DNA of 64,000 nt from Bacteroidia bacterium (GTDB lineage: Bacteria > Bacteroidota > Bacteroidia > UKL13-3), in assembly GCA_023151275.1 (NCBI GenBank), contig JAKLJI010000002.1, positions 152,800 to 216,799 on the forward strand, read 5' to 3'. Below the pieces are notes generated by a model. That model searched no databases, was not told the DNA's origin, and worked only from the letters and a program-made list of their open reading frames with translations. Shown one piece after another: positions 1 through 64,000 of the stretch (position 1 is the first letter of the stretch; each line of letters begins with the position of its first letter). Position numbers and translations under genes: made by a program.

Positions 1-179
1 AAGCTCATGCCTGTTTGAAGTTTATTTTTCATCCCTCGCAAAGGGCTTGGCCAGAACCGGCCAATATGCTGAACGAAAGACTGAAAAAAGCTTTTGAAAG
101 CAAAAAAACCAAAGAGTTTTTGAAGATTTCCAAGGAATTGATTCAGTGGTCGGATACCAATCAACAAGGACTGGTTTAG
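1..179 (+). CDS. C-terminal fragment of an unidentified protein (cut by window edge)
   Basis: An open frame enters from the left edge (first full codon at base 3) and ends at TAG 177-179. The visible 58 residues are basic and polar, with a Pro/Trp-containing segment (HPSQRAWPEP) followed by a likely helical stretch rich in Lys, Glu and Phe, ending in DTNQQGLV. I do not recognise the family. It converges on recQ with only 25 bases between the stop codons and no obvious terminator hairpin. It is called coding because the frame is uninterrupted and its codon use resembles the neighbours. Confidence 0.55.
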   Translation, partial: AHACLKFIFHPSQRAWPEPANMLNERLKKAFESKKTKEFLKISKELIQWSDTNQQGLV

Positions 180-204
180 CAATGGGCGAAATCTATTAAC
201 CCAA

Positions 205-2109
205 TCAAGTCTCAGAAATCCATTTCAATTTCTCGGTAGCATCCAACACCACCGACTTCTCATCAACCAAAATTCTGAGGTAATTTTCCAATTCAATGCG
301 ATTAAATTGGGAAAGCATTGAAACCAAATCGGCAGGACGACAGGGATTTTGAATCAACACCTCCCGAATTTGTTTCCGCATTTCCGGAACATCGCGTTTC
401 AATTGCTTTTTCATTTCCAAGCAAGTATCACAGGTGCCGCAGTTTTCGGTTCGGTATTCATCAAAATAAGCCAGCAATTTATTGGTTCGGCATGCTTCTT
501 TTTCTTCTACAAAAGCAAGCATAGCATCCAATTTACCCTTATAAACTTCCTTGCGAAAGGCATAAAATTGCTCATCAAAACGGATATACGAACTGGATTG
601 CCTCTTCCCCAAAAACTGCAAGCGAATTCCATCCATTTGTTCTTGATAAATGAGCACCTGTTGTTCATGCAAGCTTCGCAGTCTTGCTTTGAATGCGGCA
701 GGTTCAAGCTTTAATCGCTTGGCCAAATATTCTTCACGAATAGAAATTGGTCGATCAAACAAGCCCCCGTAAGTGCGCAGCAGCATCTTAATCAACACAT
801 CCATATCTGCGTTTTCAACCTGATACCGATATAATTCTCCCGGATCTGCCAAAAACTGAATCTTAGATTGCTCGTAAAATGAATCACTCAAGTAAATTAA
901 ACCTTGCTGTGCTAAAATGCTCAAACCAATACGCACAAATGCCGGATCCAATTTCCTGCTCCTGGAAAACTCATCAGGATCAAACGGAAAAACGCGATCC
1001 GACTGTCCGCCCAATGGTATATGAAAATAACTGCTTATGGAATCATACAAATTGCGCAAGGCAGATTCTGGCGGGAAATTTTGTTCAAGCCTATTCTTCA
1101 ATTTCACTGCATCATCAGGCGAATTCAAAAGAACACAGTAGCTCTTTTTTCCATCTCGTCCTGCCCTGCCCGCTTCCTGGTAATAGGCCTCCGGACTATC
1201 AGGCATTTCAAGATGAATGACAAAGCGGCAATCGGGTTTATCAATGCCCATTCCAAAAGCATTTGTGCAAGCCATAATGCGAACCTTACCATCAATCCAA
1301 TCTTGTTGCCTTTTGTTTCTTTCTTCAAGCCCCAAACCGGCATGGTAAAACGAAGCAGAAATTCCATTCTTTTGAAGAAGCTGCGCCACCTCAACTGTAC
1401 CCTTTCGACTGCGGGTGTAAACCAAACCACTGCCCTTTAAATTGGAAACAATATGCAGCAATTGCGCTTCCTTATTCTCTGTATTTCGCACCACATAAGC
1501 CAGATTCTCCCGATGAAAACTTCCCAGAAATTCCTTTCCGTTGGTGAATTTCAGAATTTCCATCATATCCTTTCTTACCCGGGCAGTAGCACTTGCCGTA
1601 AGTGCTAAGAAGGGCACCTTCGGAAACAAGGGCCTTAGCTCTGCAATTTCGCGGTACTCGGGTCTAAAATCATAACCCCATTGGCTGATGCAATGTGCCT
1701 CATCAATGGCAATCAAGCGAATGGGCAAATCGGGCAAATTGGCTTGAAACAATTTAGATTTCAGCCGCTCCGGACTTACATACAAAAACTGCACTTGTTC
1801 ATGCATGGCATTGCCCAAAATAGCTTTAATCTCGTTTGGATGTTGGCCGGAATACAAGGCTTCTGCTTGAATACCCATTTTGCGTAAGCGTTCAACCTGG
1901 TCCTTCATTAGGGCAACTAGCGGTGAAATAACCAGACACAATCCACCCAAACACAAAGCCGGAACCTGAAAACAAACAGATTTTCCGCCACCTGTGGGCA
2001 ACAAAGCCAAGGTATCATTTCCTGCTAAAACAGATTCAATGATTTCTTCCTGAAGGGGACGGAATGCCTTATGCCCCCAATACCTTTCTAAGATTTCGCG
2101 GGCCTTCAT
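205..2109 (-). CDS. recQ: RecQ-family ATP-dependent DNA helicase
   Basis: A 634-residue superfamily 2 DNA helicase, expected to unwind DNA 3' to 5' in recombination and fork repair. The RecQ core is clear: motif 0 near residues 16-20 (FRPLQ), Walker A T39-S44 (TGGGKS), motif II DEAH near residue 136 followed by CISQWGYDFRPEY, and motif VI with QEAGRAGRDG near 320. A winged-helix-like region follows. The zinc-type cysteine cluster (C then NCGTCDTC) lies near residues 540-565, well after the position it has in E. coli RecQ, and there is no HRDC domain. This layout matches the short RecQ-like proteins found in many Bacteroidota. It starts 4 bases after the lolD-like stop, so the two probably share a transcript. 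Confidence 0.95.
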   Translation of the reverse strand: MKAREILERYWGHKAFRPLQEEIIESVLAGNDTLALLPTGGGKSVCFQVPALCLGGLCLVISPLVALMKDQVERLRKMGIQAEALYSGQHPNEIKAILGNAMHEQVQFLYVSPERLKSKLFQANLPDLPIRLIAIDEAHCISQWGYDFRPEYREIAELRPLFPKVPFLALTASATARVRKDMMEILKFTNGKEFLGSFHRENLAYVVRNTENKEAQLLHIVSNLKGSGLVYTRSRKGTVEVAQLLQKNGISASFYHAGLGLEERNKRQQDWIDGKVRIMACTNAFGMGIDKPDCRFVIHLEMPDSPEAYYQEAGRAGRDGKKSYCVLLNSPDDAVKLKNRLEQNFPPESALRNLYDSISSYFHIPLGGQSDRVFPFDPDEFSRSRKLDPAFVRIGLSILAQQGLIYLSDSFYEQSKIQFLADPGELYRYQVENADMDVLIKMLLRTYGGLFDRPISIREEYLAKRLKLEPAAFKARLRSLHEQQVLIYQEQMDGIRLQFLGKRQSSSYIRFDEQFYAFRKEVYKGKLDAMLAFVEEKEACRTNKLLAYFDEYRTENCGTCDTCLEMKKQLKRDVPEMRKQIREVLIQNPCRPADLVSMLSQFNRIELENYLRILVDEKSVVLDATEKLKWISET

Positions 2110-2113
2110 GCAC

Positions 2114-2767
2114 TTAGTAAACTATTCTTCCATCTCTGATGGTAAGCATTCTATCGCTTCTGCCGGCCAATTCCTGGTTGTGCGTAACAATGACAAAGGT
2201 TTGATTGAAGCGTTGGCGCAGATCAAAAAACAAATCATGCAAAGCATGAGCGGATTGGGAATCCAAATTCCCGGATGGTTCATCGGCAAGAATTACCGCC
2301 GGTCCATTGATAAGGGCCCTGGCAACAGCAACCCGCTGCTGCTCTCCTCCCGATAATTCAGAGGGTTTATGGTCGGCTCGGTCCTTTAGACCTAAAATCT
2401 CTAACAATTCCATGGCCTTTCTTGCGGATTCCTTTTTTGAAATTCCTTGAATCCATGAAGGAATACAAATGTTTTCAACAGCTGAGAACTCAGGCAGGAG
2501 TTGATGAAATTGAAAGATAAATCCAATTTTTCGGTTTCTGAAATCAGCCAAAGCATTGCCTTTAAGTGATAACACATCAACCCCGTCAATGGTCAAACTG
2601 CCTTGATCGGCCTTGTCTAAGGTTCCTAAAATCTGCAACAAAGTGGTTTTTCCTGCACCGGAAGCCCCAACAATTGAAACCACCTCACCTGCTCCAATGG
2701 CTAAATCGATACCTTTTAAAACCTGAAGTCCGGAATAGGATTTTGTGAGTTGGGAGGCCTTAATCAT
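2114..2767 (-). CDS. LolD/MacB-type ABC transporter ATP-binding protein
   Basis: A 217-residue ABC ATPase of the LolD/MacB/FtsE class, which powers lipoprotein release or other mechanotransmission-type export. Walker A is GASGAGKT near residues 35-42, the signature is LSGGEQQR, and Walker B is VILADEP followed by SGNLD. The frame is open further upstream, but ATG at 2767 fits the family N-terminus ([11 protein letters not shown]) and lies just downstream of a -7 element TATTTTTG at 2780-2773. No permease is adjacent; the nearest FtsX-type permease in the window is 25 kb away and also alone. The exact substrate cannot be read from sequence. It is likely cotranscribed with recQ. Confidence 0.9.
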
Positions 2768-2772
2768 TGAAA

Positions 2773-2780
2773 CAAAAATA
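2773..2780 (-). promoter_or_regulatory. -7 promoter element of the lolD-like/recQ operon
   Basis: TATTTTTG on the minus strand matches the Bacteroidota -7 consensus TAnnTTTG exactly. It lies 5 bases before the ATG at 2767, which predicts a leaderless or nearly leaderless message. No convincing -33 TTTG at the usual 19-base distance was found. Confidence 0.5.
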
Positions 2781-2896
2781 AGAAAAGCAGTTGCTTTCAG
2801 TCCCAAATTTTATAAGTCACTGACTTTTAGAAAGAATAATATAGTGGTTGATTTTTGCACATTCGTTAAAATCCTTTCAATTGACTCAGAAAAAAG

Positions 2897-2904
2897 TAAA
2901 TTCG
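2897..2904 (+). promoter_or_regulatory. Putative -7 element of sucC
   Basis: TAAATTCG resembles TAnnTTTG with one change and lies 17 bases before the sucC ATG at 2922. A weak TTTC at 2875-2878, 18 bases upstream, could serve as the -33 element. The same octamer occurs before sdhC at 30555. Confidence 0.35.
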
Positions 2905-2921
2905 CAGCAAATTTTTTCAGA

Positions 2922-4142
2922 ATGAACATTCATGAATTCCAGGCCAAACAAATACTCAAATCGTTTGGCGTTGCCGTGCAAGAAGGGATAGTTGCCGAAA
3001 CCCCTGATCAGGCTTATGAGGCTGCACTTAAATTAAAAGAGCAGTTCGGAAGCGATTTCGTTGTTGTGAAAGCTCAGATTCACGCCGGTGGTCGCGGAAA
3101 AGGCACCATAATTGGAAAAGACCAACGCGGAGTGGCCGTTGCCAAAAATGCCGATAAAGCAAAAGAAATTGCAGGCAACCTTTTGGGTGGTACCTTGGTA
3201 ACCATTCAAACTGGTCCTAAAGGAAAACTTGTTAGCAAAGTATTGGTGGCTCAGGATGTGTACTATCCAGGTCCTAATTCAACCAAAGAGTTTTACATGA
3301 GTGTAATGCTTGACCGTTCACAAAGCAAAAACATCATTGTTTACTCTACCGAAGGTGGAATGGACATTGAGCATGTTGCTGAAACTACTCCTCATTTGAT
3401 TTTCAAAGAAACAGTTGACCCTAAAGTAGGTCTTCAAGGTTTCCAAGCGCGTAAAATCGCTTTCAATTTGGGTTGTGAAGGTGAAGCTTTCAAACAAATG
3501 GTAAAATTTGTAACAGCACTTTACCGTGCTTATGACAATTCGGATGCTGCCATGTTTGAAATCAATCCGGTTTTGCGCACTTCAGATGATAAAATCATAG
3601 CTGTTGACGGCAAAGTGAACATTGATGACAATGCGCTTTACCGCCATGCTGATTACGAAGCCATGCGCGACGTAACTGAAGAAGACCCAACCGAAGTTGA
3701 AGCCAAAGAATTCAACCTAAACTACGTAAAACTTGACGGAAACGTGGGTTGTATGGTGAATGGTGCCGGTCTTGCTATGGCTACCATGGATATCATCAAA
3801 CTTTCAGGTGGTGAGCCAGCTAACTTCTTAGATGTTGGTGGAACTGCAAATGCTAAAACGGTTGAAGCCGGTTTCCGCATTATCTTAAAAGACCCGAACG
3901 TAAAAGCAATCTTGATTAACATTTTTGGTGGTATCGTTCGTTGCGACCGTGTTGCTCAAGGTGTTGTAGATGCTTATACCTCAATTGGAAATATTCCAGT
4001 GCCAATTATCGTTCGTCTTCAGGGAACAAACGCTGAAGCAGCGAAAAAACTAATCGACGAATCTGGTTTGAAAGTATATTCAGCTATCGTATTGAAAGAA
4101 GCTGCTGACTTGGTTCAGAAAGCTGTTGAAGGAACAATCTAA
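2922..4142 (+). CDS. sucC: Succinate-CoA ligase (ADP-forming) subunit beta
   Basis: A 406-residue TCA-cycle enzyme subunit that carries nucleotide binding and joins succinate and CoA with the alpha subunit SucD. The N-terminal ATP-grasp domain begins MNIHEFQAKQILKSFGV, with the glycine-rich AGGRGKG loop near residue 54. The metal/nucleotide segment EINPVL and the C-terminal CoA-ligase domain (NIFGGIVRCDRVAQG) are intact. The frame is open upstream to 2745, but the ATG at 2922 matches the family start. Length is slightly above the 388 residues of E. coli SucC. sucD is not adjacent, so the pair is split in this genome. A strong hairpin terminator follows. Confidence 0.97.
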   Translation: MNIHEFQAKQILKSFGVAVQEGIVAETPDQAYEAALKLKEQFGSDFVVVKAQIHAGGRGKGTIIGKDQRGVAVAKNADKAKEIAGNLLGGTLVTIQTGPKGKLVSKVLVAQDVYYPGPNSTKEFYMSVMLDRSQSKNIIVYSTEGGMDIEHVAETTPHLIFKETVDPKVGLQGFQARKIAFNLGCEGEAFKQMVKFVTALYRAYDNSDAAMFEINPVLRTSDDKIIAVDGKVNIDDNALYRHADYEAMRDVTEEDPTEVEAKEFNLNYVKLDGNVGCMVNGAGLAMATMDIIKLSGGEPANFLDVGGTANAKTVEAGFRIILKDPNVKAILINIFGGIVRCDRVAQGVVDAYTSIGNIPVPIIVRLQGTNAEAAKKLIDESGLKVYSAIVLKEAADLVQKAVEGTI

Positions 4143-4162
4143 TTCGATTTTCATTCGATAGA

Positions 4163-4194
4163 AAAAGCTGTCAATTTTTTGGCAGCTTTTTTTT
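4163..4194 (+). terminator. Rho-independent terminator of sucC
   Basis: A 9-bp stem (AAGCTGTCA pairing with TGGCAGCTT, one G-U) with a 6-base loop is followed by a run of T residues to 4194, directly downstream of the sucC stop. Confidence 0.85.
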
Positions 4195-4255
4195 ATGGTT
4201 CTGTTCCTAATTTATCTCATTCCTTCTTATTCTCTCAATTACCTAATTTTGAGCT

Positions 4256-4870
4256 ATGTTAGTTCAGCTTCATCCCAAGAACCCAAATCCAAGGGATGTA
4301 AAAAAAGTAATTGATACCCTCGCCAAAGACGGAGTAATAATTATTCCAACAGATACCATTTATGCCATGGCGTGCAGGTTGGATAGTAGAAAAGGAATTG
4401 AGCGTATGGCTAGAATTTCAGGAAAGAAAGTAGAAAAGGTAAACTTTTCACTGCTTTGCTCCGATTTATCACATATCGCCGATTATACTGTTGTAATCGA
4501 TAAACATGTATTCCGGTTGATGAAAAACAACCTTCCTGGCCCCTTTACTTTTATTCTAGGAGCTAACAAAGAAACAAGTAGATACTTCAGTGGCAACAAG
4601 AAAACCATTGGCATTCGTGTACCCGACAATATCATCGCTCAAACTTTAGTTGCCGAGGCTGGAATTCCACTACTTGTAACCACCATTCATTCCGATGATG
4701 AAATTATTGAGTACATGACCGACCCCGAAGAAATTCACGATAAATTTGAAAATTTGGTTGACTTGGTGGTAGATGGCGGCGCTGGAGGAAATATTCCTTC
4801 GACCATTATTGATTGCTTAGAGGATGAGCCTTTGTTGATTCGGGAGGGAAAAGGAAAAATCGTTTATTAG
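4256..4870 (+). CDS. YciO/Sua5/YrdC-family protein (threonylcarbamoyl-AMP synthase-like)
   Basis: A 204-residue single-domain protein of the Sua5/YrdC/YciO/YwlC superfamily. It resembles E. coli YciO in length and in motifs: IIPTDTIYAM near 30-39, a basic KKTIGIRVP segment near 120, and IPSTIIDC near 182. Sua5/TsaC members make the threonylcarbamoyl-AMP used for t6A tRNA modification; YciO itself is a weaker or uncertain relative. The C-terminal Sua5 domain is absent. The last 65 bases overlap the 3' end of the convergent secreted-protein gene. I am confident of the superfamily and less so of the exact activity, since another TsaC may exist elsewhere in the genome. Confidence 0.9.
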   Translation: MLVQLHPKNPNPRDVKKVIDTLAKDGVIIIPTDTIYAMACRLDSRKGIERMARISGKKVEKVNFSLLCSDLSHIADYTVVIDKHVFRLMKNNLPGPFTFILGANKETSRYFSGNKKTIGIRVPDNIIAQTLVAEAGIPLLVTTIHSDDEIIEYMTDPEEIHDKFENLVDLVVDGGAGGNIPSTIIDCLEDEPLLIREGKGKIVY

Positions 4871-5765
4871 CAACTTGTTTCTTTTTGCCAATTAACACGC
4901 CAATGGCAATTGAAAATTGGTCGGCATGACCCCATTCATTGTTGCCTCCTCCAAAAAAACCAATTTGCTGAAAAATATCTTCTAATCTCGGTTCCCTTTT
5001 TTGGGGACCTGTTCTTTCAATATCCTTATGGTCCTTCCGACCGGTTCCCAATCCATAAGTAAAAGAAAGCGCAATGCGGTCGTAAAAAATCCATTGCCTA
5101 CCAATTGAAAAGAGAAAAGCCTTTCCCCAAACCTGTCGCTTAATGGTATTGAATGGATCCCCGGGTGCCGGATAAGAATCATCCCACCATTTTTCTTCGA
5201 CTACAAAACTAGATTGGAAATATTCTGCCTGGGCAAACCACCCGTTCAGTAGATGCGGATGGTATTTCGTTGCCCGCTTTCGTTGAAAGGTGTATTTCAA
5301 TCCAACAGCAGCTTCCAGGCCACTTACATGGTCAATATCTCCGGTTTGACTTCCAACGCCCATCACATTGCATAACAACTTCGCACTAAAGCGAGGATAA
5401 ATGGTCTTCTCCACTCGTAATTTCAGTTGCTCAAAGAAAATGGGCACCAATTCGCTGCTTATCACCCAAGATCGTTGCATAGGATAAGTGGAAAGCGAAG
5501 ATTCCTTATGGGATTTGGGCGGAAAACTAAACAACTTCCCATTTTGAAAACGAATGGAACTCAAGTAAGCACGATCTATACTTTTGGCAACGGTTTGGCT
5601 GCCATCCCAAACCAGGTAATGCACCCTTCGTGGGGTAATATTGGTAACCTTGCAGGAGAGTGAATCTTTTCGATTATCAGCAATCAATACATCTTGTGAG
5701 AACAAGGTTTCAGAAGCCAAAACCAAGTTCAAAAAAAGAAGGAATTGATTGATGCGCTTAATCAT
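4806..5765 (-). CDS. Secreted protein, third of three tandem paralogues (copy C)
   Basis: A 319-residue protein with a signal peptide (MIKRINQFLLFLNLVLASETLFSQ). A short N-terminal module (RKDSLSCKVTNITPRRVHYL) matches the one in the two genes upstream. The remainder has the alternating aromatic and polar pattern of an outer-membrane beta-barrel, including YAQAEYF-like strands and IGRQWIFYDRIALSFTYGLG. It starts 1 base after the stop of copy B, so translation is probably coupled. It is the most divergent copy. Its last roughly 20 residues (after IGVLIGKKK) extend beyond the ends of the paralogues and are encoded over the 3' end of the YciO-like gene. Function unknown. Confidence 0.8.
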   Translation of the reverse strand: MIKRINQFLLFLNLVLASETLFSQDVLIADNRKDSLSCKVTNITPRRVHYLVWDGSQTVAKSIDRAYLSSIRFQNGKLFSFPPKSHKESSLSTYPMQRSWVISSELVPIFFEQLKLRVEKTIYPRFSAKLLCNVMGVGSQTGDIDHVSGLEAAVGLKYTFQRKRATKYHPHLLNGWFAQAEYFQSSFVVEEKWWDDSYPAPGDPFNTIKRQVWGKAFLFSIGRQWIFYDRIALSFTYGLGTGRKDHKDIERTGPQKREPRLEDIFQQIGFFGGGNNEWGHADQFSIAIGVLIGKKKQVANKRFFLFPPESTKAHPLSNQ

Positions 5766-5766
5766 C

Positions 5767-6687
5767 TCATTTTTTCAATTTAGGCAATTTAACATTCGTT
5801 AAAAAACCAAGCCGTAAACCATAATTGAATACAAAATTAGGGCCATCGGTATCAATGCCATAAAAACCCAGGTTAAAGGATTCATCATCGAGTGGACCTC
5901 CATAATTTGAACCACTCTGACCCGCCGGATAGACCGTATTATCAGTGAAGTTTTTCTTTCCGATTCCGGGTGCCAAGAACAAATCCAGACAAACTGCATC
6001 CGAGAAAACCCATTGTTTCCCAAAATTTAAAAACAAGCCATAGCCAAAAACTGAGTTTTTTGCTTCAAACGTTTTATAAGTATAACTTGGTGCATAGGTA
6101 GAATACCCACTAGTTGTTGTAACTGAAAAATAGGTCAGCATTAGTTCAGGTTTAACATAGGCACCTTTTAATAAGTGCGAATACCGCATTCCGCGTAAAT
6201 AAAAATCGGGCGTATTAATAAACTTGTATCCAAAGCCCAAAGCAACACCTGAAGCCTTATCGTATTCTTCAAAAGTATTTACTCCAACTCCTATAATATT
6301 CAAACTTACTTCCCTGCTTCTGCCCGGCTTGAGGCTTTGCTCAGCTGTCACAACAAATTGGTCACCCAAAAAATCAAAAGGAGTGATTTTAAAAGCAAAC
6401 TTTTTCTGGTTGATATAATTCTCTGCATTGTCGAATTCCGACTCAGCAAATTTGAATTCCTGGCCATTGGTGAAAATAATTTTTAGCACCCGATCCCTGG
6501 GTTGAGTAAAAATGGGCATCAAGGAATCAACCGGCCATTGCTTGTACTTAATGACTTCGGTACCAATTTCGGTTACCTTCACCAAAAGGGTATCCCCCTT
6601 TAAACGCATAACCATTTTATCCTGGGCCTTGAGGCAAATACCCATCAGAAAAAACGGCACAAAAATAAAAGCGTAAATTTTACTCAT
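5767..6687 (-). CDS. Secreted protein, second of three tandem paralogues (copy B)
   Basis: A 306-residue protein with signal peptide (MSKIYAFIFVPFFLMGICLKAQ). The N-terminal module GDTLLVKVTEIGTEVIKYKQ (about residues 31-50) is a motif seen in many Bacteroidota envelope proteins; the rest looks like a small outer-membrane beta-barrel ending NYGLRLGFL. Shared blocks with copy A include YKFINTPDFYLRGMRYSHLLKG and NFGKQWVFSDAVCLDL. It overlaps copy A by 4 bases (ATGA) and is followed 1 base later by copy C. Function unknown; tandem duplication is the clear inference. Confidence 0.85.
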   Translation of the reverse strand: MSKIYAFIFVPFFLMGICLKAQDKMVMRLKGDTLLVKVTEIGTEVIKYKQWPVDSLMPIFTQPRDRVLKIIFTNGQEFKFAESEFDNAENYINQKKFAFKITPFDFLGDQFVVTAEQSLKPGRSREVSLNIIGVGVNTFEEYDKASGVALGFGYKFINTPDFYLRGMRYSHLLKGAYVKPELMLTYFSVTTTSGYSTYAPSYTYKTFEAKNSVFGYGLFLNFGKQWVFSDAVCLDLFLAPGIGKKNFTDNTVYPAGQSGSNYGGPLDDESFNLGFYGIDTDGPNFVFNYGLRLGFLTNVKLPKLKK

Positions 6688-7532
6688 TTTGAATTCTTCA
6701 ACAAATAGCCCAGCCGCAAACCAAAACTAAAACACATTCGAACTCCCGGGTTAAAACCATTATAATCAAAACTTGGAACATATACAAAACCATAAGGGAT
6801 AACCACACCCTCATCCGAAAGTACTGAGTTTGAGTTATTGTCTGAAAGCGTATTTTTATAACCAAGTCCAACCCCGGCATACAAGTCCACACACATAGCA
6901 TCATCAAATACCCATTGCTTGCCAAAATTCAGCATACCAGCCAAGCCAATGTAATTATCATTTAAAATCTGGTAGTAAGTGCCAATAACCTCTGGTTTGA
7001 TATAACTTCCTTTAAGAATGTGCATATACCGCATACCATCAATATAGTAATCTGGTGTATTAATGAATTTGTAACCTGATTTCAGGGTAATGCCGGATGG
7101 GTTTCCGAATAATTCCCGAGACAATCCAAGTCCAATTCCATGGATTGAGTATTCATAACTTCTTCCAGGCTTGATACTTTTTTCAAAACTAATACCGGTT
7201 TGAGCTACAAGTAAACCAAAGGGAGCAATTTTAATGGCCATTTTGCGCTGGTTGGCATAATTGCCTGGGTCTGAAAAACCATCCTCGTAAAATTTCATTT
7301 GCTGGCCGTTTGAAAAAATTATCTTTTTCAAACGACTCGTTCTTTCTTCAATCAAAGGAAAATCGTCTGAAACCGGCCAAAGTTTATAGGTAATTTTCTC
7401 AGTCCCTACCTCAACTACCTTTACCAACAAGGTATCTGAAGTGCTGCGAAATATCAATTTATCTTGGGCTTTTCCAAGGTTAATGTTCAGAAGGAAAAGC
7501 GTCAAAATGATAACTGGGCGAAATTGAATCAT
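6684..7532 (-). CDS. Secreted protein, first of three tandem paralogues (copy A)
   Basis: A 282-residue protein. ATG at 7532 is preferred because it gives a normal signal peptide (MIQFRPVIILTLFLLNINLGKAQ), while the longer open frame runs back through the promoter. The module SDTLLVKVVEVGTEKITYKL is followed by beta-strand-rich sequence with FINTPDYYIDGMRYMHILKG and NFGKQWVFDDAMCVDLYAG, close to copy B. It ends GLRLGYLLKNSK. The gene opens a coupled three-gene operon. Likely location is the outer membrane; no enzymatic motif was seen. Confidence 0.85.
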   Translation of the reverse strand: MIQFRPVIILTLFLLNINLGKAQDKLIFRSTSDTLLVKVVEVGTEKITYKLWPVSDDFPLIEERTSRLKKIIFSNGQQMKFYEDGFSDPGNYANQRKMAIKIAPFGLLVAQTGISFEKSIKPGRSYEYSIHGIGLGLSRELFGNPSGITLKSGYKFINTPDYYIDGMRYMHILKGSYIKPEVIGTYYQILNDNYIGLAGMLNFGKQWVFDDAMCVDLYAGVGLGYKNTLSDNNSNSVLSDEGVVIPYGFVYVPSFDYNGFNPGVRMCFSFGLRLGYLLKNSK

Positions 7533-7556
7533 AGCTTTTTTGTTTGTAAGGTATTC

Positions 7557-7564
7557 CAAAACTA
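7557..7564 (-). promoter_or_regulatory. -7 promoter element of the three-paralogue operon
   Basis: TAGTTTTG on the minus strand matches TAnnTTTG exactly and lies 24 bases before the ATG at 7532. It supports choosing that start over the longer frame. Confidence 0.5.
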
Positions 7565-7764
7565 TTGTCAAACCAAAAGGTGGGCTTTTTCATTAATTAA
7601 GTGGCCCTGAAAAACCTCCACTGATTCCACTTAAAACCTTCTACTAATCAGCTAAAATGAGATCATTGACGCCTCATCAAACCCCAATTTTTTTAGCTTG
7701 GGTTATTTTAGAGCAGGCTTGGTTACTACTTCCTTCTTTATTCGGATTTAGTTTCTTTTGCGGC

Positions 7765-8790
7765 ATGACAAATCCCATATTGGTTGAAATTCATCGCGGT
7801 GGCATTTTGGAAAGCTTCCACAGAGGAGTGGTATGTGTGGTAAATGAAAAAAAAGATGTTGTTTATGCCAAAGGTGATATTCACCAACTCTGTTATCCCC
7901 GTTCTGCCATGAAACTGCTTCAGGTAATTCCTTTGATTGAAAAAGGGGGAATGAGCAAATTTGATTTCAACCTGGAAGAAGTTGCCTTGATGTGTGGCTC
8001 TCACAATGCAGAAGAAAACCATATTCGAGTGTTGAATTCGATACTTGATAAGATTGGCATGAATTATAGCGACCTGGAATGCGGTGCTCAGATGCCAAGT
8101 TCAAAAAAAGACAGTGAAAAGTTGATAAAAAACGACCAAAAACCGGGACCACAGCACAACAATTGCAGCGGGAAACATGCAGGTATGCTTGCACTTTGCA
8201 AGTTGTTAGGGCATGAAACTAAAGGTTATATCCATCCCCAGCATCCCATTCAACAAGAAATACAACAAGTTTGTGCAGACATGTATGAATATCCGGTAGC
8301 TAAAATGGTTTGTGCGCTCGACGGTTGCTCAGCACCCATTTTCTCTATCCCGGTTTATAACCAGGCTTTAGCATATAGAAATTTGTGCGGGAACACTGAA
8401 TTTACTGAAAGTCGAAATCAAGCCCTCGCAGTCATTCGTGAAGCAGTAAGTACATTCCCGTTTATGGTTGCCGGGAGTAAGCGATATTGCACCGATATGA
8501 TGAAAATTACAGCTCCATCTGTGATTGGCAAAACGGGTGCTGAGGGAATTTTTTGCATGAGCTTCACAAATCACAACCTGGGAGTTTGCATCAAAATTGA
8601 TGATGGCAAAATGCAACCTCAATACGCAGTAGCTCAACAACTGCTGGAAGAAAGCGGACTTTTCCCCAATGACCAACTTCAAACCCTCACTCATTACAAA
8701 AAACAGGATATCAAAAATTTCAACCATTTCGTGACAGGTGAATTTCATGCCAATCGCTTAGGAATTGACCCGATTTACTTTCAGAAATAA
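7765..8790 (+). CDS. L-asparaginase II family protein
   Basis: A 341-residue member of the asparaginase II family typified by the Rhizobium etli ReAII enzyme (Pfam Asparaginase_II), which hydrolyses asparagine to aspartate and ammonia and is unrelated to the E. coli AnsA/AnsB fold. The visible blocks are RSAMKLLQ near residue 50, LMCGSHNAEENH near 77, HNNCSGKHAGMLALC near 132, DGCSAPIFSIP near 178 and MVAGSKRYCTDMMK near 235, with the conserved Ser, Lys and paired Cys of the family. ATG at 7765 fits the family (MTNPILVEIHRGG); the longer upstream frame adds a non-homologous hydrophobic piece. No signal peptide, so cytoplasmic. Confidence 0.88.
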   Translation: MTNPILVEIHRGGILESFHRGVVCVVNEKKDVVYAKGDIHQLCYPRSAMKLLQVIPLIEKGGMSKFDFNLEEVALMCGSHNAEENHIRVLNSILDKIGMNYSDLECGAQMPSSKKDSEKLIKNDQKPGPQHNNCSGKHAGMLALCKLLGHETKGYIHPQHPIQQEIQQVCADMYEYPVAKMVCALDGCSAPIFSIPVYNQALAYRNLCGNTEFTESRNQALAVIREAVSTFPFMVAGSKRYCTDMMKITAPSVIGKTGAEGIFCMSFTNHNLGVCIKIDDGKMQPQYAVAQQLLEESGLFPNDQLQTLTHYKKQDIKNFNHFVTGEFHANRLGIDPIYFQK

Positions 8791-8890
8791 GTCAATAAAA
8801 GAAAAGTGGGGAACTTGTGGAAAAACACAAGTTTAAATCCGAAGCCAAGATTAGGGAAATCAAGCCTTTCCGCCTATTTTTACTCACTAA

Positions 8891-10861
<1,971 letters not shown>

Positions 10862-10924
10862 GCCTTTCGTCCCCCACCGGTTAAAGGGGGTTTGAGGTTT
10901 CCGGTTTTCCGGATACATATACAG

Positions 10925-10959
10925 AAACCTGCTACTTCGGTGGCAGGTTTTCTTTTTTT
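10925..10959 (+). terminator. Rho-independent terminator of gyrB with TTCG tetraloop
   Basis: An 11-bp stem (5' arm 10925-10935, 3' arm 10940-10950, one G-U) closes on a C(TTCG)G tetraloop, followed by a T-rich tail to 10959. Confidence 0.9.
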
Positions 10960-10976
10960 GGGAAAGACCAAGTTGT

Positions 10977-11699
10977 TTAGTTTACCTCAACAAAAGCAAC
11001 TTCTTTCATTCCTTGAATGGAATTACTCAAGAAAATTCGGTCAGCATTCCTTAACTCCTCTATGCTGCAAGGTTTTTGAGTTACACGTTTCATGCTCATC
11101 CATTTTAAACGCATAACACCATCAACAGGCCCCTCTTCAAGCGGAGGGGTGAACCATTCATCGTTTTTTACCCAAAACACATTCGATGAACCACCTTCGC
11201 AAATGCGTTTATACTCATTTAAAATAAGCACATCATCCAAACCCATTTCCTTGGCCCATTTTAAAGCCATAACATAAATTAGGGCATTGCCGCTTTTAAC
11301 GTTAGATAAGGAATGGCAGGGTTTATAATACTTGTTGAATACGGCTACTTTCGGTAATTCCTGGTTTGCTAACTTTTCTCCCACCTTTACATTCAAACCA
11401 ACACTTAAGCTTCCAATCAATTGAGCCTCAAACTCTGCTTTGTTTTGAACTGGTGCATAAAATCCAAGCCCAGCCCTCCGGATAACTAAGCGTAGTCTGA
11501 ATATCTTGCTGGGGTCAGGAATACTATTTACCAAAAACTCATTCAAATAATCTACACTAAAATGCTCAGGCAGTTCCATTTCCATGATCTCAGCCGACCG
11601 TCGAATCCGCTCTACATGCAGCTCTAAGAGAGGAAACTCCCCCTTTTCAAATAAAATGGTTTCAAAAAATAAGTCACCATAGAGTGATGCGCGGCTCAT
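10977..11699 (-). CDS. Class IV PLP-dependent aminotransferase/aminodeoxychorismate lyase-like
   Basis: A 240-residue fold-type IV PLP enzyme, the class containing branched-chain aminotransferase, D-amino acid transaminase and PabC. Conserved features are an early arginine-containing block (HVERIRRSAEIM), the PLP lysine in NVKSGNALIYV near residue 145, and the cofactor Glu and Ser/Asn in CEGGSSNVFWV near 180. Length and divergence resemble PabC-like Bacteroidota proteins; substrate cannot be assigned. ATG at 11699 follows a TAATTTCA element at 11711-11704. It converges on gyrB, with the gyrB terminator between them. Confidence 0.85.
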   Translation of the reverse strand: MSRASLYGDLFFETILFEKGEFPLLELHVERIRRSAEIMEMELPEHFSVDYLNEFLVNSIPDPSKIFRLRLVIRRAGLGFYAPVQNKAEFEAQLIGSLSVGLNVKVGEKLANQELPKVAVFNKYYKPCHSLSNVKSGNALIYVMALKWAKEMGLDDVLILNEYKRICEGGSSNVFWVKNDEWFTPPLEEGPVDGVMRLKWMSMKRVTQKPCSIEELRNADRIFLSNSIQGMKEVAFVEVN

Positions 11700-11778
11700 G
11701 GGTTGAAATTACTCTTTTTTTTATCAAATAAAACAAGCTTTCAATAATAAGTCTCTATCTACTGTTGTAAAATTGATT

Positions 11779-11807
11779 TTTGAAACCTGCTTATTTGGTT
11801 AGCTTTG
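11779..11807 (+). promoter_or_regulatory. Promoter of the thiolase gene
   Basis: A -33 element TTTG (11779-11782) is separated by 17 bases from TAGCTTTG (11800-11807), an exact TAnnTTTG. The thiolase ATG is at 11832, leaving a leader of roughly 18 bases. Confidence 0.6.
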
Positions 11808-11831
11808 TGCCGCTAATTTCCAAACTATACC

Positions 11832-13010
11832 ATGAAAAAGGTTTACATCGTTTCAGCTGTCCGCACCCCAATTGGTGCTATGAACGGCGCTCTTTCCTCC
11901 CTCAGCGCCACACAGCTGGGTTCTATTGCCATCAAAGGTGCTATTGAAAAAGCTGGCATCAATCCTGACCAAATTCAGGAAGTGTACATGGGAAATGTTA
12001 TTTCGGCCGGCCTTGGCCAGGCTCCTGCAACTCAAGCTATGATTGGCGCAGGTATCCCAAATACCGTTCCTTCAACCACCGTTAACAAAGTTTGTGCTTC
12101 AGGTTCAAAAGCTATCATGCTCGCTGCACAAAGCATTATGATGGGAATAAATGATATTGCAATCGCTGGTGGAATGGAAAGCATGAGCAATATTCCTTAT
12201 TACCTGGATAAAGCTCGCACGGGTTACCGCTTAGGACACGGCACTTTGGTTGATGGTTTGATTAAAGACGGCCTTTGGGACGTTTACAAAGATTTCCACA
12301 TGGGAAATGCAGCCGAAATTTGTGCCCGTGAATACAACTTTACCCGCGAAGACCAAGATGCATTTGCAATTGAATCTTATACACGCGCGCAAAACGCATA
12401 TGCAAAAAATGCATTTGCAGATGAAATCATCCCTGTTACAATTCCGGTTCGTGGCAAAGACCCAATTGTGGTGAGTGTAGACGAGGAATATACTAAGGTG
12501 AACTTCGAAAAACTCAAAACATTGAAACCTGCTTTTGAGAAAGAAGGAACTATAACCGCCGCAAATGCTTCAAAATTGAACGATGGTGCTTCTGCCCTTG
12601 TTCTTGTTTCTGAGGAGAAAATGATTGAATTAGGACTTAAGCCACTTGCTCGCATTGTTGCATTTGCAGATGCAGCGCAGGCGCCTGAATGGTTTACAAC
12701 AACTCCTGCATTGGCAATTCCGAAAGCACTTAAGTGGGCCGGTATTGATATCAAGGACGTAGATTTCTTTGAATTGAATGAAGCGTTTTCAGTAGTTGGT
12801 CTTGTAAACAACAAACTTTTGGGAATTGATGATAAGAAAGTAAACGTTTACGGTGGTGCTGTTGCATTAGGACATCCAATTGGAAGTTCCGGTGCAAGAA
12901 TTGTTACAACACTTACAACCATACTTAATAAAGAAGGTGGTCGTTACGGTGTAACCGGAATTTGCAATGGCGGTGGCGGTGCATCTGCTATCGTTCTTGA
13001 AAAAGCCTAA
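11832..13010 (+). CDS. Acetyl-CoA C-acyltransferase (thiolase)
   Basis: A 392-residue thiolase of the acetoacetyl-CoA type, condensing or cleaving acyl-CoA units in fatty acid degradation or ketone body metabolism. The acyl-accepting cysteine lies in NKVCASGSK near residue 88. The C-terminal catalytic His and Cys lie in GGAVALGHPIGSSGARI and GICNGGGGASAIVLEKA. Full length and intact. It has its own promoter and a strong terminator, and no beta-oxidation partners are adjacent. Substrate chain length cannot be settled from sequence. Confidence 0.95.
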   Translation: MKKVYIVSAVRTPIGAMNGALSSLSATQLGSIAIKGAIEKAGINPDQIQEVYMGNVISAGLGQAPATQAMIGAGIPNTVPSTTVNKVCASGSKAIMLAAQSIMMGINDIAIAGGMESMSNIPYYLDKARTGYRLGHGTLVDGLIKDGLWDVYKDFHMGNAAEICAREYNFTREDQDAFAIESYTRAQNAYAKNAFADEIIPVTIPVRGKDPIVVSVDEEYTKVNFEKLKTLKPAFEKEGTITAANASKLNDGASALVLVSEEKMIELGLKPLARIVAFADAAQAPEWFTTTPALAIPKALKWAGIDIKDVDFFELNEAFSVVGLVNNKLLGIDDKKVNVYGGAVALGHPIGSSGARIVTTLTTILNKEGGRYGVTGICNGGGGASAIVLEKA

Positions 13011-13030
13011 CCATACTATTATTAAATGTG

Positions 13031-13064
13031 AAGCTGCCGGGATTATTGCTCGGCAGCTTTTTTT
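13031..13064 (+). terminator. Rho-independent terminator of the thiolase gene
   Basis: A 9-bp perfect stem, AAGCTGCCG (13031-13039) with CGGCAGCTT (13051-13059), is followed by seven T residues. Confidence 0.9.
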
Positions 13065-13089
13065 ATGCCCTTTCCATATTGCCTTTTAT

Positions 13090-13097
13090 TAACTTCG
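13090..13097 (+). promoter_or_regulatory. Putative -7 element of the 13.1-kb secreted protein gene
   Basis: TAACTTCG resembles TAnnTTTG with one change and ends 6 bases before the ATG at 13104, again predicting a very short leader. Confidence 0.4.
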
Positions 13098-13103
13098 TAA
13101 ACC

Positions 13104-13997
13104 ATGAATTTCAAGCACCTCTTTTTGTCCCTATCGCTTTTCCTACTTACTACTTTCATTTCCAAACCTTCAAGTGCTCAAGCCCTGGATTCAATCCTCG
13201 TGGATAGTATTCGAAATTATGAATTTCGGCTGATGGGACTAAGTCGCGAAATGGTTTCGAGTTTTGATGAACTTACCCGCATAAGCTCCGGAAAAAGTTT
13301 CATTATTAACCTTAGTCGGGCGCTGCGCATTCCTAATTCCTATTTTTATCCGTTTGATTCGGTAAAACATATCATAATACTCAAATCTCCCGATGATTTG
13401 TTCCGAATTATGACTTGGAATGTGGCAACCAATGATGAAAAATTCCGCTATTTCGGGGTGATTCAAATGAATCCCTTGAAACTAGAAAAAATGAAGGACA
13501 AAGACTGGTATAAGAGTTTTTATCCATTGATAGACCGAAGCGATTCCATCAATTCAAATACCTATTTATTTACAGAAACTGATGCTAACCATTGGTATGG
13601 TGCAGCCTATTACAAAATCATCAAAACAAGCTATAAGAAAAAAGACTATTATACCTTGTTAGGATGGGACGGAGCAGATAGAACCCGTAATAAAAAAATA
13701 GCCGAAATTCTTTTCTTCAGGGATGGTAGCCCCTATTTCGGCGCTCCACTCTTCGACATGAAAAAAAAACGCCCTTTTAGTCGCCTTGTTTATGAATTCA
13801 ATAACCAGGCCAGCATGGGTTTGAGGTACGACGATAAGCAAAAACTCCTACTCATTGAAAACATTGTTCCTGATAAACCAGCCAATGCCGGAAACTTTGA
13901 ATTTTATTACCCGGATGGTTCTTTTGATGCCTTAAGTTGGAAAAATGGGAAGTGGGAAAAACAGAAAGGCATCATTGAAAATCCAAATGCAAAATAA
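13104..13997 (+). CDS. Conserved secreted protein of unknown function
   Basis: A 297-residue protein with a signal peptide (MNFKHLFLSLSLFLLTTFISKPSSAQA). The mature part contains FRIMTWNVATNDEKFRYFGV, YYTLLGWDGADRT and EILFFRDGSPYFGAPLFDMKK. This arrangement is familiar from unnamed periplasmic proteins of Bacteroidota, but I cannot attach a function. No T9SS sorting domain, transmembrane segment or lipobox was seen, so a soluble periplasmic location is likely. It sits between two terminators and has its own -7 element. Confidence 0.85.
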   Translation: MNFKHLFLSLSLFLLTTFISKPSSAQALDSILVDSIRNYEFRLMGLSREMVSSFDELTRISSGKSFIINLSRALRIPNSYFYPFDSVKHIIILKSPDDLFRIMTWNVATNDEKFRYFGVIQMNPLKLEKMKDKDWYKSFYPLIDRSDSINSNTYLFTETDANHWYGAAYYKIIKTSYKKKDYYTLLGWDGADRTRNKKIAEILFFRDGSPYFGAPLFDMKKKRPFSRLVYEFNNQASMGLRYDDKQKLLLIENIVPDKPANAGNFEFYYPDGSFDALSWKNGKWEKQKGIIENPNAK

Positions 13998-14103
13998 TTT
14001 TCACGCCACTCATCAGGCATAACCGCAGCTCAAATAAGAAATATCCCATTCGCATAGAATTTATCCTACCTATATAAATCCCTGATTTTCTGACTTCTAT
14101 CAA

Positions 14104-14133
14104 TTGCGAATCCTTTAGACCTCCTTATCTTTG
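14104..14133 (+). promoter_or_regulatory. Promoter of the 14.15-kb small membrane protein gene
   Basis: TTG (14104-14106), a 19-base spacer and TATCTTTG (14126-14133) give a full Bacteroidota-type promoter ending about 20 bases before the ATG at 14154. Confidence 0.55.
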
Positions 14134-14153
14134 AGTAGTTAATTAGTAGTGCC

Positions 14154-14444
14154 ATGATACTCGCTATATTGTCAATTCTGCTGGTGGTAAATATTGTAGG
14201 CTTCGCCTACCGCCGCAAAGCATGGTCAAAAATCTTCCTATTTGGTCAACTTTCAGTTGTTATGGGAATGGGAATCATGTTTGTCCTTTACGACACTACA
14301 GGTGGTATCCAGGCCAGAAACCAAAAACTGAAAAATGAAAAAGTACTGGAAGAGTTAAAAAACAACCTTGCCAAGGACGAGTTTAAAGCGGATACTACTG
14401 AAACCTCAACTGAAAATACCGGAGGAAATCTGGTTCGTCAATAA
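14154..14444 (+). CDS. Small membrane protein of unknown function
   Basis: A 96-residue protein with two predicted membrane segments (about residues 2-18 and 29-46) separated by a basic loop (YRRKAWSK). A charged, probably coiled C-terminal half (KLKNEKVLEELKNNLAKDEF) is followed by a Thr/Glu-rich tail. No known motif. The call rests on a full promoter upstream, an in-frame ATG and a terminator 45 bases after the stop. Confidence 0.75.
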   Translation: MILAILSILLVVNIVGFAYRRKAWSKIFLFGQLSVVMGMGIMFVLYDTTGGIQARNQKLKNEKVLEELKNNLAKDEFKADTTETSTENTGGNLVRQ

Positions 14445-14488
14445 CCATTAAAACAATTGGCTTTACCTTGCCAATTCTGTTTAAAAAC

Positions 14489-14520
14489 AAGCCACTTGTA
14501 CAAAACAGGTGGCTTTTTTT
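14489..14520 (+). terminator. Rho-independent terminator after the small membrane protein gene
   Basis: AAGCCACTTGT (14489-14499) pairs with ACAGGTGGCTT (14505-14515; 11 bp with one mismatch/wobble region), followed by a T run to 14520. Confidence 0.85.
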
Positions 14521-15379
14521 GTGATTGATTTTTCCCTTTGCTTCTTGTGGGTTTTACTCATTGAAATCTAGAGAAGTGAAAATCCCCACCATAATTACCT
14601 TCAAAATCAATCCGATTAGGATTCCTTGCTATCACAAGTTAATACGCCAATTTTCAATAATCCTTAGAAACGATAGGTATTCATTCTTTACCGTCAAAAC
14701 CGAATAGCCTATTTTACTTTAGTAAGGGCCAAGAGCTGTTTACATCCGTAAATCCATCAAACATCAGCTATTGTTCTCGAAAAAAATTAACCAATGTTTC
14801 AATCCTTCAAACCAAAACTTAACAACTAAAACGCTTATTTATTGACGATTAGACTCAAATAAAAACGAAATAAACTGCTTTTAACAACACTAAAGTTCAA
14901 TTTTAAAATTTAGTTATTGTTGTAAAGTCAACTTGTAGTTTGTGCAAAAAAAGTACTCAATGTTCCATTCGCAAATAATTGTTAGGATACTTTTTTACCC
15001 CAAACCTTTTTTATGAACCAGAAAATTCCATTCCCACAGGCCCCTCTATTCCTTCCCAAAAGGGTTCGAAATCACTCCAGAATTCAGTTTCCCTTTTGCA
15101 TTACTATGGTCTTTTACTTTGCAGGCTAAGCAGTCAGCGTCTTTAGCTTTTTCAACCAACGAATGTGATTCAAGTGCAGATTTCCAGCTAACCTTCGTAC
15201 ACTGTTTAATCCTTTCACTTCTGGATAATGTACTTGACAAATAGTATTCTGGAGGGATTCTTTCGCTTGACTAAAGAAGCATCATTCCTGTTCTAGTGAA
15301 CTTGATTACCTTTGGATTTGGATGAACTGAAAACCTATCAAGAATTGAATAAAAGTTCAGAATATCGAATAAACGTGAA
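14521..15379. other. Gene-poor stretch of about 0.86 kb
   Basis: No convincing gene was found. The central part (about 14640-15000) is unusually A/T-rich with many stop codons in all frames. A 64-codon frame exists on the minus strand at 15046-15240, but its sequence matches nothing I know and has no promoter element. There are no inverted terminal repeats or transposase fragments. It may hold the regulatory region of the downstream operon, a decayed gene, or a small RNA that cannot be seen by eye. Confidence 0.5.
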
Positions 15380-16039
15380 ATGGGAATGCTTGAAAAAATA
15401 AAGAGTTACTTTGGTCCTGTTACCTTAAAAACTGTTCAGAGTCAATTCAATGGCCCATTGGATTTGGTAATGCTCGAAGGCAAAATTCTTCTCGACAGTA
15501 AGCATACCAATTATTCGTATGGGTCATTGGAAAGAGTGCTAGAATTTGGCATAAAAAGATGTAACCTACAATCTGCCAAACAAGCTTTAATCCTTGGATT
15601 AGGTGCAGGAAGTGTATTGAGACCCTTAACAAAACAACTTGGAAAAGAGTTGAAAATAGATGCGGTTGAAATTGACCCTGTTTTGATTCAACTTGCAAAG
15701 GACGAATATGGAATTCTTGAAAGTTCTGCACTAACAATCCATCAAAAAGACGCTTCAAAGCTTGATTTCCTGAATAATGCCATGTTTGATTTTGTGCTCA
15801 TCGACTTGTTTATTGACACTAAAATTCCCGAGTTTGTATTTGAGAAATCCTTTTGGGTTGAACTCTGCAATCATTTATCTCCCCATGCAACATTGGTTTT
15901 CAATGGTGGACTGTTGATGGAAGACAAACAGCGGTCAAGAGAGCTTGCTATTCAATTGGATAAGGAATTTGATATTCAACTCTACGACAAAGTTGAGGGA
16001 TTCAATTTGGTGCTTTGTATGAAAAAGAAAAACGCATGA
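15380..16039 (+). CDS. Spermidine synthase-like SAM-binding protein
   Basis: A 219-residue Rossmann protein resembling the C-terminal half of aminopropyltransferases. The nucleotide-binding loop is ALILGLGAGSVLRPL (about 68-82), the acidic ribose-binding residue is in DAVEIDPVLIQLAKDEY, and DFVLIDLFID lies near 137-146. True spermidine synthases carry a GGGDGG loop and a catalytic Asp before DP; here the loop is GLGAGS and the DP pair is absent, so activity is uncertain and a methyltransferase is possible. ATG 15380 or 15386 could start it. It overlaps the next gene by 4 bases (ATGA), and the operon ends with MTA/SAH nucleosidase, which consumes the by-products of both possible reactions. Confidence 0.8.
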   Translation: MGMLEKIKSYFGPVTLKTVQSQFNGPLDLVMLEGKILLDSKHTNYSYGSLERVLEFGIKRCNLQSAKQALILGLGAGSVLRPLTKQLGKELKIDAVEIDPVLIQLAKDEYGILESSALTIHQKDASKLDFLNNAMFDFVLIDLFIDTKIPEFVFEKSFWVELCNHLSPHATLVFNGGLLMEDKQRSRELAIQLDKEFDIQLYDKVEGFNLVLCMKKKNA

Positions 16040-16578
16040 ACAAACAACTCATATTATACATTGCAAGCAGCTTAGATGCTTATATAGCCGGTCATGAAGG
16101 GGATTTATCCTGGCTAGACCAGGTTCCTCCAGACCCGGATGGGGATTATGGATATTCCGATTTAATGAACGATACCGATTCGATCATCATGGGCAGCAAA
16201 ACTTATGAAAAAGTAATTTCCATGGGACTTGAATGGCCCTATCCGAATCATACCACCTATGTACTAAGTTCAAGACAATCAATCCAAGTAGAAAGTCCAA
16301 AAACTGAAATTTGGAACCATTCTTTGATGGATTTATGGAAGCATATTCAAGAAAAACATGCAAAAAATTGTTGGTTAGTTGGTGGTGGCGCATTGATTAA
16401 ATCCTGTCTTGACGAAAACCTGCTCGACAAAATGATTCTAACTCAGATTCCTGTTTTACTGGGAAAGGGAATTCCACTATTTCCTGAATCAAACTCCACA
16501 TCCAATTGGACATTAACAGAAGCTAAGGCCTTCAAAACAGGATTAGTGAACTTAACTTATATCAAATCTCCAAGATGA
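16036..16578 (+). CDS. Dihydrofolate reductase-family (RibD C-terminal-like) protein
   Basis: A 180-residue NADPH-binding protein of the DHFR/RibD_C fold, as in YwjB/YyaP-type proteins. Features are MNKQLILYIASSLDAYIA at the N-terminus, the DSIIMGSKTYEKV segment near 50, and WLVGGGALIKSCLDENLLDKM near 113, the usual cofactor loop. Substrate unknown; these proteins usually are not the folate enzyme. ATG at 16036 lies within the stop of the gene before, and the end overlaps the nucleosidase gene by 4 bases, so the three are translationally coupled. Confidence 0.85.
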   Translation: MNKQLILYIASSLDAYIAGHEGDLSWLDQVPPDPDGDYGYSDLMNDTDSIIMGSKTYEKVISMGLEWPYPNHTTYVLSSRQSIQVESPKTEIWNHSLMDLWKHIQEKHAKNCWLVGGGALIKSCLDENLLDKMILTQIPVLLGKGIPLFPESNSTSNWTLTEAKAFKTGLVNLTYIKSPR

Positions 16579-17342
16579 ACGAGAAAATAGGAATCCTGGG
16601 TGCTATTCCGGAAGAAGTTGGAATTCTCAAAGACTACATGGATGAAATCGAGGAGGTGAATTTGGGTGGACGCGCATTTTACACCGGTAAACTCTTTGGA
16701 AAAGATAGTGTGCTCGTTTTCTCTAGGTGGGGTAAAGTGGCAGCTGCAAGCACTACTGCTGCTCTAATCCTTCATTTTGGGGTAACAGAAATTGTATTCT
16801 GTGGCGTTGCAGGTGGCATACATCCAGACGTAAAACGTGGAGATATAGTTGTCGGAAATTCACTTATTCAACACGACTTAGACCCCAGACCCATTATGCC
16901 GAGGTGGGAAATTCCTTTGACCGGAATTCAAAAAATTCCTGTAAAACCTGAAGCAATAAATCGATGCATAGTAACAGTTGAACATTTGCTGAATGCACAG
17001 CATTATAGTCAATTTATGCAGCAAAATGAGTTGGAGCAGTTTGGTATTACAACACCCAAATTGCACTGCGGTTTAATTGCCAGTGGCGATCAATTCATTT
17101 ACAAAAGAGAACAAAATGAAGCCTTGGTAAAAGACATTCCTGATGTGCTCTGTGTAGAAATGGAAGGAGCTGCTGTTGCTCAGGTTTGCATGGATTACGG
17201 GATAACCTTTTCTATTTTCAGAACAATATCAGACCGTGCAGATGAAGATGCGCATATTGATTTTCCAGAGTTTATTCGTCACATTTCTGGCAAATACACC
17301 TTGGAACTACTAAAAACCTGGTTTAATCTCCACCACTCCTGA
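16575..17342 (+). CDS. mtnN: 5'-methylthioadenosine/S-adenosylhomocysteine nucleosidase
   Basis: A 255-residue PNP/UDP-family nucleosidase that cleaves adenine from MTA or SAH, by-products of polyamine synthesis and methylation. The catalytic Glu lies in GAIPEEVGIL near residue 13, the ribose/purine segment is VFCGVAGGIHPDVKRGDIVV, and CVEMEGAAVAQVC plus RTISDRADEDAH carry the ribose-binding Met-Glu and the catalytic Asp. Slightly longer than the 232-residue E. coli enzyme, with an insertion near 130-165. It closes a coupled operon whose first gene probably binds SAM or decarboxylated SAM, which fits removal of product. Confidence 0.93.
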   Translation: MNEKIGILGAIPEEVGILKDYMDEIEEVNLGGRAFYTGKLFGKDSVLVFSRWGKVAAASTTAALILHFGVTEIVFCGVAGGIHPDVKRGDIVVGNSLIQHDLDPRPIMPRWEIPLTGIQKIPVKPEAINRCIVTVEHLLNAQHYSQFMQQNELEQFGITTPKLHCGLIASGDQFIYKREQNEALVKDIPDVLCVEMEGAAVAQVCMDYGITFSIFRTISDRADEDAHIDFPEFIRHISGKYTLELLKTWFNLHHS

Positions 17343-17354
17343 AACTAACTCAGA

Positions 17355-18197
17355 TTATCTTGACTTCAACTCCACTCCAGAAGGAAGGATTGTAATTTTC
17401 TGTTGTTTGTACAATTTTCCAATCATCATTTTGAAGGCTTTCTTGCTCATCTGAAACTCCTTATAAATGGTTTCAGGGTCGGTTTTATCATGGAAGGGAA
17501 GAAATCCTCCTGCCTCACGCAAACGTCTCAAAAACAAGCCGGTTTCATCCTCAACTCGCTCATGTCCAGGCTTCCCAAGAGCAAGGTCTATGAGGTCGTT
17601 GTCTTTAATTCGCTTGATATAACCCTTTAATGTATCACCCGGATAAATGGGCTTAAATACTTCATTGTGATAAAGTAAGCCGATATGCTTTCTGTTAATT
17701 ATCATTTGAAAGCCCAAGGGAGTTTCTTTCAGAAGCTCTAGCTCAACCTGTTGAAATTCCTTTAATTCATGATTTGCATTTGAATACAAATCCTCGGGCA
17801 ATTCAGAACAAGCCAATCGGTTTGAATAAGAATCCAATTCCACTTTTACAAATACGTTCTCCCCTACTTCATGATCTCTAAGCTGCTTACTTCTAGGTAG
17901 AAACAAATCTTTGGGCAATCCCCAGTCCAGAAAAGCACCGGCTTGGGTAACTTGAACAATGCGTAAAGAAGCATTGTCTCCAACCTGAGCATAGGGAATT
18001 TTAGAACTCACCACGGGCTCACCTTGTTGGTTCAAGTAAATGACAACACTTACAAAATCACCGGCTCTTAAGCCTTTTGGAGCTTCCTCATTGGGTAAAA
18101 TAACCAATTGAGTGCCGGCCTGAAGCAGCCAACCCTCAGGTCGCTGATTTTTTACTTTAAGGCTGAGTATTTTCCCGAATTCTACTTGAGTATTCAA
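17355..18197 (-). CDS. cvfB: CvfB-family S1-like RNA-binding protein
   Basis: A 280-residue protein with the layout of CvfB/YitL: tandem S1-like OB folds (for example VGDNASLRIVQVTQAGAFLDWGL near 70, and an S1 domain near 140-215 with YPGDTLKGYIKRIKDNDLIDL) and a C-terminal winged helix (ISKKAFKMMIGKLYKQQKI-type segment near 250-270). CvfB binds RNA and affects virulence gene expression in Staphylococcus; the cellular target here is unknown. The start is TTG at 18197, 6 bases after the stop of the glycosyltransferase gene, with no ATG available before the conserved region. Last gene of a three-gene operon. Confidence 0.88.
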   Translation of the reverse strand: MNTQVEFGKILSLKVKNQRPEGWLLQAGTQLVILPNEEAPKGLRAGDFVSVVIYLNQQGEPVVSSKIPYAQVGDNASLRIVQVTQAGAFLDWGLPKDLFLPRSKQLRDHEVGENVFVKVELDSYSNRLACSELPEDLYSNANHELKEFQQVELELLKETPLGFQMIINRKHIGLLYHNEVFKPIYPGDTLKGYIKRIKDNDLIDLALGKPGHERVEDETGLFLRRLREAGGFLPFHDKTDPETIYKEFQMSKKAFKMMIGKLYKQQKITILPSGVELKSR

Positions 18198-18203
18198 ACT
18201 AAC

Positions 18204-18944
18204 TTAATTAAAAATTTTAAAACTGCCGATTCCCCATTTGTGCAAGCGGTAAATAATGCTGGTTCTTAGAACACCCAAGCCGTAGATACTACTTCTTCTG
18301 AAATTGATTGAGGAAGCCTCAGGAAAATATTTCGTTGGACAAGTTACTTCCGCAATTTCAAAACCTTTCATGAATATCTGTGCCGTGATTTCGTTGTCGA
18401 AGACAAAGTCATCGCTGCACTTTCCAAAATCAACCGATTCAAGAACTTTTGTACTAAATGCACGATAACCGGTGTGATATTCAGATAATTTCTGATTCAT
18501 TAAGATATTCTGAAACAAGGTAAGCATGCGATTAAAAACAAACTTATACAGAGGCATACCGCCTTTGATTGCTCCCATACCCAAAATCCTTGAGCCAAAA
18601 ACAACTGGGTAAACCTCAAATGCAATAATGCTACTCATAGCATGAATCAGTTTTGGCGTATACTGGTAATCCGGATGTAGCATAATTACAATATCTGCAC
18701 CAATTTCCATGGCCTTATTGTAGCAGGTTTTCTGGTTGCCACCGTAGCCTTTGTTATTTTCATGCTTAATTACATGGCGAATTCCTAAATGCCTGCCCAA
18801 CTCCGAAGTATTGTCCTTACTTGCATCGTCAACTAAAATCACATCATCCACAATATCAAAAGGAATCTCACGGTATGTTTTTTCGAGTGTTAAGGCCGCG
18901 TTGTAAGCCGGTAAGACTACAACTATTTTTTTTCCATTTAGCAT
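18204..18944 (-). CDS. Family 2 glycosyltransferase (dolichol-phosphate mannosyltransferase-like)
   Basis: A 246-residue GT-A fold enzyme without membrane segments. It has IVVVLPAYNAALTLEKTYRE at residues 7-26, the nucleotide-sugar acidic site VDDASKDNT near 38-46, and MLHPDYQYTP where DxD usually lies near 92. The similarity to DPM1/DPG synthases suggests transfer of a sugar to polyprenyl phosphate, but donor and acceptor are unknown. It begins 1 base after the antiporter stop and is followed at once by cvfB, giving an operon with no obvious functional link. Confidence 0.88.
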   Translation of the reverse strand: MLNGKKIVVVLPAYNAALTLEKTYREIPFDIVDDVILVDDASKDNTSELGRHLGIRHVIKHENNKGYGGNQKTCYNKAMEIGADIVIMLHPDYQYTPKLIHAMSSIIAFEVYPVVFGSRILGMGAIKGGMPLYKFVFNRMLTLFQNILMNQKLSEYHTGYRAFSTKVLESVDFGKCSDDFVFDNEITAQIFMKGFEIAEVTCPTKYFPEASSINFRRSSIYGLGVLRTSIIYRLHKWGIGSFKIFN

Positions 18945-18945
18945 A

Positions 18946-20274
18946 TTACAAAAAGAAGAAAAGATAAATAATGGTTAAAACTGGTAATAAGACGGGAATG
19001 CTATACCTGGCAATATAGGCTCCGAAGGAGGGCATCTCGATCCCTGAATTTTCGGCAATGGATTTTACCATGAGATTGGGTCCATTTCCGATATAGGTCA
19101 TCGACCCAAAAAACACTGCTCCAACAGAAACTGCTGATAATAAGGAAACATCTCCATTTGCAAGAAATGCATGTACATCTGCAATGGACTGAATGGAATA
19201 ACCTGAAGAGGACAAAATCAAGGTAAATACATTGATATAGGTTGGTGCATTATCCAAAACACTGGAAAATAAACCAGTTGACCAATAGACAAAAGCGGGG
19301 GTTAAGGTTAGCGATTCTTTGTGTGATGCAGCATAGGCTTCCAAAGTTTGAAGTGCGGGCATCATGCAGAGGAAAATTCCGAAAAACAAGAATGCAACTT
19401 CTCGAATAGGTTCAAAATCAAAATTATTACTTTCTAGCGCAGTTTTACTGGCAAAACGATAAGCCAGATAGGCAGAACTCAACTGAATCAATTCGCGTAT
19501 AATACTAAAATGATGACCATGATAAGCAATACCGGGAACCCAATCAAAAATATTCGGGTCTAAAAAAACAGAGGCAATTGCCACACCCAGCCAGATAAAA
19601 TTCCGCTTTCCATTGATGAGAATTTTATTGGTATAATGGGAAGAAACATCCACCTCGTTCAACTCCTTGTTGTTCCGTTCAAACCAAAGGAAAATGAGTA
19701 TTACCAATCCATTCGCCAATAGCCATTCCGGAATAAGGTTGACCAGTGTCCAGGAGAATGGGATTCCTTTCAAAAAACCCATAAACAAAGGTGGATCACC
19801 AATTGGCGTTAAAAGTCCTCCCAGATTGGAAACCATGAAGATGAAAAAAACTACATGGTAGGGTTTGATTCGGTAACGGTTCATTCGAATATATGGACGA
19901 ATAAGCAGCACAGAGGCTCCGGTTGTTCCAATAAAATTGGTGAGAATGGCAGCAAGAATGAGGAAAATTACATTGCTTATGGCTTTCGATTCAACATCCA
20001 CAAAAATGTAAATCCCTCCGCTTGCTACATACAAAAGTGTCAATAAACTGATAAAGGAGCCATATTCAGCTAGTGATGCTATTGGCATTGGCATATTCCC
20101 TAGAACAAATGCATACCATATTGCCACAAATAATCCCAATCCTACACTAATAACTTTATAAAATTTATGCCAAAAATGTGGCGCCAATACCGGAAAAACT
20201 GCAATGCCAAGTAGCAGAAAAACAAAGGGTGCAATAAGCCAGTAAGGAGGTGCAGCAATCAATGTTAAAAACAT
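18946..20274 (-). CDS. NhaD-like sodium:proton antiporter
   Basis: A 442-residue membrane protein with about eleven hydrophobic segments, of the ion transporter superfamily that includes NhaD and citrate permeases. Diagnostic regions are FIGTTGASVLLIRPYIRMN and SNLGGLLTPIGDPPLFMGF near 165-185, and a second half with SSVLDNAPTYINVFTL and GSMTYIGNGPNLMVKSIAE. The expected role is Na+ export coupled to H+ uptake at the inner membrane. ATG at 20274 is chosen over the longer frame because a TATCTTAG -7 element at 20287-20280 lies just upstream. First gene of the operon with the glycosyltransferase and cvfB. Confidence 0.9.
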   Translation of the reverse strand: MFLTLIAAPPYWLIAPFVFLLLGIAVFPVLAPHFWHKFYKVISVGLGLFVAIWYAFVLGNMPMPIASLAEYGSFISLLTLLYVASGGIYIFVDVESKAISNVIFLILAAILTNFIGTTGASVLLIRPYIRMNRYRIKPYHVVFFIFMVSNLGGLLTPIGDPPLFMGFLKGIPFSWTLVNLIPEWLLANGLVILIFLWFERNNKELNEVDVSSHYTNKILINGKRNFIWLGVAIASVFLDPNIFDWVPGIAYHGHHFSIIRELIQLSSAYLAYRFASKTALESNNFDFEPIREVAFLFFGIFLCMMPALQTLEAYAASHKESLTLTPAFVYWSTGLFSSVLDNAPTYINVFTLILSSSGYSIQSIADVHAFLANGDVSLLSAVSVGAVFFGSMTYIGNGPNLMVKSIAENSGIEMPSFGAYIARYSIPVLLPVLTIIYLFFFL

Positions 20275-20279
20275 GCGGG

Positions 20280-20287
20280 CTAAGATA
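20280..20287 (-). promoter_or_regulatory. Putative -7 element of the antiporter operon
   Basis: TATCTTAG on the minus strand resembles TAnnTTTG with one change and ends 5 bases before the ATG at 20274. Confidence 0.4.
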
Positions 20288-20366
20288 AGTATTTTGCGGC
20301 CTTGAACCCTAAACAAATTGGTTGGCAGGCTTTGCAACCCAATTTCCAATGCACAGTCTAATTATT

Positions 20367-21650
20367 ATGACTCCTAATCTTAGAAAAACTACTTTACTTT
20401 TCCTGCTAATTGCTAATTTCATTCAGGTTCAGGCACAAACCGGCCATAAAAAAAGGATTTTATTCCTGGGTAACTCCTACACCTATGTGAACAATGTTCC
20501 TGTAATCATGAAAAGTATTGCCTGGTTTTTCAAGGATACCATTGAAAGTAGCGAAAATTTAATTGGCGGCTATACCCTTAAAAATCACAGCAATGATGCC
20601 AACAGCCTCTTTAAAATTAACCAAGGAAATTGGGATTTTGTTGTTCTTCAGGAGCAAAGCCAATTACCTTCTTTTCCTGATTCAGACGTTGAACGTCAGG
20701 TTTTCCCATTCGCAAGGAAATTAGATAGTTTAATTCATGTGGCTAGTCCCTGCGCAAAAACTATATTCTACATGACATGGGGAAGGAAAAATGGCGATGC
20801 ATCAAATTGTGCCTTTTGGCCGCCTGTTTGCACTTATCAGGGTATGGACAGTCTGCTTTCAAAAAGGTATATCGAAATGGCTCAACAAAACCATGCCCAA
20901 GTTTCTCCGGTAGGTGCAGTTTGGAAATACATACGAACCCACAATCCTGAGTTAGAGTTGTACGATACGGATGAAAGCCATCCCTCTCAACTTGGTTCTT
21001 ATGCTGTTGCATGTGCTTTATATACCAGCATTTTCAAGAGAAATCCTTTAACAATTGCCTACAATTTTGAAATGGACACCGCCATCACCCATCGTGTACA
21101 TGAGGCTTGTAAAGCTGTAATTTATGACAGTTTAAGTACTTGGAATTTTAACCCCATTCCCAGCATCGACTTTCAACTGGAGCTAACGGGAAAATCAATT
21201 TCTTGCCAAAACCTGTCAGATAGCACCTACAGCAACTTCTGGGATTTTGGCGATGGTGAAACATCCACAGAACGGAATCCAATTCATACCTATGAAAAGG
21301 ATAGCACTTACCGAATTGTATTGACGATTCATAAATGCAAAGACACCTTGAGTATGTTCAAGGACATTCAAATTCGGACAACATCTCAACAAGAAACCTT
21401 TCAAAACGACTTCCTTGATTTCTTTCCAAACCCTGCAAGTTCAAGCCTTCACTTCTCAAAACCATTACCGGTTGGCACGCATCTTATAATAACTGCCTTA
21501 GATGGTTCCATAAAGTTGAGTAAACACTTAGAATCAGAATGTTCTGATTTTAACTTGAACGGGCTTACATCGGGAGTTTACCTTTTGCGAATTGAAAATA
21601 TACAGCAGTTTTATTCATCAACCAAAAAGCTCTTAGTTATTGAGGAATGA
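20367..21650 (+). CDS. Secreted SGNH-hydrolase-like protein with PKD and T9SS type A sorting domains
   Basis: A 427-residue protein. A signal peptide (MTPNLRKTTLLFLLIANFIQVQAQ) precedes an SGNH/GDSL-like domain with the nucleophile block ILFLGNSYTYVNNVP near 30-44 and the catalytic Asp/His block DTDESHPSQLGSYAVACALY near 200. A PKD domain follows (NFWDFGDGETSTERNPIHTY, about 292-311), then a C-terminal T9SS type A domain (FFPNPASSSLHF ... GVYLLRIEN). It is therefore probably exported by the type IX system. The substrate may be an esterified glycan or lipid, but this is inference. An ATG at 20349 is an alternative start. Confidence 0.88.
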   Translation: MTPNLRKTTLLFLLIANFIQVQAQTGHKKRILFLGNSYTYVNNVPVIMKSIAWFFKDTIESSENLIGGYTLKNHSNDANSLFKINQGNWDFVVLQEQSQLPSFPDSDVERQVFPFARKLDSLIHVASPCAKTIFYMTWGRKNGDASNCAFWPPVCTYQGMDSLLSKRYIEMAQQNHAQVSPVGAVWKYIRTHNPELELYDTDESHPSQLGSYAVACALYTSIFKRNPLTIAYNFEMDTAITHRVHEACKAVIYDSLSTWNFNPIPSIDFQLELTGKSISCQNLSDSTYSNFWDFGDGETSTERNPIHTYEKDSTYRIVLTIHKCKDTLSMFKDIQIRTTSQQETFQNDFLDFFPNPASSSLHFSKPLPVGTHLIITALDGSIKLSKHLESECSDFNLNGLTSGVYLLRIENIQQFYSSTKKLLVIEE

Positions 21651-21678
21651 TTACCGAGGAAAAACCTAATTTCGAGTC

Positions 21679-22701
21679 GTGAGAAATCCATTAACTGATC
21701 CCGAAGAAAACCGATTGAATAATTCAGACAAAGACCTTGAAAGGGTACTTCGTCCAAAAACTTTTGATGATTTTACCGGTCAGGAAAAAATCCTCCAGAA
21801 CTTACATGTTTTTGTTCAGGCGGCTAAACAAAGAAAAGAGGCACTCGACCATGTTTTGTTGCACGGCCCTCCTGGCCTGGGGAAAACCACACTTGCTCAC
21901 ATCATTGCAAATGAACTAGGCTCGGGTATTAAAACTACTAGCGGTCCGGTACTTGAAAAACCTGGAGATTTGGCAGGTTTACTCACCAACCTTGAATTTG
22001 GCGATGTTTTATTCATTGATGAAATACACCGCTTGAGTTCAGTTGTGGAAGAATTCCTCTATTCAGCCATGGAAGATTTTAAAATCGATATCATGATTGA
22101 TAGCGGCCCCAATGCTCGAAGCATTCAAATTGAGGTAGCTCCATTTACCTTGATTGGAGCTACAACAAGATCCGGTTTACTAACAGCCCCATTACGTGCC
22201 AGATTTGGAATCAATTCTCGCTTGGAATATTACGATAAGGCATTAATGAAAACCATTATTGGCCGGTCAGCAGATATTTTGAAATCCCCAATTGATGAGG
22301 AAGCTGCTTATGAAATTGCCAGAAGAAGTCGCGGAACCCCACGTATTGGAAATGCCTTGCTAAGAAGAACCCGAGATTTTGCACAAATAAAAGGCGATGG
22401 AACCATTACCATGGAAATTGCCCAATTTGCATTAAACGCTTTAAATGTTGATGAAGAAGGCTTGGATGAAATGGATACACGCATTCTAAAAGCAATTATT
22501 GACAAATTCAAGGGCGGTCCGGTTGGATTAACCACAATAGCCACAGCAATTGGAGAAGATTCCGGAACAATTGAAGAAGTGTACGAACCTTATTTAATCC
22601 AGGAAGGATTTTTAGTTCGAACTCCACGAGGTAGAGAGGTAACGGACAAAGCCTACAAACACCTTGGAATTGGACCAAGCTATAAAAACAGATTGTTCTA
22701 G
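21679..22701 (+). CDS. ruvB: Holliday junction branch migration helicase RuvB
   Basis: A 340-residue AAA+ motor that with RuvA drives Holliday junction branch migration. Walker A GPPGLGKT is at residues 63-70, Walker [10 protein letters not shown] near 112-120, the arginine-finger and sensor regions ([18 protein letters not shown]) near 155-172, and the DNA-binding winged helix ends with RTPRGREVT near 313-321. The start is GTG at 21679, since no ATG precedes the conserved [12 protein letters not shown] block in a suitable place. A TAATTTCG element lies about 10 bases upstream of it. Confidence 0.97.
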
Positions 22702-22787
22702 TTCAATTTTACTTCACTTAATACTAATTTTCCACCAAAAGGAACTTTTATCAGTTTGGCTGAATAAAAAACGAATTATATTCGAAA

Positions 22788-24104
22788 ATGGGTCTTTTTG
22801 AAAGATATTCCAACTCTGTATATACTTCTATTTCAAGGCAAAATTCCAATAGATTGTTATTGACAAGCGTATTGGTTTTTTTCTTGCACGCATCGCATTT
22901 ACTCACTTTTTACATTGGTGAACCCGGCTCAAGCGACCCCAATTCTTTGGCTTGGCACAAAGGAATTTTAAATGCACATTGGGTAGGTTTTGGAGCTAGT
23001 ATTATTTTCCTGATAGTTTCATTTCTTATTTTAAGGTATAAATCCTACAACAAATGGTACACCTGGGGATTTCCAATTATTCCTATGGCATTTTACTTGT
23101 TGTTTTCAATGTGGGTTGTTTCAATTGACCAGTTAATTACCACAAGTATAAGCCCTTACCTTTTGGTTTGTGTAGCAATGGCATTTTTATTTATCTATCC
23201 ACCTCACTATTCCTTCATTATTTTTTTGTTGAATTACCTCATTTTCCATTTCACAATTCCACATGTGGTTAGCAATCCCGAAGTAGCCCTTTCAAACAGG
23301 GTTAACGCTCTTTCATTCAACATCATGAGCTTTGGAATTCAATGGGCATTTTGGTTGAGTACCGGAAAAAACCTGCAACAAAAAGAACTAATCGACAAAC
23401 AAAAAGAAGACCTTGAAAAAGATTCTGCATTTAAAGACAAATTATTCTCAATCATTGGGCATGATTTAAAGGGACCCATTTCCGGATTTTCAGCAGGAAT
23501 TGAAATGCTTGCCGAGGAAGACCTGGAAGAACAGGAAAGAATAGAATTAATTCGACAATTGAAAAAAAGTGCCAATTCCACCTACAGTTTACTGGAAAAC
23601 CTGCTTGAATGGTCGCTTATTCAACGCGGAATCAGCGAAACCAAAAAAGCCAAATTAAATACCCAAACCCATATTCAAAAAACCATTAATTTACTTCATA
23701 CCAACGCTGTTGCAAAAGGTATTCAGTTTGAATCTGAAATCTCAGAAAATATAGGCGTTTGGTTTGATGAAAAGGCTTTTGATACACTTTTGAGAAACTT
23801 GATTTCCAATGCCATAAAATTCACACCCGAAAATGGGAAAATTAAACTTACAGTAGCCAAAATATCAACAAGTGCTGAAATAAGAATTTCGGATAGCGGC
23901 ATTGGAATGGATACCTCCCAAATTGATATAATATTAAATGGTAAAATAGCAAAAAGCAGATACGGAACCTCAGGTGAGAAAGGGACAGGAATGGGTCTTC
24001 TGTTGTGTAGAGAATTTCTGTTGCAAAACCAATCAACCATGGATATCCAGAGTAAACCGAATGAAGGCACAACTATCATTCTGAATATTCCGCTGGTAAT
24101 TTGA
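22788..24104 (+). CDS. Membrane-bound sensor histidine kinase (orphan)
   Basis: A 438-residue kinase. The N-terminal half has about six hydrophobic segments between residues 22 and 190, a membrane sensor of unknown ligand. A short coiled linker (KNLQQKELIDKQKEDLEK) leads to the phosphoacceptor H225 in SIIGHDLKGPISGF. The HATPase_c domain has the N box NLISNAIKFTPENGK, the G1 box ISDSGIGM and the G2 box GTGMGLLLCREF. No response regulator is nearby, so its partner lies elsewhere. A TATATTCG -7-like element sits directly before the ATG. Confidence 0.92.
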   Translation: MGLFERYSNSVYTSISRQNSNRLLLTSVLVFFLHASHLLTFYIGEPGSSDPNSLAWHKGILNAHWVGFGASIIFLIVSFLILRYKSYNKWYTWGFPIIPMAFYLLFSMWVVSIDQLITTSISPYLLVCVAMAFLFIYPPHYSFIIFLLNYLIFHFTIPHVVSNPEVALSNRVNALSFNIMSFGIQWAFWLSTGKNLQQKELIDKQKEDLEKDSAFKDKLFSIIGHDLKGPISGFSAGIEMLAEEDLEEQERIELIRQLKKSANSTYSLLENLLEWSLIQRGISETKKAKLNTQTHIQKTINLLHTNAVAKGIQFESEISENIGVWFDEKAFDTLLRNLISNAIKFTPENGKIKLTVAKISTSAEIRISDSGIGMDTSQIDIILNGKIAKSRYGTSGEKGTGMGLLLCREFLLQNQSTMDIQSKPNEGTTIILNIPLVI

Positions 24105-24110
24105 TTTGAT

Positions 24111-24118
24111 TACCTTTG
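24111..24118 (+). promoter_or_regulatory. -7 promoter element of the lipid kinase gene
   Basis: TACCTTTG matches TAnnTTTG exactly and ends 6 bases before the ATG at 24125, which argues against the TTG start at 24116 that would lie inside it. Confidence 0.5.
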
Positions 24119-24124
24119 CCAACC

Positions 24125-25015
24125 ATGGCATCAGACTACCATTTTCTTATCAATCCAATTTCTGGTGGAAAAAATAAAGCACATATTCCAACTCAAATAA
24201 AAAAACACTTTGAGAAATTTGGTAGTGAACCAGCAATTACCATAACCTCAAGTGAGAAGGAAACCATTGAACAAGCGCAGAAACTGGTAAAAGATAATAC
24301 ACCTTTTATTGTTGCGGTTGGAGGTGATGGAACCATTAATAACATTGCTCGAAATGTAGCAAATACCCAATCAACCATGGGTATTATACCTTTAGGCTCC
24401 GGGAATGGATTTGCGCGAGAATTGGGCTTATACGGTAATTTGTCCAAATCGCTTTCTTTTCTCACTTCAAAAAACATCCGAACCATTGATACAGCTTCTG
24501 TAAATGGAAACTTCTTCAACAACCTGGCTGGGGTTGGATTTGATGCACATATCGGAAATCTTTTTGCAAATTCAGGCTCAAGGGGATTTAAAACCTATGC
24601 TAAACTCGCACTGAGGGAATTTAATTCATACAAACCCAATACTTACCGGGTTGAAATAGATGGAAAACTGGTATTCAACGGCAATGCTCTACTGATTGCG
24701 GTTTGCAACGGACCTCAATTTGGAAATAATGCATTTATCGCTCCCGGTGCAAAATTGGATGATGGCAAATTGGATATCTGTGTAGTAAAAAAATTTCCGG
24801 CCTGGGCCAGTCCTGGAGTAGGCCTTGCTATGTTTACCGCCAAGGCACATGTATTGCCTTGGTTACAACGTTTTTCAGGAAAATCCATCACAATCCATAG
24901 AGAGAGCGAAGATTTTATAAACTTGGATGGTGAACCACTTATGCTGGATGCAAAACTCAATTTTGAAATCAAACCTCAAACCCTAAAAGTACTGGCCCCA
25001 AAAACTAAGGTGTAG
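24125..25015 (+). CDS. Diacylglycerol/sphingosine kinase-family lipid kinase
   Basis: A 296-residue cytoplasmic or membrane-associated kinase of the YegS/DgkB/BmrU family, phosphorylating diacylglycerol-like lipids. Conserved features are FLINPISGGKNK near residue 6, the nucleotide loop VAVGGDGTINNIAR near 60-73, and IIPLGSGNGFAREL near 86-99. The C-terminal beta-sandwich domain includes NLDGEPLMLDAKLNFEI. The exact lipid is unknown; sphingolipid-making Bacteroidota could use it on long-chain bases. Its 3' end overlaps the convergent sulfatase gene by 11 bases. Confidence 0.92.
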   Translation: MASDYHFLINPISGGKNKAHIPTQIKKHFEKFGSEPAITITSSEKETIEQAQKLVKDNTPFIVAVGGDGTINNIARNVANTQSTMGIIPLGSGNGFARELGLYGNLSKSLSFLTSKNIRTIDTASVNGNFFNNLAGVGFDAHIGNLFANSGSRGFKTYAKLALREFNSYKPNTYRVEIDGKLVFNGNALLIAVCNGPQFGNNAFIAPGAKLDDGKLDICVVKKFPAWASPGVGLAMFTAKAHVLPWLQRFSGKSITIHRESEDFINLDGEPLMLDAKLNFEIKPQTLKVLAPKTKV

Positions 25016-26825
25016 TTTTATTTGCGGGCAATCTTTGGTGATATTGCTGGATAAAAGCTTTTAATTTCAGAAACATTTTTTCTTGGTCGGCGGGAAGTGA
25101 CCTTAAATTCTTCCTCATCAATGGATCCTGTTCAATCTGATAAACTCCTAATAAATTATCGCCATTGAACTGAATTACCCAAGGGTAAGATTCCATTTGA
25201 AAATAGCCATCGTGAAATTGCACGGCAAAACTGTCTTCCGGAAAACTTCCGAAAGAAAAAAACTTTCCTGAAAACTGGGTCAAACTCAAGGCTAAACCAG
25301 GAATATCAACCTGCGAACAAGTTCGGCTTTCCAACCTGCTCAAGGGATTTCTAGCATTAAAAATAACTAAAGGAATTTCAAATTTTCCTTGTGGAGTTTG
25401 GTAATAGGTTTGTTCATTCTCAGCAGGATGATCTGCCGTAATAATAAAAACAGTATTGGAATACCAAGAACTACGTTTGGCTTTTTCAAAAAATTCCTGA
25501 AGAGCCAAATCAGTGTAGCGTATAGTTTTATGAATAGGCAAACTTCCTACCGATTTTAGGTTTTCAAATCCTTTCGGCAAGGAATAAGGATGGTGTGCTG
25601 ATAAAGTAAATACGGTGCTAAAAAAAGGTTGCTTTTCATGATTTAAAAAATCACACCAATACCGAAGGTAGTGATGATCATAAATTCCCCAATTCCCATC
25701 AAAATGTGATTGATCTGGATATTCATTCAACCCAAAATACCTGCCACTTTTGGTAAGTGCCACAATATTATCAAAGCTCATGGTACCATTTTTTCCTCCA
25801 TGAAAAAAGGAAGTGGAGTAATTCATAGTTGAGAGATAGGCACCTAATCCTTTTAAGTTATTGGATTGATAATAACTACTCGCATAATCTGTGTTCATTA
25901 AAGAAGGCATTCCTGCCAAAATGGAAGGCAATCCTTCTATCGACCGCTTGCCATTTGAATAGGCATGTATAAAAACAGTGCTATGATTCATTAAGGAATC
26001 GAGAAAAGGCGTATACCCTTTTCCTTTATTGTAGAATCCTACATATTCCTTCCCTAAACTTTCGCAAATGATAAGTACAATATTGGGATTGGATGCTGAT
26101 GTTTTTTCAATAGGATGAACTGGTGAATAAACCAACTCGCAGGATTTATCATCAAAATAGCGGATGGGTTGCAAACCCCTTTGCTGAAGCGACATGATAA
26201 ACGTAAATGGAGTATTCAAGGTTAATGGCGCCAATTGGGGACCACTCAAACGGGCTGCATCAATAATGGTTAATGGCAAAAGCCCCAAACTACCTCTTGC
26301 CAAAACGCCTAAACCTCCAATAAATAATACCAAATAAACAAGCGACTTCCAGTTTAGAGAAATCCGTGATGGAATTTTTTCAGTAATTCTGAAGCTAAAT
26401 ATGAGTACGAATAAGAATAGCAAAAAGAATATAAACAAATACCAAAAATCAAGAAAATACGTCCCCATTTGTGAACCCCATTCCCCCGAAAGCGAAAACA
26501 AATCTATTCCACTTCTTTTGCCCGAAAACCGAATATACCCTGTATCAACCAGATTGAACAAGTGAAAGATTGCATTGGGAACAATAAAAAGGAAATAACC
26601 TGCTTTTTTAAAAAAGGTATTTGAATAAAATAATTCTACTAAACTAATTAGAATAAATAGGCTGTTAAAATAAACTAGTGCCGAGAGGTCGAACCTGGTA
26701 CCTGATAAAAATGCAGGTAGTAAAACTTCCTCCTGAAATTGAGTTTGATTAACCGCAAAAAATAGCAACCTTGAACAGGTGGCAAGAAGCAGCAAAATAA
26801 ACAAACGTGTGATTAACCTTAGCAC
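25005..26825 (-). CDS. LtaS-like membrane sulfatase/phosphoglycerol transferase family protein
   Basis: About 606 residues. Five N-terminal membrane segments (within residues 1-175) precede an extracytoplasmic alkaline phosphatase-superfamily domain, as in lipoteichoic acid synthase and OpgB/EptA-like enzymes. Metal and catalytic blocks are NIVLIICESLGKEYVG (about 247-262), the nucleophile region GKRSIEGLPSILAGMPSL, and FIITADHPAENEQTY near the end. As a diderm without LTA, the organism more likely uses it to modify lipids or glycans with a phospho-head group. The open frame reaches a TTG at 26843, but that codon overlaps the -7 element, so GTG 26825 is the best start. It overlaps the lipid kinase gene tail to tail. 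Confidence 0.88.
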   Translation of the reverse strand: MLRLITRLFILLLLATCSRLLFFAVNQTQFQEEVLLPAFLSGTRFDLSALVYFNSLFILISLVELFYSNTFFKKAGYFLFIVPNAIFHLFNLVDTGYIRFSGKRSGIDLFSLSGEWGSQMGTYFLDFWYLFIFFLLFLFVLIFSFRITEKIPSRISLNWKSLVYLVLFIGGLGVLARGSLGLLPLTIIDAARLSGPQLAPLTLNTPFTFIMSLQQRGLQPIRYFDDKSCELVYSPVHPIEKTSASNPNIVLIICESLGKEYVGFYNKGKGYTPFLDSLMNHSTVFIHAYSNGKRSIEGLPSILAGMPSLMNTDYASSYYQSNNLKGLGAYLSTMNYSTSFFHGGKNGTMSFDNIVALTKSGRYFGLNEYPDQSHFDGNWGIYDHHYLRYWCDFLNHEKQPFFSTVFTLSAHHPYSLPKGFENLKSVGSLPIHKTIRYTDLALQEFFEKAKRSSWYSNTVFIITADHPAENEQTYYQTPQGKFEIPLVIFNARNPLSRLESRTCSQVDIPGLALSLTQFSGKFFSFGSFPEDSFAVQFHDGYFQMESYPWVIQFNGDNLLGVYQIEQDPLMRKNLRSLPADQEKMFLKLKAFIQQYHQRLPANKTTP

Positions 26826-26831
26826 AAGAGG

Positions 26832-26839
26832 CAAAGGTA
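26832..26839 (-). promoter_or_regulatory. -7 promoter element of the LtaS-like gene
   Basis: TACCTTTG on the minus strand is an exact TAnnTTTG. It lies 6 bases before GTG 26825 and sets the start there; the message would be almost leaderless. Confidence 0.45.
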
Positions 26840-26876
26840 GCAAGATAGCTGCAATTACTAAACCATCTCCGAAACT

Positions 26877-27701
26877 TTAGCGAATTACGATTTTCTTGAC
26901 CGTCTTTTTGGGTGGAATTCCAATCTCAATGGTATAAATACCTCCCGGTGTTCCACTTGGATAATTAAGGTTTACAATTTGCTCTCCACGATTCAATTTC
27001 TCAATAATCTCAGAACTTACTGTTTTTCCTTCCAGGTTTCGCAGCATAAAATACACCCTTGATTCCTGAATAAGGTTAAATCTGGCTTCAATTTGACGCT
27101 GTTCAACATCCAGGCTTATTTTAAGTTGAAGCTTATCATTTTCGGTATCAATACTTGCTGGAATACCAAACGGGATGGTTAATGAATCCATAACCCAATT
27201 ATCGCCTTCATTGGTATTGTCGTTATTACCTATAATTCCAGATGCATAAAAGGTTACAGGACCATTGGGAGATTCTGGTGCTTTCCATTTTACGCGCCAC
27301 TCCTTCTTCCCTTCGGCAAGGGTTTGACTAGAGGTATGAGTTACATAATCTGAAACCTTCAGTCCGCTTCCCTGAATCTCTTCAAATTCGCCATAATTCT
27401 GAAAGAGTACATTTTTTTGCCGGGATGTAAGTCCGAAACCGAATCGCTGTCCTCCGGGATATTCAGTTTCTACAACAACTTCATAGGTTTTCCCGGGTTC
27501 AAGTACTTCCGGATTTCCAACAAGGCCAACCTTAATCTTGGCCTCGGAAGGAACAGGAGATGCTGCAAAATGGCATCCGGTGCAATTTCCTTCACCAGGA
27601 GCGCCTGTCATATTCATGGCGCCATTTAAGTTGGAATAAAGTGATGTCCCCCCCACCAAAACCAGGGCGGCGGAGAAAAGAAGCGGTACAAATTTCTGCA
27701 T
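26877..27701 (-). CDS. Secreted protein with CxxCH motif and choice-of-anchor V/Reeler-like domain
   Basis: A 274-residue protein with a signal peptide. The mature N-terminus contains GAPGEGNCTGCHFAASP with C40, C43 and H44, a c-type haem attachment motif. A beta-rich Reeler-like region follows (EPGKTYEVVVETEYPGG, FYASGIIGNNDNTNEGDNW), the arrangement called choice-of-anchor V in Bacteroidota. The C-terminus (GTPGGIYTIEIGIPPKKTVKKIVIR) looks like a T9SS type A domain. Haem binding is inferred from the motif alone. It is possibly in one transcript with the permease gene 55 bases upstream. Confidence 0.82.
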   Translation of the reverse strand: MQKFVPLLFSAALVLVGGTSLYSNLNGAMNMTGAPGEGNCTGCHFAASPVPSEAKIKVGLVGNPEVLEPGKTYEVVVETEYPGGQRFGFGLTSRQKNVLFQNYGEFEEIQGSGLKVSDYVTHTSSQTLAEGKKEWRVKWKAPESPNGPVTFYASGIIGNNDNTNEGDNWVMDSLTIPFGIPASIDTENDKLQLKISLDVEQRQIEARFNLIQESRVYFMLRNLEGKTVSSEIIEKLNRGEQIVNLNYPSGTPGGIYTIEIGIPPKKTVKKIVIR

Positions 27702-27756
27702 AAACCCGGGATTAATAGTTGGTAGTCAACAACTTTAACCGAGTGGTTGCATTTAC

Positions 27757-28989
27757 CTATTCAAACCTTAAGGCTTCAATCGGGTCTAATTTGGAAGCTT
27801 TGATAGCAGGATAAATTCCACTAATCAAACCCACAACGAGGCATAAGAATATTCCTCCACTTATCCATAACCAGGGAACAATAAACCCGCCACCAACAAA
27901 GGAAGAAACAATATTTCCAATGGTAATACCCAGGATTATCCCTCCGATTCCTCCAATTTGACAAATAACAATAGCTTCAATGAGAAACTGTTTTCTTATT
28001 TCTGCCTTGTTGGCGCCTATTGCCTTTCGAATTCCAATTTCACGTGTTCTTTCAGTAACAGAAACCAACATAATGTTCATCAAACCAATGGCAGCTCCCA
28101 ACAAGGTAATAAATCCAATTACAGTAGCTGCTAGTGTAACGTATTTGAGATTATCGATTAAATCTTTAGCCATGCTATCCGATTTGAAAATCTCGAAATT
28201 ATCATCGTTGGCCAAGGGTAAATGCCTGATTCTCCGAAACAAACTTCTTGCCTCATCAACCGCCATATCAATAGTTGCCACATCAGTTACAGCGAAAGTG
28301 ATTACAGAACTCATATTGGGTAAAGTAAACGTTTGATAAGCATTCGTAATGGGGACAATGCAAATGCGATCGCCTCCAAATCCCATGCTTGAGCCTTTAG
28401 CCTTTAACACGCCAATAACTCGATACTTAGCGCCACCAATAAACAAGCTCTCTCCTATCGGAAATTTATTCTTAAATAATTTGCTTCGAATTTCTCTTCC
28501 AATAATTACAACATTAGAGGCCGATATCAGCTCTCTTTCACTGAAATTTCGTCCTTCTTCAATTTCGTAAGAAGCGACAGACAGGTAATTCAAGTCCCCC
28601 CCCATCACCATAACATTGGGGTCCGTTTTCTCAGAGAGGTATTTTACGGTTGAGGCAAAACTGGCATTTACCGATAAAGAAACCTTTCCCGGAAAAGAAA
28701 ATTCATTGGCAAATGATTTTGCCTCTTCATAACTAATTGTCTTGTACTTTTTAGGAAATTTCCCCCCCCCATGAAAGCGCACATTTTGCCCCCTATTTTT
28801 GATGTTGAAGGTATTGGCGCCCATACTTGAAAAATTGGAATTAATGGCCATTTTCATACCATCAATCGCCGTCAAAATACCCACCAGCGCCATAATGCCA
28901 AGTGAAATAATCAGGGCAGTAATTACCGCTCTGGTCATGTTTCCCCGGATAGAACCGAGCGCTATCTTGACATTTTCCTGAAGGGTCAT
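27757..28989 (-). CDS. MacB/FtsX-family ABC transporter permease
   Basis: A 410-residue permease. One N-terminal membrane helix (about 21-43), a large periplasmic MacB_PCD-like domain (residues about 45-270) and three C-terminal helices give the standard FtsX topology. The C-terminal block [29 protein letters not shown] is diagnostic. Its ATPase is not adjacent; members of this class export lipoproteins, peptides or macrolides. Its ATG overlaps the stop of the IscA-like gene (ATGA), so the two are coupled. Confidence 0.9.
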
Positions 28990-29285
28990 TTCGTTAATTT
29001 GTTCTTTTCAATGAAGGTAAAACCTTTTCGCCCATTTTGCTCGGAAAAATCAATAACCATTCCTGCAAAGAAAAAAACCTGACCCGGATTGTAGACTACA
29101 TTTAAGCCTTGAATACTAGTGGTTTTATCTTTTGCACCCGGAGAATCAAATCCGATCAGTAGACCCTTGTCCTGTGCATTTTTTTGCCGGATACCAACTC
29201 GCAAATACTGGTCTTCAGCAATACTGAGTTGTTTCTTATAGGTTTCTACAGCTTCAATGGCTTTTTCTGTAAATTCAATTAACAT
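28986..29285 (-). CDS. Cysteine-free IscA/HesB-like protein
   Basis: A 99-residue protein with the length and order of IscA/HesB Fe-S carrier proteins: [14 protein letters not shown] at the N-terminus, [10 protein letters not shown] where the first Cys region lies, [18 protein letters not shown], and a C-terminal GRKGFTFIE where CGCGESF is usual. No cysteine occurs anywhere in the protein, so it cannot bind a cluster in the classical way. It begins 2 bases after pyrD and overlaps the permease start by 4 bases. It may be a structural or regulatory paralogue; the similarity is moderate and judged by eye. Confidence 0.65.
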
Positions 29286-29287
29286 GT

Positions 29288-30322
29288 TTAGTTCAGTTTT
29301 CGTAATTCACGAGCAATTTTCTTAACCAATACCGGACCTTCATAGATAAATCCAGTATAAACTTGTACTAGGCCTGCCCCGGATTTTATTTTGGTTACCG
29401 CATCTTCAGCCGAGTTTATTCCTCCAACCCCAATCATTGGGATTTTACCTTCAGATTTTTGATGCAAATAACTAAGCACCTGGGTTGATTTATCCATCAG
29501 GATTTTTCCACTCAAACCACCTGCCCCAATTGCTGATACTTCTTCGGAATTGGTTACTAATCCTTCACGAGACAAGGTAGTATTGGTTGCAACTACGCCC
29601 TCAATACCGGTTTCCAATACAATTTCAACAATATCATCCAACTGCTCCCTTGTCATATCCGGTGCAATTTTTAAAAGAATTGGTTTATGGCTGATATCCT
29701 TTTTTATGAACCTGTTGCGCGCTTCAACTAAACGGCTGAGGATTTCCATAAGCGGCTTTTTGTCTTGAAGTTCCCTTAAATTGGGTGTATTGGGTGAACT
29801 TACATTCACAACAAAGTAGTCAACCAGTTGATATAATTTTTCAAAACAAACTAAGTAGTCATCAACTGCCTTCTCATTGGGAGTAAGCTTATTCTTTCCA
29901 ATATTCCCACCAACAATCAAGCCTTTAGGACGGGTTTTTAATCGTTCTGCTACAACATCAACCCCATCGTTATTGAATCCCATGCGATTAATAAGGGCCT
30001 TGTCTTCCTTCAAACGAAATAACCTTGGCTTATCATTCCCATCTTGAGGTCTTGGAGTTACCGTGCCAATTTCGATGAAGCCAAACCCAAGTGCACTAAG
30101 CTCATGCAAATAGGCGGCATTTTTGTCAAGACCAGCGGCCAATCCCACGCGATTGGGAAACCGAAGTCCCAAAAATTCAAATGAATTCTCCACGCGATAG
30201 GCTTGGTGAAAAGCCAACCTTAAAAAAGGAATACGAAAAAGTATTTTTATCAAGCTAAACGTTAGATTATGAGCCGTTTCAGCAGGGAAAAGAAATAGAA
30301 TACTGCGTATTATTCGATACAA
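29288..30322 (-). CDS. pyrD: Dihydroorotate dehydrogenase (quinone), class 2
   Basis: A 344-residue FMN enzyme that oxidises dihydroorotate to orotate with quinone as acceptor, peripheral on the inner membrane. The N-terminal helix region (LFLFPAETAHNLTFSLIK) is characteristic of class 2. FMN and active-site blocks are NRVGLAAGLDKNAAY, IGTVTPRPQDGN, NRMGFNNDGVD and NVSSPNTPNLRELQ, the last carrying the class 2 catalytic serine. The start is TTG at 30322: MYRIIRSILFLF aligns with the usual family start and no ATG is in range. First gene of a run continuing into the IscA-like and permease genes. Confidence 0.95.
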   Translation of the reverse strand: MYRIIRSILFLFPAETAHNLTFSLIKILFRIPFLRLAFHQAYRVENSFEFLGLRFPNRVGLAAGLDKNAAYLHELSALGFGFIEIGTVTPRPQDGNDKPRLFRLKEDKALINRMGFNNDGVDVVAERLKTRPKGLIVGGNIGKNKLTPNEKAVDDYLVCFEKLYQLVDYFVVNVSSPNTPNLRELQDKKPLMEILSRLVEARNRFIKKDISHKPILLKIAPDMTREQLDDIVEIVLETGIEGVVATNTTLSREGLVTNSEEVSAIGAGGLSGKILMDKSTQVLSYLHQKSEGKIPMIGVGGINSAEDAVTKIKSGAGLVQVYTGFIYEGPVLVKKIARELRKLN

Positions 30323-30534
30323 AGCCTTAGAATTTTAAAGCAAATGTAGCCAATCACCTGCAATAATGAACCCCAATTCAAGTAGCTTGAGATTTTGTGT
30401 AAAATTCCTGATGCTGCCAATTTTCAAAAACAATGTGAACTGAATTGGTTTTATAATTCTGATAGCCAAACAAATGTTATTTAGATTGAGTATAAATACA
30501 TCACTATGGGTAAAAATACTCGTCTGAAAACCTT

Positions 30535-30562
30535 TGATAAATGCTACGAGAATCTAAATTCG
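30535..30562 (+). promoter_or_regulatory. Putative promoter of sdhCAB
   Basis: TTTG (30535-30538), a 16-base spacer and TAAATTCG (30555-30562) precede sdhC by 25 bases. The spacer is a little short for the class. The -7 octamer is identical to the one before sucC. Confidence 0.4.
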
Positions 30563-30587
30563 CACGCATCGAAATAAAGCATAAACA

Positions 30588-31379
30588 ATGAATTGGTTTT
30601 TAAAACTCATGTCTTCCTCGTTAGGAAAAAAGTATGTGATGGCCCTTACTGGCCTGTTTCTGTGCACCTTTCTGGTGGTACACATGATTGGTAATCTTCA
30701 ATTGTTTAAATCAGACAATGGGATGGCCTTTAACTTGTATGCAGTATTAATGACCACGAATCCGCTCATTAAAACTGTGTCTTACTTATTATATGCCTTT
30801 ATTGTGCTTCATGCCATTCAAGGTATTCGCCTGGTTTTCCAGAACAAAAGTTCAAGACCTGTTCAATATGCAGTTTATGATGGAAAATCAAACAGTTCAT
30901 GGGCTAGCCGCAATATGGGTTTGCTAGGAACACTATTGTTGGTATTCTTAGTTGTTCACATGTCAGACTTCTGGTGGGAGTATAAATTTGGACATGTACC
31001 CTATGCAACTTATGCAACCAACATTGAAACGGGTGAGGTGAAATTTATCCCGGCACCTGCTGATTACAAACAATTTAATAAGATTGAAGAAAATGTAATC
31101 TCTACCGCCGACGGTCAATACAGAATCGTAACTGTAAAAAATCTTTATCTGGAAGTAAAGGAAGGCTTTAAAGCAATTTGGCTGGTTGCCCTTTATATTA
31201 TTGCCATGGCCGCTGTTAGCTTCCACCTTTTCCATGGATTCAAAAGCGCGTTTCAAACTTTTGGTCTTAACCATTCCAAATACAACGGCATAATTAACTT
31301 TATCGGCGTTTGGGGTTTTGCAATTGCAATTCCACTTGCTTTTGCTGCAATGCCTATTTATTTCTTCATCAACCAGTAA
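30588..31379 (+). CDS. sdhC: Succinate dehydrogenase cytochrome b subunit
   Basis: A 263-residue membrane anchor with five hydrophobic segments, of the b558 family (type B, as in Bacillus and Wolinella), which binds haem b and passes electrons from SdhB to menaquinone. Histidines suited for haem ligation occur in FLVVHMIGNLQLF near residue 28, FIVLHAIQGIRL near 68, VFLVVHMSDFWWEYKF near 115 and SFHLFHGFKSAFQTFGLN near 205. No separate SdhD is present, as expected for this class. First gene of sdhCAB, 15 bases before sdhA. Confidence 0.95.
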   Translation: MNWFLKLMSSSLGKKYVMALTGLFLCTFLVVHMIGNLQLFKSDNGMAFNLYAVLMTTNPLIKTVSYLLYAFIVLHAIQGIRLVFQNKSSRPVQYAVYDGKSNSSWASRNMGLLGTLLLVFLVVHMSDFWWEYKFGHVPYATYATNIETGEVKFIPAPADYKQFNKIEENVISTADGQYRIVTVKNLYLEVKEGFKAIWLVALYIIAMAAVSFHLFHGFKSAFQTFGLNHSKYNGIINFIGVWGFAIAIPLAFAAMPIYFFINQ

Positions 31380-31394
31380 AAATCAACCTTCTAT

Positions 31395-33404
31395 ATGAGT
31401 TCATCAAAATTAGAATCTAAAATCCCTGAGGGTTCACTAGAACAAAAATGGACCAAATACAGGTCTACTGTACCTTTGGTTAACCCTGCAAACAAAAGAA
31501 GTCTTGAGATCATCGTTGTTGGATCAGGACTGGCTGGTTCTTCAGCGGCATCAACACTGGCAGAACTTGGTTACAAAGTGAAGGTTTTCTGCTTTCAGGA
31601 TTCTGCTCGCAGAGCCCACAGTATTGCTGCTCAGGGCGGTATTAACGCTGCAAAAAACTATCAAAACGACGGTGACTCTGTTTATCGCTTATTTTATGAT
31701 ACTATCAAAGGTGGTGACTACAGAGCTCGCGAAGCAAACGTTTACAGACTTGCAGAAGTAAGTGCGAATATCATCGACCAAAGCGTGGCTTCAGGAGTAC
31801 CTTTTGCAAGGGAATATGGAGGATTGCTTTCAAACCGTTCTTTCGGTGGAACCCAGGTTCAGCGTACATTCTACGCGGCAGGCCAAACAGGACAACAACT
31901 GCTTTTAGGTGCATATTCAGGTTTGCAAAGACAAGTAGGTATGGGTGCCGTGCAAATGTATGCCCGCCACGAAATGCTTGAGGTAGTTAAAATTGATGGT
32001 GTTTGCCGTGGTATCATTGCCCGTGACTTGGTAACTGGAAAATTGGAGCGCCATTTTGGACATGCAGTATTGCTTTGTACAGGTGGATATGGAAACGTAT
32101 TCTTCCTTTCAACCAATGCAATGGGTTCAAACGTTACCGCTGCTTGGAAAGCCCATAAGAAAGGTGCCATGTTTGCCAATCCTTGCTTTACCCAAATTCA
32201 CCCAACCTGTATTCCGGTTTCAGGCGACCACCAATCAAAACTAACCCTTATGTCTGAATCATTGAGAAATGATGGTCGTATCTGGGTTCCTAAAAAATTG
32301 GAAGATGCTAAAGCTATCCGCGAAGGCAAATTGAATCCAAACAATATCAAAGAAGAAGATAGAGATTATTACCTCGAAAGAAGATATCCTGCGTTTGGTA
32401 ACCTTGTTCCTCGCGACGTTGCCAGCCGCGCTGCCAAAGAGCGCTGCGATGCAGGATTTGGCGTAAATACAACAGGTGAAGCGGTTTATCTTGATTTTGC
32501 CTTCAACATGAAGTACAAATACGGCAAAATTGAGGCAACCAAAAAAGGTATCGCCAACCCAACAGAAGCCCAACTGAAAGAATTTGGCCACGAAGTGGTG
32601 AAAGAAAAATACGGTAACCTGTTTGATATGTACAAACAGATTACTGGTGTTGACCCGTATGAAAATCCAATGATGATTTATCCGGCCGTTCACTACACCA
32701 TGGGTGGATTATGGGTAGATTATAATTTGATGACAAACGTACCCGGTCTTTATGCTTTGGGTGAAGCTAACTTCTCAGACCACGGTGCAAACCGTTTAGG
32801 TGCATCTGCTTTGATGCAAGGTTTGGCTGATGGATACTTCGTTATTCCTTACACTATTGGTGCTTACCTAAGCAACGAGATTCGTACAAAAGCTATCTCA
32901 ACAGACCATCCTGCATTTGTTGAAGCAGAGAAGAGCGTTGCAGATACCATCAACAAATTGATTGGAATTAAAGGAACCAAATCCGTTGATTACTACCACA
33001 AACGTTTGGGTAAAATTATGTGGGATAACTGCGGTATGGCTAGAAACGAAGCTGGGCTTAAGAAAGCTATCGAAGAAATCAGAGCCCTGCGCTCAGAGTT
33101 TTGGTCGAATGTGCGTGTAACGGGAGCTGCTGATGAATTCAATCCTGAATTGGAAAAAGCAGGCCGCGTTGCAGATTTCCTTGAACTTGGAGAATTGATG
33201 TGTTTGGATGCTCTTCAAAGAAACGAAAGCTGTGGTGGCCACTTCAGAGAGGAATATCAAACCGAAGAAGGTGAAGCAAAACGTGACGATGAAAACTTCA
33301 AATACGTTGCCGCTTGGGAAATGAAAGAACTTGGCAACTGGGAGCTTCACAAAGAAGACCTCGTTTATGAAAATATCAAAATCGCACAACGCAGTTACAA
33401 ATAA
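31395..33404 (+). CDS. sdhA: Succinate dehydrogenase flavoprotein subunit
   Basis: A 669-residue catalytic subunit oxidising succinate to fumarate. The FAD-binding Rossmann motif is [19 protein letters not shown] near residues 37-55. The covalent FAD histidine is in [11 protein letters not shown] near 74-84. Substrate-site blocks are [22 protein letters not shown] and [18 protein letters not shown]. The C-terminal catalytic Arg region is intact ([17 protein letters not shown]). The size and type B context fit the Bacteroidota enzyme. It lies between sdhC and sdhB in one transcript. Confidence 0.97.
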
Positions 33405-33424
33405 GCAATTAATTGAACCGTATT

Positions 33425-34186
33425 ATGAGTGAAAAATTATTAAACCTTACGCTTAAAGTTTGGAGACAGCGTAACAGTAAAGATAAAGGTGGTTTTGAAA
33501 CATACGCTATGAAAGGTGTTTCAACCGACATGTCATTCCTTGAAATGTTTGACGTTTTGAACGAACAACTAATCAATGAAGGAAAGGACCCTGTCGCATT
33601 TGACCACGATTGCCGTGAAGGTATTTGCGGTATGTGCAGCATGTTCATCAATGGCAGACCTCATGGTCCAAAACAGGCCGTTACTACCTGCCAGCTTCAC
33701 ATGAGAAGCTTTAACGACGGAGACACCATTACCGTTGAACCATGGAGAGCAAAGCCTTTCCCGGTAATCAAAGACTTGGTTGTTGACCGCTCTTCATTCG
33801 ATAGAATCATCTCAGCCGGTGGATTTATTTCGGTAAATACAGGTAATGCACAAGATGCAAACGCAATTCCAATTTCTAAGGAAGATGCTGATGAATCATT
33901 TGCAGCTGCCGCTTGTATTGGTTGCGGCGCCTGTGTAGCTGCATGTAAAAATGCTTCTGCCATGTTGTTCGTTTCAGCTAAAGTTTCTCAATTGGCATTG
34001 TTACCACAAGGTCAGCCTGAAAGAGAACAACGTGTACTGAACATGGTGGCTCAGATGGATTCTGAGGGATTTGGTTCTTGCACAAACACTGGAGCTTGCA
34101 GCGCTGAATGTCCAAAAGAAATCTCATTGAGCAATATTGCTCGAATGAATCGGGATTATTTTGGTGCCAGCATTGCCGGAAAATAA
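33425..34186 (+). CDS. sdhB: Succinate dehydrogenase iron-sulfur subunit
   Basis: A 253-residue electron-transfer subunit with three Fe-S clusters. The [2Fe-2S] ligands are in [22 protein letters not shown] and the following Cys in TTCQLH. The [4Fe-4S]/[3Fe-4S] ligands are in [17 protein letters not shown] and [18 protein letters not shown] at 33425 is preferred over the in-frame TTG at 33413. It is the last gene of sdhCAB, followed by a strong terminator. Confidence 0.97.
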
Positions 34187-34194
34187 AAATTCAA

Positions 34195-34235
34195 CCACAA
34201 AAAAAGAGGGCCCAAAAGCCCTCTTTTTTTTGTGG
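34195..34235 (+). terminator. Rho-independent terminator of sdhCAB
   Basis: GAGGGC (34206-34211) pairs with GCCCTC (34218-34223). The flanks extend the helix with A7/T8 and CCAC/GTGG, making a near-perfect 41-base palindrome ending in a T run. Confidence 0.9.
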
Positions 34236-34297
34236 TTTTCCTGAAAGATTTAAGGTTCTTTACCGAAAACAGGCAAAGCGAATGCAACAATTTTGCT

Positions 34298-34305
34298 TAT
34301 TTTAG
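34298..34305 (+). promoter_or_regulatory. Putative -7 element of the 34.3-kb T9SS type B gene
   Basis: TATTTTAG resembles TAnnTTTG with one change and lies 4 bases before the in-frame TTG at 34310. It suggests that transcription starts after the GTG at 34232. Confidence 0.4.
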
Positions 34306-34309
34306 CGTC

Positions 34310-37000
34310 TTGTCAAATAAAAAGGCTTTGAGACGATTTACCCTGACCCTACTCAGTTTGTTGATGCTTCCTTTGCTGGGTAATGCAACGCATTATCGGG
34401 CAGGTGAAATCACATATAGACAGATCAGGTTACTTACTTACGAAATTACGGCTGTTACCTATACCGATCCTAGAATGACTGGTGCAGACAGGCCATCCAT
34501 CGAAATTGACCTAGGCGATAACACCATTAAAACAGTTGACCGTATCAATGGTAATGGAACCATTATCCGAAACGATGCGAACAACCAGATTAAAAAAAAT
34601 ATTTACAGAACTACACATACCTACTCCGGTCCAGGCAAATACCTAATCAGCCTTGAAGACCCAAACCGTATTGCGGGAATTCGAAACATCAATAACGGTC
34701 AATCGGTTGAAATTCCCTTCTATGTAGAATCTTACCTAAATATCATTTCAGGGAATTACAACGAAAGTCCTGTTCTACTGCTCCCTCCTATTGATGTAGG
34801 TTGCAGAAACAGAATTTTTACCCACAATCCTGCCGCATACGACCCAGATGGTGATAGCTTATCCTTTACCTTGATTCCTCCTAAAAGAGGCAGAGGTCAG
34901 GATGTACAGAATTATACAACTCCATTCTTTTCCGATTCGTTCTCCTTGGATGTTAACAACGGACAAGTAACCTGGACCACTCCTCAAATTGGAGGCCCAT
35001 ACAATATCGCAATAAAAATTCAGGAATTTAGAAAAGGAATTCTAATTGGATTTGTAGTGCGTGATATGCAAATCTTCATTTACGACAATTGTATAAACCG
35101 GCCTCCTTCCATTGTGGCAGTGCAGGACACCTGCATTGAAGCGGGAGAATTGCTCAGGAAAACCATTACCGCAACAGACCCTGATGGTGGCCAGCGGATT
35201 ACACTTGAACCGTATGGAGGTCCCTTTGTTCAGGTGGTAAGTCCCGCAACTTTAGGTCCTAACAACGAAGGAATAAGTCCTTTAAACAGCACCTTCAATT
35301 GGAAACCCAGCTGCTATGCTATTCGCCACAGAAGCCATCAGGCAGTTTTCAGAGCAACTGATAACAATCAACCCGATGGATTAACTGATATCCGCTTCTG
35401 GAACATCAAAGTGGTTGGCCCTGCCCCGCGAAACCTCAAAATTGTTCAAGACAGCAATGGATTCAGATTAAATTGGACACCTGATAGTTGCGGCTTGGCC
35501 TATGGATATAAAATATACAGAAGGATTGATTCCAGCAATTGGAAACATGCCCGATGTGAAACTGGGGTTCCTGCTTACACTGGTTTCACCTTACTTGATA
35601 CCACTAGCGGACTTTTAAACACAAGCTATTTCGACAACCAATTTGGAAGAGGTTTATCGCCCTTGATTCGGTATTGCTATGTGGTAACTACGATGTATCC
35701 ACCTCGTTCGGAAAATGGAAATCTCATTTTTAGTGAAGAAACAGAAAGTTATGCCAGTGATGAAGTTTGCGATTTGATTTTAAGAACCAAACCCATTCTA
35801 ACCAAAGCAAGCGTAGAAACTACCTCCGAATCAAACGGAAAGATTCGCGTTGAATGGTTAAATCCAAATCAATTGGATACCGTAGATCAATTTCCGCCAC
35901 CTTACAGGTCGGAAGTAGTAAGAGCAATTGCTGGGACTACAAGTTTTGTTTCAACCGGAACATCAATCAATTACCCAAATTTCGCAGCACTAAATCAAAA
36001 AGGTAGTTTACTCGACTCAAACTTGAACACTCAAACAAGCAGTTACGATTATAAAATTGTATTCTACTACACAAAAGATGGCTCCGAAAAAAGAATGGAT
36101 GAAAGCGTTCCCGGAAGCAGCGTTTTTCTAAAAAACTATGACTCAGACAAGTCCATATTACTGAATTGGTCATACCAAGTTCCTTGGAACAATAAGTTAG
36201 TTAAGGTATTCAAGAAAAATCAACTGGGTACATTCGATTCTATTGGAATCAGCTCAACTGGATTTTTTACAGACCAAGGACTAGAAAATGGAAAAACCTA
36301 TTGCTACAAAGTTGAAACAATCGGAAACTACGATACCGCCTTTATTAACGAAACGATTTTTAACTTCTCGCAAGAGATTTGCGGAGCACCTGTAGACACA
36401 ATTGCTCCCTGCCCACCCGTTCTAACCATTGACACACCATGCAATAATTTCAACACCTTCAAGGTTGGTTTAAAATGGGGATATCCCGGAAACTGTGACC
36501 AAGATGTTGTTGAATACCGGATATATTGGAAAAAGAATCAAAAAGACACTTGGACTTTATTGGGTAGCATACCGGCTACTTCCAGTTCTTGGGATGATAA
36601 CCGAGCTATCCTAAAACAATCCATTGCAGGTTGTTATGCAGTAAGTGCAATTGATTCAAATGGCAATGAAAGTAAGCTTCAAAATACGCATTGCATCGAC
36701 AACTGTCCTTACTATACTCTCCCTAACGTATTCACACCAGGAGAAGATGACGATGTAAACTCCAAGTTTGTTCCTTTCCCTTATCGTTTCATTTCAAAGG
36801 TAAATGTTCAAATTTTTAACCGTTGGGGCCAATTGGTGTTCGAAACAAGTAATCCGGATATTATGTGGAATGGAAAAGATCAAAAATCCGGAATAGACTG
36901 TGCCGCAGGAGTTTATTACTACATTGGAGAAATTACCGAAAGCTACCTAACCGGAGAACAAAACAGAACCATCCGGGGTAGTATACATTTAATTAGATAA
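34310..37000 (+). CDS. Large secreted protein with fibronectin III-like repeats and T9SS type B sorting domain
   Basis: About 896 residues. A signal peptide (LRRFTLTLLSLLMLPLLGNA) precedes the mature start THYRAGEITYRQI, an opening common in Bacteroidota surface proteins. Then come PKD/Ig-like beta domains (HTYSGPGKYLISLEDPNR; AAYDPDGDSLSFTLIPP), fibronectin III-like segments from about residue 375 on (GFRLNWTPDSCGLAYGYKIYRR, LKWGYPGNCDQDVVEYRIYWKK), and a C-terminal gliding-motility-associated domain (NVFTPGEDDDVNSKFVPF, VQIFNRWGQLVFET, MWNGKDQKSGIDCAAGVYYY). It should be exported and anchored by the type IX system, perhaps as an adhesin. No ATG fits the signal peptide: TTG 34310 or 34328 is the likely start, since GTG 34232 lies in the sdh terminator. 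Confidence 0.85.
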   Translation: MSNKKALRRFTLTLLSLLMLPLLGNATHYRAGEITYRQIRLLTYEITAVTYTDPRMTGADRPSIEIDLGDNTIKTVDRINGNGTIIRNDANNQIKKNIYRTTHTYSGPGKYLISLEDPNRIAGIRNINNGQSVEIPFYVESYLNIISGNYNESPVLLLPPIDVGCRNRIFTHNPAAYDPDGDSLSFTLIPPKRGRGQDVQNYTTPFFSDSFSLDVNNGQVTWTTPQIGGPYNIAIKIQEFRKGILIGFVVRDMQIFIYDNCINRPPSIVAVQDTCIEAGELLRKTITATDPDGGQRITLEPYGGPFVQVVSPATLGPNNEGISPLNSTFNWKPSCYAIRHRSHQAVFRATDNNQPDGLTDIRFWNIKVVGPAPRNLKIVQDSNGFRLNWTPDSCGLAYGYKIYRRIDSSNWKHARCETGVPAYTGFTLLDTTSGLLNTSYFDNQFGRGLSPLIRYCYVVTTMYPPRSENGNLIFSEETESYASDEVCDLILRTKPILTKASVETTSESNGKIRVEWLNPNQLDTVDQFPPPYRSEVVRAIAGTTSFVSTGTSINYPNFAALNQKGSLLDSNLNTQTSSYDYKIVFYYTKDGSEKRMDESVPGSSVFLKNYDSDKSILLNWSYQVPWNNKLVKVFKKNQLGTFDSIGISSTGFFTDQGLENGKTYCYKVETIGNYDTAFINETIFNFSQEICGAPVDTIAPCPPVLTIDTPCNNFNTFKVGLKWGYPGNCDQDVVEYRIYWKKNQKDTWTLLGSIPATSSSWDDNRAILKQSIAGCYAVSAIDSNGNESKLQNTHCIDNCPYYTLPNVFTPGEDDDVNSKFVPFPYRFISKVNVQIFNRWGQLVFETSNPDIMWNGKDQKSGIDCAAGVYYYIGEITESYLTGEQNRTIRGSIHLIR

Positions 37001-37004
37001 ATAC

Positions 37005-37598
37005 GTGTTTACAGGAATTATTGAAAGTCAGGGCCAATTATCAGCAATTGAAAAAGAAGGCAGTACAATTCACTTTTGGTTTGACTCACCCATTAGTCAG
37101 GAACTTAAAATCGACCAATCACTTGCCCACAATGGGGTTTGCCTGACTGTTGTTGAACTGGAAAAGAACAAACACAAGGTTAGTGCAATCCATGAAACCC
37201 TAATTCGAACAAATTTGGGGCTGTTAAAAGTAGGTGATTGGGTGAATTTAGAAAGATGTATGCCGGCAAACGGACGTTTTGATGGACATATTGTTCAAGG
37301 TCATGTGGATGAAACAGCAACCTGCATTTCGGTTACGGACAGAGATGGTAGCTGGGAATTTGTTTTTGAAATTCCGGATGGTAATCAGAATTTGATGGTT
37401 CCAAAAGGAAGCATTTGCATAAATGGGGTAAGTTTAACCTTGGTAAGGGTTGAAGAAAAGCGATTTAGCGTAGAAATTATCCCATATACCTTTGAACATA
37501 CATCCTTCAAACATACACTTCCGGGAACACTGGTGAACATTGAATACGATGTTTTGGGAAAGTACATTCAAAAACAGCTTCAATACTTAAAAAACTGA
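37005..37598 (+). CDS. ribE: Riboflavin synthase subunit alpha
   Basis: A 197-residue enzyme that dismutates two 6,7-dimethyl-8-ribityllumazine molecules into riboflavin. Two lumazine-binding barrels are visible: MFTGIIESQG with HNGVCLTVVE and HIVQGHVDETAT in the first, INGVSLTLVRVEEKRFSVEIIPYT in the second. The start is GTG at 37005, only 4 bases after the preceding stop, so it may be cotranscribed with the T9SS protein gene. It converges on rplI with a shared bidirectional terminator. Confidence 0.95.
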   Translation: MFTGIIESQGQLSAIEKEGSTIHFWFDSPISQELKIDQSLAHNGVCLTVVELEKNKHKVSAIHETLIRTNLGLLKVGDWVNLERCMPANGRFDGHIVQGHVDETATCISVTDRDGSWEFVFEIPDGNQNLMVPKGSICINGVSLTLVRVEEKRFSVEIIPYTFEHTSFKHTLPGTLVNIEYDVLGKYIQKQLQYLKN

Positions 37599-37601
37599 CA
37601 T

Positions 37602-37639
37602 AAAAAAAAGCCTGCCAATGAAAATTGACAGGCTTTTGT
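37602..37639. terminator. Bidirectional terminator between ribE and rplI
   Basis: AAGCCTGCCAAT (37608-37619) pairs with ATTGACAGGCTT (37624-37635), one mismatch, with a GAAA loop. T runs occur on both strands (TTTTG on plus, eight T on minus), so the hairpin can serve both convergent operons. Confidence 0.85.
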
Positions 37640-37658
37640 TATTGGTAATCAATTCTGA

Positions 37659-38099
37659 TTATTCGCTAACTACTTCAACATTGATGTTGATAGCAACATC
37701 TCTGTGGAGGTTAAGAGTAGCTTCATAGGTTCCAAGAACTTTAACATCACCGATTTCAATTTTTCTACGATCGATTTCGTAACCTTTAGTTTTAAGAACT
37801 TGTGAAACTTGAAGTGGAGTAACTGAACCAAAGATTTTGCCATTGGCTCCGGCTTTCATTCCAATTGTGATTGAAAGGTCTTTCAATTGTTCAGCCAAAG
37901 TTTGGGCATCAGCTTTCAGCTTTTCACGCTTCATTGCACCCTGACGGTTGTTTTCTTCAAGCATTTTCAGGTTACCTGGAGTTGCCATTACAGCATACCC
38001 ACGAGGGAACAAGAAGTTGTTTGCATAACCATTCTTAACTTCAACCACATCACCTTGGTGACCTAGATTCTTCATGTTTTCTTTAAGAATAACTTTCAT
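37659..38099 (-). CDS. rplI: 50S ribosomal protein L9 (bL9)
   Basis: A 146-residue ribosomal protein with the typical N-terminal rRNA-binding domain (MKVILKENMKNLGHQGDVVEVKNGYANNF segment), a long central helix (NLKMLEENNRQGAMKREKLK) and a C-terminal domain (KIFGSVTPLQVSQVLK). Last gene of rpsF-rpsR-rplI. Its start is preceded by a textbook Shine-Dalgarno sequence, AAGGAGG at 38114-38108, 8 bases from the ATG, which is exceptional in this phylum and in this window. Confidence 0.97.
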   Translation of the reverse strand: MKVILKENMKNLGHQGDVVEVKNGYANNFLFPRGYAVMATPGNLKMLEENNRQGAMKREKLKADAQTLAEQLKDLSITIGMKAGANGKIFGSVTPLQVSQVLKTKGYEIDRRKIEIGDVKVLGTYEATLNLHRDVAININVEVVSE

Positions 38100-38107
38100 T
38101 TTCTGGT

Positions 38108-38114
38108 CCTCCTT
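38108..38114 (-). promoter_or_regulatory. Strong Shine-Dalgarno sequence of rplI
   Basis: AAGGAGG on the minus strand, 8 bases before the rplI ATG and overlapping the rpsR stop codon. Most genes in this window have no such sequence. Confidence 0.8.
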
Positions 38115-38388
38115 ATTTCAATGAATCTCCTTCAAAAGGTAAAATAGCGATATGACGGGCACGCTTGATAGCCTGAGTTACTTTACGCTGATACTTCAAT
38201 GAAGTACCTGTTAAGCGACGTGGAAGAACTTTTCCTTGGTCGTTAACGAACTTCAAAAGGAAGTTTGCGTCTTTGTAATCAATGTACTTGATTCCGTTTT
38301 TCTTGAAGCGACAGAATTTCTTCTTTTGAGGTGCTTCAGGGGTGGTGTTAAACACCATAGCCGGATTTACTTGTGATTTCTTTTTCAT
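38113..38388 (-). CDS. rpsR: 30S ribosomal protein S18 (bS18)
   Basis: A 91-residue ribosomal protein. The conserved core reads [41 protein letters not shown] and [12 protein letters not shown]. It binds next to bS6 on the 30S platform. The N-terminal extension ([23 protein letters not shown]) is typical of the phylum. An SD-like AAGGAG (38404-38399), inside the last codons of rpsF, lies 10 bases before the ATG. It is between rpsF and rplI, with no ssb in the operon. Confidence 0.97.
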
Positions 38389-38390
38389 GC

Positions 38391-38801
38391 TTACTTCGCT
38401 CCTTCCTGTTTTTGCTCTTTTTTGCCTTGGTTGAATTCACCATTGCGTTTGCGGGTGTTGTAAACTAAAGCGTGTTTGTCAAGCGCAACGGTTAGGAAAC
38501 GCATGATACGCTCATCACGACGGAAAGCTAGTTCAAATTTGGAGATAAATTCAGGGTTTGCCTTAAACTCGAATAAATGATAGAACCCGGTCGTTTTCTT
38601 TTGAATCGGGTATGCGAGTTTGGTAAGACCCCAGTTTTCTTCATGAACCAGCTCTCCGCCATTTTCAGTGATCAGGTTGCGGTATTTTGATACTGCATCC
38701 TTCAACTGATCTTCGGAGAGTACGGGAGTGAAAATAATCACTGACTCATAGTCTTTTAGGACAACCGACTCTGCATTGCTAGATAGGTTTTTAGTTGCCA
38801 T
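38391..38801 (-). CDS. rpsF: 30S ribosomal protein S6 (bS6)
   Basis: A 136-residue ribosomal protein with the ferredoxin-like fold: [58 protein letters not shown] and [17 protein letters not shown] at 38801 (MATKNLSS) is a plausible start; the frame is open further upstream. The N-terminus is longer than in E. coli S6. The charged Lys/Glu/Gln-rich tail ([20 protein letters not shown]) is notable, because bS6 tails contribute to the 30S platform in Bacteroidota. First gene of the operon. Confidence 0.95.
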
Positions 38802-39125
38802 TACTGGGTTAATTATTAAAAAGGACCGCGAAGATAGGGATATTTTTTTTAGTATCAAGCACTTTTACCAAAAACTGTCCTGTTTTGTGCTCATTATTAG
38901 GCAAACAAACAAGGCCCATACAACCACAAACCTAAGTTTATCGCTATTGGGGCTCATTCAAAGATACATTCAAATCTAGAAAATCATTAATCCATCTTTT
39001 CCAATGTCCTTCAGATAAATGGAAATCAGGACACAATGGATTCGGAAAATTTTGAATTCCCTCGCAATCAGAACCCGTGAAGAAAATGTGATTGAACTTA
39101 ATTTCAATTCTCCTACTTTAGCAAA
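38802..39125. other. Divergent intergenic region between rpsF and dnaX
   Basis: About 324 bases with no gene. It must hold the rpsF operon promoter and leader on the minus strand and the dnaX promoter on the plus strand (39092-39121). No conserved leader structure for S6/S18 autoregulation was recognised by eye. Confidence 0.5.
39092..39121 (+). promoter_or_regulatory. Promoter of dnaX
   Basis: TTG (39092-39094), a 19-base spacer and TACTTTAG (39114-39121, one change from TAnnTTTG) lie 4 bases before the ATG at 39126. Confidence 0.55.
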
Positions 39126-40906
39126 ATGGAAAACTTTGTGGTGAGCGCCCGAAAATACCGTCCTTCCCGATTTGACACGGTAATTGGGCAGGAACATGTG
39201 GTGCAAACACTCAAAAACGCTATAAGAAATAGGCATTTGGCACATGCCTTTTTGTTTTGCGGCCCTCGTGGTGTTGGTAAAACCACAAGCGCCCGCTTGC
39301 TTGCCAAAACCATAAACTGTACCCAATTATCAGAGGATTTTGAAGCATGCAATACTTGCGATAGCTGCAAAGCATTCAATGCAAACGCATCCTTTAATAT
39401 CTACGAACTTGATGCCGCTTCGAATAACTCAGTGGAGGACATTAGAGGTTTGGTAGATCAGGTAAGGTACGCCCCTCAAGGTGCCCAATACAAAATCTAT
39501 ATCATTGATGAGGTGCACATGCTTAGCTCCTCCGCTTTCAATGCCTTTTTGAAAACCCTCGAAGAACCACCTCCATACGCAAAGTTTATCTTAGCAACTA
39601 CCGAAAAGCACAAGATCCTTCCTACTATCCTATCCAGATGTCAGGTTTTTGATTTTCACCGCATAAAAATTGAAGATGCTGTTAAACAACTGAAAACCAT
39701 CTGTCAGCAGGAAAATATTGTTGCTGAAGAAGAAGCATTGCATGTCATTGCAAAAAAGGCAGATGGTGCCATGCGTGATGCGCTTTCTATTTTTGATAGA
39801 ATAGTGAGCTTTAGTGGTGATAAAATTGCCTACCAAGATGTAATTGCTAACCTGAATATCCTCGATTACGATTACTACTTCAAGGCAACTAATTTATTGC
39901 TCAATGAAGACTTGGCTGGCTCACTCTTACTATTTGATGAAATCCTGAACAATGGTTTTGAGGGACAGCATTTTCTTCAAGGATTTGCCGAACACCTGAG
40001 AAATTTAATGGTTTGTCGCCATCCTGATACATTAAAACTGCTAGAAGTTGCTCCGAATGTAGCTTCAAAATTTGCCAATCAGGCCAAAATTGCAGATGCC
40101 ACCTGGTTGTTAAATGCACTGAATATTCTCTCCCAAACCGAGTTCCATTACAAAACAAGTAGAAACCAACGTCTGCATGTAGAACTGGCCTTAATGAAGC
40201 TTTGCAACCTTCGAAGAGCTATCGCTTTAAGCGGAGCCGATAAAAAAAAAAGCATGAATTAAGTCCAAGCGAACCTCCTAAAATTCAGCTAAACCAAGAA
40301 GTCTATTCTCCTTCTGAAAAATCTGAGCCGGCAAAAGAAACTACAATTCCCGCAGCTGAGCCAAAGATTCAAAATCAAACTTTTTCCGAAAATCCTTCCA
40401 AATTCACCGAAGGTTTGTTTACTTTAAATAAACAGAACCAGTTGGATATGCTTCGGAAGCAAGTGCTTCAAAGGGTTGAAAATACAGAAACTACCACCTC
40501 ACCTAATTCCGAAGTAAAACAATCCTTTGCCCTCGAACCATTTACAAAGGAAGATTTTGAAAATGTTTTGCAGGAATACATTGCCGAATTGGAAAAAACG
40601 GCCAAAACCAGGATTTCAAGCTTTTTGAAACAATCAAGATTTAAGTTATTACCTGATTTTAAGGTTGAACTGGAACTTCGCAGTAAACTGGAACTCGAAC
40701 TTTTGGACGAGGAAAAATTGGATATTATTCCGTTTTTCAGAAGCCGATTAAAAAATGGAAGCTTTGATTTTGTTTATTTGATTAATTCAGACCTTATCCA
40801 AACAACAAAAAAAGCGAGTAAACAAGATGTGCTTAAGCTTATGAATGAGAAGAACCCAATTCTTGCAGATTTTGTTACCCAATTGGGATTAGAAATTGAA
40901 TATTAA
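39126..40906 (+). CDS. dnaX: DNA polymerase III subunits gamma/tau, read through an A10 frameshift site
   Basis: The clamp-loader ATPase. Zero frame (39126-40262, 378 residues) has Walker A G46-T53 (GPRGVGKT), zinc ligands C65, C75, C78 and C81, DEVH in IIDEVHMLSSSAFNAFLKTLEEPP-type segment near 125, and sensor ATTEKHKILPTILSRCQVFDF. It ends KKKSMN then TAA, just after ten A residues (40242-40251). From the A run, the -1 frame is open without a stop to 40906: a Pro/Glu/Lys-rich linker (SPSEPPKIQ), then a C-terminal domain ending LADFVTQLGLEIEY, as in full-length Bacteroidota DnaX. A slip therefore yields a 593-residue tau-like product and no slip a gamma-like one. A recent indel or assembly error is the alternative. 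The downstream gene starts 1 base later. Confidence 0.85.
40242..40252 (+). promoter_or_regulatory. Slippery A10-G tract in dnaX (frameshift or transcriptional slippage site)
   Basis: Ten consecutive A residues are read as AAA AAA AAA AGC in the zero frame, with a stop TAA three codons later. A -1 shift, or RNA with one extra A, gives AAA AAA AAA AAG and enters the long open frame. A GGAG at 40233-40236 lies 5 bases upstream and could act as an internal Shine-Dalgarno stimulator, and a small hairpin (CGCT-TTA-AGCG) overlaps it. No strong downstream structure was seen. Confidence 0.7.
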
Positions 40907-40907
40907 T

Positions 40908-41516
40908 ATGGAACTATCCAACGAACGAATAAAAAGGTCATTTAGATTTCGCCTTAAAAGAATTTTCAACTTCTTCCTAAAAGGCTTGCTAATAACACTT
41001 CCCATTTATGCAACTTTTTACATTATCAGCTCCCTTGTAAAGCGTATCGATAAAATACTTGAACTCGAAACACCCGGATTGGGTTTTTTAATTGTTATTG
41101 GAGGAATCACCGTTATCGGTTTAATTGGCTCAAGCTTTTTCCTGAGCCCAATTGTTAATTTACTGGATGAATTGCTGAATAAAATTCCTTTTGTACGGAC
41201 AATCTACAGTTCAGCAAAAGACTTGATTGGTGCCTTTGTAGGAGAAAAAAATAAGTTTTCAAAACCTGTTTTAGTTGAATTAGCTCCCGGTGTTTACAAA
41301 CCTGGATTCATTACACAAGACGACCTAAATGACTTGGAACTTCCCGGCATGATGGCGGTTTATTTTCCGCATTCCTATGCATTTTCAGGAAACTTGTTTT
41401 TGGTTGAAAATCAAAAAGTGAAACACTTTAGTGGAAGCACATCCGCATTTATGAAATTTATTGTCTCAGGTGGTGTAAGCGATATTAATCAACCTGAAAA
41501 AGATTCAGAGGTATGA
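40908..41516 (+). CDS. DUF502 family membrane protein
   Basis: A 202-residue protein with two N-terminal membrane segments (about 26-46 and 60-82) and the DUF502 blocks TLPIYATFYIISSLVKRID, GLIGSSFFLSPIVNLLDELLNKIPFVRTIYSSAKDLIGAF and GMMAVYFPHSYAFSGNLFLV. Function unknown across the family. ATG at 40908 follows the dnaX stop by 1 base; it overlaps the next gene by 4 bases (ATGA), so dnaX, DUF502 and the prenyltransferase may be cotranscribed. Confidence 0.9.
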   Translation: MELSNERIKRSFRFRLKRIFNFFLKGLLITLPIYATFYIISSLVKRIDKILELETPGLGFLIVIGGITVIGLIGSSFFLSPIVNLLDELLNKIPFVRTIYSSAKDLIGAFVGEKNKFSKPVLVELAPGVYKPGFITQDDLNDLELPGMMAVYFPHSYAFSGNLFLVENQKVKHFSGSTSAFMKFIVSGGVSDINQPEKDSEV

Positions 41517-42397
41517 TTACAAAATTCCTCGCACTTTTAAGGCTCATTCGTCCGGTAAACCTCGGTATGATTGTAATAACCCAGGTTTTTGCTTATTACT
41601 TTTTAAGTCCACAAATTCATTGGAAATCGTTGCTTGAATTTCAATTTGTGTTTTTGGTTCTAGCCTCCATGTTTGTTGCTGCTGCCGGTTACATCATTAA
41701 CGATTACATGGATGTTAAGCTTGATTTGGTAAATAAGCCGGAAAAAGTAGTTGTTGGTATTCAAATTTCCAGAAGATGGACCATGTTTTGGCATTTTGCG
41801 CTTACCTCAATTGCCTATTTTCTCGCCTGGCAGGTAAATAAAAAGGTGTTTCTATTAGTGGTATTATGTAGCGTATTATTATGGATTTATTCCCAGTTTC
41901 TAAAAAAAACCTATCTCATAGGTAACCTACTGGTAAGTTTTCTAACAGCGAATACCATTTTGATTCTGATGTTTTTCAATCCGGATATTATGACCCATGG
42001 CACTTGGGTTTATGCAAGTTTTGCATTTTTAACTACCCTTATACGTGAAATCATCAAAGATACCGAGGACATGCGAGGAGATCAGTTATTCAAAAGCAAT
42101 ACAATTCCAATTGCCCTTGGAGTAAGAAAAACGAAACAAATTCTATTAAACCTTCAACTCGTGCTGATAATCTTTACGTTTGCAACCGTTAGTTTTTTTG
42201 AAGCATTAAGCTACAGTACCAATCGAATTTACCTCATGTATTTCATGTACCAAATGCTGTTTTCCATTGTACCTATGGCTATCATGTGGTGGTTTATTAG
42301 AATGGCAGACACTAAAAATGATTTTAGCAGATTAAGTCTAATGGCCAAACTCATTATGCTTTCAGGAGTAATTGGAATGGTTTTTTGGAGGTATTAA
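41513..42397 (+). CDS. UbiA-family prenyltransferase
   Basis: A 294-residue protein with eight to nine membrane segments and both Asp-rich sites of the family, NDYMDVKLDLVNKPEK near residues 64-79 and DTEDMRGDQ near 183-191. The pattern resembles geranylgeranylglycerol-phosphate geranylgeranyltransferase-like members found in Bacteroidota rather than MenA. Acceptor substrate is uncertain. Coupled to DUF502 by a 4-base overlap. Confidence 0.88.
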   Translation: MITKFLALLRLIRPVNLGMIVITQVFAYYFLSPQIHWKSLLEFQFVFLVLASMFVAAAGYIINDYMDVKLDLVNKPEKVVVGIQISRRWTMFWHFALTSIAYFLAWQVNKKVFLLVVLCSVLLWIYSQFLKKTYLIGNLLVSFLTANTILILMFFNPDIMTHGTWVYASFAFLTTLIREIIKDTEDMRGDQLFKSNTIPIALGVRKTKQILLNLQLVLIIFTFATVSFFEALSYSTNRIYLMYFMYQMLFSIVPMAIMWWFIRMADTKNDFSRLSLMAKLIMLSGVIGMVFWRY

Positions 42398-42483
42398 ATT
42401 AGCAGAAAAAACGAATCACAGGAATTTACCAACTCTCTATTCAGGAAAAATTGAGAGTTAAAACGCTTTTAGGAAACCGGATT

Positions 42484-42957
42484 TCAAATCTCCTTTTGAA
42501 GCCCAACAATTAGTCCCTCAATGCATCGCTCCAAAATCTGATGCACCTCAATAAAATCCTGCTCAGTTCCATAATAGGGGTCTGGAACCGTTGTGCTTTT
42601 AGCTGCCTTTAAATCGTAGTTTCTAAGAAATTCAATTTTTGAGGCATACTCCCCTTCTGTATCCAATTTTATCAACGTTTTGAAATTGGCCTCTTCCATA
42701 ACAAAAATGCGATCAAAAGAACTAAAGTCTGACTTACTAAAGGTCCTGGCACGATGTGAAATTTCAACACCAAATTTCCTAGCTACACTGCGGGTTCTTG
42801 GATCGGCTAACTCCCCAGTATGGTAAGAATTTGTACCACAACTATCCGCAACAAATTGATGCTGCAATCCAAGCTCCTCAATACGCTTATTGAAAATCGC
42901 CTCCGCCAAGGGAGAGCGGCAAATATTCCCTAAACAGACAAATAGTACCTTCATCAT
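42484..42957 (-). CDS. Low molecular weight protein-tyrosine phosphatase
   Basis: A 157-residue phosphatase. The P-loop C8-LGNIC-R14-S (CX5R) at the N-terminus binds phosphate, and the general acid lies in VPDPYYG near residue 124. It removes phosphate from tyrosine or arginine in proteins, often tied to BY-kinases in polysaccharide export, but no kinase is adjacent. The start may be either of two adjacent ATG codons. It is divergent from the PagL-like gene with 32 bases between the starts. Confidence 0.95.
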   Translation of the reverse strand: MMKVLFVCLGNICRSPLAEAIFNKRIEELGLQHQFVADSCGTNSYHTGELADPRTRSVARKFGVEISHRARTFSKSDFSSFDRIFVMEEANFKTLIKLDTEGEYASKIEFLRNYDLKAAKSTTVPDPYYGTEQDFIEVHQILERCIEGLIVGLQKEI

Positions 42958-42977
42958 TCAAATTTGGCACAAAGGTC

Positions 42978-42985
42978 TAGATTTG
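42978..42985 (+). promoter_or_regulatory. -7 promoter element of the PagL-like gene
   Basis: TAGATTTG matches TAnnTTTG exactly and ends 4 bases before the ATG at 42990. Confidence 0.5.
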
Positions 42986-42989
42986 TAAA

Positions 42990-44126
42990 ATGCGATATGC
43001 ATTAATTTTTCTTTTTTGCTGCCTTCAAATTGCTTCAATGGCTCAAACTACAGTAGGCTTTGAACCTTTTGCAGGTTATCACTTTGCACCCAACAAAATT
43101 GAAAAAACCGGAGAATCCATGAATCGGTTTTGCTATGGAGCCGACCTTGTTCTCGATAAAAGCGAATGGATTCCTCAAGGTTTAATAAATAGCCATGGCT
43201 CTCCAACATTTGGTTTCAGGTTAAGGGCTGCAGGAATACGTCCTTTAGATACATTCGGGTATTCGTTTGCCATAATGCCACAACTTGAACAACCGGTATT
43301 CAAATGGAAAAAAATCGCCGGCTTGGTCCGATTAGCCTATGGCGTAAATGGAAACACCAAAGTGTATGATTTTGAAAGCAATTTCGACAACAGGGCAATT
43401 AGCAGTTATATTAATTTCGGAGTGGATTTCGCCGGTGGATTGTCAATTCGCTCCGGTAAAAGCAATGAATTCAGGGTTTTCACCGGTTTGTACCATGTTT
43501 CAAACGGAAGCCTTAAAATGTCAAATGGAGGAATAAATTTAATTTATTTGTCATTGGGCTATCGGTTTTCAAACCAAAATAAATTAGACCAATTTTATGC
43601 ATCTCGCTCCAATTCAAAGTTGCATGAAAATCACCGGTATTATTTGCAAATACTCCCATTTATTGCCAACCGCGAAATAGGCTATATTCAAAACATTCAA
43701 CGATTCTGGATTAGTGGAGTAACAACTGCATTTTACAAAAAAGTCAATTCATGGTATTCCCTTGGATTAGGTGCTGACTTCTTTCTGGATGCAAGTCCAG
43801 TCATAAAATCAAAAGATTCTGTAATTGCCTCAACTGTGCACATAGGACAAAGAGCTTTTTATGCCCTTGGAATTCACCAACAATACGAATTTGGCCGCTG
43901 GTTTTTCCCACTCGGGATTCACCATTACCTCAACAATACAGCCGAACCAGTTTATATTCGATTTGGATTGGGATATTCGGCCAAATCAGGTTTTACTACC
44001 GGATGCTTTTTCAAGGGAACCCTAAATAGTTCTGGTAAATTGAACAGCGACTTTATGGAATGGAGCCTGGGCTACCGGTTCAATTTCTCCGGTAACCGGA
44101 ATAATCAAGTGTTTGAAAAACAATAA
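42990..44126 (+). CDS. PagL-like acyloxyacyl hydrolase family outer-membrane protein
   Basis: A 378-residue protein with a signal peptide (MRYALIFLFCCLQIASMAQ) and a beta-barrel pattern. GLYHVSNGSLKMSNGGINLIYLS near residues 165-185 has the His-x-Ser-Asn-Gly signature of PagL, which removes the 3-O-acyl chain from lipid A. The protein is about twice the size of PagL; the C-terminal half (after YRF near 192) seems to be a second barrel-like repeat ending LGYRFNFSGNRN. Lipid A deacylation is a family-based inference. The last 47 bases overlap the 3' end of the COG3014 gene on the other strand. Confidence 0.75.
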   Translation: MRYALIFLFCCLQIASMAQTTVGFEPFAGYHFAPNKIEKTGESMNRFCYGADLVLDKSEWIPQGLINSHGSPTFGFRLRAAGIRPLDTFGYSFAIMPQLEQPVFKWKKIAGLVRLAYGVNGNTKVYDFESNFDNRAISSYINFGVDFAGGLSIRSGKSNEFRVFTGLYHVSNGSLKMSNGGINLIYLSLGYRFSNQNKLDQFYASRSNSKLHENHRYYLQILPFIANREIGYIQNIQRFWISGVTTAFYKKVNSWYSLGLGADFFLDASPVIKSKDSVIASTVHIGQRAFYALGIHQQYEFGRWFFPLGIHHYLNNTAEPVYIRFGLGYSAKSGFTTGCFFKGTLNSSGKLNSDFMEWSLGYRFNFSGNRNNQVFEKQ

Positions 44127-45495
44127 ACTGCAAACCTTTCTGCTGTTTTGCTAACCTTAAAGTTTGCCGGTTTGTATCATTCGCTTTTTGACCTGCATTC
44201 AGCTGAACAGTTAACACAGAATCAGAAGCTTGTAAAGGAATTCTTGCATAGTTAATCTCATAAGGAACCAATTGCCAATTTCGAGTATCTGCTTGCTCAC
44301 TTATAGCCCCGTAAAGCGATGCAGCCAATGCAAGTCCATCCTTTTTTTCTTTATTCGCTTTGTAAACAGCCAATTGTTTTAGGGCTATTCTTAAACAGGC
44401 TTCACCCAATTCCCTCAGCATTCTGTCTTTCAAACTCCTAAAGGCAATAGCGTTTATATTTTCTGCCGATTCAAAAACAAAAGTTTCTCCTTCTTTTTCA
44501 ATCCGAGCTGATTTGTAAATTGGCACCCTGCTAATGTATTCAGGTAATGAAATTCTAAAGAATCGCATTCCAAGTAGGTCAATCCGTTCATCTTTATCAC
44601 CTACATAATACGGAAAGGAGAAACCAAGATCATGATTTACAAAATTCACATATCCGTTGCCCGCTGGAATAATTGAAAAATTCACTGAATTCTGGTCCTT
44701 TACCGGACCTAACCCATTATTCCAAAACACCAGAACTTCACGTTTGCTCATGTCCCTCTCAGGACTAAAGTTTAAGTTAAATTCCTTTTCGTACCTTTCT
44801 TGCTCTTCCTTGAACCCACTCAAATAGGCCGTTCTAATTAAATCCCGCTTCAATTGATTTGGCACTTCAGAAGAAAACAATTGTTTATAGTCATCCTTAT
44901 AAACCTCAAAAGCGTTTCGGTAGGCAATAAATGCATCATTGTACTCTCCTCTGGCATCATAAACAAGACCTAATAACTGATGAGCAAATGCATCCCTCTT
45001 GTACTTATTCTCTGCTTTAATTTTATCTGAATTTCGTTGCATTTTTAAAAGCATACGCTTCGCTTCAATCAATGCTTCATCCAACCTACCAGTCATTAAA
45101 TAGGCTGTTGTAGTATAATAATGCAGTATTACCTTTTCAAAATCTTCACCTGCATAAGTGGTAATATTTTTGTTGGTAAAAACTGCTGCAAGTTGCTCAG
45201 CTCCAGACTTATTAAAATCTTCAATAAAATAATCGGCCTTTCTGAAATAGACCAACGAATTCTCATAATCTCCCGCCATCCATAACACAGTTCCTTTGTT
45301 GAGGTAGAACAGCAAAAGATTTCTTTTCTGACTCTCAAACTTTTGGTCATTTGCGAGCAACCTTCCAGCCTTTTTCAAGTCAGAAGAATACACCGCATCC
45401 ATTAACTCCTTGTTCTTTACATAATAAGAGTTGCAGGAACTAAAATGTAATACAGCCCCAATCAGCAATAACCTAAAAAAGGTTGAAAAAGACAT
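44080..45495 (-). CDS. COG3014-type lipoprotein with TPR-like repeats
   Basis: A 471-residue lipoprotein. ATG at 45495 gives a proper lipoprotein signal (FFRLLLIGAVLHFSSC) with the lipidated Cys near residue 21. The N-terminal half has TPR-like helices (NKGTVLWMAGDYENSLVYFRKAD, QLLGLVYDARGEYNDAFIAYRNA), and the C-terminal half is beta-rich. It is next to an LpoB-like gene, a pairing known in several Bacteroidota and Proteobacteria, which suggests a joint role in peptidoglycan synthesis control. It starts 5 bases after the LpoB stop. Function is not established. Confidence 0.8.
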   Translation of the reverse strand: MSFSTFFRLLLIGAVLHFSSCNSYYVKNKELMDAVYSSDLKKAGRLLANDQKFESQKRNLLLFYLNKGTVLWMAGDYENSLVYFRKADYFIEDFNKSGAEQLAAVFTNKNITTYAGEDFEKVILHYYTTTAYLMTGRLDEALIEAKRMLLKMQRNSDKIKAENKYKRDAFAHQLLGLVYDARGEYNDAFIAYRNAFEVYKDDYKQLFSSEVPNQLKRDLIRTAYLSGFKEEQERYEKEFNLNFSPERDMSKREVLVFWNNGLGPVKDQNSVNFSIIPAGNGYVNFVNHDLGFSFPYYVGDKDERIDLLGMRFFRISLPEYISRVPIYKSARIEKEGETFVFESAENINAIAFRSLKDRMLRELGEACLRIALKQLAVYKANKEKKDGLALAASLYGAISEQADTRNWQLVPYEINYARIPLQASDSVLTVQLNAGQKANDTNRQTLRLAKQQKGLQFIVFQTLDYSGYRRN

Positions 45496-45500
45496 CCAGC

Positions 45501-46088
45501 TTAGTTTTTGATGTACTTTTTGATTTGCTTTTCGCCAAGCCAAACTTTTTCATTGGTTTCCAAATCAGTGAGTTCCAAATTGATTTGATAAGACACAACC
45601 CGCTGCTTTTTATACTCATCAACAATGGATGTAATAACCCCACTCAAAATGAAGTCGGCTCCTTTTTCTTTACCCCAACGTTTGCGAGTTGCTTCATCTG
45701 CAAAGGTTTGTTGGTCATTCCGTTCATCTCTCGCTTCGTTTCGGGCATCTCCACTTTGAACAACGCTAACTGTTCCTGAATTAATAAAAGACCTTTCCAT
45801 GTTTTTGATGAAAGCCGTTGCATCAATATGCTCCGAGGTTTTATTTTTTATTGATCCAACAATAACGGTTGGCCTCTTGCCTTTATCTCGCTCAAAATTG
45901 GTTCTCCACGGTCTATCAAGCACATCTTTTATCATTTCATCTGCTACCAATTTGGAATCTGTATCATTCCAACGACCGGAAATATCTACAACCTGGTTAG
46001 GATCGATGCGTTGAACCTGACGGCTAGCCCCGCAATCACTAAAAATAAATGTAGCCGATAGGCCCGCAACAAGAATTAGCTTTTTCAT
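45501..46088 (-). CDS. LpoB-like penicillin-binding protein activator
   Basis: A 195-residue lipoprotein (signal MKKLILVAGLSATFIFSDC) of the LpoB/COG3417 group. Features are DISGRWNDTDSKLVADEMIKD near 35, PTVIVGSIKNKTSEHIDATAF near 73, the aggregated GADFILSGVITSIVDEYK, and a C-terminal strand LTDLETNEKVWLGEKQIKK. In E. coli LpoB sits in the outer membrane and activates PBP1b. Its partner here would be a class A PBP elsewhere. First gene of a two-gene operon with the COG3014 lipoprotein. Confidence 0.82.
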   Translation of the reverse strand: MKKLILVAGLSATFIFSDCGASRQVQRIDPNQVVDISGRWNDTDSKLVADEMIKDVLDRPWRTNFERDKGKRPTVIVGSIKNKTSEHIDATAFIKNMERSFINSGTVSVVQSGDARNEARDERNDQQTFADEATRKRWGKEKGADFILSGVITSIVDEYKKQRVVSYQINLELTDLETNEKVWLGEKQIKKYIKN

Positions 46089-46170
46089 GGTTTATTTTTT
46101 TAAGTTAAGTAACAAATACCATTCCAAAGGAAAATTTGCAAAGAAAAAATCCTCAAAAAGTCCATTTGCC

Positions 46171-46178
46171 TATTTTTG
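46171..46178 (+). promoter_or_regulatory. -7 promoter element of the thioredoxin-like lipoprotein gene
   Basis: TATTTTTG matches TAnnTTTG exactly and ends 4 bases before the ATG at 46183. Confidence 0.5.
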
Positions 46179-46182
46179 ATAA

Positions 46183-46713
46183 ATGATAAAATTACAAATC
46201 TCAGCATGCAGTAAAGGAATTATAGGAATTGTTCTCTTTTTTATAATCACCTCTTGTACACCAAAAATCAAAAGTCTTACTGCTCAAAAACTTGAAAATG
46301 AAACGATTTGGATAGGAAAAATACAAAAGAAAAACCTTCTTAACAACAAGCTCTTCCCTTGGTTTCAGCCAGCATATTCACAGTTCAAAATAGAACATAT
46401 TGATTCCATTAAACGCGACAACTGGAAGGCTTCAATTGTTGCCGGCACCTGGTGCAGTGATACCCAACGTGAATTACCCAAATGGATAAAGATCCTGGAA
46501 GCCAGAAATATTCCTTTGAGCAATGTTCAAATTATTCTGGTTGATCATAGCAAATCAAATCCTTGGTTTTATTCCTGGGCTGCTGACATTACGAGCATTC
46601 CTGCCATTTTGTTTTATTCAAATGGAAAAGAGATTGGACGACTAATTGAACAAACAGGTGACAAAACTGAACACGAATTTGATAGTATTCTACGTTTAGG
46701 GCAAATACCTTAA
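46183..46713 (+). CDS. Thioredoxin-fold lipoprotein
   Basis: A 176-residue protein with a lipoprotein signal (GIVLFFIITSC) and a thioredoxin-like fold. The active-site region is VAGTWCSDTQRELPKW near 86-101, with a single Cys where CxxC is usual, and the cis-Pro strand is ITSIPAILFYSNGKEIGRL. With one active-site Cys it is unlikely to be a classical disulfide oxidoreductase; it may bind thiols or act as a chaperone. Has its own promoter element. Confidence 0.82.
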   Translation: MIKLQISACSKGIIGIVLFFIITSCTPKIKSLTAQKLENETIWIGKIQKKNLLNNKLFPWFQPAYSQFKIEHIDSIKRDNWKASIVAGTWCSDTQRELPKWIKILEARNIPLSNVQIILVDHSKSNPWFYSWAADITSIPAILFYSNGKEIGRLIEQTGDKTEHEFDSILRLGQIP

Positions 46714-46722
46714 ATAAAACCA

Positions 46723-46730
46723 TACTTTTG
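46723..46730 (+). promoter_or_regulatory. -7 promoter element of surE
   Basis: TACTTTTG matches TAnnTTTG exactly and ends 6 bases before ATG 46737. It overlaps the TTG at 46728, arguing against that earlier start. Confidence 0.5.
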
Positions 46731-46736
46731 CACCAA

Positions 46737-47504
46737 ATGAAAAATGTTCCCCTTATCTTAATCACCAATGATGACGGCATTTCCGCTCCGGGAATTCGAG
46801 CTTTGGTGGATGCCGTAAAAGACCTGGGTGAGGTAATCGTGGTTGCTCCTGATAGTCCCCAAAGTGCAATGGGCCATGCGGTTACAATCTCTAAGCCATT
46901 AAGACTAGATAAAACAACTCATTTTGAAGGAATTAGTTCCTACCAATGTAGCGGCACACCAGCAGATTGCGTTAAGCTTGCGGTTGACAAAATCCTCCAC
47001 AGAAAACCCGATTTATTGCTTTCAGGAATAAACCACGGTTCAAATAGCTCCATAAATGTAATTTATTCTGGTACAATGAGTGCTGCGGTAGAAGGAGCAA
47101 TTGAGGGAATTCCTTCAGCTGGTTTTTCTTTATGTGATTTTGCTTATGATGCCGACTTTTCTCTGGCTTCCAAAACTGTAAGGCAAGTTGCGCTTTCCAT
47201 TCTGAATAACGGTCTTCCAAATGGAGTGCTGTTAAACGTGAATGTTCCAAAAATAAATGAAGACGAGTGCAAAGGAATAAAAATTTGCCGCCAGGCTTTA
47301 GCTAAATGGGAAGAAGATTTTGACCAACGGATTGACCCAAATGGTAGAACCTACTATTGGCTTACCGGAAAATTCGTGAATTACGACAAAGGCGACGACA
47401 CAGACGAATGGGCAATTAGCAATGGCTATGTTTCTATTGTTCCAGTACAGTTTGACCTTACTGCTCACAATGCAATTGCCTACCTCAATCAATGGAGTTT
47501 TTAA
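46737..47504 (+). CDS. surE: 5'/3'-nucleotidase SurE
   Basis: A 255-residue metal-dependent nucleotidase acting on nucleoside monophosphates, with roles in survival of stationary phase. The metal site is LITNDDGISAPGI near residues 7-19. VVAPDSPQSAMGHAVT follows, then SGINHGSN and SGTMSAAVEGAIEGIPS near 95-120. The fold is complete. The next small gene starts 1 base after the stop. Confidence 0.96.
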   Translation: MKNVPLILITNDDGISAPGIRALVDAVKDLGEVIVVAPDSPQSAMGHAVTISKPLRLDKTTHFEGISSYQCSGTPADCVKLAVDKILHRKPDLLLSGINHGSNSSINVIYSGTMSAAVEGAIEGIPSAGFSLCDFAYDADFSLASKTVRQVALSILNNGLPNGVLLNVNVPKINEDECKGIKICRQALAKWEEDFDQRIDPNGRTYYWLTGKFVNYDKGDDTDEWAISNGYVSIVPVQFDLTAHNAIAYLNQWSF

Positions 47505-47505
47505 C

Positions 47506-47790
47506 ATGAAAGATCATTTCCTACTTGGATTACTTCTGGGCTTACTCGCCCCTACCCTTGGAATTTTGGGATTTTACCTCTTCAATTTTAGCGATAAAAA
47601 TCTTCTTGAATTTCTTGAGCTATCGGTTAGCGAAAAACTGCTATCACCTTTACTTAGTTTAAGCTGTGTGATTAACCTTGGAGTCTTTTACTTGTTTATT
47701 CATTTTGAAAGGTATTCAACCTCCCGAGGCATAATATTTTCAACTTTTATTTATGGATTTGCCATTGTAGTGCTAAAATTCTTCATCTAA
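47506..47790 (+). CDS. Small membrane protein downstream of surE
   Basis: A 94-residue protein with three likely membrane segments (about 5-25, 45-65 and 72-92) and no recognised motif. It starts 1 base after the surE stop, so it is translationally coupled. A small membrane protein next to surE is seen in other Bacteroidota, often followed by lpxB, which is missing here. Confidence 0.75.
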   Translation: MKDHFLLGLLLGLLAPTLGILGFYLFNFSDKNLLEFLELSVSEKLLSPLLSLSCVINLGVFYLFIHFERYSTSRGIIFSTFIYGFAIVVLKFFI

Positions 47791-47865
47791 ACTGTTGATT
47801 TCTCGCCTTAAAATGAAATTTTTACAGCTTATAAATTATAGGTTAAATTATGAAATAGCTTTTCT

Positions 47866-47873
47866 TATTTTTG
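47866..47873 (+). promoter_or_regulatory. -7 promoter element of the WD40 protein gene
   Basis: TATTTTTG matches TAnnTTTG exactly and ends 4 bases before the ATG at 47878. Confidence 0.5.
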
Positions 47874-47877
47874 CTGA

Positions 47878-49065
47878 ATGAGACTAGTTGTGCTTTTTCT
47901 TCTGGCATCTGTTCAGTTTGGTTTTTCTCAAACTCCATTGGAAAAACCAACTACCATCCAAGGCCACACCAATGATTTGGCAGCATTAAAATTTTCAAAC
48001 CCGAAAATAGGTTTAATTGCAAGCGGCGGTTGGGACAATTCCCTTTACATTTATAAAGCAGACAGTCCATTCAAATTAGTTAAATCATTTCCTGCACACG
48101 GCTCAGCCATTACTTGTTTGAATTTCAACTGGTCGGGAACAATGATTGCTACTGGAAGTCAAGACTTTCAGGTAAATGTTTGGGATTCTCTGTTTCGTAA
48201 AGTTCCCATCCTTATCGACCCAAAAATGGCGCATACAAACAATGTGAGCTCTGTAATTTTCGACAGAACAGGACGCTTTGTTTTTAGTGGATGCGAAGGT
48301 GGAAAACTGATTATCTGGGATCTGCAAAACAAAAAAGCAGTAAAACAAAATCTAACAGGAGTTCCCATTTCCTCCTTGGCCCTCGGAACTATGCCCTCGA
48401 GCATATTTGTTGCCGGTGCTGAACCAAAAATCAAACTTGTAAATCTCGTAAACGGACAAGTGCTAAAAACCTTGGAGGGTCATAAAGACCGCATAAATGC
48501 TATTGCGGTGAGTAAAAACATGCGTTTCTTACTAAGTGGATCGAATGACAAAACTGCCAAAATCTGGGATTTAAAAACATTCAAACTACACAAAGAACTT
48601 CCTGTTGAGTGCTGGAAAGTAACAGCAGTTGCCTTTAGCGACGATTCTAGGTACTGCGCTACTGCATGTAACGATGGAAGTATTCGTATCTGGGAAACTG
48701 AAACCGGCAAACTCATAAGCAAAAGCATAGAGCAAGAATTTATCGTAAAGGATTTGAGCTTCAATGCAACAGCAACACTCATAGGTATAGCGCCTTATAT
48801 GAAAAGCTCATCGGATTTTGGTCCAAGAGTTTACCGTTCTGGAATCCAATTGGAAAACACCCAATTAATCCCACGTTTCAACCCATTAAAACTTGAAATG
48901 GATAGCATATTGGCAAAGCGTAAATTGACCAAACAAGATTCAATACGTTTCAAATCTGTTTTGGCTCCAAGCAAGATTGAGATTGACTCGAAAAAGCCTG
49001 CTGAACCCAAAATTGACAGCCCCAGGATTTACAAAACTCCAATGAATCCTAAAAAGAAAATTTAA
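47878..49065 (+). CDS. Secreted WD40-repeat protein
   Basis: A 395-residue protein with a signal peptide (MRLVVLFLLASVQFGFSQ) and about six to seven WD40 repeats between residues 25 and 300 (ITCLNFNWSGTMIATGSQDF, FLLSGSNDKTAKIWDL, YCATACNDGSIRIWE), forming a beta-propeller. The C-terminal tail is Lys/Pro-rich and probably disordered. WD propellers are protein interaction platforms; some in this phylum accompany periplasmic or T9SS machinery. No sorting domain is present, so it is likely periplasmic. Confidence 0.88.
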   Translation: MRLVVLFLLASVQFGFSQTPLEKPTTIQGHTNDLAALKFSNPKIGLIASGGWDNSLYIYKADSPFKLVKSFPAHGSAITCLNFNWSGTMIATGSQDFQVNVWDSLFRKVPILIDPKMAHTNNVSSVIFDRTGRFVFSGCEGGKLIIWDLQNKKAVKQNLTGVPISSLALGTMPSSIFVAGAEPKIKLVNLVNGQVLKTLEGHKDRINAIAVSKNMRFLLSGSNDKTAKIWDLKTFKLHKELPVECWKVTAVAFSDDSRYCATACNDGSIRIWETETGKLISKSIEQEFIVKDLSFNATATLIGIAPYMKSSSDFGPRVYRSGIQLENTQLIPRFNPLKLEMDSILAKRKLTKQDSIRFKSVLAPSKIEIDSKKPAEPKIDSPRIYKTPMNPKKKI

Positions 49066-49367
49066 TTGGATTTTACTTTGTAAAGAAGCACATAAAATCC
49101 CTGACAAAAGTCAATTTTACAAACCAGGTGATACAGTAAGCTGTCATTAGGGTTAAACAAGCATTTAATGTTTCTGTATAGCAATTGCCTACAAAAATGG
49201 GATTGGTCTTTGCTTGGCCTTAAGAATGACACCCCCGTTTTGAGAAAATCCACGCCTAACGCCTGTTTCGGGGATTATTTTTTTGACTGCAATCATTTTA
49301 AAAATGATTACTTTACTATATTGCAACGCATTTTTACCATACCGGAACCTCACAAAACGTAAGCAAA
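49066..49367. other. Intergenic region with the cox operon promoter and operator-like palindrome
   Basis: About 300 bases without a gene. The 5' part contains no clear hairpin terminator. The 3' part carries the candidate promoter and perfect palindrome described at 49282-49316. Confidence 0.5.
49282..49316 (+). promoter_or_regulatory. Candidate cox operon promoter with a perfect 19-bp inverted repeat
   Basis: A TTTG (49282-49285) is followed by a perfect inverted repeat, AATCATTTT-A-AAAATGATT (49291-49309), and TACTTTAC (49309-49316), a -7-like element. The spacer between the two boxes is 23 bases, on the long side; TATATTGC at 49317-49324 is an alternative -7. A palindrome in the spacer is the usual place for a repressor or dimeric regulator. 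No regulator gene is adjacent. Confidence 0.45.
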
Positions 49368-50804
49368 ATGAAGATTTTCAACTCGTTAAACCGAATTTTA
49401 TTATTGATTACCCTGCTTGCAGGTTTTAATTTCAGCCTTGATGCCCAAAGCGCAGAAGAAGGAAAAACCTTATTCAAGGCCAACTGTACAGCATGTCACG
49501 CAATCAACGACAAAGTTGTTGGACCTGCCCTTAAAGATGTACACAAACGCAGGGAAGAAGCTTGGTTGATTAAATGGATTAAAAATTCCCAGGCTTTGAT
49601 TAAATCTGGAGATGCTACTGCAGTTCAGGTTTATAAAGAAAACAACGAAAGCGTAATGACCGCTTTTGAAAACCTGAGCGATAACGAAGTAAAATCTATT
49701 ATTGCTTATATTAAAGCTGAAAGCGAAGCAAAAGCTGAATCTGCTTCTACCGCTACTGTTGCTGCAGACCCAAAATCAAACAATGGAACTACACCAGAAG
49801 AAATGGCAAGCAATATCAACTGGCTTTTATTCTTAGTAGCCATATTACTAATTGTAGTTATTAGCTATGTATTCAAAATTCTGGCTCGTATTGGAGATAT
49901 CCAAGGAAGACCAACCATCAATTGGACAAAATTAAATAGCCAATTGCTAATGGCTTTCCTGGTTATTGGTATGATTGCCGCTTTCTGGGAATTTTTTGTT
50001 CATGGCAAGCTTACCTACTTCTCAATGGGAGCAGCTTCTGAACATGGAGAAGCTTATGATAGCATGTTCATGATTACACTTGCATTAACAGGTGTAGTAT
50101 TTGTGATTACCCAAGCACTTTTGTTTTGGTATGGTTTCAAATACAAAAATGATGGTACAAGAAAAGCGCTTTACTTTCCAGATAATCACAAATTGGAATT
50201 AATTTGGACAGTTGTTCCTGCTATCGTTCTTACTATTCTTGTAGTAAGAGGTTTATTGGTATGGAACAGCATGATGTACACCAACAAAGAGGACGCAAGA
50301 AATATTGAGGTTTTTGGTTACCAATTTGGATGGGATGCTCGCCTTGCAGGAAACGATAATAAACTAGGTGCCCACAATTTCCGTGAAGTAGGAAAGGTAA
50401 ATGCGCTTGGTGTTGACCAAAATGATCCAAATGCAAAAGATGATATCATTGTTAAAGAACTTCACCTTGAAGTGAACAAACCGGTTAACTTCTACTTCAG
50501 AGCAAAAGATGTTATCCACAGTGCTTACTTCCCTCACTTCCGTGCCCAAATGAACGTGGTACCTGGCCTTCCTACAAAATTCTCATTTACACCAACTGTT
50601 ACTACAGCAGATATGAGATCAAAAATTGGAAAACCTGAATTTGATTATGTGCTTCTATGTAACAAAATCTGCGGTGCTGCGCATTACCGCATGAAAATGG
50701 TAGTTGTGGTTGACAGCCCTGCAGACTACCAAAAATGGTTAAAATCACAAAAAACACTAGTGAATAACTCAACCCCATCTGCACAAACAACCGCATCCAA
50801 CTAA
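49368..50804 (+). CDS. coxB: Cytochrome c oxidase subunit II with an N-terminal cytochrome c domain
   Basis: A 478-residue fusion. After a signal peptide comes a class I cytochrome c domain (C40-TA-C43-H44; axial Met probably in SVMTAFENLSDNE near 96), an Ala/Glu-rich linker and then CoxB. CoxB has several membrane segments (about 150-170, 190-210, 232-255, 275-297) and the binuclear CuA site in CNKICGAAHYRM near residues 426-437, with another His in VIHSAYFPHF. It accepts electrons from cytochrome c or complex III and passes them through CuA to CoxA. The tethered cytochrome would deliver electrons directly, as in caa3 oxidases, though there the cytochrome is at the C-terminus. Starts the cox cluster. 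Confidence 0.92.
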   Translation: MKIFNSLNRILLLITLLAGFNFSLDAQSAEEGKTLFKANCTACHAINDKVVGPALKDVHKRREEAWLIKWIKNSQALIKSGDATAVQVYKENNESVMTAFENLSDNEVKSIIAYIKAESEAKAESASTATVAADPKSNNGTTPEEMASNINWLLFLVAILLIVVISYVFKILARIGDIQGRPTINWTKLNSQLLMAFLVIGMIAAFWEFFVHGKLTYFSMGAASEHGEAYDSMFMITLALTGVVFVITQALLFWYGFKYKNDGTRKALYFPDNHKLELIWTVVPAIVLTILVVRGLLVWNSMMYTNKEDARNIEVFGYQFGWDARLAGNDNKLGAHNFREVGKVNALGVDQNDPNAKDDIIVKELHLEVNKPVNFYFRAKDVIHSAYFPHFRAQMNVVPGLPTKFSFTPTVTTADMRSKIGKPEFDYVLLCNKICGAAHYRMKMVVVVDSPADYQKWLKSQKTLVNNSTPSAQTTASN

Positions 50805-50825
50805 AAATTAACACGAACAAACGAT

Positions 50826-52676
50826 ATGAGCGATCACACTTTACACCACCACGATGATCATGGTCACCATGAAGAAAACTTCATCACGAAGTACATCTTC
50901 AGTATGGACCACAAAATGATTGCCCGTCAATTCCTGATTACCGGAATTATAATGGGAACAATCGGCATGCTGATGTCAATGATTTTCCGTCTTCAGCTCG
51001 CTTTTCCTGATATGACCTTCCCTTTCTTGGAAGGAGTTCTTGGCCATTGGGGAAAAGATGGCAAATTAGACCCTAATTTCTACCTTGCCCTTATTACTAT
51101 CCACGGTACAATCATGGTATTCTTTGTATTGACCGCAGGCTTAAGTGGTACGTTTAGTAACTTATTGATTCCTTTCCAGGTTGGAGCTAGAGATATGGCA
51201 TCTCCTTTCATGAATATGCTCTCTTATTGGTTCTTCTTCCTTTCATCTGTGGTAATGATTGCTTCCTTGTTTGTGGATGGTGGTCCTGCCGCTGCTGGTT
51301 GGACAATCTATCCTCCTCTTTCGGCTTTGCCTAAAATGATTCCCGGTTCAGGAGTTGGTATGACCTTGTGGTTGGTTTCTATGGTGTTATTTATTGCTTC
51401 CTCACTTCTTGGAGGTATCAATTACATCGCTACCATTTTAAACATGCGCACCAAAGGCATGAAAATGACCCGACTTCCACTTACGATCTGGGCATTCTTG
51501 GTTACTGCTATCTTGGGACTTTTGTCATTCCCTGTACTTTTGGGTGGCTCTTTACTTTTAATTTTTGATAGAAGCTTCGGTACATCTTTTTACCTTTCTG
51601 AAATTGTTGCAGAATTAGCAGGTGGTATCGAACGCACAGGTGGATCTCCTATCCTTTTCCAACACTTGTTCTGGTTCTTGGGACACCCTGAAGTATACAT
51701 CATTCTATTGCCTGCTTTAGGTATCACATCAGAAGTAATTGCTACCAATGCGCGTAAACCAATTTTTGGTTACAGAGCAATGATTGGTTCTATCCTTGCA
51801 ATCGGTATTCTTAGTTTCATCGTTTGGGGACACCACATGTTCGTAACCGGAATGAACCCATTCTTAGGTTCAGTATTTATGTTGGGTACCTTAATTATTG
51901 CGGTTCCATCTGCTGTTAAAACATTTAATTATTTGGCAACCTTATGGAAAGGTAATTTGAACCTAACACCTGCCATGATGTTTGCTATTGGATTGGTATC
52001 ATTATTTATTTCTGGTGGATTAACTGGTATCTACTTAGGTAATGCTTCTTTGGATATCAACTTACACGATACCTATTTCGTAGTTGCTCACTTCCACTTA
52101 GTAATGGGTAGCGCAGCAATTTTTGGTATGATGAGTGGTATTTACCATTGGTTCCCAAAAATGTTCGGAAGAATGATGAACGAAACTGCTGGACATATCC
52201 ACTTTTGGTTCACGTTGATTTCAGCTTATTGCGTTTTCTTCCCGATGCACTTCATGGGTCTTGCTGGTGTTCCTCGTCGTTACTATGCTAACACAGCTTA
52301 TGATCAGTTTGATGTATTTGTTGACATGAACGTGTTTATCACTGTGGCAGCAATTATTGGTGGTGCAGCACAGCTTATTTTCTTGATTAATTTCTTCTAC
52401 TCAGCAATCCGTGGTCGTCGTGCTCCACAAAATCCGTGGAAATCAAACACCTTGGAATGGACAACACCTGTTGAGCATTTGCATGGTAACTGGCCTGGTG
52501 AAATTCCATCAGTTTACCGTTGGGCTTATGATTACAGCAAACCTGGTGCTGAAGATGATTATATCCCTCAAACTGTTCCAGATAAAGATCAAAATGATCC
52601 AATGGAGGAATCAACTGGACTTCCTGAAGTTGGATACCTTACTGTTAAGGCTGAAGAGCACGCTCATCACCACTAA
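50826..52676 (+). CDS. coxA: Cytochrome c oxidase subunit I
   Basis: A 616-residue haem-copper oxidase catalytic subunit that reduces O2 to water and pumps protons. Twelve or more membrane segments are visible. The CuB ligands and the cross-linked Tyr lie in WFLGHPEVYIILLPALG (near residue 287) and WGHHMFVTG, and the haem a and a3 ligands in DTYFVVAHFHLVMG near 421-434. His-rich N- and C-termini (THHHDDHGHHE and EEHAHHH) may bind metal. It lies 21 bases after coxB. Confidence 0.97.
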   Translation: MSDHTLHHHDDHGHHEENFITKYIFSMDHKMIARQFLITGIIMGTIGMLMSMIFRLQLAFPDMTFPFLEGVLGHWGKDGKLDPNFYLALITIHGTIMVFFVLTAGLSGTFSNLLIPFQVGARDMASPFMNMLSYWFFFLSSVVMIASLFVDGGPAAAGWTIYPPLSALPKMIPGSGVGMTLWLVSMVLFIASSLLGGINYIATILNMRTKGMKMTRLPLTIWAFLVTAILGLLSFPVLLGGSLLLIFDRSFGTSFYLSEIVAELAGGIERTGGSPILFQHLFWFLGHPEVYIILLPALGITSEVIATNARKPIFGYRAMIGSILAIGILSFIVWGHHMFVTGMNPFLGSVFMLGTLIIAVPSAVKTFNYLATLWKGNLNLTPAMMFAIGLVSLFISGGLTGIYLGNASLDINLHDTYFVVAHFHLVMGSAAIFGMMSGIYHWFPKMFGRMMNETAGHIHFWFTLISAYCVFFPMHFMGLAGVPRRYYANTAYDQFDVFVDMNVFITVAAIIGGAAQLIFLINFFYSAIRGRRAPQNPWKSNTLEWTTPVEHLHGNWPGEIPSVYRWAYDYSKPGAEDDYIPQTVPDKDQNDPMEESTGLPEVGYLTVKAEEHAHHH

Positions 52677-52703
52677 AACCATTCATCTGCACCGCAGATA
52701 AAC

Positions 52704-53672
52704 ATGGAAGAAAAATTTAAAATAAGATACAGACGATTAGGTATTGCTACCATAATCGCAGTGTTCTTTCTCATATTTGTTGGAGGACTGGTAAGAAGTA
52801 CAGGAAGTGGAATGGGTTGTCCCGATTGGCCAAAATGCTTTGGGCAATTCGTTCCACCTACCGATATCTCTGAATTACCGGAAGACTATAAAACACGATT
52901 CGCTGTTGCAGGCAAGGAAATTGCAGATTTTGATGTGTTTAAAACATGGACTGAATATCTAAACCGCTTGGTTGGTGTAAGTATAGGTCTACTGATATTT
53001 CTAACCCTGGTGTTTTCATTCCCTTACCTAAAATCCACTAAACCTTACATCTTCTATCTTTCTCTATTAGCTTTTCTTCTAGTTGCTTTTCAGGGTTGGA
53101 TTGGAGCAAGGGTTGTTGCAACTGATTTAGCAGTATGGATGATAACTATTCATATGCTACTCGCTTTGGTTATCGTTGGATTGCTGATTTACACGATAAC
53201 TCAAAGTCAAGAGTTTGTTATCAGCATAACTGCCAAAGATGGCATGCTAAAAAAACTGGTTTATTTAGGATTAATACTTTCCTTGATTCAAACCGTCAGT
53301 GGAACTCAGGTGAGAGAAAGTATCGACCATATTGCATTGATGATTGACAACAGGTCTGAATGGATTAATCACATGAAACCGGTGTTTTATGTTCATCGCA
53401 GCTTAAGTATTTTAAGCATGGGTGTAGCATTTTTATTGTTTTATAGAATTCGAAAAATTAGTTTTCATCATCAACTCCTCTACAAATCAAGTCTTGCGCT
53501 GATTCTCCTAATGTGCACGCAAGCCTTTTCCGGTGCAATACTTGCGAACCTTGGTTTTCCGGGTTCCTTTCAAAGCATTCACCTTACATTGGGAAGTTTA
53601 ACAGCAGGACTGCAATTGTTTATTGCAATTTTGTTGCTAACAAAAACAGAGTTAATTAAAGAAACAACGTGA
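52704..53672 (+). CDS. ctaA: Heme A synthase (COX15/CtaA)
   Basis: A 322-residue membrane protein converting haem O to haem A. It has about eight membrane segments and the N-terminal COX15 block FVGGLVRSTGSGMGCPDWPKC, with the Cys pair of the family, plus LNRLVGVSIGLL near 87. His residues for haem (MITIHMLLAL, VFYVHRSLS) are present. It overlaps ctaB by 4 bases. Confidence 0.94.
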   Translation: MEEKFKIRYRRLGIATIIAVFFLIFVGGLVRSTGSGMGCPDWPKCFGQFVPPTDISELPEDYKTRFAVAGKEIADFDVFKTWTEYLNRLVGVSIGLLIFLTLVFSFPYLKSTKPYIFYLSLLAFLLVAFQGWIGARVVATDLAVWMITIHMLLALVIVGLLIYTITQSQEFVISITAKDGMLKKLVYLGLILSLIQTVSGTQVRESIDHIALMIDNRSEWINHMKPVFYVHRSLSILSMGVAFLLFYRIRKISFHHQLLYKSSLALILLMCTQAFSGAILANLGFPGSFQSIHLTLGSLTAGLQLFIAILLLTKTELIKETT

Positions 53673-54574
53673 AAGTAATAACACATACCCTTGAAGATCT
53701 AAGTGGAATTGGCCTGGTTCGCGCTAAGATTAGGGATTACAACCAACTGATTAAAACACGATTAACTTCGTTGGTGGTATTCTCATCTGTCGTAACCTAC
53801 CTTACCGCGAGTAAAGGAAGCATCAATTGGTTTGAACTAACCATTCTTGCTGTAGGGGGATTCTTTGTTACTGGCTCAGCAAATGGTATCAATCAAATCA
53901 TCGAAAAAGAATATGATAAATTGATGCAAAGAACTGCCAACAGGCCAGTTGCGACATCCAGAATGAGTGTTACTGAGGCCGGTCTTTTCTCCGGAGTAAT
54001 TGGCATTATTGGTATTGCACTTATCGCGCTTTACCTTAATCCATTATCAGGGTGGTTGGCATTCGCTGCATTAGTCTCCTATGCTTTTTTATACACTCCT
54101 CTTAAACGCATCTCCCCTATTTCTGTATTTGTTGGAGCCTTTCCAGGTGCTATTCCAACTATGTTGGGTTGGGTTGCATTCACCGGAAAAATTGATACTG
54201 CCGCTCTTGTTCTTTTTGGGGTTCAATTCTTCTGGCAGTTCCCACATTTCTGGAGTATTGCATGGATTTTAGACGACGATTATAAACGTGCCGGCTTCAA
54301 GATGCTTCCTTCAAATCCGGGAAGGGATAAAATAACCGCACTTCAAACATTTGCCTTCAGTCTTGTTCTCATACCTTTTGGAATGTTACCAGCCCAACTC
54401 GGAATAACTGGCATGTATGCTGGTATTATTGGGATTTTTGGTGGATTGATGTTAAGCTATTACTCTTTCCGACTTGTAAAAACCTGTGAAATAAAAGATG
54501 CTAAAAAGTTAATGTTCGCTTCTTTTATCTATTTGCCCCTGGTTCAACTTGCTTATCTAATCGATAAAATCTGA
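53669..54574 (+). CDS. ctaB: Protoheme IX farnesyltransferase (heme O synthase)
   Basis: A 301-residue UbiA-type enzyme that attaches farnesyl to haem B, the step before CtaA. The first Asp-rich site is NQIIEKEYDKLMQRTANRPVA near residues 76-96, the second AWILDDDYKRAGFKMLP near 197. Eight to nine membrane segments. The start is GTG at 53669, within the ctaA stop (GTGA), so the two are coupled. Confidence 0.95.
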   Translation: MKVITHTLEDLSGIGLVRAKIRDYNQLIKTRLTSLVVFSSVVTYLTASKGSINWFELTILAVGGFFVTGSANGINQIIEKEYDKLMQRTANRPVATSRMSVTEAGLFSGVIGIIGIALIALYLNPLSGWLAFAALVSYAFLYTPLKRISPISVFVGAFPGAIPTMLGWVAFTGKIDTAALVLFGVQFFWQFPHFWSIAWILDDDYKRAGFKMLPSNPGRDKITALQTFAFSLVLIPFGMLPAQLGITGMYAGIIGIFGGLMLSYYSFRLVKTCEIKDAKKLMFASFIYLPLVQLAYLIDKI

Positions 54575-54579
54575 TAGCT

Positions 54580-55167
54580 ATGGCCGATACACAACTCTCA
54601 GGAAATCGTTTTCAGGAACCGGAATACCTGATTAATCCTAAAAAAACCGTACTGTGGCTTTTGATTGTAGCCAGTGTAATGCTTTTCGCGGGCTTTACAA
54701 GCGCTTACATCGTTCGTCGCGGAGAAGGTAACTGGGAAATATTCGCACTCCCATCCGCTTTCATTTACTCTACAATAGTCATTGTACTTTCGTCCTTAAG
54801 TATGCAGTTTTCCCTGATTAAAATGAAACAGGGAAATAAATCAACTTCAAAAACTCTTCAGGTAGTAACGCTATTATTAGGCATCGCATTTTGTATAAGT
54901 CAGTTCAACGGATGGCAGCAATTGCGCGCTGATAATGTTTACTTTTCATTTACAAATCCTTCCAATCCATTTGTTTATGTAATTACCGGAATGCACGTAT
55001 TGCACGCAATGGGTGGAATCTTATTTCTGTTGATTATGCTGTTCCAAACCTTACGTGGTATCATCAATTCAACAAACACATTATTCCTAAGCATGTGTAA
55101 TACCTACTGGCACTTTGTAGGAATACTCTGGATTTACCTTTATATATTTTTAACACTTTATCGATAA
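54580..55167 (+). CDS. Cytochrome c oxidase subunit III family protein (first copy)
   Basis: A 195-residue membrane protein with five segments, of the CoxC family: FAGFTSAYIVRRGEGNWE near residue 38, NPFVYVITGMHVLHAMGGILF near 128 and YWHFVGILWIYLYIFLTLY at the end. Bacteroidota often have this short subunit III in addition to the longer one that follows. It lies 5 bases after ctaB. Confidence 0.92.
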   Translation: MADTQLSGNRFQEPEYLINPKKTVLWLLIVASVMLFAGFTSAYIVRRGEGNWEIFALPSAFIYSTIVIVLSSLSMQFSLIKMKQGNKSTSKTLQVVTLLLGIAFCISQFNGWQQLRADNVYFSFTNPSNPFVYVITGMHVLHAMGGILFLLIMLFQTLRGIINSTNTLFLSMCNTYWHFVGILWIYLYIFLTLYR

Positions 55168-55185
55168 AACCTCTATAACCAAGAC

Positions 55186-55941
55186 ATGGCTAACTCAACT
55201 ACTTTAAGTACCGGAAAAACTTTTGCCTGGGGTGGTGGAAAATCACCTTTCAGCGTAAGCTATGGTAAGCTAATGATGTGGATTTTCCTGCTGTCAGATG
55301 CCTTTACCTTTTCATCGCTTCTGATTGCTTACGGATTTATTCGCTACAGCTATCAGGCACCTATTGCCAACACCATCATCAAACCCCTTCAGCATGTTGG
55401 AGAGAACTTTGTAGAAGAAATGAAAAAGGCTGGTTTGTTTGTTCAAGACCACTGGCCAGCACCGGAATTAGTATTTAATCATTTTCCTTTTATCCATGGC
55501 ATGCACTTGCCTTTGTTTTTCGTGAGTTTGATGACCTTTATCCTGATCTTCAGTTCTGTTACTATGGTACTTGCCGTAGAAGCCGGACACCGCATGAAAA
55601 AGGATGAAGTTGCCAATTATATGTTGCTTACCATTATTGGTGGGGCAGCTTTCTTAGGCTGTCAGGCTTGGGAATGGGCAACCTTTATTCACGAAGGTGC
55701 TAGATTAGATTACAATCCATTTGGACCGCGTTCCTTCGCAGCCTTGTTCTTTATTGTGACAGGCTTCCATGGATTCCACGTATTCTCAGGGGTTGTACTG
55801 AATGTTATTATTTACCTGAATGTTTTGGCTGGTACCTATGAGGATCGTGGCCATTATGAGATGGTTGAAAAGGTAGGTTTGTACTGGCACTTCGTTGACT
55901 TAGTTTGGGTTTTTGTATTTACTTTCTTTTACCTCATTTGA
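55186..55941 (+). CDS. coxC: Cytochrome c oxidase subunit III (second copy)
   Basis: A 251-residue subunit III with seven segments: MWIFLLSDAFTFSSLLIAYGF near 31, FHGFHVFSGVVLNVIIYL near 195 and YWHFVDLVWVFVFTFFYLI at the end, plus the Glu/His positions (WEWATFIHEGARL) near 165. Structural subunit that keeps proton uptake efficient. It sits 18 bases after the first copy. Confidence 0.95.
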   Translation: MANSTTLSTGKTFAWGGGKSPFSVSYGKLMMWIFLLSDAFTFSSLLIAYGFIRYSYQAPIANTIIKPLQHVGENFVEEMKKAGLFVQDHWPAPELVFNHFPFIHGMHLPLFFVSLMTFILIFSSVTMVLAVEAGHRMKKDEVANYMLLTIIGGAAFLGCQAWEWATFIHEGARLDYNPFGPRSFAALFFIVTGFHGFHVFSGVVLNVIIYLNVLAGTYEDRGHYEMVEKVGLYWHFVDLVWVFVFTFFYLI

Positions 55942-55959
55942 TTTAAAAAACAAATTATC

Positions 55960-56286
55960 ATGGAACACATGGAACATCTTGAACACACCGAAACACCTTC
56001 GGATATGAAATCTCAAATCTGGAAAACGTTCTGGATTTTACTGGGATTAACTGTTATTGATATCGCGCTTTACTTTATCCTATTAAGCTACCATTCAATG
56101 CTTAAGAATGCTTTATTCATTATTCTTGGTGTTGTTAAAGCTTGGTACATTGTTGGCGTATTTATGCACATGAAATTCGAACGAAAAATGTTGATGTACA
56201 CCATCATCCTTCCAATGATTTTCGTTGTGTTCCTCGTAATACTTATGCTTATTGAGGGAGATTTCACCAATAAATTAAGGTGGTAA
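55960..56286 (+). CDS. coxD: Cytochrome c oxidase subunit IV family protein
   Basis: A 108-residue protein with three membrane segments (about 22-44, 47-67, 79-99) and a short acidic, His-containing start (MEHMEHLEHTETP). Blocks FIILGVVKAWYIVGVFMHMKFE match the prokaryotic subunit IV family (Pfam COX4_pro). It follows coxC by 18 bases and precedes the SCO gene by 3. Confidence 0.9.
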   Translation: MEHMEHLEHTETPSDMKSQIWKTFWILLGLTVIDIALYFILLSYHSMLKNALFIILGVVKAWYIVGVFMHMKFERKMLMYTIILPMIFVVFLVILMLIEGDFTNKLRW

Positions 56287-56289
56287 TTC

Positions 56290-56946
56290 ATGAAGCGTAA
56301 AGGCTTTTGGCTGGCAACCGGAATTCTAGTAATTCCGGTTGTTGTGTTTTATATGCTTAATGCAGGAACACAAAATTTTGAAAAACTACCCATCCTGGGT
56401 GAACGTATTCCACCTGATGGAGTTGAGTTAAAGGACACTCTATATCACACTGTACCTCAATTCTCTTTCATCGACCAAGAAGGTAAAACAGTAGATTCCA
56501 ATACTTATAAAAACAGCATTGTTGTAGCAAATTTCTTTTTTGCCAATTGCGAAGAAATTTGTCCGGCAATGAACAGAAGGCTCCAAACTATCTATGACAA
56601 ATTCGGGGAGTTTGCCGAAATAAAATTCCTTAGCATTTCCGTTGACCCCTTAAATGATTCTGTGCCTGTTTTAAAAACCTATGCTGCTCGGTACGGTGCA
56701 AAAGCCAATATCTGGCATTTTGTTACCGGAAGTCCGGATGAAGTTGTTAAAGCAGGTCAAGGCTTTCTTCTTCCGGTTTCTAAAGAAGATAAGACCATAG
56801 ATCATAGTCAGCAGTTTATTCTAATGGATAAACAAAGACGAATTAGAGGTGTTTATGATAGCGGAAGTGATGCTGAATTGAAGCGATTGGAAGGCGAACT
56901 AAAAGTTTTATTGTATGAATACCACAACCCAGGATCCAAAAGATAA
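56290..56946 (+). CDS. SCO1/SenC family copper chaperone for the CuA site
   Basis: A 218-residue membrane-anchored thioredoxin-like protein. One N-terminal membrane helix (about 7-24) precedes the copper motif FANCEEICPAMNRR (CxxxC near residues 81-85) and the distal His in IDHSQQFILMDKQRR near 175. SCO proteins insert copper into CoxB. Its last 32 bases overlap the DUF420 gene if that gene starts at 56915. Confidence 0.94.
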   Translation: MKRKGFWLATGILVIPVVVFYMLNAGTQNFEKLPILGERIPPDGVELKDTLYHTVPQFSFIDQEGKTVDSNTYKNSIVVANFFFANCEEICPAMNRRLQTIYDKFGEFAEIKFLSISVDPLNDSVPVLKTYAARYGAKANIWHFVTGSPDEVVKAGQGFLLPVSKEDKTIDHSQQFILMDKQRRIRGVYDSGSDAELKRLEGELKVLLYEYHNPGSKR

Positions 56947-57469
56947 ATTGATGTTTAGAGTTGCAATGGCAATTAGCATTGTAGTTCTATTGGCTGTAAT
57001 TTTACTCAATCGTAAAGTGCTCCCTAGGCCAGAAATTGTTCCGGATTGGGCCTATTTTCTGCCGAAATTAAACGCGTTCATCAATGGAACCTGTTCCATT
57101 TTACTTCTCATTTCATTTTACTTCATCAAAAAGAAAGATATAGCCAAACATAAAGCTATCAATCTTACAGCTTTTATACTTTCCGCTATATTCTTGGTTT
57201 CCTATGTATGTTACCATTGGATTGCAGAAGAAACAAAATATCCAAGTGATGCCCCATTCAGAGGAATTTATCTAACAATTCTTGCCTCGCATATCATCCT
57301 TGCAGCAGGTGTTTTACCATTAATCCTAATGAGTTTTTACAGAGGATTAACCATGAAGGTGGAACTTCACAAAAAAATCGTTCGATTTGCATTCCCAATT
57401 TGGCTATATGTTACAGTAACCGGAGTTATTGTGTATTTGATGATAAGCCCTTTTTACCCGATTCACTAG
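56915..57469 (+). CDS. DUF420 family membrane protein
   Basis: A 184-residue protein with five membrane segments of the DUF420/CtaM-like family, found with haem-copper oxidases and linked to their assembly. Conserved His residues occur in DIAKHKAINLT, VCYHWIAEE, LASHIILAAGVLPLI and VELHKKIVRFAFPIWLYV. The start at 56915 overlaps the SCO gene by 32 bases; ATG 56951, 4 bases after the SCO stop, is an alternative. Confidence 0.9.
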   Translation: MNTTTQDPKDKLMFRVAMAISIVVLLAVILLNRKVLPRPEIVPDWAYFLPKLNAFINGTCSILLLISFYFIKKKDIAKHKAINLTAFILSAIFLVSYVCYHWIAEETKYPSDAPFRGIYLTILASHIILAAGVLPLILMSFYRGLTMKVELHKKIVRFAFPIWLYVTVTGVIVYLMISPFYPIH

Positions 57470-57495
57470 TAACATTTGTTCCTTAATTCAATACT

Positions 57496-57753
57496 ATGAA
57501 AAACTATTTTCGCAAGGTGAAAATCAGCTCTGGAAAATTAATCCTGCTTCTTCTTTTTGTGCTGTTACATATTCAAAGTATGGGACAATGTGCCATGTGT
57601 AAAAGCAATCTCGAATCGGCAAGGGCAAATGGTATGACAGATGTTGGAAGCTCAATCAATATGGGAATCCTTTATTTACTTGCTCTTCCTTACCTGATTG
57701 CCATGGTTTTTGGATTTATCTATTACAAAAAGTACAGAACACGCAAAGCCTAA
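57496..57753 (+). CDS. Small membrane protein with CxxC, oxidase-associated
   Basis: An 85-residue protein. A signal-like N-terminal segment ends at SMGQ, followed by CAMCKSNLESARANG (CxxC near residues 32-35) and a C-terminal membrane segment (about 53-76) with a basic tail. It resembles unnamed small proteins next to cox genes in Bacteroidota, perhaps involved in metal or thiol handling during oxidase assembly. This role is inferred from position only. Confidence 0.8.
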   Translation: MKNYFRKVKISSGKLILLLLFVLLHIQSMGQCAMCKSNLESARANGMTDVGSSINMGILYLLALPYLIAMVFGFIYYKKYRTRKA

Positions 57754-57757
57754 TTCT

Positions 57758-58159
57758 ATGTGTGATAATTATGAGCCTTCAAAAACACTTAGCATATTGA
57801 AATGCAAGTGTCCCCAATGCCAAAGTGGTAAAATGTTCACCCATTCAGCTACCAATATTGGAAAATTCACAGAAATGGCAGCCAATTGTCCAGTATGTGG
57901 TTTACAGTTTGAAATAGAGCCTGGCTTTTTCTGGGGGGCAATGTATGTAAGTTATGCATTTACTGTTGGCATTATGCTTTTGATTGGTGGCATTATCCTA
58001 GCTATTTGGGGAATGTCGGCCGGCTTCTGGGGATACATCATTCCAATTGTTTCAATTCTATTGGTTAGCGCGCCAATCACATATAGATTCTCACGGGTTT
58101 TTATGATTTACTTCTTCTCACCAATTCGATTCAAACCTGAACTTGCCAATAAAAAGTAA
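57758..58159 (+). CDS. DUF983 family protein
   Basis: A 133-residue protein with a zinc-ribbon-like start (LKCKCPQCQSGKMF and ANCPVCGLQFE, two CxxC pairs) and two membrane segments (about 62-86 and 90-110), matching DUF983. The blocks EPGFFWGAMYVSYAFT and RFSRVFMIYFF are family hallmarks. Function unknown; many members neighbour oxidase genes. ATG at 57758 lies 4 bases after the previous stop. Confidence 0.9.
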   Translation: MCDNYEPSKTLSILKCKCPQCQSGKMFTHSATNIGKFTEMAANCPVCGLQFEIEPGFFWGAMYVSYAFTVGIMLLIGGIILAIWGMSAGFWGYIIPIVSILLVSAPITYRFSRVFMIYFFSPIRFKPELANKK

Positions 58160-58547
58160 CCCGATTCTTTTTTATGATGGATATTGTCCGGTGTGCAATT
58201 CATCGGTAAAAATTTGCCTTTTTCTGGACTTCAGAAAAAGGCTATTTTATGCGCCATTACAAGGAAAGACAAGCGCTTCAATTCAGGAAGTTCAACAAAT
58301 AATTCGAATAAATGACTCTCTCCTATTACTGTTTAATGGAAGAGTTTACCTGAAATCAGAAGCTGTAATTCAGCTCCTTTCCATAATCTTAACGGGTAGT
58401 GGTCACTACTTGAAATTTCCCAACTGGATAATTCACAGCCTCGATTTCTGCTATGATATCATTGCCAGAAACCGGTATAAACTTGGAAAGCGCTTCGAGG
58501 AATGTCCCTTGCCTCCACTGAAAAATAGAAATCAATTTCTCAGCTAA
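58143..58547 (+). CDS. DCC family thiol-disulfide oxidoreductase-like protein (DUF393)
   Basis: A 134-residue protein with the family motif ILFYDGYCPVCNSSVK near residues 8-23 (DxxCPxC) and a thioredoxin-like fold. No ATG precedes this motif, so TTG at 58143, inside the end of the DUF983 gene (17-base overlap), is the likely start. Last gene of the respiratory cluster before a bidirectional terminator. Confidence 0.85.
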   Translation: MPIKSNPILFYDGYCPVCNSSVKICLFLDFRKRLFYAPLQGKTSASIQEVQQIIRINDSLLLLFNGRVYLKSEAVIQLLSIILTGSGHYLKFPNWIIHSLDFCYDIIARNRYKLGKRFEECPLPPLKNRNQFLS

Positions 58548-58589
58548 AAGCATTTTCATTGAAAAGAATAGTCAATTAAACACTCCATA

Positions 58590-58627
58590 AAAAATAAAGC
58601 CACAGACTTTCGTGCTGTGGCTTTTTT
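58590..58627. terminator. Bidirectional terminator between the cox cluster and recA
   Basis: AAAGCCACAG (58596-58605) pairs perfectly with CTGTGGCTTT (58615-58624). T runs exist on both strands, so it can end the convergent transcripts. Confidence 0.88.
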
Positions 58628-58659
58628 ATGTTTTGATTTAAGCTTTAAAACTAGGCGTT

Positions 58660-59685
58660 TTATTCACCATCCTTCGACTTAAATACTTCTCCTCCACTCG
58701 CCTTTTCACGAATTAAGCCTTCAATTTCAGCACACAATTCAGGATTATCAGCCAATAGCTGTTTAACAGCATCACGTCCCTGACCCAATTTGGTCTCATT
58801 GTAGCTGAACCATGAACCTGATTTTTTTATGATTTCAAGATCCACGCCTAGGTCAATAATTTCACCCAACTTGGAAACCCCTTCACCATAAATGATATCA
58901 AACTCCACTGTGCGGAATGGAGGTGCTACTTTATTCTTGGCAACCTTAACTTTGGTACGGTTACCTACAATATCCATTCCCTCTTTTATCTGACCAATAC
59001 GACGAATATCAAGACGCACAGATGCGTAAAACTTGAGCGCATTACCACCGGTTGTCGTTTCTGGTGAACCAAACATAACACCAATTTTATCGCGAAGTTG
59101 GTTGATGAAAATACAAATACAACCTGTTTTGTTGATTGTACCTGTAAGCTTACGCAAAGCTTGAGACATCAATCTGGCTTGAAGACCCATTTTACTTTCA
59201 CCCATATCGCCTTCCAATTCCGCTTTCGGAACTAAGGCTGCAACGGAGTCGATAACGATAATATCAATGGCGCCAGAACGAATCAAAGCATCTGCAATTT
59301 CCAAAGCTTGTTCCCCATCATCGGGTTGTGAAATAATCAAGTTCTGAATATCAATTCCCAATTTCTCTGCATAGTTTCTATCGAAAGCATGTTCTGCATC
59401 GATAAATGCAGCGATACCTCCTTTTTTCTGAGCCTCTGCTATCGCATGCATAGACAAGGTTGTTTTACCGGAAGATTCAGGCCCATAAATTTCAATAATT
59501 CTTCCCGTTGGATATCCGCCAATTCCTAGCGCAATGTCTAAAGAAAGAGAACCGCTTGAAAGTGAATCTATGTTGTCCACTTTCTGGTCACCCATTTTCA
59601 TTACGGTACCTTTTCCATAAGCTTTATCCAACTTATCTATGGTAAGTTGCAGTGCTTTTAATTTTTCTTTGATATCAGTGCTCAT
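58660..59685 (-). CDS. recA: Recombinase RecA
   Basis: A 341-residue strand-exchange ATPase. The Walker A GPESSGKT is at residues 68-75, [18 protein letters not shown] near 140 carries Walker [23 protein letters not shown] is loop 2, and the C-terminal domain is complete. ATG at 59685 is preferred to the TTG seven codons upstream. A TATTTTTG -7 element (59711-59704) lies 18 bases before it. No LexA-type box was recognised. Confidence 0.97.
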
Positions 59686-59703
59686 GCTTGCTGGTTTAAC
59701 GCT

Positions 59704-59711
59704 CAAAAATA
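59704..59711 (-). promoter_or_regulatory. -7 promoter element of recA
   Basis: TATTTTTG on the minus strand matches TAnnTTTG exactly, 18 bases before the ATG, and overlaps the alternative TTG start, which argues against it. Confidence 0.5.
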
Positions 59712-59773
59712 CGAAAGAGAGCGTGCTTGATTACAGATTTTAAGGCTAAGTTTCCACAAGTTATCCCAGAGAA

Positions 59774-59817
59774 GAATACCGAATCCGGAAAATCCAGGTA
59801 GATGGAATCCGGCATTC
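59774..59817. repeat. 13-bp stem-loop between ssb and recA
   Basis: On the minus strand, GAATGCCGGATTC and GGATTCGGTATTC can pair along all 13 positions using three G-U pairs, with an 18-base loop that holds a small inner hairpin. There is no T run after it, so it is not a standard terminator. It lies just after ssb and upstream of the recA promoter. Confidence 0.6.
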
Positions 59818-59834
59818 TCTCCGAAATGCCTTTA

Positions 59835-60182
59835 TTACTCCTGCTCCCTCTTACCACCTACCATGAGAAATTCACTCACCAAAACCTCTGAAATGTACTT
59901 TTTAACTCCATCCTTATCTTCATACGAACGGTTGTTAATCTTCCCTTGCACTGCAATTTCTTTTCCCTTCTCCAGATACTTTTCAGCAATTTCTGCTGTT
60001 TTCCCAAATGCAACCAAGTTATGCCAGGTTGTTTCTGTTACCCGATTCCCCTTTTCATCGGTATAAGCATCTTCTGTTGCCAAAGAAAATGTTGCTTTAC
60101 GTCTTCCATTGGAAATTGTTTTCCCTTCCGGCTTTGCTCCTAATCTCCCGATTAGGTGTACAAAATTTCTCATGTTACTCAT
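59835..60182 (-). CDS. ssb: Single-stranded DNA-binding protein, short form
   Basis: A 115-residue SSB with a complete OB fold: NFVHLIGRLGAKPEGKTI, KATFSLATEDAY, TTWHNLVAFGKTAEIAEKYL and KGKEIAVQGKINNRSYEDKDG. It ends GGKREQE. The Gly/Gln linker and acidic DDDIPF-like tip that recruits partner proteins in E. coli SSB are absent. The start may be ATG 60182 or 60173. It is upstream of recA on the same strand rather than in the rpsF operon. Confidence 0.93.
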   Translation of the reverse strand: MSNMRNFVHLIGRLGAKPEGKTISNGRRKATFSLATEDAYTDEKGNRVTETTWHNLVAFGKTAEIAEKYLEKGKEIAVQGKINNRSYEDKDGVKKYISEVLVSEFLMVGGKREQE

Positions 60183-60239
60183 GTGCTCATAAATTGATGT
60201 TTCAAAGGTGAAACAATCAAAATGTACTAGTCGTATGGT

Positions 60240-60259
60240 AAACGTTTATAAACGTTTAT
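60240..60259. repeat. Tandem 10-bp palindromic repeat AAACGTTTAT x2
   Basis: Two perfect copies of AAACGTTTAT are adjacent (60240-60249, 60250-60259), each containing the palindrome AAACGTTT, followed by a degenerate third unit (TAACGCTTC). The 10-bp period places the units on one face of the helix. Located about 60 bases upstream of ssb and 120 upstream of the lyase gene, it looks like an operator or protein-binding site. Confidence 0.55.
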
Positions 60260-60379
60260 TAACGCTTCAATTGCTGATTCTAATCAACCAACTAACCAAA
60301 CAAAATCACATTTGAGAATGACTTGGGTCAAGCATGATGCTCCAAGATTTGAATTTTTTCGTACTAAAATTTCAAACAC

Positions 60380-61759
60380 ATGAAACCTTCAAAAAGATCT
60401 TGGGCTGAACCCTATAAAATGAAAATGGTGGAATTGCTTCAAATGACCACCCGAAATCAACGATTAGCGGCCATTAAAAAAGCCGGTTTCAACACTTTTC
60501 TTCTCGAATCAAAAGATGTTTATATTGATTTGCTTACCGACAGCGGTACCAGCGCTATGAGCGACAGACAATGGGCGGGGCTAATGCTGGGAGATGAGGC
60601 TTATGCCGGTAGTTCCAACTTTTATCGACTTGAAAACGCCATACAAAAATTCTATGGCTACAAATACATTATTCCTACACACCAAGGAAGAGGAGCTGAA
60701 AATATTCTTTCAAAAATTTTAATAAAAAAGGGCGATATAGTTCCGGGTAATATGTATTTCACCACAACCCGCTTGCACCAAGAACTTGCAGGCGGAACCT
60801 TTAAAGATATTATCATTGATGAAGCACACGATTCATTGAATGAACATCCCTTCAAAGGAAATGTTGATTTAAATAAATTAGATGCGTTGGTAAAAAAATA
60901 CGGTGCAAAAAAGATTCCCTATATTTCTATTGCTACCAATGTAAATATGGCTGGTGGACAACCAATAAGCATGGGTAATTTAAAAGAATTAAGAGCCTAT
61001 ACCAATCAGCATGGAATTCGTATCATACATGATATGACAAGGGTTGCAGAAAATGCCTACTTTATTCAACAACGCGAAAAAGGCTATCAAAAAAAGACCA
61101 TCGCTGAAATTGTAAAAGAAATTTGCTCATTGACCGACGGTGCTACTATGAGCGCAAAAAAAGATGCATTGGTAAATATTGGTGGATTTATGGCAACCAA
61201 TGAATGGGATGTTTTTGAAGAAGCCAGAAACATGGTAGTGGTGTATGAAGGTCTTCATACCTATGGTGGCCTTGCAGGTCGTGATATGGAAGCTATGGCA
61301 ATTGGTATTGAAGAAAGTCTCAACGACCATCACCAAAGAGCTCGTGTTGGTCAGGTTGAATACCTTGGTCATTTGATGGAATCATACGGAATACCTATTG
61401 TAAAACCCATTGGCGGACATGGAATTTTTGTTGATGCAAAAGCATTTCTTCCACATCTAACCCAGGACGAATATCCTGCTCAAACATTGGCAGCTGAGTT
61501 GTATTTGGAATCCGGTGTTAGAACTATGGAAAGGGGTATTGTTTCTGCCGGCAGAAAACCCAATGGCGAAAATTATTACCCCAATTTAGAATTGGTTCGT
61601 TTTACCATACCGAGAAGGGTTTATACCCAAGCGCATATGGACGTTATTGCCGAAAGTACTGCATCAGTATTTGAAAAAAGGAAGAAAATAAAAGGACTGA
61701 AAATGATTTATGAGCCCAAATACCTAAGATTCTTTCAAGCTCGGTTTGAGAAACTATAA
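60380..61759 (+). CDS. tpl: Tyrosine phenol-lyase-like beta-eliminating lyase
   Basis: A 459-residue PLP enzyme of the tryptophanase/tyrosine phenol-lyase family. The PLP lysine is K261 in MSAKKDALVN, with D218 and R221 in IIHDMTRVAENAYF as cofactor ligands. Residues that separate the two activities favour tyrosine phenol-lyase: MYFTTTRLHQE (T128, matching Thr124 of the Citrobacter enzyme, where tryptophanase has Asp) and GVRTMERGIVSAGR (Arg matching Arg381). The expected reaction is tyrosine to phenol, pyruvate and ammonia. The usual automated name would be tryptophanase. The gene is single, with its own terminator. Confidence 0.85.
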   Translation: MKPSKRSWAEPYKMKMVELLQMTTRNQRLAAIKKAGFNTFLLESKDVYIDLLTDSGTSAMSDRQWAGLMLGDEAYAGSSNFYRLENAIQKFYGYKYIIPTHQGRGAENILSKILIKKGDIVPGNMYFTTTRLHQELAGGTFKDIIIDEAHDSLNEHPFKGNVDLNKLDALVKKYGAKKIPYISIATNVNMAGGQPISMGNLKELRAYTNQHGIRIIHDMTRVAENAYFIQQREKGYQKKTIAEIVKEICSLTDGATMSAKKDALVNIGGFMATNEWDVFEEARNMVVVYEGLHTYGGLAGRDMEAMAIGIEESLNDHHQRARVGQVEYLGHLMESYGIPIVKPIGGHGIFVDAKAFLPHLTQDEYPAQTLAAELYLESGVRTMERGIVSAGRKPNGENYYPNLELVRFTIPRRVYTQAHMDVIAESTASVFEKRKKIKGLKMIYEPKYLRFFQARFEKL

Positions 61760-61805
61760 ATAAACAGACTGTATCAACAGTTAAAAACTAGCAGCCTGCA
61801 AACTG

Positions 61806-61846
61806 ATAAAGGCCACAAGTAGAGATACAAGTGGCCTTTATTTTTA
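61806..61846 (+). terminator. Rho-independent terminator of the lyase gene
   Basis: TAAAGGCCAC (61807-61816) pairs with GTGGCCTTTA (61831-61840) around a 14-base loop, followed by a T-rich tail. Confidence 0.8.
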
Positions 61847-61901
61847 TCAAAACTGACAATATTTTATCTTGGACAGCCCTTTTGTGCTAAATTATTTTGA
61901 A

Positions 61902-62318
61902 CTAAAATCCTGAAGATGCTGAGTTAAATTGTAGCCAATTTTCAGCTTCCTCCTGGTCAGTAAAAAACTTCACAGGAATTGGAAAAGGTTTAAACTTAAA
62001 TAAGAGTCGCATCACAAATGCCGATAATCCGGGCTCAGAAACCATAGCCATTTTTGAATAAAGCTTTGGCAACATTTCTGCTGAATAATCACGGGCAGCC
62101 TTATCCGGAACTGGCGAGGATCTTAAAAACAACAAAAGTGGAATTGGTTTCCCTCCTGTAATTGAATGAACGAGTTGATGGTTCTCTTTTAAATTGGCTA
62201 CCGTTCTTTTAATGGGTTTAGAATGAGAAACCAGGTATCCAGATTCATGCATCCAATACGTTGCAATTGAAGACTCCCAGGTTTGTGTTTGCTTCGGAAT
62301 TTCGGGTGGATTACGCAT
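61902..62318 (-). CDS. Small STAS-like protein of unknown function
   Basis: A 138-residue protein. ATG at 62318 is chosen, since the longer frame would run back through the terminator of the upstream gene. The region TGGKPIPLLLFLRSSPVPDKAARDYSAEM, then FKPFPIPVKFFTDQEEAENWL, follows the pattern of SpoIIAA/STAS-like small proteins of Bacteroidota (DUF7793-like). Role unknown, possibly a regulatory interaction domain. No signal peptide. Confidence 0.7.
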   Translation of the reverse strand: MRNPPEIPKQTQTWESSIATYWMHESGYLVSHSKPIKRTVANLKENHQLVHSITGGKPIPLLLFLRSSPVPDKAARDYSAEMLPKLYSKMAMVSEPGLSAFVMRLLFKFKPFPIPVKFFTDQEEAENWLQFNSASSGF

Positions 62319-62330
62319 GTGCAAATAAAC

Positions 62331-62363
62331 AAAAAAAAGGCCCCTTGCATGCAAAGGACCTTT
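62331..62363 (-). terminator. Rho-independent terminator of the fasciclin gene
   Basis: On the minus strand AAAGGTCCTTTGC can pair with GCAAGGGGCCTTT (G-U wobbles allowed) around a short loop, followed by eight T residues. It lies 40-70 bases after the fasciclin stop. Confidence 0.8.
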
Positions 62364-62401
62364 TACCCATGTTGAATTTAAAAACCAAAAAACATGCCTG
62401 C

Positions 62402-62944
62402 TCAAGGCAGGATTACCTTATTTACCACATGGACAATTCCATTTGAAGCAGGCACTGAAGCAATTACTTCAGCTTCGTTGATAAACACTTTGCCATCTTT
62501 ATGATGAACTGTAACATTATTTCCATCAACCATATTGAGTGTCATTCCATCTGTTAATTGCTCGGGTTTTAATGAACCAACATACACATGATGAGAAAGA
62601 ATATCCTGCAATTTTCCTTTGTTCTCTGGCTTTAACAGATCTTCAACAGTTCCGGCAGGTAATTCATCAAATGCCGCGTTAACCGGAGCAAATACGGTAA
62701 ATGGTCCGGCATTACTTAGGGCATCAACCAACTCTGCCGTTTGTACAGCTTTTACCAGAGTGGTATGATCTGCAGAGCCAACTGCAACTTTCACCACATC
62801 TTTCTGTGAATCATTATCAGCCACAGCTGATTGTCCGGCACTTGGTGCTTCAGGTTGAGTTGACTCTTTTTGCTGTTCCTGGCCACAAGAAAGAACCATC
62901 GCAAACACAAGCGAAAGTCCTGCAATTCGTAGTTTGTTTTTCAT
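62402..62944 (-). CDS. Fasciclin-domain lipoprotein
   Basis: A 180-residue protein with a lipoprotein signal ending VLSC (Cys near residue 20), a Gln/Glu/Ser-rich linker and one complete fasciclin domain: TTLVKAVQTAELVDALSNAGPFTVFAPVNAAF near 61-92, LSHHVYVGSL near 116, and the final strand ASNGIVHVVNKVILP. These domains mediate adhesion or interaction at the cell surface. It has a good promoter (62964-62994) and its own terminator. Confidence 0.93.
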   Translation of the reverse strand: MKNKLRIAGLSLVFAMVLSCGQEQQKESTQPEAPSAGQSAVADNDSQKDVVKVAVGSADHTTLVKAVQTAELVDALSNAGPFTVFAPVNAAFDELPAGTVEDLLKPENKGKLQDILSHHVYVGSLKPEQLTDGMTLNMVDGNNVTVHHKDGKVFINEAEVIASVPASNGIVHVVNKVILP

Positions 62945-62963
62945 AAGGTTTTGAATTTCGAAA

Positions 62964-62994
62964 CAAACCTAAAGGCTTTGTTTTCACAGCACAA
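62964..62994 (-). promoter_or_regulatory. Promoter of the fasciclin gene
   Basis: On the minus strand TTG (62994-62992), a 20-base spacer and TAGGTTTG (62971-62964), an exact TAnnTTTG, lie 19 bases before the ATG at 62944. Confidence 0.6.
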
Positions 62995-63057
62995 TGACCT
63001 TAATCATATTTTAGTACCTTTTTATCTTATTTAATTTGTGCTCTTAATTTCATACTT

Positions 63058-63765
63058 ATGACGGTCGCAGAATTTATCAAACAACATCCCAAAGCGGGAC
63101 CTATTTTAACAGCTGCACATATTGATTATTGCTGTGGAGGAAAGCAGCCACTTGAACAGGCTTGTGCTAAGTCTGGAATACGCCTGGAGGACCTTATTAA
63201 ACGGGTAGAAGACTCAGAACAGTTGAAAGAGTCTGTTCCCTTTAACCAATTGGAAAAGCTAAGTGCATCCGAATTATGCACCTATATTGAGAATAATCAC
63301 CACCATTATCTCAACAATTTCTTCCCGCAAATTCTTCCCTTAACGGAAAAACTTATTAACCGGCATGGGCCTGAAAACCCATACTTGTACGAAATTCATG
63401 AATTGATGATTGGGGCCGCGGAGGAATTAAGTGTTCACATGAAAAAAGAAGAACTGATTCTATTTCCTGCCATCAAAAAAATGGAACAGGCAGTAGAAGC
63501 CAAGCAACACTTAGATGCTATGCATTTTGGTAGCATTGCAAATCCAATAACTATGATGGAAAGTGATCATAGCCAAGAAGGTGAAAGGCTTGAAAAACTG
63601 AGCAAAATCACCAATAACTTTGTTCCTCCACCCCAAGCATGCAATACATGGAAGACTGTTTATCAAATGCTTGAAGAATTCAGAAATGACATGCTAAATC
63701 ATGTCTTCTCAGAAAACCATATTCTTTTCCCCAAAGCTGTACATTTGGAAAAACAATTGAACTAA
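63058..63765 (+). CDS. ric: Iron-sulfur cluster repair di-iron protein Ric (YtfE/ScdA)
   Basis: A 235-residue protein that helps restore Fe-S clusters after nitrosative or oxidative damage. The N-terminal ScdA/DUF542 domain has AAHIDYCCGGKQPLEQAC near 19-36 with the paired Cys. The C-terminal hemerythrin-like domain carries the iron-binding His residues in ENNHHHYLNNFF, HELMIGAAEELSVHMKKEELILFP, ESDHSQEGERL and LNHVFSENHILFPKA. The next gene, an Rrf2 regulator, starts 2 bases after its stop, so the pair forms an operon that likely senses NO or Fe-S state. Confidence 0.94.
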   Translation: MTVAEFIKQHPKAGPILTAAHIDYCCGGKQPLEQACAKSGIRLEDLIKRVEDSEQLKESVPFNQLEKLSASELCTYIENNHHHYLNNFFPQILPLTEKLINRHGPENPYLYEIHELMIGAAEELSVHMKKEELILFPAIKKMEQAVEAKQHLDAMHFGSIANPITMMESDHSQEGERLEKLSKITNNFVPPPQACNTWKTVYQMLEEFRNDMLNHVFSENHILFPKAVHLEKQLN

Positions 63766-63767
63766 CC

Positions 63768-64000
63768 GTGTTTTCAAAATCTTGTGAATATGGTATTCGT
63801 GCTGTAGTTTTCATCAGCAGTCGTAAAAATGAATCTCCAATCGTTAAAATCAATGAAATCGCTGAATCAGTTGAAGCACCCGCTTACTATACAAGTAAAA
63901 TACTTCAGCAACTTGTAAAACAAAAAATTATTGGCTCAATGAAAGGCCAGAATGGTGGGTTCTATATTGATGAAAATCTGAAAGAAATTCGATTAATTGA
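63768..64000 (+). CDS. Rrf2 family transcriptional regulator (cut by window edge)
   Basis: The first 77 codons of an Rrf2 protein, starting at GTG 63768. The winged helix reads FSKSCEYGIRAVVFISSRK, KINEIAESVEAPAYYTSKIL, QQLVKQKIIGSMKGQNGGFYI. The three cysteines that would show an Fe-S cluster (as in NsrR or IscR) lie beyond the edge. Placement after ric suggests it controls NO or Fe-S stress genes. Confidence 0.88.
   Translation, partial: MFSKSCEYGIRAVVFISSRKNESPIVKINEIAESVEAPAYYTSKILQQLVKQKIIGSMKGQNGGFYIDENLKEIRLI

Follow-up and report, generated by a model that had tools for sequence, protein, structure and literature searches.

Three tandem genes, referred to here as A, B and C, probably encode paralogous outer-membrane proteins. 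According to structure models and profile comparisons, each would combine an eight-stranded beta-barrel with a periplasmic N-terminal module and is likely to act at the cell surface, the copies having been tandem-duplicated in a variable chromosomal slot. The genes lie in the window, i.e., the whole stretch of 64,000 nucleotides that was analyzed, as head-to-tail ORFs on the minus strand, all three frames being intact over ~280–320 codons (Table 1). The first-pass annotation had described them as secreted and translationally coupled, and this layout was confirmed: A and B overlap by 4 bases (B starts at 6687 and A ends at 6684), B and C lie 1 nt apart, and each deduced product opens with a hydrophobic, signal-peptide-like leader ending in ..QD.

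Table 1. Features of the A–B–C locus and its flanks (positions in the window).
Feature	Position	Strand	Description	Basis
Gene A	6684-7532	(-)	282 aa; signal peptide followed by the N-terminal beta module and a predicted 8-stranded barrel, the latter placed via alignment to B	ORF, translation, alignment A1
A N-terminal module	7278-7466	(-)	Residues 23-85	Placed via alignment to B
A barrel domain	6699-7241	(-)	Residues 98-278	Alignment to B; barrel-only profile match
Gene B	5767-6687	(-)	306 aa; architecture as A; ATGA overlap with A	ORF, model mean pLDDT 80.3
B N-terminal module	6436-6624	(-)	Residues 22-84	Model, profile
B predicted eight-stranded barrel	5797-6399	(-)	Residues 97-297	Model, with the OprF barrel as PDB match (Z 12.7)
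Gene C	4806-5765	(-)	319 aa; architecture as A/B, most divergent; 1-nt gap after B	ORF, model mean pLDDT 80.0
C N-terminal module	5508-5696	(-)	Residues 24-86, approximate	Model, profile
C predicted eight-stranded barrel	4890-5468	(-)	Residues 100-292	Model and PDB comparison
C/yrdC-type tail-to-tail overlap	4806-4870		Last ~21 codons of C and stop, 65 nt	
Sua5/YciO/YrdC-family gene	4256-4870	(+)	Convergent with C	Pfam
Asparaginase II family gene	ATG taken at 7765	(+)	gyrB next after the asparaginase gene	Pfam
TAGTTTTG at A	7557-7564	(-)	Candidate Bacteroidetes -7 element, 24 nt before the ATG of A	
Second TAGTTTTG	6722-6729	(-)	Inside A, 34 nt before the ATG of B	

The paralogy proposed for the three copies was evident in local alignments past residue 23. 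The scores (A/B 542, B/C 171, A/C 120) lay far above the maxima obtained with 300 shuffles each (66, 52 and 57, respectively), so the similarity is significant for all three pairs. The blocks DTLLVKV, YKFINTPD and NFGKQWVF were found in A and B, and divergence grows toward C as described earlier, the identity to B being 48% for A and 26% for C. Searches of the own genome retrieved A, B and C as the sole matches, both with B as the query (E <= 1) and with the profile of alignment A1 (E <= 1e-6; 36 of the 41 candidates scored). The N-module occurred there in A, B and C alone, and a profile of barrel-only proteins (A6) found one extra protein, C66:70730-71299 (E 3.9e-10).

Structure models were made for B and C from alignments A1 (26 sequences) and A2 (25 sequences). 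The predicted folds did not differ: both models showed a signal peptide, an all-beta module of ~60 residues (B 23-79) and eight barrel strands, with mean pLDDT and pTM of 80.3 and 0.61 for B, and 80.0 and 0.60 for C. This agreement is partly built in, since A1 and A2 hold almost identical sequence sets. When a second-look structural aligner was run against the PDB, the N-domain of OprF was the best match to B (Z 12.7, rmsd 2.6, 132 aligned) and to C (Z 12.7, rmsd 3.0, 131 aligned), followed by OmpA, OmpW, CarO, NspA and a Thermus outer-membrane protein; by the guidance of this aligner, models without a clear match typically top out at Z 7–8. With Foldseek alone, the best PDB match had E 6.8e-3 and none reached E <= 0.001, and the barrel call therefore leans on the second-look Z-scores and on profile homology. 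Sequence searches of the PDB gave nothing credible, B alone producing one match at E 0.39 and the A1 profile none. The N-module profile A4 picked out a designed SH3-like protein (E 0.15, 23 positions), which was not used as evidence. B and C are thus predicted to form eight-stranded barrels of the OmpA/OprF type, and the shared N-terminal module and barrel-like C-terminus, previously read from short motifs, are supported by the two models and their solved structural matches.

The assignment of the proteins to a family required profile comparisons. A, B and C fell below every curated cut-off of Pfam and NCBIfam and had no match in PHROGs at E <= 0.1. DUF3575 (PF12099), which comprises Bacteroidetes proteins without an assigned function, has a cut-off of 21.1 bits; C reached 13.4 bits, and A and B did not match it. 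At E <= 1, DUF3575 matched 11 of the 26 members of A1, with a best value of 4.9e-5. In hhalign, A1 aligned with the barrel-only alignment A6 (16 rows) at a probability of 99.7 and E 1.6e-26 across residues 90-297 of B, and the four A6 proteins scanned against DUF3575 all passed its cut-off (three of locus L057 at 33-38 bits, one of L054 at 23.4). The barrel region is hence homologous to proteins that pass the DUF3575 cut-off, and on these sequence profiles A, B and C most likely form a remote branch of a known, functionally uncharacterised DUF3575-linked family.

Of 64 genomes from the same taxonomic family, 42 (the own genome counted) gave a match to the A1 profile at E <= 1e-6, with candidates scored incompletely in some genomes. 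Many of these matches spanned the N-module alone (model positions 1 to ~89) or the barrel alone (~94 to 298), which points to a modular protein. In a phylum-wide sample of 61 genomes, five, the genome of the window included, had the N-module (E <= 1e-4); this rarity, together with the restriction of the module to A, B and C in the own genome, weakened the idea of a common phylum-wide adaptor. Of the nine g2 genomes searched, six had barrel-only genes in a tandem triplet, one locus in each (L057, L058, L060, L063, L064, L069). None of the papers retrieved by a literature search on tandem eight-stranded barrels of Bacteroidetes had a title on this topic. By eye, the N-module was also seen to head other C-terminal parts, some of them with hydrophobic, membrane-helix-like stretches.

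The lumen of an eight-stranded barrel is too narrow for a general porin. OmpW, CarO and AlkL are thought to transport or bind small hydrophobic or metal ligands, and A, B and C might be specific transporters or receptors of this kind, each copy specialised for its own ligand. OmpW and CarO do stand among the top structural matches (Z ~11-12.5), but structural barrels of the OmpA/OprF type score equally. DUF3575-annotated genes, possibly only distant relatives of A, B and C, are listed in iron- and hemin-response gene tables for Bacteroides and Porphyromonas (PMC10434189, PMC10470040). No TonB-dependent receptor or metal gene was recognised by eye beside the array in the window. A role as ligand-specific transporters or receptors appears to us rather unlikely.

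We favor small surface proteins instead. In OmpA, both barrel ends face the periplasm. If the same rule holds here, the periplasmic turns contain the motifs YKFINTPD..GMRY..HLLKG and NFGKQWVF, and the outer hairpins contain the variable stretches. With the two sides labelled by hand on the structure model, conservation reached 2.81 bits per column in the putative periplasmic half of the barrel (82 positions) and 1.57 in the outer half (101 positions), a difference equalled by 2 of 200 rotations of the profile. The invariant glycines of the family are retained in C. We infer an outer-membrane location, a periplasmic N-module and exposed variable loops for all three proteins. The leader would export each protein, and the last ~200 residues would fold into the OmpA/OprF-type barrel, the beta module of ~60 residues ahead of it being left in the periplasm by the OmpA rule. 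The long variable hairpin tips, in which the copies differ, would point outward, and selection would hold constant the periplasmic side and the N-module. Such proteins could serve in binding, shielding or the structure of the envelope, with an outer surface that differs between copies and a periplasmic base that stays constant; a function toward a molecular target is likewise something that we infer.

Tandem duplication would have produced the copies in a variable slot flanked by two housekeeping genes, the yrdC-type and the asparaginase gene. In 30 of the 64 genomes these two genes shared a contig and lay within 8 kb of each other, and members of the protein family occupied the slot in eight of them in runs of one to four (window 3, G024 4, G065 3, G072 2, G061 2, G062 2, G018 1, G063 1). 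Tandem runs of 2–4 copies recur in several relatives. In the other 22 slots, no ORF matched the A1 profile at E <= 10: six held no recognised gene (10 to 407 nt), six a gene resembling the YegS-type lipid kinase of L073 (L073 was scanned, the others were judged by eye) and ten other genes. In the three other genomes of the window's genus, counted among these ten, the slot contained a lipoprotein gene and a gene for a secreted protein of 324-328 aa; no family match was found in the three such genomes searched (one of them 79% complete), which suggests that the family is dispensable. Among the 34 strong matches (E <= 3.5e-35; some are gene pieces cut by contig ends), 18 were situated in slots and four elsewhere in the genomes. 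The remaining 12 formed runs beside one flanking gene, the contig being broken or the other gene missing or far (G058 2, G064 2, G069 4, G034 3, G067 1). With 8 of 30 slots occupied by its members, the family appears to come and go in a variable slot. A cassette protein found beside some arrays (A5) was considered as a hidden relative of the barrels and rejected, the similarity being confined to the N-terminus/signal peptide (probability 6%).

The history of the copies was traced in a main tree of 20 sequences, from which 14 long or divergent rows of the 34, C among them, had been dropped. The first-position copies of five g3 genomes formed one clade (95/93); a separate one (98/94) united copies in last or second position from seven g3 genomes. 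Both clades persisted when C and a few divergent rows were added (94/93 and 97/94), and with all 34 rows they became smaller and weaker (81/86 and 85/86). The first two copies of G034 made a pair of their own outside the first-position clade (99/96), and the third copies of G065 and G069 sat on long branches placed elsewhere. Two diverged copies have thus persisted next to each other in several g3 species. Local duplication followed by specialisation, as put forward in the first-pass annotation, therefore holds for g3 with its orthologous copy classes; C need not be a recent local copy. A and B may stem from a duplication in their own lineage: their grouping had a support of 89/82 (not starred), and six constrained groupings relating A and B to the two g3 copy classes all remained statistically acceptable (p-AU 0.07 to 0.38).

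The maintenance of a two-class pair in genus g3, the tight spacing of A, B and C in the window and the conserved, putatively periplasmic face, a possible docking surface, would all fit a joint hetero-oligomer in the outer membrane, in which the translational overlap would keep the copies in balance and every copy would fill a distinct position. The arrangement of the genes in relatives speaks against it. Neighbouring copies in arrays of two-module relatives are separated by 0 to 93 nt (ATG start taken for the second gene of L008), so these arrays do not conserve the tight coupling found in A, B and C; the 4-nt overlap recurred in L032 between two N-module-only genes. Singletons exist as well (G018, G063, G009). 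Some second copies also carry a promoter-like element of their own: the Bacteroidetes promoter consensus has -33 and -7 elements, and G058_2 and G034_2 each have their own TANNTTTG with a TTTG 18 or 19 bases ahead of it. In the window itself, and apart from the question of assembly, the claim that all three genes stand behind one TAGTTTTG promoter element failed, as an identical TAGTTTTG precedes B and neither copy has a properly spaced -33 box. Within 26 bases upstream of the element of A, no -33 box was present at ~19 bases, the only TTTGs being 4 and 9 bases away, and the 26 bases upstream of the TAGTTTTG of B contained no TTTG. Further TAGTTTTG copies lie inside genes at 5204 and 7184, and the general pattern TANNTTTG falls short of expectation across the window (57 observed versus 80 expected). 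Eight-stranded barrels of the OmpA/OprF type are usually monomers. A hetero-oligomer of A, B and C is, in our judgement, improbable.

C stands apart from the other two copies. Its end branch measured 5.6 against a median of 0.55 (3.7 against 0.71 in the tree of all 34 rows), and the sequence appears to be either an old copy or a fast-evolving one. Its placement in the first, 34-row tree was not used because long branches met there. Forcing A, B and C into a single clade cost 9.5 log units, and this grouping was not rejected (p-AU 0.079). The tail of C that runs over the yrdC-type gene has low pLDDT in part and is absent from the other A1 members. A decaying expansion of little function, with C drifting, could account for this long branch, for the run-on tail and for the lack of a match in all three other same-genus genomes searched, but it is very unlikely given the three intact frames, the invariant glycines of C and the quality of its model.

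Tandemly duplicated surface barrels hence remain our preferred explanation. A bolder version, which we think improbable, is that such barrels are maintained as interchangeable units, the N-module and the periplasmic face docking to one shared periplasmic partner while the outer loops of the copies diverge and so expose different surfaces, and that the yrdC–asparaginase slot is a lineage-specific site for envelope cassettes. The analysis gives an uncharacterised group of proteins a testable fold and membrane topology as well as a link to DUF3575, sets a conserved, putatively periplasmic face apart from variable surface loops, and reveals a chromosomal slot in which related genomes carry different envelope genes. 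It does not overturn existing knowledge of outer-membrane barrels, among which A, B and C would be fairly ordinary.

Among the known systems, DUF3575 proteins share with A, B and C the homologous barrel region and the occurrence in tandem (the barrel-only triplets), whereas the N-terminal beta module is an addition of A, B and C, which also score under the DUF3575 cut-off. The N-domain of OmpA/OprF has the same number of strands as the predicted barrels of B and C and is their top solved match, but sequence identity is near 10%. In A, B and C, the presumed periplasmic domain precedes the barrel and, unlike in OmpA, no peptidoglycan-binding C-terminal domain follows it. The last strand is followed by 9 residues in B and 27 in C, and Pfam gave no OmpA-domain match for A, B or C, which places them outside the OmpA family proper. 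OmpW, also an eight-stranded barrel, and CarO resemble B and C as small outer-membrane barrels with near-tied Z-scores; they differ in sequence, with ~7-11% identity over the structural alignments and no match in the PDB sequence searches.

Genus g2 holds tandem triplets of barrel-only proteins, each of about 185-227 aa, which are a second instance of threefold tandem barrels. All three proteins of the L057 triplet scored above the DUF3575 cut-off. Two further relatives had truncated or split frames (see the table), possibly due to frameshifts or assembly errors.

Coordinates of the features in the window and in related loci (L handles, other genomes of the family)
Feature	Locus	Position	Remark
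Overlap of C and Sua5/YrdC-family gene	window	4806-4870	convergent; 65 nt, at 3' end of YrdC-family gene
Barrel-only triplet, g2	L057	1408-3317	
	L058	161-2070	
	L064	174-2043	
Truncated or split frame	L011	5004-5636	
	L016	4815-5795	
Slot cassette, g3	L081	270-5610	
	L088	77-4409	
	L009	7935-10105	
	L082	304-2459	
	L083	279-2422	

The overlap with the Sua5/YrdC-family gene gives C an extra tail of ~21 residues, which had no counterpart in the remaining members of alignment A1 and was poorly modelled in the structure of C. The tail looks as if an earlier stop codon had been lost.

In genus g3, the yrdC-asparaginase slot, the same as that of the barrel genes, is filled by a cassette that encodes three secreted proteins, one of ~220 aa and two of ~160-195 aa, along with a short lipoprotein; in L081 it flanks a barrel gene on either side. 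The Pfam scan of four L009 cassette proteins left three without a match at E <= 1 and gave the fourth only a lipoprotein-signal match, below cut-off. The ~220-aa protein was rejected as a barrel relative, no relation to barrels being found.

By eye, the ~60-residue N-module precedes non-barrel C-terminal parts that contain hydrophobic, helix-like stretches in L023, L025, L032, L059, L061 and L066. Because the module also fronts such parts instead of a barrel, a single periplasmic module carried on differing membrane anchors is suggested.
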